25,934 nt of DNA from IMG/VR virus record IMGVR_UViG_3300037189_002571, positions 1-25,934 of that record. One strand, given 5' to 3'. A model generated the notes under the pieces. That model was not told the DNA's origin and searched no databases. It was given only the letters and a program-made list of their open reading frames with translations. This document shows positions 1 through 25,934 of the stretch, in pieces (the first letter of the stretch is position 1; every line of letters begins with the position of its first letter). The DNA is from a virus. Position numbers and translations under genes: made by a program.

Positions 1-267
1 CATGCGTTCGCTGGATTTCGCAGGGCCAAGGACAAGGTAGTCAGAAGTATTTTTGATGTCTCCATCACCTTTGATAACTGCTGAGCCGAAGACCAGTGCT
101 GAGCCGAAGACCTGCGCGGAGCCATAGACCTGTGCTGAGCCAGAGACTCGCGCTGAGCCAGAGACCTGTGCTGAGCCAGAGACCTGTGCTGAGCCAGAGA
201 CCTGTGCTGAGCCAGAGACCTGTGCTGAGCCAGAGACTCGTGCTGAGCCAAAGATGTATTGTGTCAT
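1..267 (-). CDS. Hexapeptide-repeat (left-handed beta-helix) phage protein, 3' end outside window
   Basis: The frame read leftwards from ATG at 267 is open to the window edge (89 codons, no stop). After a six-residue lead come nine hexapeptide units of type GSAQVS / GSARVS / GSAQVY / GSALVF (residues 7-60), then GSAVIKG and a different tail containing SDYLVLGP. Small-small-hydrophobic hexapeptide repeats of this kind fold as left-handed parallel beta-helices. I recall a phage protein family with such repeats followed by a YLV(I/L)GP-type C-terminal domain; its function is unknown to me. The start codon overlaps the stop of the upstream gene (ATGA at 264-267), so translation is probably coupled. 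At DNA level the units are near-identical 18-bp tandem repeats, so length could vary between relatives. Virion, surface or regulatory role cannot be decided. Confidence 0.8.
   Translation of the reverse strand, partial: MTQYIFGSARVSGSAQVSGSAQVSGSAQVSGSAQVSGSARVSGSAQVYGSAQVFGSALVFGSAVIKGDGDIKNTSDYLVLGPAKSSERM
88..249. repeat. Nine 18-bp in-frame tandem repeats
   Basis: Plus-strand unit is close to TGCTGAGCCAGAGACCTG. The central copies are identical and the outer ones diverge by one to four bases. Each unit is exactly one hexapeptide (GSAQVS) of the minus-strand protein, so this is a coding tandem repeat and not a CRISPR or iteron array. Confidence 0.9.
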
Positions 268-530
268 TTGTTTTCTCCTGTTGCTTTGGCTATGGCGGCG
301 CGTGCTTGAACCAACCCCGGATTGTTTGCGGCTTCATCAAACCGATTTGCAGTGATGTACGCCATGTCTTCGTCGTGCAATGCTTTCAACGCCGCCAGCA
401 GTTCCTGATTCACCTCATGCAGGCGGCGCAGTTCGTTGGCAACCTCCACGCTTGTCAGGTCAGCATTACTGTGCATCTGGTCTGTCGCCTCCAGCGTATG
501 AGCCAGTCGCAGGGCTTCTGGTTGTGTCAC
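264..530 (-). CDS. Small helical phage protein, Ea22-like flavour
   Basis: 88 residues, starting VTQPEALRLAHTLEAT and ending ATGENK. The sequence is almost all charged amphipathic helix, with a segment ELRRLHEVNQELLAALKALH (about residues 35-54) expected to form a coiled coil. Similar short proteins beginning with QPEALRLA are common in early regions of temperate and lytic phages of proteobacteria; none has a function I can name. GTG at 530 is chosen because it overlaps the upstream stop as GTGA and sits 7 bases after AGGAGG (538-543 on the plus strand); a second GTG at 533 is only 4 bases from it. Confidence 0.75.
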   Translation of the reverse strand: MTQPEALRLAHTLEATDQMHSNADLTSVEVANELRRLHEVNQELLAALKALHDEDMAYITANRFDEAANNPGLVQARAAIAKATGENK

Positions 531-628
531 CACGGTGCCTCCTCATGATTCGACGGGTTAAACGGTATCGGTTTGCTCGGCTGCGGCTTGGGCAGTTCAG
601 TGGGGAAGGGCCAGAATGGGTTACTCAT
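527..628 (-). CDS. Short proline-rich hypothetical protein
   Basis: 33 residues (MSNPFWPFPTELP... ending NHEEAPW), rich in proline, with no transmembrane segment or known motif. It is supported by context rather than similarity: its ATG shares one base with the upstream stop (TGATG at 626-630) and its stop overlaps the downstream GTG start (GTGA). Such stop-start chaining runs through the whole operon. Function unknown. Confidence 0.55.
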   Translation of the reverse strand: MSNPFWPFPTELPKPQPSKPIPFNPSNHEEAPW

Positions 629-765
629 CACGCCCCCGTCAGGAAGAAAGCCAGCTTGGCGAACTTCACAAAGATGCCGAAGATGAACCCAGCGGCCATC
701 GCGCAAATGGCAACGCCAAGGAAGATGCCGAAGATGGCGGTCAGCCACATGAACAACTCTTTCAT
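628..765 (-). CDS. 45-residue small membrane protein
   Basis: Begins MKELFMWLTAIFGIFLGVAI and continues through a second hydrophobic stretch to FFLTGA. About residues 5-32 form one long, or two short, transmembrane helices with small and aromatic residues; a short basic segment (VKFAKLA) follows. The start overlaps the upstream stop (ATGA at 762-765) and the stop overlaps the next ATG, so it lies in the coupled series. It could be a holin-like, superinfection-exclusion or other inner-membrane peptide; its place in the early-type operon argues against a classical lysis holin. Confidence 0.7.
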   Translation of the reverse strand: MKELFMWLTAIFGIFLGVAICAMAAGFIFGIFVKFAKLAFFLTGA

Positions 766-1028
766 GTTGACATTCCCCGGCTTGGCAGAGTAAATGCCTT
801 CAAAGAACCGGGCCGGGGTACGTGGGTGTTGTGATCCCCGTCACCCGTCTTGTAGGTGGTGCGTTTCCACAGATCATTAGTGGCGGCTGTGGCTTCTCCA
901 GCTTCTTTTTGGCGGGGGACATACGTACCCACACCCATAGCTTTGCTGGCCTCTTTTGAGAGAGTCAGCTTTGCCTCTTTGACAATGTGAGTGGGGGTCA
1001 AAGGATTGGTTGAGTCGAAGAGTTTCAT
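762..1028 (-). CDS. Conserved phage hypothetical protein
   Basis: 88 residues beginning MKLFDSTNPLTPTHIVKEA and ending LPSRGMST. It contains KEASKAMGVGTYVPR and a basic Trp-Lys-Arg-Thr-Thr-Tyr segment followed by TGDGD. It is soluble and has no domain I recognise. The start at 1028 is chosen because it overlaps the upstream stop (ATGA). An alternative start at 1058 (MASCKTCKQN, preceded by GGAG) would add ten residues with a CxxC, but would overlap the upstream gene by 34 bases. Confidence 0.65.
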   Translation of the reverse strand: MKLFDSTNPLTPTHIVKEAKLTLSKEASKAMGVGTYVPRQKEAGEATAATNDLWKRTTYKTGDGDHNTHVPRPGSLKAFTLPSRGMST

Positions 1029-1171
1029 ATTCTGTTTACATGTTTTGCAAGAAGCCATTTGTCTCCAAGGAATCGCACAGAGCGAATCCATGATCTTTGG
1101 TTGTGTCGGTCAATCTTCTTGACCCCGCAGTTGAAATGCTTTCTGACTCGCTTCAGTAAATCAGTCTTCAT
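1025..1171 (-). CDS. 48-residue basic phage protein
   Basis: Sequence runs MKTDLLKRVRKHFNCG to LGDKWLLAKHVNRI. It is strongly basic, with a central RHNQRSWIRSVR segment. I recognise this as a recurrent short phage protein (HN-x-R-x-W-x-R-x-V-R, then LGD-x-WLLA) without a known function; nucleic-acid binding is possible from its charge. It overlaps the upstream gene by 11 bases and the downstream start by 4, and contains one GTTTACA motif (1034-1040). Confidence 0.65.
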   Translation of the reverse strand: MKTDLLKRVRKHFNCGVKKIDRHNQRSWIRSVRFLGDKWLLAKHVNRI

Positions 1172-1385
1172 GGTGCAGTCTTTCTATGACTTCATTTGTT
1201 TTCTTCTGGGTGATCCAGAAGCTCGAACTGTTTACACTCATCCCGGCTTCTGTCATTTCTAACGATGTCATGCACCTTCGGTCTACCCCGTGTTTGCCTG
1301 TGCGGTGCTTGTCAAATGCCTTGATGCTGTTGAAGTATTGATTGCATCCTTGGCACTGGTTTTTGTCCCCTCTAAGAATTTTCAT
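1161..1385 (-). CDS. FDxHR-type zinc-binding phage protein
   Basis: 74 residues. The pattern is CQGC (about residues 10-13), then FNSIKAFDKHRTGKHG, then RRCMTSLEM and FWITQKK. CxxC plus the AFDKHR/HG/RRC arrangement matches the phage FDxHR zinc-binding domain, a short single-zinc fold probably binding nucleic acid or protein. The ATG at 1385 is chosen over one at 1421 because it is preceded by GAGG and starts just before the domain. It overlaps the upstream gene end by 14 bases. Confidence 0.75.
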   Translation of the reverse strand: MKILRGDKNQCQGCNQYFNSIKAFDKHRTGKHGVDRRCMTSLEMTEAGMSVNSSSFWITQKKTNEVIERLHHED

Positions 1386-1683
1386 TGGTTGCCTCTTTGA
1401 TAAAACAGGTTGAAAGTTCATCCGCGATCATTTCAGCAAATGATTTCCCGCTTGGGAAGCGCATCTGTAGCGCGGTGTTGCTCTCAATGAGTTTGATGCA
1501 CTTGCTGACTGCCTCGTTGTGACCCTGCACATACGGGTTGCTGTCTGCCATACGTAGCATGATGGCTTCCCGGATGATCTTTGCCATTGCCAGCTTCTTC
1601 TGCTTGGCAAACTTCTTGAGTCGAATGTGTTCATCCGCTTCAAGGTAGGTCATAAAGGGCAGTAGCCTTTTAGGAGTTTTCAT
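1372..1683 (-). CDS. Ribbon-helix-helix-like DNA-binding protein
   Basis: 103 residues. The N-terminal part, MKTPKRLLPFMTYLEADEHIRLK... with AKIIREAIMLRM, has the beta-strand/helix/helix layout of Arc/CopG-type ribbon-helix-helix proteins (strand about 8-14, helix A 16-27, helix B 32-44). The rest is helical and could mediate oligomerisation. Such proteins are often repressors or antitoxins, but no toxin gene is next to it. It is one candidate for the protein that binds the dyad motif spread through the window; that link is inference. The start at 1683 overlaps the upstream gene end by 14 bases. Confidence 0.6.
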   Translation of the reverse strand: MKTPKRLLPFMTYLEADEHIRLKKFAKQKKLAMAKIIREAIMLRMADSNPYVQGHNEAVSKCIKLIESNTALQMRFPSGKSFAEMIADELSTCFIKEATNENS

Positions 1684-2074
1684 ATTTCCAGTTCTCAAAT
1701 CCCACAACAAGTTCATCGAACATTGATTGGGCTAGTGAGTCTCCATTAAGTTGTGAGCGTGACTCAATGCCACAGTGATTGCATAGGACTTCCGCTGCCT
1801 CGTTCTCATCACAAGAATGTCCCGCAAAGTTCTTGCTTAGGTATTCTTGGAACAATGGATTGCGGCAAAGCATCCCGGCCTGCTTGACCCGGTTTGTGTA
1901 AACGGTAGGCGTCTCGTCGTCTTGGATTCGGACGAGAGCGCAGCCGTATCTCGCACCGACAAAATCCCGGATCAGTTCCACTGGGATTTCGTCAGGGTGT
2001 ATAGACAGAGTCAAAACAAAACCAGTGCGGTCTTGTTTCAACGCTATCTTCCGCGCTTCAAATTGCAGAGCCAT
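1670..2074 (-). CDS. Conserved phage protein of the MALQF...DEIP type
   Basis: 134 residues. It begins MALQFEARKIALKQDRTGF, followed by HPDEIPVELIRDFVGARYGCALVRI and, after a gap, AGMLCRNPLFQEYL and CNHCGIESRSQL. I recognise this as a frequent phage early-region protein with two conserved blocks: the DEIP...GARY block, and a block ending in a helix with GI(E)SR. No enzymatic motif is visible and the function is unknown. No clear ribosome site precedes the ATG; the upstream HNH gene ends 5 bases away, so translation may depend on it. It contains one GTTTACAC motif read as VYT. Confidence 0.7.
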   Translation of the reverse strand: MALQFEARKIALKQDRTGFVLTLSIHPDEIPVELIRDFVGARYGCALVRIQDDETPTVYTNRVKQAGMLCRNPLFQEYLSKNFAGHSCDENEAAEVLCNHCGIESRSQLNGDSLAQSMFDELVVGFENWKYENS

Positions 2075-2079
2075 TTTTT

Positions 2080-2553
2080 TTATTGGTACTTTGGTTTGTG
2101 TAAACGGTGCCATTGCTTGTGGCATTTTTCACAAACCCAACGAACTTCAAGTGGTTTTGTATAATCATCATGGTGTCCTTCAATTTTTTCAGTTGATGCA
2201 CATTCAGAACAAGTTTTTGGTTTGTGCAGGATTCCATCTCTAACGGCATTGCCAACAATGATGTGAGCCGCGTAACGCAATGGATGTTGTTGTTTGTATT
2301 TCAATAAGCCTCGTTTTTTGGCAATTTTTCCAGCATCTGTTTTGATGTACTGTTTTCTTGCCAAAACTCTATGTGCAAGATTTCCCCGTTTTTTTTCGTA
2401 CTCTTTAATGCGCTCAATGTTTTCAATCCTATGTTTGGATACACGATTTTTTACGCAATCCTTACACATATTGAGATAACCATCTGCCATTGCTTTGTGT
2501 ACATAAAATTCAGAAAAATCTTTGTTAGCTTTACAACTCCTGCACTGTTTCAT
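2080..2553 (-). CDS. Free-standing HNH endonuclease, probably homing
   Basis: 157 residues. An N-terminal zinc-knuckle pair (CRSC near residues 4-7, CKDC near 32-35) is followed by a long basic helical linker. The C-terminal nuclease has CSEC, EGHHDDYTKPLEVRWVC and CHKQWH (about 115-155). HH and the later H match a His-Me finger (HNH) site, with the cysteines as structural zinc ligands. The gene is AT-rich against its neighbours and breaks the overlapping operon with its own ribosome site (GGAG, 5 bases before ATG 2553), as expected for a mobile nuclease gene. Its last codons carry the same 16-bp string found in the next gene. Confidence 0.8.
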   Translation of the reverse strand: MKQCRSCKANKDFSEFYVHKAMADGYLNMCKDCVKNRVSKHRIENIERIKEYEKKRGNLAHRVLARKQYIKTDAGKIAKKRGLLKYKQQHPLRYAAHIIVGNAVRDGILHKPKTCSECASTEKIEGHHDDYTKPLEVRWVCEKCHKQWHRLHKPKYQ

Positions 2554-2575
2554 AGTCACTCCATTAGAAAGGGAT

Positions 2576-2610
2576 GACTATAGTATACCCGTTCTAGAAA
2601 GGTATGTCTT
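2576..2610 (-). promoter_or_regulatory. Possible leftward promoter before the HNH gene
   Basis: On the minus strand, AAGACA (2610-2605) and TATACT (2587-2582) are separated by 17 bases. The -10 overlaps the palindromic core ACTATAGT (2577-2584). It sits in the only real gap of this operon (2554-2593). The match to sigma70 is moderate (4/6 and 5/6). Confidence 0.4.
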
Positions 2611-2896
2611 CCTCTGGGAAGTCTTGCGCGGCAGGTTGTTGAGACTGCCTATGAGCCTGCTTCTGACCTTCGGGAACAAAGCGATTAACACCGATGGACA
2701 AAAACGTGCGTCCTTGCTTGTCCTGCTTCTTCCAACCACTCAGTTTGATGATCATCAAATCACCGTCCATCTGGACATTGGTTTTGTCCTTGATGTTGAT
2801 AGCCAGCGAACCCCAGTAATCGGGAGACTTGTCGCCCTTCTTGGTTGCGTTGGCGCGGAGGGAACCGCTATCGGGGAACTCTTTAAATTCAGCCAT
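2594..2896 (-). CDS. SSB-like single-stranded DNA-binding protein
   Basis: 100 residues. The body (LRANATKKGDKSPDYWGSLA..., then a strand-rich segment with GDLMIIKLSGWKKQDKQG) looks like a small OB-fold. The C-terminus is a flexible Gln-rich tail ending DFPEEDIPF, which closely matches the acidic DDDIPF tip by which bacterial SSB recruits partners. With an annealing protein and exonuclease directly upstream, it completes a phage recombination set. The start overlaps the stop of the upstream gene by 8 bases. Confidence 0.75.
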   Translation of the reverse strand: MAEFKEFPDSGSLRANATKKGDKSPDYWGSLAINIKDKTNVQMDGDLMIIKLSGWKKQDKQGRTFLSIGVNRFVPEGQKQAHRQSQQPAAQDFPEEDIPF

Positions 2897-3623
2897 TTTG
2901 TGCTTCTTTCATCTTCTGTTTCAGGGTTGCGAAATGCTGGAGTACTTGTTGGTATAGAGAGAGATGCGTCTTCTTCAGTGACTCCAACTGAAGTTGATTG
3001 TTGATCCAGTAGCTGTTTAAACTCTCAATGTCTTTGCAGATGTGCGTGTACTCGATCATTGATTTTGCAAACAGTTCCCGGCTTGCATCGCTGTTGTCCC
3101 ACTCAGTGGGTTGCGGTCTTACATTGAGTCTTACCTCCTTTCGTTTCTCTTTAGGTTCCGGCTTGGGTTCCTGTTTGACTTCGGTTTCCACCTTCTCTTC
3201 TTCCACTTCGGGCAGGTCTTCCCCGGCGTAGATGTAGAGTCCAAGTCCATGCATAGCGATAGCCTTTGTGAGGCAGCGCATGATGGCAGTGTTTACATTG
3301 AATGCGTCTAGCTTCTCAGTCTTGTCGCGTCCGAACTTATCCTTGAACGTCCTGCCCGCGATTGAGATGGGGGAGTTAGCGCTGTTCATCACTGGTAGCC
3401 AGCAAGTCACAGGCTTACCAAAGATCGTGACGGTGACCCACACCATAGCGCTGTCACCTACGGTCATAAAGGGTTCGCCATTGAAGTTCTTGACCTCAAA
3501 GTTAGCGATAGGGTCTGCCTTCAGTACCTCTGCCCATGCCCATGCCCACGACAAATACGTGAGTCCGTTCTTCTTCTCTGTGTGGTCATTGACGTTGACC
3601 TTCAGCAAATCAATTTGATTCAT
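2889..3623 (-). CDS. Single-strand annealing protein, DUF1071 (Sak3/Rad52-like) family
   Basis: 244 residues. The signature GLTYLSWAWAWAEVLK (about 20-35), a strand-rich middle (MVWVTVTIFGKPVTCWLPVM) and AFNVNTAIMRCLTKAIAMHGLGLYIYAGEDLP fit DUF1071 recombinases, which bind ssDNA and anneal complementary strands. The C-terminal third is a charged Glu/Lys linker and helices, typical of a partner-binding tail. It lies between the exonuclease (14-base overlap) and the SSB-like gene, the normal order for two-component phage recombination. Confidence 0.85.
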   Translation of the reverse strand: MNQIDLLKVNVNDHTEKKNGLTYLSWAWAWAEVLKADPIANFEVKNFNGEPFMTVGDSAMVWVTVTIFGKPVTCWLPVMNSANSPISIAGRTFKDKFGRDKTEKLDAFNVNTAIMRCLTKAIAMHGLGLYIYAGEDLPEVEEEKVETEVKQEPKPEPKEKRKEVRLNVRPQPTEWDNSDASRELFAKSMIEYTHICKDIESLNSYWINNQLQLESLKKTHLSLYQQVLQHFATLKQKMKEAQNG

Positions 3624-4479
3624 TGTTCATTTCCTTCTGATATTGACTACACCATTGGTTCACTCCGCAGTAGTTACCCGTACATCTTTTAGGTTCTCCT
3701 TTCCTAGTCTCAACGTAACCTTTCTCCTTCTCTGCCAGTTCGTTTGCTTCCTCAATGGATTTAAACAACTTGATGGCAGTCTTTCTTCCTTCGCGCTTGA
3801 CTGCATAGACAGTCTCAGACATCCAGCGTTCTTCGTCTGTACATGGTTGGAGTTCTTCTTGGAAGTCCCGTGCCACCTTAGCTTGCTGGTGCATACGCAG
3901 ACGCTCCCGGATGAATGTCTCTGCCGTGAATGAATCCCATATCGGGATGTCCACGACGGTAATGGGAGACTCTGGATAGCCTTCCTTCGTTTCGTATTTG
4001 TTGTAGTCTCGAAGCATGGCGCATATCTTCAAGCCCACCACACGCTCCCGCTTCACCGTTTCAACGAGCCACTTGTATAGGTTAAGTTGCTCTACCCATT
4101 CACGCTTTTCTTTCATTACAGACCACACCGATGTGAACTTGTAGTCCCACAGAATGATCCCGGCAGGTGTCTTCTCTTGGATGTCAATCGCACCGCTGAT
4201 CACAGTGCCTTCCAGTTGAGCAAACAGGCGTTCCTCTTTGATGAAGTTCTTGGTCTTTACTTCCTCAAACCTAGCGTGAAGCGCGGTACCTAAGAATGCG
4301 TACAGCATATCGCTGATGTCCTGCTCCATCAGGTCATCGTACTGTTCGCGCAACCTTTGTACCTTTGGAGGACTGAGCAGCCCTGTTACACTGTACTCAG
4401 ATGCACCCTTACTATAGTGATCCTTGCTCATCATCTCGACTAGAGGTCTAGGCAAGTCGTATTTGTTGGTAATCTTCAT
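3610..4479 (-). CDS. PD-(D/E)XK exonuclease (Cas4/RecB-like)
   Basis: 289 residues. Motifs are GTALH (residues about 64-68), SGAIDIQE (Asp about 99), ILWDYKFTS (Asp112, Lys114) and QLNLYKWL (about 131-138), the His/Asp/Asp-x-Lys/Gln-Tyr order of RecB-family nucleases. A C-terminal RCTGNYCGVNQWC cluster resembles the cysteines holding an Fe-S cluster in Cas4/AddB-type enzymes. It probably resects phage DNA ends for the annealing protein next to it. ATG 4479 is used because AAAGG lies 6 bases upstream; an in-frame ATG at 4485 has no such spacing. Confidence 0.85.
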   Translation of the reverse strand: MKITNKYDLPRPLVEMMSKDHYSKGASEYSVTGLLSPPKVQRLREQYDDLMEQDISDMLYAFLGTALHARFEEVKTKNFIKEERLFAQLEGTVISGAIDIQEKTPAGIILWDYKFTSVWSVMKEKREWVEQLNLYKWLVETVKRERVVGLKICAMLRDYNKYETKEGYPESPITVVDIPIWDSFTAETFIRERLRMHQQAKVARDFQEELQPCTDEERWMSETVYAVKREGRKTAIKLFKSIEEANELAEKEKGYVETRKGEPKRCTGNYCGVNQWCSQYQKEMNNESN

Positions 4480-4502
4480 CGTCATCCTTTCTATGAAACG
4501 CA

Positions 4503-4531
4503 ATGATAGTGATGTTAGCACCGAAATGCAA
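4503..4531 (-). promoter_or_regulatory. Leftward sigma70-like promoter for the recombination operon
   Basis: On the minus strand TTGCAT (4531-4526) and TATCAT (4508-4503) are separated by 17 bases, placing the start of RNA near 4496, just before the exonuclease start at 4479. It overlaps the start codon of the divergent resolvase gene, so the two directions may interfere. Confidence 0.5.
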
Positions 4532-4918
4532 GTGATATCAAAAATTATTTTTGGTGAGCCTGCAAGCAAAGCCAACTCAAGGAGGGTGGTTCGCTTCGGT
4601 GGGATGTCGAGACTGATCAAGTCCCAGAAAGCACTGACCTACTCAGAGTTGTTTAAACAACAATGGGAGCCTGAGCCTGTCTTGTTGACCGGTGACCTTC
4701 AAATCACCATGCACATTCACTACGCATCACGAAGACCGGACTTGGACGAGAGCCTGATCCTTGATCTCATGCAAGGCATCGCTTATGTAAACGACAGGCA
4801 GGTGAAGGAGCGTCATGTGTACTGGCACCTTGACCCTGACAATCCGAGGTCGGAGATTAGAATCCAGCAGATCGCAGAAGTAGCGCCCAAAAAGAAGCCC
4901 CGAACCAGTCGGGGCTAA
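4526..4918 (+). CDS. rusA: RusA-like Holliday-junction resolvase
   Basis: 130 residues. MQVISKIIFGEPASKANSRRVV is the usual first strand and basic turn of RusA, and RRPDLDESLILDLMQGIAYVNDRQV (about 73-97) contains the conserved aspartates (RPDxD, then NDRQ in place of the usual DDxQ). RusA dimers cut four-way junctions and suit the neighbouring recombination genes. The start is chosen by homology; longer in-frame starts at 4424 and 4493 would run into the divergent exonuclease gene and lack the fold. The C-terminus (PKKKPRTSRG) is basic and its last codons form a hairpin (see terminator). Confidence 0.8.
   Translation: MQVISKIIFGEPASKANSRRVVRFGGMSRLIKSQKALTYSELFKQQWEPEPVLLTGDLQITMHIHYASRRPDLDESLILDLMQGIAYVNDRQVKERHVYWHLDPDNPRSEIRIQQIAEVAPKKKPRTSRG
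4890..4916 (-). terminator. Leftward-oriented terminator overlapping the resolvase stop
   Basis: Perfect 8-bp stem AGCCCCGA (4896-4903) with TCGGGGCT (4909-4916) and a 5-base loop. Read on the minus strand it is followed by TTCTTTTT; read on the plus strand there is no T-run. It would therefore stop leftward transcription entering from the right. Confidence 0.6.
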
Positions 4919-4962
4919 TCAGGGAGGACAACTGCGAGAACCAGTCCACATTATACAAGCCT

Positions 4963-5151
4963 ATGGAAATCATCGACTACGCACAACACATGATGCACCT
5001 TGAGAAGCTAGTCAAGGAAGCACACTACCTTTGTTTACACAAACAGTACAACGAAGCCGGGAAGCTCTGCCATGACATGATCTCAGAGACCCGCAGGCTC
5101 TCTATGTGTCTCCATTACATGGATGACCAAGAGACAAAAAAAATTCTTTAA
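4963..5151 (+). CDS. Small helical hypothetical protein
   Basis: 62 residues (MEIIDYAQHMMHLEKLVKEA...), predicted all-helical, with HLEKLVKEAHYLCLHKQYNEA as a TPR-like helix pair, and His/Cys-rich (HYLCLHK, KLCHDM, MCLHYM). I do not recognise a family. No good ribosome site is visible; the later ATG of HMMHLEK is an alternative start. A GTTTACAC motif (5033-5040) lies within it, read as LH. Confidence 0.5.
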   Translation: MEIIDYAQHMMHLEKLVKEAHYLCLHKQYNEAGKLCHDMISETRRLSMCLHYMDDQETKKIL

Positions 5152-5156
5152 AGTAC

Positions 5157-5184
5157 TTGCGAACAGTAGAAATTCTGTTATAGT
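5157..5184 (+). promoter_or_regulatory. Sigma70-like promoter for the small RNA
   Basis: TTGCGA (5157-5162) and TATAGT (5179-5184) with a 16-base spacer. The predicted RNA start is near 5191, right after the upstream gene ends, and about 25 bases before the structured terminator hairpin. Confidence 0.6.
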
Positions 5185-5190
5185 AAAGCT

Positions 5191-5293
5191 GTTGCTGTAG
5201 CACGCAATAGTCTGAAGCCAGTTACACATGCATCTTGGCCTCTGGGGATTCTCAGAGGGTGCTATCCAAGGTGCAGTTGTAACTGGCTTTTTT
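5191..5293 (+). ncRNA. Candidate small RNA with nested stems and intrinsic terminator
   Basis: Three nested helices: AAGCCAGTTACA (5215-5226) with 5278-5289, 12 bp perfect; TGCATCTTGG (5229-5238) with CCAAGGTGCA (5266-5275), 10 bp with one G-U; CCTCTG (5239-5244) with CAGAGG (5253-5258) around an 8-base loop, with a 7-base bulge (5259-5265). A run of six T (5288-5293) follows the outer stem, so the whole is a rho-independent terminator carrying an elaborate loop. A promoter lies just upstream. A short reading frame across it has no ribosome site and no coding look. It does not match a class I can name. Confidence 0.65.
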
Positions 5294-5344
5294 CATTCCT
5301 GCTATGACAACCGTACTCCACACGACAGCAAGAGGTCATCCTGC

Positions 5345-5523
5345 CTGCGTGGAAGAATAGGGATACACGGTAAGCGTCAAGGCGCGGAGCAACTACTCCC
5401 AACAATCCGTGCGGCTGGTCGAATCTGCAAGCCGAGGGGTCAGGAAACTGACATGCAGATGCCCTAACGGGCGGTGAAGACTCATCCTCCCAACCCTATG
5501 TTTACATGGGGAAGGGGGGTCTT
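5345..5523 (+). ncRNA. Candidate structured RNA with multi-helix junction
   Basis: Helices seen by eye: closing stem CTGCGTG (5345-5351) with CATGCAG (5452-5458); CACGG (5366-5370) with CCGTG (5407-5411), holding inner hairpin GGAG/CTCC (5386-5399); directly abutting CGGCT (5412-5416) with AGCCG (5430-5434); TCAG-GAAA-CTGA (5440-5451), a GNRA tetraloop; GCCC/GGGC (5461-5472); and a long hairpin CCTCCC-AA-CCCTATG-TTTA-CATGGGG-AA-GGGGGG (5486-5519) with a symmetric internal loop. The abutting helices, GNRA loop and lack of a credible gene support a folded RNA or long structured leader of the replication genes downstream. It is not a tRNA, RNase P RNA or tmRNA. Confidence 0.5.
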
Positions 5524-5544
5524 TGGGTGAAATTTATTAGAACA

Positions 5545-5558
5545 GCCCCGGCAGGGGC
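5545..5558 (+). other. GC hairpin in the leader of the replication genes
   Basis: GCCCC (5545-5549) pairs with GGGGC (5554-5558) around GGCA. No T-run follows, so it is not an intrinsic terminator. It sits 42 bases before the winged-helix start and covers an upstream ATG at 5561 that lacks its own ribosome site. Confidence 0.4.
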
Positions 5559-5599
5559 GTATGGGAGTAAAGGCGTACTTAGACAACTTGGAGAACAAA

Positions 5600-5923
5600 A
5601 TGTCAATTCAATCAGTATTTGAAAAGTTTTTTGGAACACCTGCTAAAGAGATGGTCAGAACAACTGACCCGGACACTAGCGTAGAGGCAGCTCATTCGGT
5701 AGACTCAACACAGCTTGAGGCAATGGTCTACGAGATCATTGCAAAGTACCCTGAAGGTTGTACCTCTGACGAGGTGATGAAGCATTTCCCTAATCACGGT
5801 GTTCAAACGATCTCACCGCGATTTGCTCCGTTGATGCGTAAGGGTTTTATCTATGACACTGGTGAACGCCGTAAGGCATCATCAGGCAGATCACAACGAG
5901 TGATGAAGGTGGTGAAAAAATGA
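5600..5923 (+). CDS. Winged-helix DNA-binding protein
   Basis: 107 residues. After a 30-residue lead (MSIQSVFEKFFGTPAKEMV), TDPDTSVEAAHSV is followed by helix-turn-helix and wing: AMVYEIIAKYP / TSDEVMKHFP / ISPRFAPLMRKGFIYDTGERR. Small winged-helix proteins with a DTS-x-EAA lead are common in phage early regions and are probably transcription or replication regulators. ATG 5600 is used because GGAG lies 7 bases upstream; an ATG at 5561 has none. The stop overlaps the next ATG (ATGA), forming an operon with the HNH-like and primase-helicase genes. Confidence 0.7.
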   Translation: MSIQSVFEKFFGTPAKEMVRTTDPDTSVEAAHSVDSTQLEAMVYEIIAKYPEGCTSDEVMKHFPNHGVQTISPRFAPLMRKGFIYDTGERRKASSGRSQRVMKVVKK

Positions 5924-6171
5924 CGCGAGACTACAAACAAGAGTATGCCAACTACGATGGCACACCTGCGGTCAAGAAGAAGAGAGCGCAGCGCAACAAA
6001 GCGCGGCGCATCATGGAGAGAGAAGGGGCAGTCCACAAAGGTGATGGTAAGGATGTAGACCATAAGACCCCTCTCAGCAAGGGTGGAACTACCGTGCGGG
6101 GCAACCTTGCGGTCAAGTCTGCCAGTAGTAATCGATCCTACAAAAGAAACTCTGATGGCTCAATGAAATGA
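5920..6171 (+). CDS. Small HNH/His-Me finger phage protein
   Basis: 83 residues. A basic helical N-terminus (YKQEYANYDGTPAVKKKRAQ) is followed by DGKDVDHKTPLSKGG and GNLAVKSASSNRSY. DH, then N and N, match a minimal HNH core (Asp-His, Asn, then Asn in place of the last His). This compact family is common beside phage replication genes. Nuclease activity is likely but the role is unknown. It overlaps both neighbours by ATGA. Confidence 0.75.
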   Translation: MTRDYKQEYANYDGTPAVKKKRAQRNKARRIMEREGAVHKGDGKDVDHKTPLSKGGTTVRGNLAVKSASSNRSYKRNSDGSMK

Positions 6172-7874
6172 ACCATGAGTTCATCGAGCAGTTTCACTTC
6201 GGTGAGACTGCAAGGGTAGCCTGTCCCTTTTGCTCACAAGACAGGAAAAACAAAAGAAGCAAGGACATGGTGCTTACCCGCAAGTCTGACGGGGCAGTTG
6301 TTTACACCTGTCATCATTGTTCAGCAACAGGATCAGTACAACCGGAGAAACGAATGCAAGCGGCTCATAAGTTAGAAGCAGTTCCAAGCCCCGAGATTGT
6401 TCAGAACAAGCTACAAGACCATCACTATGACTGGTTGAAGAGTCGGGGGATCAGTAAAACGACGGCAGACAAGATGAAGCTATTCAGTTCTGCCAAGTAT
6501 TTCAACAAACTCGGGGCAGAGAAAGATGCCATAGGCTTCCCGTACTACCGCAACGGGGCGTTAGTCGCAGCGAAGTACCGCAGCTTCCCAGACAAAGCGT
6601 TTACACAAGATGCTGGCGGCGCACATGATTTCTTTGGAATCGATCTGGTAGAAAAAGGAAAGCCCATCATCGTCGTTGAGGGTGAGATAGATTGCCTGAC
6701 ATTGATAGAGGCAGGCATAGAGAACGTGGTGTCAGTGCCATCAGGCGCTCCGGTGAAAGTGGCAGATGGAAAAGTTCTGCCATCAGAGGACAAGAAGTTT
6801 TCGTTTGTATGGAACGCAGTCGAGGTTCTTGATGCTGCACCTTACATCATTCTTGCAACAGACCAAGATGTTCCCGGCCAAGCATTGGCTGAAGAATTAG
6901 CAAGGCGCATAGGAAAAGAGAAGTGCCGCCTCGCCAAGTTCAAAGAAAAAGATTTGAATGAGGTGTTCAACGACCCGTCACGGACAGACGACCCAGCACG
7001 GAGAATACAAGATATTCTAGATGCGGCCATGCCGTACCCGGTCGCTGGTCTTTCGGATGCCGCGTCCTACCAAGATCGTTTAAACGACCTGTATGCAAAG
7101 GGAACCGGCAAAGGATTCAGCACCGGTTACACCTCGGTCGATCAGATTTACACCGTCGCGCCCAGTCAGTTGACGGTGGTCACGGGTTACCCGAGTTCAG
7201 GCAAAAGCAATTTCGTGGATCAGCTAATGGTCAACCTCGCCCGAGACCATGATTGGAAGTTCGCCGTCTGTTCGTTTGAGAATCAGCCCGAGATTCACAT
7301 CTCCCGGCTCATGGAAATGTTTACACAAAAGCGATTCTTTGACGGCGTAAATCGCATGACTGAGGCAGAAAAAGAAAAAGCATTCCGCTGGGTCAATGAT
7401 CATTTCCTTTTCATTGATACCAACGGGGAGGAACCCTCAACCCTTGATTCCATCCTCGCTAGGGCGAAGGTAGCCATCAAGCGCATTGGTGTGCGCGGTT
7501 TAGTGATTGACCCGTATAACTACATCGAACTGAAGAGAGAAAACAACACCGAGACCGAGGCCATCAGCAACATGCTGACCAAGGTACAACAGTTTGTGAA
7601 GGCCCATGAGTTGCATTGCTGGTTCATCGCTCACCCGTCCAAGATCAATCGGTCAGGGGTAGAACAGCCCCGTCCAGATGGAATGTCCATCAGTGGCTCT
7701 ATGGCATGGTGGGCGAAAACAGACTGCGGTATCACCGTCCATCGCGGAGAGCAGAACAGCGTCGAGATAGCCGTCTGGAAGTGTCGATACAGGTGGGTAG
7801 GGACTCAGGGAGAGACGACCCTGCTCTACCATAAGATCGCCGGGACGTATTCAGAGCAGTTGGACAATTTTTAA
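6168..7874 (+). CDS. Primase-helicase, T7 gp4-like
   Basis: 568 residues. It has a zinc ribbon CPFC...CHHC (Cys19, 22, 48, 51), a TOPRIM domain (IIVVEGEID at 167-175; ATDQD at 230-234), and a RecA-type hexameric helicase with Walker A GYPSSGKS (340-347), CSFEN (368-372), Walker B GLVIDPYN (444-451) and the later WFIAHPSK. Order and length match T7 gp4 and its bacterial counterpart Twinkle-like proteins: it unwinds the fork and makes primers. No DNA polymerase is in the window, so that gene must lie outside or be supplied by the host. It overlaps the upstream gene by ATGA and contains four copies of the GTTTAMAC motif. Confidence 0.93.
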   Translation: MNHEFIEQFHFGETARVACPFCSQDRKNKRSKDMVLTRKSDGAVVYTCHHCSATGSVQPEKRMQAAHKLEAVPSPEIVQNKLQDHHYDWLKSRGISKTTADKMKLFSSAKYFNKLGAEKDAIGFPYYRNGALVAAKYRSFPDKAFTQDAGGAHDFFGIDLVEKGKPIIVVEGEIDCLTLIEAGIENVVSVPSGAPVKVADGKVLPSEDKKFSFVWNAVEVLDAAPYIILATDQDVPGQALAEELARRIGKEKCRLAKFKEKDLNEVFNDPSRTDDPARRIQDILDAAMPYPVAGLSDAASYQDRLNDLYAKGTGKGFSTGYTSVDQIYTVAPSQLTVVTGYPSSGKSNFVDQLMVNLARDHDWKFAVCSFENQPEIHISRLMEMFTQKRFFDGVNRMTEAEKEKAFRWVNDHFLFIDTNGEEPSTLDSILARAKVAIKRIGVRGLVIDPYNYIELKRENNTETEAISNMLTKVQQFVKAHELHCWFIAHPSKINRSGVEQPRPDGMSISGSMAWWAKTDCGITVHRGEQNSVEIAVWKCRYRWVGTQGETTLLYHKIAGTYSEQLDNF

Positions 7875-7955
7875 CCGGGGCAGATTCGGATTGACAGGGG
7901 TAATTTGCCCCGTCCAATCACAAGCTCACCAGATGAGCCTCATGTTTAAACAAAA

Positions 7956-7979
7956 GAAAAAGGGGGCCATCAGCCCCCT
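7956..7979 (-). terminator. Intrinsic terminator of the leftward AAA+/VWA operon
   Basis: GCCCCC (7973-7978) pairs with GGGGGC (7962-7967) across a 5-base loop. On the minus strand a run of five T (7961-7957) follows. The stop codon of the last gene (7970-7972) lies in the loop. The A-run before the hairpin on the plus strand gives no T-run after it, so rightward termination is doubtful. Confidence 0.75.
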
Positions 7980-8182
7980 GTGTGGAATAGTGCGGAAAGA
8001 ATGTGGGTGAATGATCCTCGCTTTCTTTTGAACCCGTCCCTGCCTATGACGTAGATAGACCATCGACCGTCCCATTCAATGTAGGTGCCTCGGTCTGGCG
8101 GGGACTGCACCAGATCGACCAGCAGGGGATGCCTCGCGGCAGGATTGAATGGGAGGCCACGGTTAAGTACTTTGATCTTCAC
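7970..8182 (-). CDS. Hypothetical protein at the end of the AAA+/VWA operon
   Basis: About 70 residues, VKIKVLNRGLPFNPAARHPL... to ILSALFHTGG. The part GTYIEWDGRWSIYVIGRDGFKRK looks like a small beta-rich domain. I recognise no family. GTG at 8182 is the start that trims the overlap with the upstream gene to 20 bases; there is no clear ribosome site. An ATG at 8251 would instead overlap by about 90 bases. Confidence 0.45.
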   Translation of the reverse strand: MKIKVLNRGLPFNPAARHPLLVDLVQSPPDRGTYIEWDGRWSIYVIGRDGFKRKRGSFTHILSALFHTGG

Positions 8183-8420
8183 CCAGCACGTATCGCTGGA
8201 TTGTTTCAATGCGGGACTGGTACTGAGGGTCAGACCTCCCGTGCATCTCATCAAGTAATTCCCACATCTCGGGGGCTTGCGAGATCAGCCGCGCGTTTAA
8301 ACGCCGATTCTTGAGCGCTAAAACCTTGGACTTTGTGCTGGCAATCTGGAGAGTGCCAAAGCTAGTCTGGCACCAGACGGTGGCATCAGTCGGCCACCAC
8401 GGGGATTGGAAGATGTTCAT
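8163..8420 (-). CDS. Hypothetical protein of the AAA+/VWA operon
   Basis: 85 residues, MNIFQSPWWPTDATVWCQTS... with KNRRLNARLISQAPEMWELLDEM. It is soluble, with an N-terminal Trp-rich part and helical C-terminal half; a recurrent phage sequence pattern (RLISQAPEM-x-ELL) is visible but has no assigned function. The start is well supported by GAGGTGAT six bases upstream of ATG 8420. An in-frame TTG at 8438 overlaps the previous stop but is less likely. It contains a 12-bp palindrome with GTTTAAAC at its centre (8293-8304). Confidence 0.65.
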   Translation of the reverse strand: MNIFQSPWWPTDATVWCQTSFGTLQIASTKSKVLALKNRRLNARLISQAPEMWELLDEMHGRSDPQYQSRIETIQRYVLGEDQST

Positions 8421-8434
8421 ACGGTCATCACCTC

Positions 8435-10069
8435 TCAAACGATTGCCTTGATTTTCTTGAGGCTCATGGTCCCCAGCTTGGATACGTCATCAACTTGGAT
8501 GTGCTGGGTGTAGACCATCGAAACATCGAACCCGATACCCACGCCCACGACAGTGATCCCGCAACGCTCCAGCGCCTGCACCCGTTTGCGGGTCTCGACA
8601 ATGTCACCCATGCCATCAGTCAGAACGAAAAGCACCTTGCGCTCCTCTGGCCGCGCCAGCAGCATATCCCCGGTAAACCGCACCGCCTGCGCGTCATTTG
8701 TGCTGCCCCCGCTGGACATATGTAGCATGGTCTGCGCCAGTTTGGCCGTTGGTGTACCCCAGCCTGCAACTTGATGAACTCTTGATCCGAATGCCACTAC
8801 GGAGCAGGCAGCACCCCCCGATACAACGGCTTGATGAATTGCCAATGTGGCCTTGATCGCCGGATCAATTCGCTTGAAGTCCCACATTGAACTGGAGATG
8901 TCAAGCAGGATCAGCACGGCGGAATCCACGCCCTCCACCTCATCACGCCGTTGGAACACCCGGACACCGCCAGTCGCCAACTTGGGCAGCGCCCGGACAT
9001 TCAATGAACCGGACTTGCGGTTGGTGTCCCAGTCAGTCCGCCCGGTGTTGTCAAACAGTCGTTTCACCTCATACCGGAGACGCCCCCCCGATACCACGGT
9101 GATGTCGTTTTCATGTTCGTACTTAGGCAGTCGTTCAAAGTTGCGGCCAACATCAGCGCGGTCAAATGTGCCAGAGGTCTGGCCTTCACCCTTGGGTGAG
9201 GACGGTTCCACCTCAACAGCAGCTTGATGGGCAGACTGCACGGCCTTGCGCGGCCCCACAGGCTTGCCAGTGCCCTTACCCTTACCTTCCCCTTGCTTTT
9301 TGCTTTGCGCGTCTCCTGCGCCGTTTGCGGTGCCCTGCTGGGCCTCGCCTTGCCCTTGATCCTTGGACTGCTCACCCTTGCCTTGCCCTTGATCATTGGA
9401 CTGCTCACCCTTGCCCTGCTCACCCTTGGGCTGGCCGTCAGGATTGCTCTCTGACTGACTGGGTGACTGGCCGTTGGGAAGCTGCAATTTCGTCAGCACC
9501 CACTCAGCCACTCGCAGTGTGTCGAATGAATCGCAGCAGGCATCGATCCGGAGGCTTGCCTCGCTGAAGATGGGTTCCAGCCCCTCGGCAAGGGGCACAG
9601 TGCGCCGTGCGTACCTGCGCCCCACGACTGCCAGAGCAAATGGGTATTGCTTGGGGTCTGCCCAATCAGTCACCCCAGCCAGAGCCTCGCCTACCATGTC
9701 ATCGATGAGGTCAGCCAGCAGTCCCTCCACGTTCCCCGTGAGACCCTGCGAGACCGCCTTGCGCTCGATCCAGATGTCCTCAACTGCATTGTGTAAACGC
9801 TTGAGGTATTCACCCCGGCCATGCGCCGAAAAGTTGGTGAATTTATGGTGCAGCAACTCATGTAGCACAAAACCCACGTAGCGGTTCAGCAGCGAACGGC
9901 TCACGACCTCATCAGGCTGGACGTCACACAGGTAGACGGTGCCACGCTCATTGATGGCGGCAGTGGGAACACTGGCAGACCACACAATGCTCACGGGTGA
10001 CAGACCCAGTGCAGAGCAAAGTTTGTGCGCGGCCTGCTCCACCGCTTGGATCAGTTCGAATCCACGCAT
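8435..10069 (-). CDS. CobT-like VWA protein with metallopeptidase-like motif
   Basis: 544 residues. The N-terminal domain has HELLHH (70-75) followed by NAVEDIWIE (94-102), resembling the zincin-like N-terminus of VWA/DUF2201 proteins. A low-complexity Gln/Gly/Lys linker (about 205-270) has repeats of KGEQSKDQGQ type. The C-terminal von Willebrand A domain has a complete MIDAS site: DISSS (390-394), a Thr in GGST (about 457) and TDGMGD (484-489). VWA proteins of this kind work with MoxR/CobS-type AAA+ ATPases to remodel or insert metal into a target. The ATG shares one base with the upstream stop (TGATG), so the pair is made together. Confidence 0.85.
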   Translation of the reverse strand: MRGFELIQAVEQAAHKLCSALGLSPVSIVWSASVPTAAINERGTVYLCDVQPDEVVSRSLLNRYVGFVLHELLHHKFTNFSAHGRGEYLKRLHNAVEDIWIERKAVSQGLTGNVEGLLADLIDDMVGEALAGVTDWADPKQYPFALAVVGRRYARRTVPLAEGLEPIFSEASLRIDACCDSFDTLRVAEWVLTKLQLPNGQSPSQSESNPDGQPKGEQGKGEQSNDQGQGKGEQSKDQGQGEAQQGTANGAGDAQSKKQGEGKGKGTGKPVGPRKAVQSAHQAAVEVEPSSPKGEGQTSGTFDRADVGRNFERLPKYEHENDITVVSGGRLRYEVKRLFDNTGRTDWDTNRKSGSLNVRALPKLATGGVRVFQRRDEVEGVDSAVLILLDISSSMWDFKRIDPAIKATLAIHQAVVSGGAACSVVAFGSRVHQVAGWGTPTAKLAQTMLHMSSGGSTNDAQAVRFTGDMLLARPEERKVLFVLTDGMGDIVETRKRVQALERCGITVVGVGIGFDVSMVYTQHIQVDDVSKLGTMSLKKIKAIV

Positions 10070-11514
10070 CACAGTTCCCCTTCAATCAATGAATTGTTTA
10101 AACAAGCGGCCTTGATGGCCGTCAGAGCCAGCGCCGATTCAGCAGGCTGCTTGCTGCTTATGGTCGTTTCCCATGCATCGTCAACTGAGAGCAGCGCCAG
10201 TGCGCGAACGAAAGCCACGATCTGCCTGATCGATGGTGCGTCAACTATGTCCCCGGTATCGACCTTGGCACGGGCGGCATTGATGGCCTGCACAATGTGT
10301 CGAGCCAGCTTGTCAGTGCAGCCAGTGTGCTTGACGACCGCCTCGGTCTCTACGTCTTCAGGCAGATACTTGAATGGCAGCACCCGTGCGAAACGATCAA
10401 GCAGGCTTGAGTTCATCAGACGGGTTCCAGAGTAACGGCCACTGTCATCACCATTTCCAAGGGTGTTATCGGCACCCAGCACCAGCACCCCGGTGGACTT
10501 CGTCCTGATCTTCCCGCCGATATTCACCCTCGCGTGAGGCTCCAGCAGCGCATTCAGCACGGCCAGATTGCCGGGGTCAGCGTTACTGATCTCATCCAGC
10601 AGCAGCACCGTGCCGGGGGTCTGGTAGGCCATGAGCAGATCGCCCTCGACATACGCAGTCGCACCATTCACCAGACCAACAGCGCCCAGAAAATCCTCCG
10701 GTGCTGAATGCTTGGTGAAGTTCACCCGTGTAAACGGGCGACCAGTACGGGCGGCAAATTGCTTCGCTGCTTCAGACTTCCCGGTGCCCTTTGGACCGCC
10801 CAGCCAGACATTCTCACCCGTTGCTTGAGACAACAGAAGGTGGGACAAGGTGGAGGCGGTCCAGATGTAGCAGGGGTCCACGGCAGGCGCGTCCGGGTGA
10901 TCCCACAACTCGACCATCACAGGGTTACCCTTGCGGTCAGTCAGGTCTACACCAAACACATCCACGCAGGGAGCAGTGCGTACAGGCCCGGCGCAGACAG
11001 TCAGCACCTCGGCGCGAACGGCATCAGGCGCAGACTTGAGGGCATCCTCAATCGGCAGAACAGCAGCCCAAACTGCATCACGCACCGCCTGCGCGATAGC
11101 AGCCTGATCCAGTGGTGTGCGGCTTTGCTTGAGCGCCAGCGCCTCCGCCCGAGCAGCAACAGCCCCGGCGGCTTTTACCGCCTGATCAACATCAGACAGA
11201 GCCTGCTCATGGTCTGAAAATTGTTTCAGGCTGCAAGCACTTAGCCCGTCCAGTTGGCCCCTGATCTGATTCAAATCCACATTGAATTGAGTCAGCACCC
11301 CGTCCACTCTGGACCTGATCTGATCAATGCCAGCACTGGCAGCAGACCCGCCAGAACAAATAGCCCGGACCTTGTCAGCGGTCAGGCCACGCATTGCCAA
11401 CTCTTTAGCGTTTTGAGCCTTGCTGCCTGTGTCAGGGATATGCTGAGACCTCATTGCCTCGGCCAGCATAGGGGCGGGAAGGGTCAGCAGACCCTGAAGA
11501 TCAGCCGCGCTCAT
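10069..11514 (-). CDS. MoxR/CobS-like AAA+ ATPase
   Basis: 481 residues. Walker A GGPKGTGKS (239-247), Walker B VLLLDE (303-308), and a sensor region GADNTLGNGDD...RLMNSSLLDRF fit the MoxR/CobS clade. The N-terminal 45 residues (AEAMRSQHIPDTGSKAQNAKEL) resemble a SAP-type helix-hinge-helix, which would bind DNA; a coiled-coil segment (about 60-130) follows. Annotators often call such phage genes cobalamin synthesis cobS, but no cobalamin gene is near, and a chaperone-like role with the VWA partner is more likely. The start overlaps the upstream stop (ATGA). Confidence 0.88.
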   Translation of the reverse strand: MSAADLQGLLTLPAPMLAEAMRSQHIPDTGSKAQNAKELAMRGLTADKVRAICSGGSAASAGIDQIRSRVDGVLTQFNVDLNQIRGQLDGLSACSLKQFSDHEQALSDVDQAVKAAGAVAARAEALALKQSRTPLDQAAIAQAVRDAVWAAVLPIEDALKSAPDAVRAEVLTVCAGPVRTAPCVDVFGVDLTDRKGNPVMVELWDHPDAPAVDPCYIWTASTLSHLLLSQATGENVWLGGPKGTGKSEAAKQFAARTGRPFTRVNFTKHSAPEDFLGAVGLVNGATAYVEGDLLMAYQTPGTVLLLDEISNADPGNLAVLNALLEPHARVNIGGKIRTKSTGVLVLGADNTLGNGDDSGRYSGTRLMNSSLLDRFARVLPFKYLPEDVETEAVVKHTGCTDKLARHIVQAINAARAKVDTGDIVDAPSIRQIVAFVRALALLSVDDAWETTISSKQPAESALALTAIKAACLNNSLIEGEL

Positions 11515-12023
11515 TTCGACACCTCCAGCACCAGAGTGGAACTATGCGAGGGGCACTCAGGCAAACCCACCTTCGCCCATTTGGCCGTCAGGCGCACGGT
11601 ATATCCGCAAGACGGGCAGCAGGCTTTCAGCATCCGGGTCGTCTGCACCGGACGCTCACCGACAGTCAGCGCGGAATGAGGATATGGTCCCATTTCAGCC
11701 AGTAGATCAAACCAACGTCCATCAAACATCGTCCCGGCAGCATCCAGCCCCATAGCAAGGGGGTCAGCCTTGCTGGCAAGGCACAACTGGATCAGCAGCA
11801 CCGCCAGCACTTGACCGGACTCAGCGACAGTGGGAGAGATCAGGATTTCCCATGTCCCGTCAGCGGACGCCTTGTCAGACCAGCATTCACCTAATGCGCC
11901 AGATCGGCGGAAGGTCGAGGGAAACCCGCAGGTGATGCGGACCTTGGGCAAAGGGTGCCCTGCCACTTCAAACAAGGGGGCCACTTCCCCCGTCATTGAT
12001 GTCAGCCACTGTTCGCGATTCAT
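11511..12023 (-). CDS. SprT-like phage protein lacking the HExxH active site
   Basis: 170 residues. The layout matches phage SprT-like zinc peptidases: MNREQWLTSMTGEVAP, RITCGFPSTFRRSGALGECWS, ADGTWEILISPTVAES, and a C-terminal zinc ribbon CCPSCGYTVRLTAKW...LPECP. Where the family has a helix with HELVH, this protein reads LAVLLIQLCLASKA, so both histidines and the glutamate are gone. It is probably catalytically inactive but may keep its fold and nucleic-acid-binding ribbon. ATG 12023 has GGAG seven bases upstream. It is the first gene of the AAA+/VWA operon, overlapping the ATPase start by ATGA. Confidence 0.75.
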   Translation of the reverse strand: MNREQWLTSMTGEVAPLFEVAGHPLPKVRITCGFPSTFRRSGALGECWSDKASADGTWEILISPTVAESGQVLAVLLIQLCLASKADPLAMGLDAAGTMFDGRWFDLLAEMGPYPHSALTVGERPVQTTRMLKACCPSCGYTVRLTAKWAKVGLPECPSHSSTLVLEVSK

Positions 12024-12062
12024 TTTCAGACTCCAGTTAAAGGGCAACAGCGCCCAGCCCCG

Positions 12063-12100
12063 AATATATACGATAGTGCTCCAGCGTGTAAAGCACTATC
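12063..12100 (-). promoter_or_regulatory. Leftward promoter with operator palindrome
   Basis: On the minus strand TTTACA (12092-12087) with TATATT (12068-12063, 18-base spacer) or TATATA (12070-12065, 16-base) forms a promoter aimed at the SprT-like gene. A perfect 9-bp inverted repeat, GATAGTGCT (12072-12080) and AGCACTATC (12092-12100), covers the spacer and touches the -35 box. Its arm centres are 20 bp apart, suiting a dimeric repressor. No T-run follows, so it is not a terminator. Confidence 0.55.
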
Positions 12101-12339
12101 AGCAGATACAGGTCAGAGGGTATCGGTCATCAGGGGGGTCAGAGACTGACAAGGTGCTCGTGGCGCGTGCGCTTAGCAAATGTCGTGCCAACTTCAAAAA
12201 GAGCGAAGCACTGTATGGATGTACATGGCTCTAAAACGCATCAGAACGGCTCAGGATCGATTTTCGTGTTTAGACGTGCTACGCCCTTAAAAATTAGTTT
12301 TGACGCAACCTAGAGCGTTTTTCACATTGTGGAATAAAT
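12101..12339. other. Non-coding stretch with only a doubtful 32-codon frame
   Basis: No convincing gene. One plus-strand frame (12215-12313, MDVHGSKTHQ... to SFDAT) has no ribosome site and no similarity I recognise. A short GTCAG-AGA-CTGAC hairpin lies near 12150. An AT-rich run (12287-12301) precedes the DnaA-box cluster and could be an unwinding element. Confidence 0.4.
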
Positions 12340-12391
12340 CTATCCACAGATTGCGGTGGATAACTTTAATTGTCCACAGCCCTGTGGATAA
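12340..12391. promoter_or_regulatory. Cluster of four DnaA-box-like sites, candidate origin
   Basis: Compared with TTATCCACA: CTATCCACA (12340-12348, plus, 8/9), GGTGGATAA (12355-12363, minus, 8/9), TTGTCCACA (12370-12378, plus, 8/9) and TGTGGATAA (12383-12391, minus, 9/9). The last two form a perfect inverted repeat TCCACAG-CC-CTGTGGA (12373-12388). Four such sites within 52 bases of an otherwise non-coding divergent region point to host DnaA binding, as an origin or as a regulatory array. Confidence 0.65.
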
Positions 12392-12393
12392 CT

Positions 12394-12430
12394 TGCTAGA
12401 ATGCGAACAGCACTGTTTAAATGCACAGTG
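12394..12430 (+). promoter_or_regulatory. Extended -10 promoter and operator before terS
   Basis: TGCTAGAAT (12394-12402) is an extended -10 element with no good -35, next to a perfect DnaA box. Just downstream, CACTGT (12411-12416) and ACAGTG (12425-12430) form an inverted repeat with an 8-base spacer, placed where a repressor would block the early transcript. The terminase small subunit starts at 12466. Confidence 0.4.
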
Positions 12431-12465
12431 GAACCAATGGCACAGACAAGTGAAAGGTGGAGCAG

Positions 12466-13068
12466 ATGGACAAGGTCAGCCGGGATGAATACTTGAGTGA
12501 GTTGCGCCGTGAGATGGGAGAGGATGCCAACGTCAACCCTATGCTTGCAGGTGATGACGGCCCCGGCGGTGATGAAAGCCCCGACATGAGCGAAGCGGAA
12601 CAGGCGGCATTCAGTGCTGAAGCCCCAAGAGTCAGACAGATAAGGCAGAGACCTCTCACGACAAAGCAATTGGCATTCGTCAGAGGGATCATCGAAGGGA
12701 AGAGTCAGAGACAGGCATACAGGGAAGCGTATCCAGATGACAGAGGAGCAGATCACTCAGTAAGTGCAGCAGCAGCCAAACTAATGAAACATCCAGTCAT
12801 CAAGCAGATGCTGGATGAGGCATGGTCAGAGACAGTCGAGGCACTGGCGGAGGATGCAGCGGCAACGAAGAGGTATGTCATGAGGCAGCTGTTGGCACTA
12901 AGCAAGACAGCTAAGCAAGAGGGCTCCCGGTTGAAGGCTCTCGAGATGATGGCGAAGTCAGCAGGACTCTTCAGAGAGCAGGCGGAAGCATCAGCACCAG
13001 CACCATCAGCAGCGCAGTTGAAGCGTGAACTGGCCGGGCACCTCAAGCTGATCGGGTCTAAGGTGTAA
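12466..13068 (+). CDS. terS: Terminase small subunit
   Basis: 200 residues. An acidic N-terminus is followed by a helix-turn-helix of the small-terminase type, PLTTKQLAFVRGIIEGKSQRQAYREAYP (about 63-90), then SVSAAAAKLMKHPVIKQMLDEA and a C-terminal oligomerisation/linker region ending KLIGSKV. The protein recognises phage DNA and hands it to the large subunit. ATG 12466 is preceded by an AAAGG/GGAG region; a GTG at 12457 is possible. The stop codon lies inside a GTGTAAAC motif. Confidence 0.85.
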   Translation: MDKVSRDEYLSELRREMGEDANVNPMLAGDDGPGGDESPDMSEAEQAAFSAEAPRVRQIRQRPLTTKQLAFVRGIIEGKSQRQAYREAYPDDRGADHSVSAAAAKLMKHPVIKQMLDEAWSETVEALAEDAAATKRYVMRQLLALSKTAKQEGSRLKALEMMAKSAGLFREQAEASAPAPSAAQLKRELAGHLKLIGSKV

Positions 13069-13111
13069 ACGATCATCAGGTGGAGCGTGTAAACGTGGGA
13101 GGCGTGGGAGG
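13063..13111. promoter_or_regulatory. Paired GTGTAAAC sites plus tandem 9-mer after terS
   Basis: GTGTAAAC occurs at 13063-13070 and 13087-13094, 24 bp apart and so on a similar face of the helix. CGTGGGAGG follows twice in tandem (13094-13102 and 13103-13111). The position next to the small terminase gene is typical for packaging or control sites. Function is inference. Confidence 0.4.
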
Positions 13112-13299
13112 TTCGAGAGAGGCTGACGGCGGAGACCCACCCGTCCCCCACCCCTCGCTGTGCGTGCATGACGGCCCCTCTGCTCGTTACGCTCTAATCC
13201 ACTCATGCAATCATTTCCAAAATGACCCCCCTTGCTCTTCCAACCCAAAACACCCCCCCTATATATAAATTTTGAAAAACATCTCTGCGAACGTTCTTA
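13112..13299. other. Non-coding gap upstream of the LexA-like gene
   Basis: No gene seen. The plus strand holds several C-runs (near 13143, 13224 and 13251) and then turns sharply AT-rich from 13259 (TATATATAAAT). No strong hairpin with a T-run was found. Confidence 0.5.
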
Positions 13300-13311
13300 T
13301 ATAATTTAAAC
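13300..13311 (+). promoter_or_regulatory. TATAAT box six bases before the ATG, possible leaderless start
   Basis: A perfect TATAAT (13300-13305) is followed six bases later by ATG 13312, and there is no Shine-Dalgarno sequence. That distance would place the RNA start at or near the start codon. No matching -35 at normal spacing is visible (TTGAAA at 13272 is 22 bases away), so this is tentative. Confidence 0.35.
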
Positions 13312-13542
13312 ATGACTAAGAAGAGACAGCTTGTGCTTGATTTCATCAGGGTTTACACCAGACTGCATGGTGTATCGCCTAGCTATGAAGTGATAGCAAA
13401 GAGTCTTGGGTTGAGGTCTAAGTCGAACATCCATAGGATTGTTCATCGTTTAAAAGATGATGGACATTTGACCTTGAGGGCGTACAAGTTCCATTCTGTG
13501 AAGCTGGTAGATCAGTCTGTGAAAGAAATTTCCAAGCTATGA
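13312..13542 (+). CDS. LexA-type winged-helix DNA-binding protein
   Basis: 76 residues. RQLVLDFIRVYTRLHGVSPSYEVIAKSLGLRSKSNIHRIVHRLKDDGHL follows the N-terminal DNA-binding domain of LexA (helix 1, PS-x-x-x-IA helix 2, recognition helix with SKSNIHR). There is no peptidase domain, so it is a stand-alone regulator, not a self-cleaving repressor. It lies between the two terminase genes and its stop overlaps the large subunit ATG. The RNA may be leaderless. It could be a late-gene regulator or could bind the repeated dyad motif; both are inference. Confidence 0.75.
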   Translation: MTKKRQLVLDFIRVYTRLHGVSPSYEVIAKSLGLRSKSNIHRIVHRLKDDGHLTLRAYKFHSVKLVDQSVKEISKL

Positions 13543-15038
13543 CATTACTGACAAGACAAGAGATTTCCAACTATCTGAGTGTTGTGGATAAGGTTCCGGA
13601 CTCAGAGAGGAAGAAGATCACTGCATTGTTGGAGATGGACCGGGTAGAGAGGTGTAGAGAGTCCTTCTTGTTCTTTGTGAACCAGATGTGGCCGGTGTTT
13701 ATATCTGGTAAGCATCATCAGATCATGGCAGATGCCTTTGAGAGGGTAGCCAATGGGAATCTGAAGAGGCTAATCATTAACATGCCACCTCGACACACGA
13801 AGTCAGAGTTTGCTTCTTGGTTGCTTCCTTCGTGGTTTCTTGGGAAGTTTCCTGAGAAGAAGATCATCCAGACTGCCCACACGGCAGAACTCTCTACTGG
13901 ATTTGGTCGTAAGGTGAGAAACTTGGTGAGTTCTGAAGCCTATTCAAAAATCTTTGACACGAAGCTATCCACTGACTCCAAGGCAGCAGGTAGATGGAAC
14001 ACCAACAAGGGTGGTGATTACTTTGCTATTGGTGTAGGTGGTGCTGTGACGGGTAAGGGTGCTGATCTTTTGATCATTGATGACCCTCATTCTGAACAAG
14101 AGGCTAAACAGAATAATCCTGCGGTGTTTGATAGTGTGTATGAGTGGTACACATCTGGGCCTAGGCAGCGTTTACAGCCCGGCGGGGCGATCATTATTGT
14201 GATGACTCGGTGGTCAAAGAGGGATTTGACCGGGCAGATTCTCAAAAACACCGCTAAAGACGGGGTAGATCAGTGGGAAGTGATTGATTTCCCAGCAATT
14301 CTTCCTTCAGGAACGCCTCTTTGGCCTGCTTTTTGGTCAAAAGATGCTCTGGAAGCTCTGAAAGCTGAACTTCCAGTCGCTAAATGGGAGGCTCAGTACC
14401 AACAGAACCCAACCTCCAATGAGGGTGCCATCATCAAGAGGGACCAATGGAAGGTTTGGAGTTCAAAAGAGCCACCGGATTGTGAATATGTCATCCAATC
14501 TTGGGATACAGCCTTTGAAAAGAACAACAGGGCAGACTTCTCTGCCTGTACGACATGGGGTGTCTTTCAATATCCCAATGACAACGGTGATTACAAGACC
14601 AACATCATCCTTCTGGATGCGTTTAAAGAGCGTATGGAGTTCCCTGACCTCAAGAAGAAGGCTCTTGAGATGTACAAGGAGTGGAATCCTGACACATTAA
14701 TAGTGGAGAAGAGGGCCGCTGGCGCTCCTTTGATCTATGAGATGCGAAAAATGGGTATTCCCATGTCAGAGTACACGCCGGGAAAGGGTAATGACAAGAT
14801 AAGCCGTGTAAACTCTATCTCAGACCTGTTTGCATCCGGTGTTGTCTGGTGTCCAGAGACAAGATGGGCAGAAGAAGTGATGGATGAGATGGCTTCTTTC
14901 CCTAATGGGGACCATGATGACCTCGTTGACTCTAGTAGTCAGGCATTGATGAGATTCAGACAAGGTGGATTTATCCAGATTGACTCTGACGAGGCAGATG
15001 AACCTAAAGACTTCCGACGCAGAGTGGCTTATTACTAA
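13539..15038 (+). CDS. terL: Terminase large subunit
   Basis: 499 residues. The ATPase has a Walker A-like PPRHTKS (83-89) and Walker B LLIIDD (177-182), with MTRWSKRDL following. The C-terminal RNase H-like nuclease has QSWDTAFE, LIVEKRAAG and DHDDLVDSSSQAL. This is the motor and headful/end-cutting nuclease of DNA packaging. It starts by ATGA overlap with the LexA-like gene. The gene has more A/T at third positions than the portal and capsid genes that follow, which may mark a different history. Confidence 0.93.
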   Translation: MTLLTRQEISNYLSVVDKVPDSERKKITALLEMDRVERCRESFLFFVNQMWPVFISGKHHQIMADAFERVANGNLKRLIINMPPRHTKSEFASWLLPSWFLGKFPEKKIIQTAHTAELSTGFGRKVRNLVSSEAYSKIFDTKLSTDSKAAGRWNTNKGGDYFAIGVGGAVTGKGADLLIIDDPHSEQEAKQNNPAVFDSVYEWYTSGPRQRLQPGGAIIIVMTRWSKRDLTGQILKNTAKDGVDQWEVIDFPAILPSGTPLWPAFWSKDALEALKAELPVAKWEAQYQQNPTSNEGAIIKRDQWKVWSSKEPPDCEYVIQSWDTAFEKNNRADFSACTTWGVFQYPNDNGDYKTNIILLDAFKERMEFPDLKKKALEMYKEWNPDTLIVEKRAAGAPLIYEMRKMGIPMSEYTPGKGNDKISRVNSISDLFASGVVWCPETRWAEEVMDEMASFPNGDHDDLVDSSSQALMRFRQGGFIQIDSDEADEPKDFRRRVAYY

Positions 15039-15046
15039 GGATTCCT

Positions 15047-17614
15047 ATGGCAACGAATAGCATGTCACCCTCTCTGTACGCGGCTCCTCTTGGGTTGGAC
15101 TCGATCATCCCTGATGACTTCGATCAAGGCGAAAATCAGTTAGAAATCGAAATTGAGAACCCGGATCAGGTGACTCTCTCGGACGGAAGTGTGGAAATCA
15201 CCCTGATTCCAGATGCGGAAGAGGGTGAATCGTTTGATTCCAATCTGGCGGAGTACATGGATGAGAAAGACCTCACCATGTTGTCCTCTGAACTTCTTGG
15301 TTTGGTAGACGCTGACATAGCTTCGCGTAAAGACTGGGTAGATGCCTATGTAAAGGGTCTGGAAGTCTTGGGAATGAAGTACGACGAACGTACTGAACCT
15401 TGGTCTGGGGCTTGTGGGGTCTATTCAACAGTCCTCACAGAAGCCGCCATTCGGTTCCAAGCGGAGATGGCGACGGAGACGTTCCCTGCACAAGGCCCAG
15501 TCAAGACCCAGATTGTCGGTGCCATCGACAAGATGAAGGAAGACGCCGCCGCGCGGGTGCAGGAGGACATGAACTACCAGATTCTGGAGAAGATGCCAGA
15601 GTACCGTCCTGAACATGAGAAGATGCTGTTCAACCTTGGTCTCTCAGGAGCGGCATTTAAGAAAGTCTACGAAGACCCCACACTGGGGCGGCAGGTAGCC
15701 ATATTCATACCGGCTGAAGAGATCATCATCCCCTACGGCGCGTCGGACGCACGGGCGGCGGAGCGGGTCACGCATGTGATGCGTAAAACCCAGAATGAAG
15801 TCCGCAAGCTGCAAGTGGCAGGGTTCTACCGGGATGTTGACCTTGGAGACCCCGTGCAGATTTCCACGGATGTGGAGAAGAAAAAGGCAGAGGAGCAAGG
15901 GTATACCCTAACAGATGATGAGCGGTTCCAGCTTCTGGAAATCCATGTTGACTACGACCTGCCGGGGTACGAGGATGAGGATGGGATTGCACTTCCCTAT
16001 GTCATCACCATCGAGCGCGGGACGAACGAGGTTCTAGCTATTCGGCGTAATTGGGATGAGGCAGATACCAAGAAGATCAAGAACCAGTACTTCGTTCAGT
16101 ACACGTACATCCCCGGCTTTGGTCCTTATGGCTTGGGACTTATTAACCTGATTGGCGGCTACGCTCGTGCAGGTACAAGCCTGATCCGTCAGTTGGTAGA
16201 TGCAGGCTCACTGGCTAACCTGCCGGGTGGTTTGAAATCTAAAGGACTCCGGATTAAAGGAGACGACACTCCAATCGCTCCGGGTGAGTTCCGTGACGTA
16301 GACGTAGCTTCGGGAACGGTGCGTGACAACATCATGCCGCTGCCGTACAAGGAGCCGAGCCAGACGCTGCTGGCGCTCCTCAACCAGATCACCGATGAAG
16401 CCCGTAGGCTGGGTGCGATCTCGGACATGAAGATCAGCGACATGAGTGCTAATGCTCCTGTCGGTACCACTCTAGCTTTGTTGGAACGCACTCTTAAAAC
16501 AATGAGTGCCGTGCAGGCGCGGGTCCACGCCTCGATGAAGCAGGAGTTCAAACTTCTGGCAGCAATCATCCGCGACAGCGCTCCTACAGAATATGAGTTT
16601 GATCCCGCCACTGGCGACCGCCGCGCAAAACGTGAGGACTACTCTCTTGTAGAAGTCATTCCTGTCAGTGATCCCAATAGCTCCACAATGGCGCAGCGGA
16701 TCATGCAGTACCAAGCAGCTATTCAACTAGCTCAAGGTGCGCCGCAGATTTATGACCTGCCTCAACTCCATAGGCAGATGCTTGAAGTCTTGGGGATCAA
16801 GAACGCCGAGAAACTTGTCCCAATTGAAGATGACATGACGCCGCGTGATCCGGTGTCTGAAAACATGGCTCTCCTAACTGGTAAACCCGTCAAAGCGTTT
16901 ATCTATCAGGATCACGATGCACACATTGCTGTTCATACAGCCATGATGCAAGACCCAGTACTAATGGCTCAGATTGGTCAAACCCCGCAAGCTCAGAAGA
17001 TGCAAGCGGAAATCATGGCCCACGTATCAGAGCATTTAGCGTTTGCATACCGGAAGAAAGTCGAAGAGCAACTTGGAGTCCCAATGCCGCCGCCGGATCA
17101 GGAAATGCCACCTGAAGTGGAAGTTGCTCTGGCAAAGATTGTTGCTCAAGCAGCCCAGCAAGTTCTGGCTCAGAGCAAAGGTCAGGCCCAACAACAACAA
17201 GCCGAACAGGCCGCGCAAGACCCGCTGGTGCAAATCCAGCAGGCAGAACTGCAAATCCGCGCCCAAGATGCTGCCACCAAGGCGAAAAAGGTCGATGGCG
17301 ATCTCGCAGTTAAACAGGCAGAACTGGCCCTCAAACAGCAGGAACTGGCGTCAAGAATTGGCGAAACACCAGAGATGTTGCAACAACGCCACATGCTTGA
17401 GATGGCTCAACAGCAAGCTCAGATGCAGATGATGCAGCAGAAACACGCCCAAGAAATGCAAATGGCGCAACAGCAACACCAGCAAGGCATGGCTCATGGC
17501 GGTCAGGTGCATGGACAGAAATTGACACATGCCCACCAATCGCACCGACAAAAATTGTCACATGCGGAACTGATGGCGCAGAAAGCCTCCAACAAACCGG
17601 AGCCTAAAGAATGA
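15047..17614 (+). CDS. Portal protein, P22-like, with long Gln/His-rich tail
   Basis: 855 residues, longer than the about 725 of P22 gp1. The core matches podoviral portals: WVDAYVKGLEVLGMKY, RTEPWSGACGVYSTVLTEA, GLINLIGGYARAGTSLIRQLVDAG and ISDMSANAPVGTTLALLERTLK. From about residue 700 a Gln/Ala/Met-rich helix runs to the end (QAQMQMMQQKHAQEMQMAQQ) and closes with His-containing imperfect repeats (GQKLTHAHQSH, RQKLSHAEL). P22-type portals have a helical barrel here that reaches into the capsid, so this is probably an extended barrel. AAGGA lies five bases before the ATG. Confidence 0.88.
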   Translation: MATNSMSPSLYAAPLGLDSIIPDDFDQGENQLEIEIENPDQVTLSDGSVEITLIPDAEEGESFDSNLAEYMDEKDLTMLSSELLGLVDADIASRKDWVDAYVKGLEVLGMKYDERTEPWSGACGVYSTVLTEAAIRFQAEMATETFPAQGPVKTQIVGAIDKMKEDAAARVQEDMNYQILEKMPEYRPEHEKMLFNLGLSGAAFKKVYEDPTLGRQVAIFIPAEEIIIPYGASDARAAERVTHVMRKTQNEVRKLQVAGFYRDVDLGDPVQISTDVEKKKAEEQGYTLTDDERFQLLEIHVDYDLPGYEDEDGIALPYVITIERGTNEVLAIRRNWDEADTKKIKNQYFVQYTYIPGFGPYGLGLINLIGGYARAGTSLIRQLVDAGSLANLPGGLKSKGLRIKGDDTPIAPGEFRDVDVASGTVRDNIMPLPYKEPSQTLLALLNQITDEARRLGAISDMKISDMSANAPVGTTLALLERTLKTMSAVQARVHASMKQEFKLLAAIIRDSAPTEYEFDPATGDRRAKREDYSLVEVIPVSDPNSSTMAQRIMQYQAAIQLAQGAPQIYDLPQLHRQMLEVLGIKNAEKLVPIEDDMTPRDPVSENMALLTGKPVKAFIYQDHDAHIAVHTAMMQDPVLMAQIGQTPQAQKMQAEIMAHVSEHLAFAYRKKVEEQLGVPMPPPDQEMPPEVEVALAKIVAQAAQQVLAQSKGQAQQQQAEQAAQDPLVQIQQAELQIRAQDAATKAKKVDGDLAVKQAELALKQQELASRIGETPEMLQQRHMLEMAQQQAQMQMMQQKHAQEMQMAQQQHQQGMAHGGQVHGQKLTHAHQSHRQKLSHAELMAQKASNKPEPKE

Positions 17615-17802
17615 CTGAACTAGACGCGCTGGAAAAGATGATGGGCCTCAATGAGGTCGATATGACGGACGCCCTGAAAAATGGGCGGTGTAAGGACTTT
17701 GGTGAGTACCAGAGAATTTGCGGGGTGTTACACGGTCTTGGCCTCGTAAAAATGCACATTCAAGACCTGCGACGACGATTGGAAGACAATGAAGATGAAT
17801 GA
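17611..17802 (+). CDS. Small hypothetical protein after portal
   Basis: 63 residues, MTELDALEKMMGLNEVDMTD... to RRRLEDNEDE. All-helical and acidic at the end, likely a coiled coil or short helical hairpin. It overlaps the portal stop by ATGA and the next gene by 14 bases, so it is co-translated with virion genes. Small helical proteins at this position are seen in related podovirus-like genomes; the role is unknown. Confidence 0.6.
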   Translation: MTELDALEKMMGLNEVDMTDALKNGRCKDFGEYQRICGVLHGLGLVKMHIQDLRRRLEDNEDE

Positions 17803-18193
17803 ATTTGATGTGAAAGCCGTAGACCTTTCGGGGGTACTTGGCAAAACTTCAGAGGAAAAAGCCAGCCAAATTCCTGAGCCTCAGACGTATCACTTGCTGT
17901 GTATGCTGCCTGAAGCCAAGGAAGAGTACGAGGGCGGACTACTTAAAGCCGGTCAGACGATGATGTACGAGGAGCTTCTATCCCCCGTGCTGTTCGTGAT
18001 GAAGATGGGGCCGGATGCGTTCAAAGATGAGAAGCGATTCCCATCAGGACCGTCTTGCAAGGTAGGGGATTTTGTAATCGTTCGTCCCAACTCCGGTACG
18101 CGCATGAAGATTCATGGCCGTGAATTCAGAATCATCAATGACGATTCTGTTGAAGCAACCATCGAAGACCCGCGTGGTGTTCAGCGTGTTTAA
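17789..18193 (+). CDS. GroES-like co-chaperonin
   Basis: 134 residues. After an N-terminal lead, the fold signature of GroES runs YHLLCMLPEAKEEYEGGLLK (first strands), MYEELLSPVLFVMKMGPDAF (with the mobile-loop region at KAGQTM), and KVGDFVIVRPNSGTRMKIHGREFRIINDDSVEATI (last strands). It should bind host GroEL and cap the chamber, as T4 gp31 and phage RB49 CocO do, to fold capsid protein. Its place between portal and scaffold supports a head-assembly role. First ATG 17789 has GGAAG five bases upstream; 17795 is possible. Confidence 0.8.
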   Translation: MKMNEFDVKAVDLSGVLGKTSEEKASQIPEPQTYHLLCMLPEAKEEYEGGLLKAGQTMMYEELLSPVLFVMKMGPDAFKDEKRFPSGPSCKVGDFVIVRPNSGTRMKIHGREFRIINDDSVEATIEDPRGVQRV

Positions 18194-18202
18194 GGAGTGA
18201 TC

Positions 18203-19144
18203 ATGGCAGAAATTGAAAAGACCGAGTTTGTATTTCCTGACGAGGTAGAGGAGAAAAAGAATCCTCGTGAAGGCGGTAAAGTGGTTACCGTTGAGACTGA
18301 AATTGAGATTGTGGACGATACCCCTGAAAAGGATCGAAACCGCAAGCCAATGGCAGAACCTCCTTCTGATCCTACGGACGAAGAACTTGAAGCGTATTCT
18401 GAGAGTGCCAAGAAGCGCATCAAACACTTCACCAAGGGTTATCACGAAGAGCGCCGAGCTAAAGAAGCCGCTCTTCGGGAGCGCGAAGAAGCCGTTCGCG
18501 CCGCGCAAGCTATTGCTGAAGAAAACCGAAAGCTAAAAGGCTCTCTCAACGAAGGGCAGAAAGCTCTTTTAGAGCAAGCCAAGAAAGTAGTAGAGCGTGA
18601 GCTTGAAGATGCAAAGCGTGAATATAAAAACGCTTATGAGTCAGGAGACTCCGACGCCCTAGTGGCGGCGCAGGAGAAAATGACCTCCATCAAGATGAAG
18701 GCAGAGCGTGTAAACAATTTCAAGCCTGCCCCTATACAAAACGAAAGACCTGTGGTACAAACGCCACAACCAGCACCGGTCGATGAAAAGGCTGCTGCTT
18801 GGCAGAGAGATAACGATTGGTTTGGTTCTGATGATGAGATGACCAGCTTCGCTCTTGGCTTGCATAGCAAGCTAGTAAAAGAAGGAGTTGATCCCCGGTC
18901 TGATGAATATTACGAACGAGTCAATTCTCGTGTGCGGCAAGTGTTTCCAGAGAAGTTCGACTCTGAGGAAACCGCTGATGCTCAATCTCAGCGCACTAAT
19001 AAACGGAACGTGGTTGCACCCGCCACAAGGAGTACTGCGCCCAAGAAAGTCGTACTTACCCAAACGCAGGTGAATATCGCCAAAAGGCTTGGAGTTCCTT
19101 TGGAACTGTATGCCCGTAAGGTTGCTGAAGAAATGAGGAAATGA
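18203..19144 (+). CDS. Putative scaffolding protein
   Basis: 313 residues. An acidic, disordered N-terminus is followed by a long charged coiled coil (about 70-165: KRIKHFTKGYHEERRAKEAA... KLKGSLNEGQ... ERELEDAKREYKNAY), a Pro-rich linker, and a C-terminal VLTQTQVNIAKRLGVPLELYARKV, the helical end that usually contacts coat protein. Composition, length and position before the coat gene fit a scaffold. ATG 18203 is chosen because AAGGAG precedes it; a GTG at 18197 overlaps that site. It contains one GTGTAAAC motif (RVN). Confidence 0.75.
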   Translation: MAEIEKTEFVFPDEVEEKKNPREGGKVVTVETEIEIVDDTPEKDRNRKPMAEPPSDPTDEELEAYSESAKKRIKHFTKGYHEERRAKEAALREREEAVRAAQAIAEENRKLKGSLNEGQKALLEQAKKVVERELEDAKREYKNAYESGDSDALVAAQEKMTSIKMKAERVNNFKPAPIQNERPVVQTPQPAPVDEKAAAWQRDNDWFGSDDEMTSFALGLHSKLVKEGVDPRSDEYYERVNSRVRQVFPEKFDSEETADAQSQRTNKRNVVAPATRSTAPKKVVLTQTQVNIAKRLGVPLELYARKVAEEMRK

Positions 19145-19596
19145 ACATGAATGGACCTAAACTGACTCGTGAAAACGAAACCCGCGCAAAGCTGGAGCGC
19201 CCTGCAAAGTGGATGCCCCCGCAATTGCTACCTGATCCTCATCCGGAGGCTGGATATTCCTTCCGCTGGATTCGTGTCAGCGCACGCGGTGAAGCTGATC
19301 CCATGAACATCTCCTCGAAAATGCGTGAGGGTTGGGAGCCTGTAAAGGCGTCAGAGCATCCCGAGATTCAATTGATGGGCGGCGGTAGCAAGACCTACCC
19401 CGACAGCATTGAAATCGGTGGCCTGCTTCTTTGCAAAACACCCACTGAGTTCATCGAGCAACGCGATGCTTACTACCGTCAGCAAGCGGACGGCCAGATG
19501 AATTCTGTTGACAACAACTTCATGCGCGAGAACGATCCTCGTATGCCGCTCTTCCGTGAGCGTCAATCCAAGGTCTCGTTTGGACGCGGTTCTTAA
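19141..19596 (+). CDS. Conserved virion-region protein
   Basis: 151 residues. Recognisable blocks are WMPPQLLPDPHPEAGYSFRWIR, KMREGWEPVKASEHPE, SIEIGGLLLCKTP, and MNSVDNNFMRENDPRMPLF. I recall this protein as a constant neighbour of the coat gene in many environmental podovirus-like phages, without a proven role; head completion or minor capsid function is possible. It starts by ATGA overlap with the scaffold; a second ATG at 19147 is better spaced from GAGG. Confidence 0.65.
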   Translation: MNMNGPKLTRENETRAKLERPAKWMPPQLLPDPHPEAGYSFRWIRVSARGEADPMNISSKMREGWEPVKASEHPEIQLMGGGSKTYPDSIEIGGLLLCKTPTEFIEQRDAYYRQQADGQMNSVDNNFMRENDPRMPLFRERQSKVSFGRGS

Positions 19597-19613
19597 ATTT
19601 TAGGAGTCCCTAA

Positions 19614-20225
19614 ATGGCATCTGTTGCTGCACCCTACGGGCTAAAGCCTGTAAACCTGATCGGTGGTCAACCGTACGCAGGAAGCACCCGGACGTATCTG
19701 ATTGATCCGGCTGGCACCGCTTCCACTATCTACAACGGTTCGCCCGTTTACATCAACGCCAGCGGCTATCTGGCTGTGGCTACCGCTACCGGCGCTGATG
19801 CCACTACTAACGGTTTTCCCGTTGGTACGGCTAACACCGGCATCGTCGGCGTGTTTGTGGGCTGTTCTTACGTCAACGCACAGGGCCAGCAAATCTGGTC
19901 GCAGTACTATCCCACCGGGGTGACTGGCGTGATCACTGCCTCTGTGGTTGATGACTACGACGCAGTGTTCCAAGTGCAATCTGCTGGCAGCATCACGCAA
20001 GCCGCAGTTGGCGCTAATGTGTTCTTCTCGACTGGCGCAGTTGCTACCGGGTCTACGACCACGGGCAACTCCACCGCTTCTGTCGTGGCTGGCGCATCGG
20101 CTGTTACCACTACCGCTGCTTTCCGTGTGATCGGTTTTGTTTCTACCCCCGGTGATGCCGCTACGGACATTCTGGTGAAGATCAACCCCGGTTATCACAC
20201 CTATACCAACGCCGTTGGCCTGTAA
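19614..20225 (+). CDS. Putative capsid decoration protein
   Basis: 203 residues, strongly beta-rich with many Thr, Ala, Gly and Val. It opens MASVAAPYGLKPVNLIGGQPYAG and has GIVGVFVGCSYVNAQGQQIWSQYYP near the middle and DDYDAVFQVQ later. This opening and the VGIFxGCSY...SQYxP block recur in phage proteins encoded just before the coat protein. A trimeric decoration or minor head protein is the most likely role, by context. AGGAG precedes the ATG at good spacing. Confidence 0.65.
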   Translation: MASVAAPYGLKPVNLIGGQPYAGSTRTYLIDPAGTASTIYNGSPVYINASGYLAVATATGADATTNGFPVGTANTGIVGVFVGCSYVNAQGQQIWSQYYPTGVTGVITASVVDDYDAVFQVQSAGSITQAAVGANVFFSTGAVATGSTTTGNSTASVVAGASAVTTTAAFRVIGFVSTPGDAATDILVKINPGYHTYTNAVGL

Positions 20226-20235
20226 GGAGTAAATC

Positions 20236-21153
20236 ATGGCAATTTCACGTTCGCAACTACTCAAAGAACTCCTCCCCGGCCTCAACGCGCTGTTCGGTAT
20301 GGAGTATGCCCGCTACGGCGAAGAGCATAAGGAAATCTACGAAACCGAAACTTCTGAGCGTTCGTTCGAAGAAGAGACTAAACTCTCTGGCTTCGCCGCA
20401 GCGCCCGTGAAGAACGAAGGTCAGGCGATTGCCTATGACAACGCTCAAGAGGCATGGACCGCACGTTACGTCCACGAGACTATCGCTATGGGCTTCTCTA
20501 TCACCGAAGAGGCGATGGAAGACAACCTGTACGACAGCCTTTCGGCACGTTACACGAAGTCTCTGGCTCGTGCGATGGCATACACCAAGCAGATCAAAGG
20601 TGCTGCCATTCTGAACCAAGGCTTTACCGGTGCTGGCAACCCCACCTACGGTGACGGTCAGGTTCTGTTCTCGACGGCTCACCCGCTCGTCGGCGGCGGC
20701 ACCAACAGCAATCGTCCCACCACTGGCGCTGACCTGAACGAGACTTCCTTGGAAGCCGCCGTTATTCAGATCGCCGCGTGGACGGATGAGCGCGGTCTGC
20801 TGATTGCAGCCAAGCCCCGTAAACTGATTGTTCCTCCGGCTCTCCAGTTCGTTGCAACACGACTGCTGGAAACGTCGCTGCGTGTCGGCACAACCGATAA
20901 CGACATCAACGCGCTGAAGAACAACGGTTCGATCCCCGAAGGTTACACCGTTAACCACTTCTTGACCGACACGAACGCATGGTTCCTGACCACGGACGTT
21001 CCCAATGGTCTGAAGCACTTTGTGCGTACCCCGCTGAGTACTTCCATGGACGGGGATTTTGATACGGGCAACCAGCGCTACAAAGCCCGTGAGCGTTACA
21101 GCTTCGGCGTTTCTGACCCCCTCGGAGCCTACGGCTCCCCCGGTTCTTCCTGA
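20236..21153 (+). CDS. Major capsid protein (Mu gpT/HK97-fold type)
   Basis: 305 residues. SQLLKELLPGLNALFGMEY, the SERSFEEETKLSGF block, GFSITEEAMEDNLYDSL, AAILNQGFTGAGNPTYGDG and LFSTAHPL match the Mu-type major head protein family with HK97 fold; the end has DFDTGNQRYKARERYSFGVSDPLG. No protease or delta-domain is seen. It has GGAG before the ATG, high-GC3 codon use typical of a highly expressed late gene, and a strong terminator right after it. Confidence 0.88.
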   Translation: MAISRSQLLKELLPGLNALFGMEYARYGEEHKEIYETETSERSFEEETKLSGFAAAPVKNEGQAIAYDNAQEAWTARYVHETIAMGFSITEEAMEDNLYDSLSARYTKSLARAMAYTKQIKGAAILNQGFTGAGNPTYGDGQVLFSTAHPLVGGGTNSNRPTTGADLNETSLEAAVIQIAAWTDERGLLIAAKPRKLIVPPALQFVATRLLETSLRVGTTDNDINALKNNGSIPEGYTVNHFLTDTNAWFLTTDVPNGLKHFVRTPLSTSMDGDFDTGNQRYKARERYSFGVSDPLGAYGSPGSS

Positions 21154-21174
21154 TTTATCAGGGTTAGCACCTAG

Positions 21175-21200
21175 AAAAGGCTCCTTCGGGGGCCTTTTTT
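21175..21200 (+). terminator. Strong intrinsic terminator after the coat gene
   Basis: AAAAGGCTCC (21175-21184) pairs with GGGGCCTTTT (21189-21198) around a TTCG tetraloop, followed by TT (a six-T run 21195-21200). Its position after the coat gene is like the main late terminator of T7-type phages. Confidence 0.9.
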
Positions 21201-21252
21201 CTTGCCCATCGGATTTGTGGTACATTACCAGTGTCGTAACTCAATAAATGAT

Positions 21253-21846
21253 ATGGACACCACAAACCTACCAAAGACCAGAGCCGAAGCCCAAGCATCA
21301 GGCGCTAAATACTACTTCACCGGAGAGCCGTGTAAACACGGGCACATCGCTCCGCGCAAAACCAAAGGCGCTTGCATCGAGTGTTTGAAGGATGAATGGC
21401 AACAAGCCAATGTCACCCGTGCCGACTACTTCAAGGCGTACAACAAGTCAGAAGCCGGGAAGGAAGCGAAGCAAGAGTACTACGCTAAGAATAGAGACGC
21501 GGTTATTGCTAGAGCGCAAGCGCGGCCCGCCGAAGAGAAACGTGCGTACAAGCAAAAATACAAACAGGAGAACCCGGACCTTTACAAAGCGCTGACAAGT
21601 TTTCGGCGTAAACGTTTTCAAGACGCAACACCAAAGTGGCTTACGCATAGCCAAAAGACCGCTATACGAGAGTTGTACAAGATCGCCATGATTATGAGCA
21701 GGACAACCAAAGAGCGGTACGTTGTAGACCATATTGTTCCTATAAACGGCGAGACAGTTTGTGGTTTACATGTGCCGTGGAATCTTCGGGTTATCACTCA
21801 AGACGACAATCTGGCTAAGTCGAATAAGCTGTTGCCCGTAGAGTGA
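21253..21846 (+). CDS. Free-standing HNH endonuclease, probably homing
   Basis: 197 residues. An N-terminal zinc knuckle PCKHGH...CIEC (about 27-46) is followed by a long basic helical linker with repeated AYKQKY-type segments, then a C-terminal HNH site: YVVDHIVPINGETVCGLHVPWNLRVI...NLAKSNKL (Asp-His, His/Asn, Asn). It stands alone between the coat terminator and a new promoter, a typical insertion site for a homing gene. Its layout parallels the HNH gene at 2080-2553, though the sequences differ. ATG 21253 is chosen because it begins the usual N-terminus; the ribosome site is weak. Confidence 0.8.
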   Translation: MDTTNLPKTRAEAQASGAKYYFTGEPCKHGHIAPRKTKGACIECLKDEWQQANVTRADYFKAYNKSEAGKEAKQEYYAKNRDAVIARAQARPAEEKRAYKQKYKQENPDLYKALTSFRRKRFQDATPKWLTHSQKTAIRELYKIAMIMSRTTKERYVVDHIVPINGETVCGLHVPWNLRVITQDDNLAKSNKLLPVE

Positions 21847-21860
21847 AAACCTGCTATATT
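21832..21860 (+). promoter_or_regulatory. Sigma70-like promoter for downstream virion genes
   Basis: TTGCCC (21832-21837) and TATATT (21855-21860) with a 17-base spacer, the -10 flanked by CTGC and GCAG. It overlaps the end of the HNH gene and would restore transcription lost at the coat terminator. Confidence 0.5.
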
Positions 21861-21879
21861 GCAGTTACTCCGGGGTCCC

Positions 21880-21926
21880 GGTACATCAAACCAGTCCCGG
21901 CTGGACGACATACCGATTGATGTGCC
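21880..21926 (+). promoter_or_regulatory. Structured 5' leader hairpin
   Basis: GGTACATCAA (21880-21889) pairs with TTGATGTGCC (21917-21926), 10 bp with one G-U, enclosing CCAG/CTGG (21891-21904). A GTCCCGG direct repeat lies at 21875-21881 and 21894-21900. No T-run follows; it lies between the promoter and the ribosome site of the next gene and could stabilise the transcript. Confidence 0.45.
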
Positions 21927-21949
21927 TAGCTTGTATGTAAGGAAAAATC

Positions 21950-22438
21950 ATGGGATTTGCTACTCACCTCGGTCCTTGGCTGCTGGGTACCGTTAAGGAC
22001 ACCACCGGCACCACCGCTGGCACTATCCGCAATACTGGCGCAACCATCGTTGCACAGACCAATTCTGCTTCGTTTGGCTTCGCTGCCATCAACACCAGCC
22101 TGACTGGCAATGCAGTGGTTCTTCCCGCTGGTGCGATGATTACCTCGGCACAGTTTTACACGACGGAAGCCTACTCTGCTGCTGTCACGGTTAAGCTGAC
22201 GATGGGCGGTCAAGACATTTACACGGCAACTACGGTTACCGGACCTGCGGCTCCGTACGCAATGGCGGCAGGTACAAGCGCAGCAGTTGTTGCTCTGCTG
22301 GCTAACGTAGGCTCTACGGACGCTATCGTCACCTATACTGCTACCAAAGCAGGCACCCTCACGACTGGTGCTGGTACGCTGGTGATTGCCTACATTATGC
22401 GTAACTCGGACGGTACTAGCGTTCCTGCTTCGGCCTAA
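21950..22438 (+). CDS. Virion-associated beta-rich protein
   Basis: 162 residues. It starts MGFATHLGPWLLGTVKDTTG and is Thr/Ala/Gly-rich with alternating hydrophobic strands (FGFAAINTSLTG, VVLPAGAMITSAQFYTTEAY, TVKLTMGGQDIYTAT, GTLVIAYIMRNS). The opening MGFATHLGPWLLGTV is familiar from phage head/decoration-like proteins encoded downstream of the coat gene, so a capsid-surface or fibre-base role is likely. AAGGA lies at good spacing before the ATG. Confidence 0.6.
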   Translation: MGFATHLGPWLLGTVKDTTGTTAGTIRNTGATIVAQTNSASFGFAAINTSLTGNAVVLPAGAMITSAQFYTTEAYSAAVTVKLTMGGQDIYTATTVTGPAAPYAMAAGTSAAVVALLANVGSTDAIVTYTATKAGTLTTGAGTLVIAYIMRNSDGTSVPASA

Positions 22439-22447
22439 TTGATCTAG

Positions 22448-22466
22448 GGGGCTTCGGCCCCTTGTT
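22448..22466 (+). terminator. UUCG hairpin, probable weak terminator
   Basis: GGGGC (22448-22452) pairs with GCCCC (22457-22461) around TTCG, followed by TTGTTT. It lies just after a stop codon and 20 bases before the next start. Its T-tract is part of a GTTTACA motif. Confidence 0.55.
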
Positions 22467-22480
22467 TACAGGAGATTGAT

Positions 22481-22735
22481 ATGGCGATTACGCATCCGAG
22501 TCCCACGTTCCCCATGTATCCGGGCGGTGCTGTTGCTGTGGTCACCAGCGATACAGTTAATCTGGCATCGCCATCCGTGATCTACGTAGGCAGCGGCGGC
22601 TCTGTGAAAGTCACAACCGCGCAGGGTGATGACACTACCTTTGCAGGTCTGCTGGCAGGATCGGTTATCCCGGTTCAGGTGATCCGTGTCTGGACTACAG
22701 GCACCACGGCATCCAGCCTTGTGAGGATTTACTGA
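22481..22735 (+). CDS. Small virion protein, spike-base-like
   Basis: 84 residues, MAITHPSPTFPMYPGGAVAV... with a strand-rich body (DTVNLASPSVIYVGSGGSVKVTTAQGDD...) and a C-terminal VIPVQVIRVWTTGTTASSLVRIY. The last block (IPV-x-V-x-RVW-x-TGTTA-x-x-LVRIY) is shared by many short phage structural proteins encoded before tail fibres. It likely forms a small beta-sandwich or fibre attachment. GGAG precedes the ATG; one base separates it from the fibre gene. Confidence 0.6.
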   Translation: MAITHPSPTFPMYPGGAVAVVTSDTVNLASPSVIYVGSGGSVKVTTAQGDDTTFAGLLAGSVIPVQVIRVWTTGTTASSLVRIY

Positions 22736-22736
22736 T

Positions 22737-25088
22737 ATGTCATTCGGGTTTGGGTTTGGCGTTCCTAGTCAAGCATCCGCTACCGGGGGTGCCACTCTCA
22801 GCCTGAATTTCGCAGGGGCGACATCGCTCGACCCCAAGATAAGTTTCACCCGCGCCAGCAGCGGTACGTACACAAATAGCTCTGGACTCATAGCGCTCAC
22901 CCCGGTCAACCTGCTGACGTATTCGCAGGATTTTGACAATGCGGCTTGGACAAAAACAGGCTCTACTGTTACAGCAAATACCATTGTCGCACCTGATGGA
23001 ACTATAACAGGGGACAAAGTTGAAGAAGGAGCCATAACTTCGCAGCATCTTGTTGTTCAGTCTGCAACGGTAGTGGCGGCATCTTCTTACAACATGAGTG
23101 TTTACTTAAAAGCCGCAGAACGCTCAATACTTCGCATAACTGATGTATCAAGTAGCGCAGCGGTAAATGTGAATTTGAGTTTGGGTTCCATCACATCTTC
23201 ATCCTTAGTCACAAGCCCACAGATAACGTCCGTAGGAAACGGGTGGTATAGAGTATCAGGAACTTTTACATCTTCTGGAACATCGGCACAGATTGCTGTT
23301 TACCCAATTGTTGGAGGAACTTCAAGTTATCTTGGGGTTGTTGGCAATGGTTTCTTCATCTGGGGCGCTCAACTAGAGACAGGCCCCACAGCCACCACAT
23401 ACATCCCCACCACTACCACTGCCAGTGGCGCACCACGGTTTGACTACGACCCCGCTGCGATAGTGCAGCAGAATCTGCTGACGTACAGTGAGCAGTTTGA
23501 CAATGCGGCTTGGACAACTGCTAATGTTACCGTTTCTGCAAATACTGTGGTGTCCCCTTACGGTGACATAACAGGAGACACATTGACGGGTTCTGCTGTC
23601 ACCACCAACAAGTTCATTACTCAAGCCAGCGCCACTACAACTACGGGGGCTTACTCTGGAAGCATATACTTAAAGGCTGGTACACAGTCAACAGTTGTTG
23701 TGCGAACTAATGACAACACCGCTAGTAATGGTGCAAGGCAAGTCGTAAACCTTTCTACGGGAACATTGGGTGCTTTGAACACAGACGGCACTTGTACTGG
23801 CAGCAGCGCAAGCATCAGTTCTGTTGGCAACGGTTGGTATCGGGTGAGTGTCACGACCACGTATGTGTCAGCGCTGACGCATATTCAGCTTAACGTCTGG
23901 TTTGATAATTACGGCCCCTCTTCGTCGGCAAATTCGTTCTACCTCTGGGGCGCACAGATAAACCAAACCACGGCAGTGCTGCCCTACCTAGCCACTACCT
24001 CATCGGCTCTGACAATCCAAAACGTGCAACCCAAAGGCTTGCTCATTGAGGAGCAACGCACGAACCTGCTGACGTACTCGGAGCAGTTTGATAATGCAAT
24101 CTGGGCAAAGGTTGCTACAACGGCGACAGCCAATGCCTCAGTGGCTCCAGATGGAACGACAACGATGGACAGACTAACGGCTACCAATGCCGTTACGTCA
24201 TATCTGTACCAAGGCCCTGTTTCTGCCACTGCATCTACGACTTACACCGCAAGCATCTACATCAAAAAAGATACGGCATCACAGTGTCGTTTTCGTATTT
24301 TTGATGGTGGGCCAACCACAGAAATTGCAAGTATTATCGTTGACTTCACGGTTACTCCGCCAATACTGTCGGTTTCTACTGGAACATGGGCTGCTGGGCC
24401 AACACTTACAAATGTCGGCAACGGAATTTATCGGCTGTCGGGCAGCGTTTCTAGTGGGGCGTTTACATCCCTTGCGGTTCTCTTCTACCCGGATTCAGCA
24501 AACGGCCCCAATTCGACCTTTGCTTGGGGCGCTCAACTAGAAGCCGGAGCCTTCCCCACCAGCTACATCCCCACCACATCAGCCCAAGTGACAAGGGCAG
24601 TGGATGTTGCAAGTATTACGGGGACAAACTTCAGTAGCTGGTACAACGCAACGGAGGGGACGCTTTACGGGCAGGCGCAATCAGTCACTCTTTTGAACGT
24701 ACCTGCAAGTGTTGCAAATGGGGTTGTCGCCATCAATAATGGCACTGCCAACAATCGCGTGGATTTGCGGCTTCAGGGTAGCGGCACCAGCTTTATATCC
24801 TTCGTAACAGATGGAGGTGTCACTCAAGCTACGCTCATAAACAGTGGAACGTATGTGCCCAATACTTCGTACAAGATGGCGGTTGCATACAAGGTGAACG
24901 ACTTTGCAAGCGTCACAAATGGCGGCACTGCTGCAACTGATACGTTGGGTACGGCGCCTGCTACGGTAAATCAGTTATTGATTGGCAGTTTAGATGCAGG
25001 CAGTTCATACCTCAACGGCCACATCCGCTCCATCACCTACTGGCCCCGGCGCCTGAGCAACACTGAACTTCAGGGGGTAACAGCGTAA
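22737..25088 (+). CDS. Tail-fibre-like protein with three carbohydrate-binding modules
   Basis: 783 residues. Three repeats share the same order. NLLTYSQDFDNAAW (about 58), NLLTYSEQFDNAAW (about 248) and NLLTYSEQFDNAIW (about 444) are each followed by PDGT/PYGD, a YLKA/YIKK strand, GNGWYRVS/GNGIYRLS and WGAQLE/WGAQI near the module end, then YIPTT twice or YLATT. This is the layout of CBM_4_9-like beta-sandwich sugar-binding domains. The C-terminal 150 residues (WYNATEGTLYGQ ... GHIRSITYWPRRLSNTELQ) form a concanavalin/LamG-like domain. The N-terminus (MSFGFGFG) is Gly-rich and probably the virion anchor. It should bind host surface glycan. Confidence 0.8.
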   Translation: MSFGFGFGVPSQASATGGATLSLNFAGATSLDPKISFTRASSGTYTNSSGLIALTPVNLLTYSQDFDNAAWTKTGSTVTANTIVAPDGTITGDKVEEGAITSQHLVVQSATVVAASSYNMSVYLKAAERSILRITDVSSSAAVNVNLSLGSITSSSLVTSPQITSVGNGWYRVSGTFTSSGTSAQIAVYPIVGGTSSYLGVVGNGFFIWGAQLETGPTATTYIPTTTTASGAPRFDYDPAAIVQQNLLTYSEQFDNAAWTTANVTVSANTVVSPYGDITGDTLTGSAVTTNKFITQASATTTTGAYSGSIYLKAGTQSTVVVRTNDNTASNGARQVVNLSTGTLGALNTDGTCTGSSASISSVGNGWYRVSVTTTYVSALTHIQLNVWFDNYGPSSSANSFYLWGAQINQTTAVLPYLATTSSALTIQNVQPKGLLIEEQRTNLLTYSEQFDNAIWAKVATTATANASVAPDGTTTMDRLTATNAVTSYLYQGPVSATASTTYTASIYIKKDTASQCRFRIFDGGPTTEIASIIVDFTVTPPILSVSTGTWAAGPTLTNVGNGIYRLSGSVSSGAFTSLAVLFYPDSANGPNSTFAWGAQLEAGAFPTSYIPTTSAQVTRAVDVASITGTNFSSWYNATEGTLYGQAQSVTLLNVPASVANGVVAINNGTANNRVDLRLQGSGTSFISFVTDGGVTQATLINSGTYVPNTSYKMAVAYKVNDFASVTNGGTAATDTLGTAPATVNQLLIGSLDAGSSYLNGHIRSITYWPRRLSNTELQGVTA

Positions 25089-25342
25089 TGGATTACTACC
25101 TGAAATTCACAGACGAGGCAGAGGCAACCTCGGTGCTGTACACCGACGACATGCCCAACTTCCCGAACATCGATACCATCGGTACAATCTACCAACCGAC
25201 AGGCCAAATAAACGAAGAGGGAAACCCCGTAATGGCACCGATAGCTGGCTGGTATGTAAACGTGCGTTGTGAAGAAACAACGGCTTTCGACAACTATCAA
25301 GTGGACCCAGCACCGGCCTCGCCCGTGCGGGTATGGGCATAA
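25088..25342 (+). CDS. Small protein after the fibre gene
   Basis: 84 residues, MDYYLKFTDEAEATSVLYTD... with PNIDTIGTIYQPTGQ, GNPVMAPIAGWYVNVR and ending PVRVWA. This recurrent short phage protein follows fibre or tail genes; its role is unknown, possibly a fibre accessory. The ATG shares one base with the fibre stop (TAATG), so it is translationally coupled. It contains one TGTAAAC motif. Confidence 0.65.
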   Translation: MDYYLKFTDEAEATSVLYTDDMPNFPNIDTIGTIYQPTGQINEEGNPVMAPIAGWYVNVRCEETTAFDNYQVDPAPASPVRVWA

Positions 25343-25343
25343 C

Positions 25344-25589
25344 ATGGCTAAGTCACCTGCATGGACTCGCAAAGAAGGCAAGAACCCAAACGGCGGTTTG
25401 AACGCCAAGGGCAGGGCTTCGGCCAAAGCCCAAGGCATGAACCTCAAACCTCCTCAACCCGAGGGCGGCAAACGCCGAGACTCTTTTTGCGCCCGGATGG
25501 AAGGCATGAAGAGCAAGCTGACCAGCGCCAAGACGGCCAAAGACCCCAACAGCCGTATCAATAAATCCCTGAAAGCGTGGAACTGTTGA
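25344..25589 (+). CDS. DUF6321-type phage protein
   Basis: 81 residues, very basic: RKEGKNPNGGLNAKGRAS near the start, KPPQPEGGKRRDSFCARM in the middle, and LTSAKTAKDPNSRINKSLKAWNC at the end. The order GGLN-x-KGRAS, GGKRRDSFCARM and DPNSRINK matches the DUF6321 family of phage structural-region proteins, of unknown role. ATG 25344 begins the family N-terminus. Confidence 0.75.
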   Translation: MAKSPAWTRKEGKNPNGGLNAKGRASAKAQGMNLKPPQPEGGKRRDSFCARMEGMKSKLTSAKTAKDPNSRINKSLKAWNC

Positions 25590-25592
25590 GTC

Positions 25593-25838
25593 ATGGAAAT
25601 GATGATTTGGAACGTAGTCTTGACCGCTATCGTGGCGCTGTTGGGGTTCGTCATTAAAGAGAAGTTTGCTGAGTTGAACCGGCTCAGCATCCTGTTGAAC
25701 AAAACCCGCGAGGAAGTTGCACGGGATCACATCACCCGTTCAGAATTCAGGGCAGACATGCAGCAGTTGCTGGATAGGTTTGATCGAATAGAGCGTAAGT
25801 TAGACAGCTTGAGAGGCAATAATGCCATCCAGCAGTAA
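25593..25838 (+). CDS. Small membrane-anchored coiled-coil protein
   Basis: 81 residues. One transmembrane helix (MIWNVVLTAIVALLGFVI, about 4-21) is followed by a charged helix (NRLSILLNKTREEVA... LDRFDRIERKLDSLR) expected to form a coiled coil in the cytoplasm. This layout occurs in phage lysis-region proteins (spanin- or holin-associated) and in virion membrane proteins; either is possible. It overlaps the next gene by 17 bases. Confidence 0.65.
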   Translation: MEMMIWNVVLTAIVALLGFVIKEKFAELNRLSILLNKTREEVARDHITRSEFRADMQQLLDRFDRIERKLDSLRGNNAIQQ

Positions 25839-25934
25839 GAAGCAGCACAATTTCATGCAGGCCGTGGCGCATAGCCCTGAGTTTGCAAAGAAGGCAGGTG
25901 TCCCGCAATCCGTGGGGCGTGATTTCGCAGCGGC
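25822..25934 (+). CDS. Conserved phage protein, 3' end outside window
   Basis: The first 37 codons (MPSSSKKQHNFMQAVAHSPE, then FAKKAGVPQSVGRDFAA) remain open at the window edge. I recognise the pattern MPS-x-SKKQH-x-FM, then FAKK-x-GVPQSVG-x-DF, which is a short recurrent phage protein near structural genes; the role is unknown. AGAGG lies upstream at about 7 bases. Confidence 0.7.
   Translation, partial: MPSSSKKQHNFMQAVAHSPEFAKKAGVPQSVGRDFAA

What the first reader, a model, noticed from the sequence alone, without database searches (positions are those of the whole stretch)
5345..5523. Possible new structured RNA beside the small RNA
In a phage that otherwise packs genes end to end, about 450 bases lack a credible gene. 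The segment folds by eye into a closing 7-bp helix around three or four helices, two of them abutting with no spacer (5411/5412) and one capped by a GAAA tetraloop, then a GCCC/GGGC hairpin and a long GC-rich hairpin with a symmetric AA/AA internal loop. The loop of that last hairpin is the TTTA core of a GTTTACA motif. It does not look like a tRNA, tmRNA, RNase P RNA, group I intron or any riboswitch I can name.
Basis: partly seen in the sequence, partly recalled or inferred. Interest (0 to 1): 0.8.

Follow-up and report, generated by a model that had tools for sequence, protein, structure and literature searches.

The report
New phage RNA copying its flank
Uncultured phages carry a previously unlisted, about 225-letter folded RNA with three knots, whose inner 6-11 letters always repeat the letters just past its own 3' end, as if the RNA were built to recognise its own stretch of DNA; what it does is still to be tested.

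Summary
Window 5311-5532 (+) encodes a structured RNA that matches no Rfam family and no protein. I found 121 distinct full-length copies in uncultured phage contigs. On 63 of them a 12-helix model with three pseudoknots pairs in 95.6% of cells, and 32 of 51 pairs show changes on both sides (383 double-changed cells against 99 in shuffles). Its GAAA hairpin, the abutting helices at 5411/5412, the GCCC/GGGC hairpin and the long hairpin are right.

The RNA sits just after a sigma-70 promoter and a second structured RNA with a terminator. In 59 of 59 relatives that can be checked, this slot holds one of several alternative RNAs; one alternative is Rfam's unexplained Betaproteobacteria-1 RNA.

The surprise is near the 3' end. 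A segment X before the last hairpin is identical to X', the DNA directly after the RNA. X = X' holds even when the letters change completely (GGTGAAA, GGAGGAA, GATGGCATA, GGACGATCC, CAAGGAGCCTC), and the other slot RNAs checked show it too.

My best mechanism, unproven, is that X pairs with the template strand at X' and nucleates an R-loop, perhaps priming replication. IscB omegaRNA was tested and rejected.

The parts
5157..5184 (+). sigma-70-type promoter: TTGCGA (5157-5162), 16-nt spacer, extended -10 TG-T-TATAGT (5176-5184)
   Evidence: read from sequence; relatives have TTGACA-n-TATAAT-like sites at the same place
5191..5293 (+). RNA1: hairpin A 5191-5208, whose loop TAGCAC 5198-5203 can pair with GTGCTA 5259-5264 inside hairpin B; terminator-like stem 5216-5225/5279-5288 with T-run 5288-5293
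   Evidence: loop complementarity in 119 RNA1 copies: own 7.66 nt vs swapped 5.12 +- 0.12; sequence
5311..5532 (+). RNA2 alpha: the structured RNA of this finding
   Evidence: 63-sequence alignment A1, pair counts, 121 distinct full-length members
5312..5324 (+). P1 hairpin 5312-5314/5322-5324; its loop 5317-5320 forms PK1 with 5350-5353
   Evidence: UA to GC at 6-14; AU to GC (14 sequences) and UA to CG at PK1
5333..5346 (+). P2 hairpin 5333-5336/5343-5346; its loop 5338-5342 forms PK2 with 5360-5364
   Evidence: 3 of 4 P2 pairs and 3 of 5 PK2 pairs with double changes
5366..5411 (+). P3 5366-5370/5407-5411 enclosing P3a 5374-5376/5381-5383 and P3b 5386-5389/5396-5399
   Evidence: P3 100% paired, 4 of 5 pairs with double changes
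5412..5434 (+). P4 hairpin 5412-5415/5431-5434; abuts P3; its loop 5423-5429 forms PK3 with 5454-5460
   Evidence: P4 100% paired, 3 of 4 double changes; PK3 95.9% paired, 5 of 7 double changes
5438..5452 (+). P5 hairpin with GAAA loop, variable in relatives
   Evidence: 83% paired, 2 of 3 counted pairs with double changes
5461..5472 (+). P6 hairpin GCCC-TAAC-GGGC
   Evidence: 4 of 4 pairs with double changes
5473..5478 (+). X, internal copy: GGTGAA
   Evidence: identical to X'; covaries with X' in relatives
5486..5519 (+). P7 long hairpin with conserved G-rich 3' strand GGGGAAGGGGGG
   Evidence: 91.9% paired, mostly C-G/U-G one-sided changes
5526..5531 (+). X', identical to X: GGTGAA, at the 3' edge of conservation
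   Evidence: flank after X' differs between members; X = X' kept for unrelated letters
5545..5558 (+). hairpin GCCCC/GGGGC after the RNA, in most alpha members but replaced in some
   Evidence: alignment

Best explanation
This is a new family of phage non-coding RNA (RNA2 alpha). It is one of several alternative RNAs that fill the same slot behind a strong host promoter and a terminator-bearing RNA1. Shown: conserved RNA folding with three pseudoknots, the exchangeable slot, no coding capacity, and identity of internal segment X with the sequence X' directly after the RNA. Inferred: transcription reads through RNA1; the pseudoknotted body and the last hairpin hold X single-stranded close to the DNA just transcribed. 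X, being identical to X' in the RNA strand, pairs with the template DNA strand at X' and nucleates a stable R-loop at the RNA's own 3' edge. The most likely use is to prime or open DNA replication in cis, in the manner of ColE1 RNA II, with X/X' as the changeable specificity element.
For: Fold: 95.6% of cells paired, 32/51 pairs and 383 cells with double changes vs 98.9 +- 7.8 shuffled and 34-52 when slid. X = X': longest shared run 7.22 own vs 5.85 +- 0.07 swapped in 118 alpha RNAs, with unrelated types GGTGAAA, GGTTGAAA, GGAGGAA, GATGGCATA, GGACGATCC, CAAGGAGCCTC. The same layout is in beta and gamma RNAs: CTCCG-X ... CACCA-X'. X has no complement elsewhere in the transcript (own equals swapped), so its only partner in cis is the template strand. 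Within X, differences of the kind G in X / A in X', which keep a G-T wobble with the template, number 9 against 1 of the reverse by my count of genuine pairs. One RNA1 copy per genome in 12 of 12 records; slot filled in 59 of 59 relatives. In G004 and G014 the cumulative GC-skew minimum is 0.3-0.8 kb from the RNA.
Against: No transcript, R-loop or origin has been measured. GC skew is confounded by divergent transcription and shows no such minimum in the other genomes. In other phage lineages the locus lies among structural genes, e.g. L201 and L150. A terminator lies between promoter and RNA2. The wobble asymmetry was noticed after the fact, rests on few pairs, and two C/T differences go the wrong way.
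Confidence: 0.33

Rival explanations
1. Trans-acting phage RNA: after transcription RNA2 works as a free molecule that binds a host or phage protein (counter-defence or host takeover). X and X' are twin single-stranded sites for one ligand that differs between phages.
For: Elaborate pseudoknotted fold; strong promoter; locus found in replication, early and structural regions of different lineages, as expected if position does not matter; exchangeable families in one slot.
Against: Does not by itself explain why X' sits exactly at the RNA's 3' edge and equals X for arbitrary letters. Presence in 59 of 59 relatives fits an optional counter-defence gene poorly.
Confidence: 0.27
2. RNA-guided DNA recognition: X is a 6-11 nt guide that directs an unidentified protein to X'-like DNA, for homing of the RNA cassette or against rival phages.
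For: X is identical to adjacent DNA (would pair with one strand), hypervariable and at a fixed register. Phage-encoded RNA guides are known (vrRNA, PMC13142463).
Against: No effector gene was found; IscB/HEARO was excluded. X' travels with the cassette, so it is not simply an insertion target. Single copy and universal presence do not look like a mobile element.
Confidence: 0.17
3. Cis-acting transcription control: RNA1 plus RNA2 form an attenuator or antiterminator at the head of the downstream operon.
For: Promoter, terminator-like RNA1, then RNA2 (median 16 nt after the T-run, 140 of 154 members).
Against: Downstream genes differ widely between relatives; in L004 and L057 an ORF separates RNA1 from the slot RNA; X = X' is unexplained.
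Confidence: 0.15
4. IscB omegaRNA (HEARO) without its nuclease.
For: Only a first impression of similar sequence motifs.
Against: RF02033 gives no hit in 24 phage records at E up to 10. Six genuine HEAROs score 95-154 bits, but the phage RNA profile finds nothing in them.
Confidence: 0.01

Closest known systems
Betaproteobacteria-1 RNA (Rfam RF02932), no function found here
   Same: Occupies the same slot in close relatives of this phage (11 of 59; 71-104 bits) and has the same X - hairpin - CACCA - X' 3' end
   Different: Alpha does not match its model; sequence and helices differ; the Rfam model stops before the X/X' part
ColE1 RNA II primer (own knowledge)
   Same: Structured RNA made from a host promoter, with an internal segment identical to a segment near its 3' end and so complementary to the template there
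   Different: Primer function not shown here; no antisense RNA I looked for; different fold; preceded by a terminator
GOLLD and ROOL phage RNAs (PMC12286853)
   Same: Large pseudoknotted phage RNAs of unknown function; some slot RNAs carry a tRNA-like insert, as GOLLD can
   Different: Alpha is about 225 nt, has no Rfam match to either, and has the X/X' feature
VIPR vrRNA (PMC13142463)
   Same: Phage-encoded RNA with a hypervariable DNA-matching part
   Different: No GGY/NN repeats and no Vipr gene seen; one contiguous X copied from the flank
HEARO / IscB omegaRNA (RF02033)
   Same: Structured, pseudoknotted RNA of similar size
   Different: Fails the covariance model and lacks IscB

Membership tests
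Betaproteobacteria-1 RNA RF02932 | Match to covariance model above 49.4 bits | tested here: not met
   No gathering-level match in the window or alpha loci; true members in the same slot score 71-104 bits
Betaproteobacteria-1 RNA RF02932 | Same genomic slot (used here as a sign of equivalent role, not a defining feature) | tested here: met
   alpha 38, RF02932-type 11, beta 7, alpha-5'-chimera 2, one locus with hits to both, of 59
HEARO / IscB omegaRNA RF02033 | Match to covariance model | tested here: not met
   0 of 24 records at E up to 10; reciprocal profile search empty
HEARO / IscB omegaRNA RF02033 | IscB-type ORF next to the RNA | tested here: not met
   No IscB or RRXRR match in the ten window ORFs scanned
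ColE1 RNA II-like primer | Internal RNA segment identical to a segment at the 3' edge | tested here: met
   beta and gamma
ColE1 RNA II-like primer | Persistent R-loop used as replication primer | not testable with these tools
   GC skew only suggestive and inconsistent
ColE1 RNA II-like primer | Antisense RNA I control | not tested
   no search for antisense promoters made
GOLLD / ROOL | Match to Rfam models | tested here: not met
   no match
tRNA / tmRNA | ARAGORN detection | tested here: not met
IS110 bridge RNA | Adjacent IS110-type recombinase | tested here: inconclusive
   none among the ORFs scanned with Pfam; not searched genome-wide
VIPR vrRNA | 9-16 YNNGG tandem repeats | tested here: not met
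   not present in sequence 5309-5535; definition from PMC13142463

The most novel reading that the evidence does not exclude
A previously unknown class of phage RNAs that carry, at a fixed place in a pseudoknotted scaffold, a changeable 6-11 nt guide copied from the DNA directly after their own 3' end, and use it to seize that DNA strand (R-loop nucleation or RNA-guided recognition). The class has many mutually exclusive families that replace each other in one essential phage locus.
Probability: 0.4. Interest if true: 0.92.

Novelty: new variant of a known kind. Interest (0 to 1): 0.78.

Why it matters
It adds a well-supported RNA family with three pseudoknots, found in more than 120 uncultured phage contigs, to a class in which only one member (RF02932) was catalogued, and it gives that orphan Rfam family a context and a testable feature. 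An RNA that keeps an exact copy of its own downstream DNA, whatever the letters, points to RNA-DNA recognition in cis or to a guide. Either would be a new phage strategy and possibly a small programmable RNA device.

Tried and rejected
1) IscB omegaRNA/HEARO, suggested by a remembered resemblance: tested and rejected. 3) Gene-specific leader or riboswitch: downstream genes differ. 4) Hidden protein: no conserved frame. 5) Chance hits of the G-rich pattern in Plesiocystis and Actinomadura are not members. 6) X/X' as target-site duplication or simple flank target: X/X' change together across a family that shares one layout, and X' travels with the cassette. 7) X pairing elsewhere in the transcript: no excess. 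8) A first long-repeat test between alpha RNA and a 100-nt flank was negative because X is only 6-8 nt; the anchored test was positive. 9) Replication origin by GC skew: suggestive in two genomes, not general. 10) Cultured phages and plasmids: no alpha; a related slot RNA is in one uncultured record, MW202484.1, with a short weak match in MW202753.1. 11) Papers: none found for RF02932.

Full report
What is there. The window is part of an uncultured phage (G000, 25,934 bases, IMG/VR record). Between a RusA-like gene (4424-4918, Pfam RusA) and a Toprim/DnaB primase-helicase (6168-7874) lies about 450 bases without a credible gene. Reading downstream: a promoter TTGCGA-16-TATAGT with extended -10 (5157-5184); a first structured RNA (RNA1, 5191-5293) ending in a terminator-like stem and T-run; and 18 bases later the RNA of this finding (RNA2, 5311-5532).

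Relatives. A scan with the primase-helicase gave 80 related phage loci. The region is conserved at 70-80% in more than 40 of them. In all I hold 157 contigs with a near-complete alpha RNA, 121 distinct. No reading frame is open in more than 33 of 157, so no protein is conserved there. No cultured phage and no plasmid in the searched collections has it.

Structure. On 63 distinct sequences (A1) I wrote a structure by hand from compensatory changes and had it counted: 51 pairs, 12 helices, 95.6% of cells paired against 31-44% when strands are slid by 1-3 columns; 32 pairs with changes on both sides; 383 double-changed cells against 98.9 +- 7.8 in shuffles. Because the structure was derived from these same sequences, the percentage paired is partly built in; the double changes spread over all twelve helices are the weighty part. 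Three pseudoknots stand out. PK1: the P1 loop CUCC(A/G) pairs with (U/C)GGA (14 double changes; CCCCA/UGGG in L005 and L006). PK2: the P2 loop pairs with the strand before P3, including C-G to G-C. PK3: the P4 loop pairs with 5454-5460, where UCUGCA/UGCAGA becomes AUCAUC/GAUGAU and other sets. The conserved G-U pairs (28-37, 36-54, 206-233) say that the + strand RNA is what folds. Folding energy alone would not have convinced.

The slot. In 59 relatives that span both rusA and the primase, the slot always holds an RNA: alpha in 38, an RF02932-type RNA in 11, beta in 7, a chimera with only alpha's 5' domain in 2, and one locus with hits to both alpha and the RF02932-type profile (Rfam hits in L004, L030, L054, L057, L071, L077; also L014, L127, L214). 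In L004 and L057 an ORF separates RNA1 from the RF02932-type RNA. Other lineages put further, mutually unrelated RNAs behind the same RNA1, about 38 of them with only alpha's 5' domain. RNA1 is itself a covarying structure: its first loop is complementary to part of its second hairpin (7.66 nt own, 5.12 +- 0.12 swapped). The locus is single-copy in the 12 genomes tested. It lies between a scaffold-like and a capsid-like gene in L201 and after the large terminase in L150 (gene calls by my reading of the sequences and by tblastn), so it is not tied to one gene neighbourhood.

The X = X' rule. In every slot family I looked at closely, a short segment X precedes the last hairpin and recurs as X' directly after the RNA. 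In beta and RF02932-type RNAs the frame is CUCC(G/A)-X ... CACCA-X', with X of AAGGGGAAA, AAAGGCAAG, AAGGGAATA, AAGGACAC, TCCAGCATTGA and others. In alpha it is P6-X-P7-UCUUU(G)-X'. Most alpha have GGTGAAA or GGGTGAA, but GGTTGAAA, GGGTGGAA, GGAGGAA, GGTGCAAC, GATGGCATA, CCTGGA, GGACGATCC and CAAGGAGCCTC occur, each in both places. Own pairs share 7.22 nt, swapped pairs 5.85 +- 0.07; in the 63-sequence set 7.29 against 6.50, with a maximum of 6.71 in 300 swaps. The conserved RNA ends at X': after it the sequence differs even between close alpha RNAs. In the window X is GGTGAA 5473-5478 and X' is GGTGAA 5526-5531.

How it may work. Same-strand identity means that X cannot pair with X' but can pair with the strand opposite X'. 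No other part of the transcript is complementary to X beyond chance. The simplest partner is the template DNA at X'. Where X and X' differ, I count 9 cases of G in X against A in X' (a G-T wobble to the template is kept) and 1 of the reverse; two C/T differences go the other way. This is a small, after-the-fact count, and some listed pairs are false matches that I left out by eye. Together with single copy, universal presence and exchangeability, this leads me to a cis R-loop, used most likely for replication, as with ColE1 RNA II (own knowledge of that system). GC-skew minima 0.3-0.8 kb from the RNA in G004 and G014 fit, but genes also diverge there and other genomes do not show it. I therefore give the mechanism only about one chance in three, while the existence of the RNA family and of the X = X' rule I hold at well over 0.95.

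What it is not. Not HEARO/omegaRNA: the model finds nothing in 24 records, whereas six real examples upstream of plasmid IscB genes score 95-154 bits and are not found by the phage RNA profile. Not a member of RF02932, GOLLD, ROOL, tRNA or tmRNA by model. It may well work like RF02932, whose place it takes.

Noticed in passing
window 5191-5293 and upstream of most slot RNAs: RNA1: about 100-nt RNA with strong promoter, covarying loop-to-hairpin pseudoknot and terminator; in more than 120 viral contigs.
   Followed up: partly
L029, L033, L038, L043, L048, L055, L063 between RNA1 and RNA2; also L013, L094, L054, L077 upstream of the promoter: A third RNA-like module of about 85-110 nt with a long closing helix, GGGTTAGCGCC and ACACTGCTTTATGTG motifs; no Rfam match in the loci scanned.
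   Followed up: no
L071, L077, L079 (also L054, L056), about 100-250 bases after rusA: A further structured-looking element (GTAGAGATTGGTGGG ... CAGTCTCTAC or GGGGATTG ... CAATCCCC) before the third module: these phages seem to carry a row of structured RNAs.
   Followed up: no
L087, L102, L103, L104: About 90-nt tRNA-like insert inside hairpin P3a of RNA2 (GATGGCGTAGCTTAATTTGAAGAGC ... CGTCATC), not called by ARAGORN.
   Followed up: no
window, 26 sites on both strands; e.g. L029, L077: GTTTACA occurs 26 times against 2.5 expected (0 of 100 shuffles). Relatives instead hold very many GTTTAAAC palindromes (about 19-21 sites in 13.7 kb of L029 and L077). A dispersed octamer of unknown role.
   Followed up: partly
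window 5920-6171; 94 of the first loci: Small 83-aa ORF with an HNH-like motif (VDHKTPLSKGG...NL...N) directly before the primase-helicase, conserved in 94 loci; no Pfam hit above threshold.
   Followed up: no
L066 4240-4340, L069: Chimeric slot RNA: alpha's 5' domain joined to an unrelated 3' part, behind a different terminator RNA.
   Followed up: partly
L004, L031, L045, L057 next to RNA1 or the slot RNA: ORF (TEFEVQAYLWHELR..., looks like a PD-(D/E)XK or VRR-NUC type nuclease by eye) inserted next to the RNA slot.
   Followed up: no
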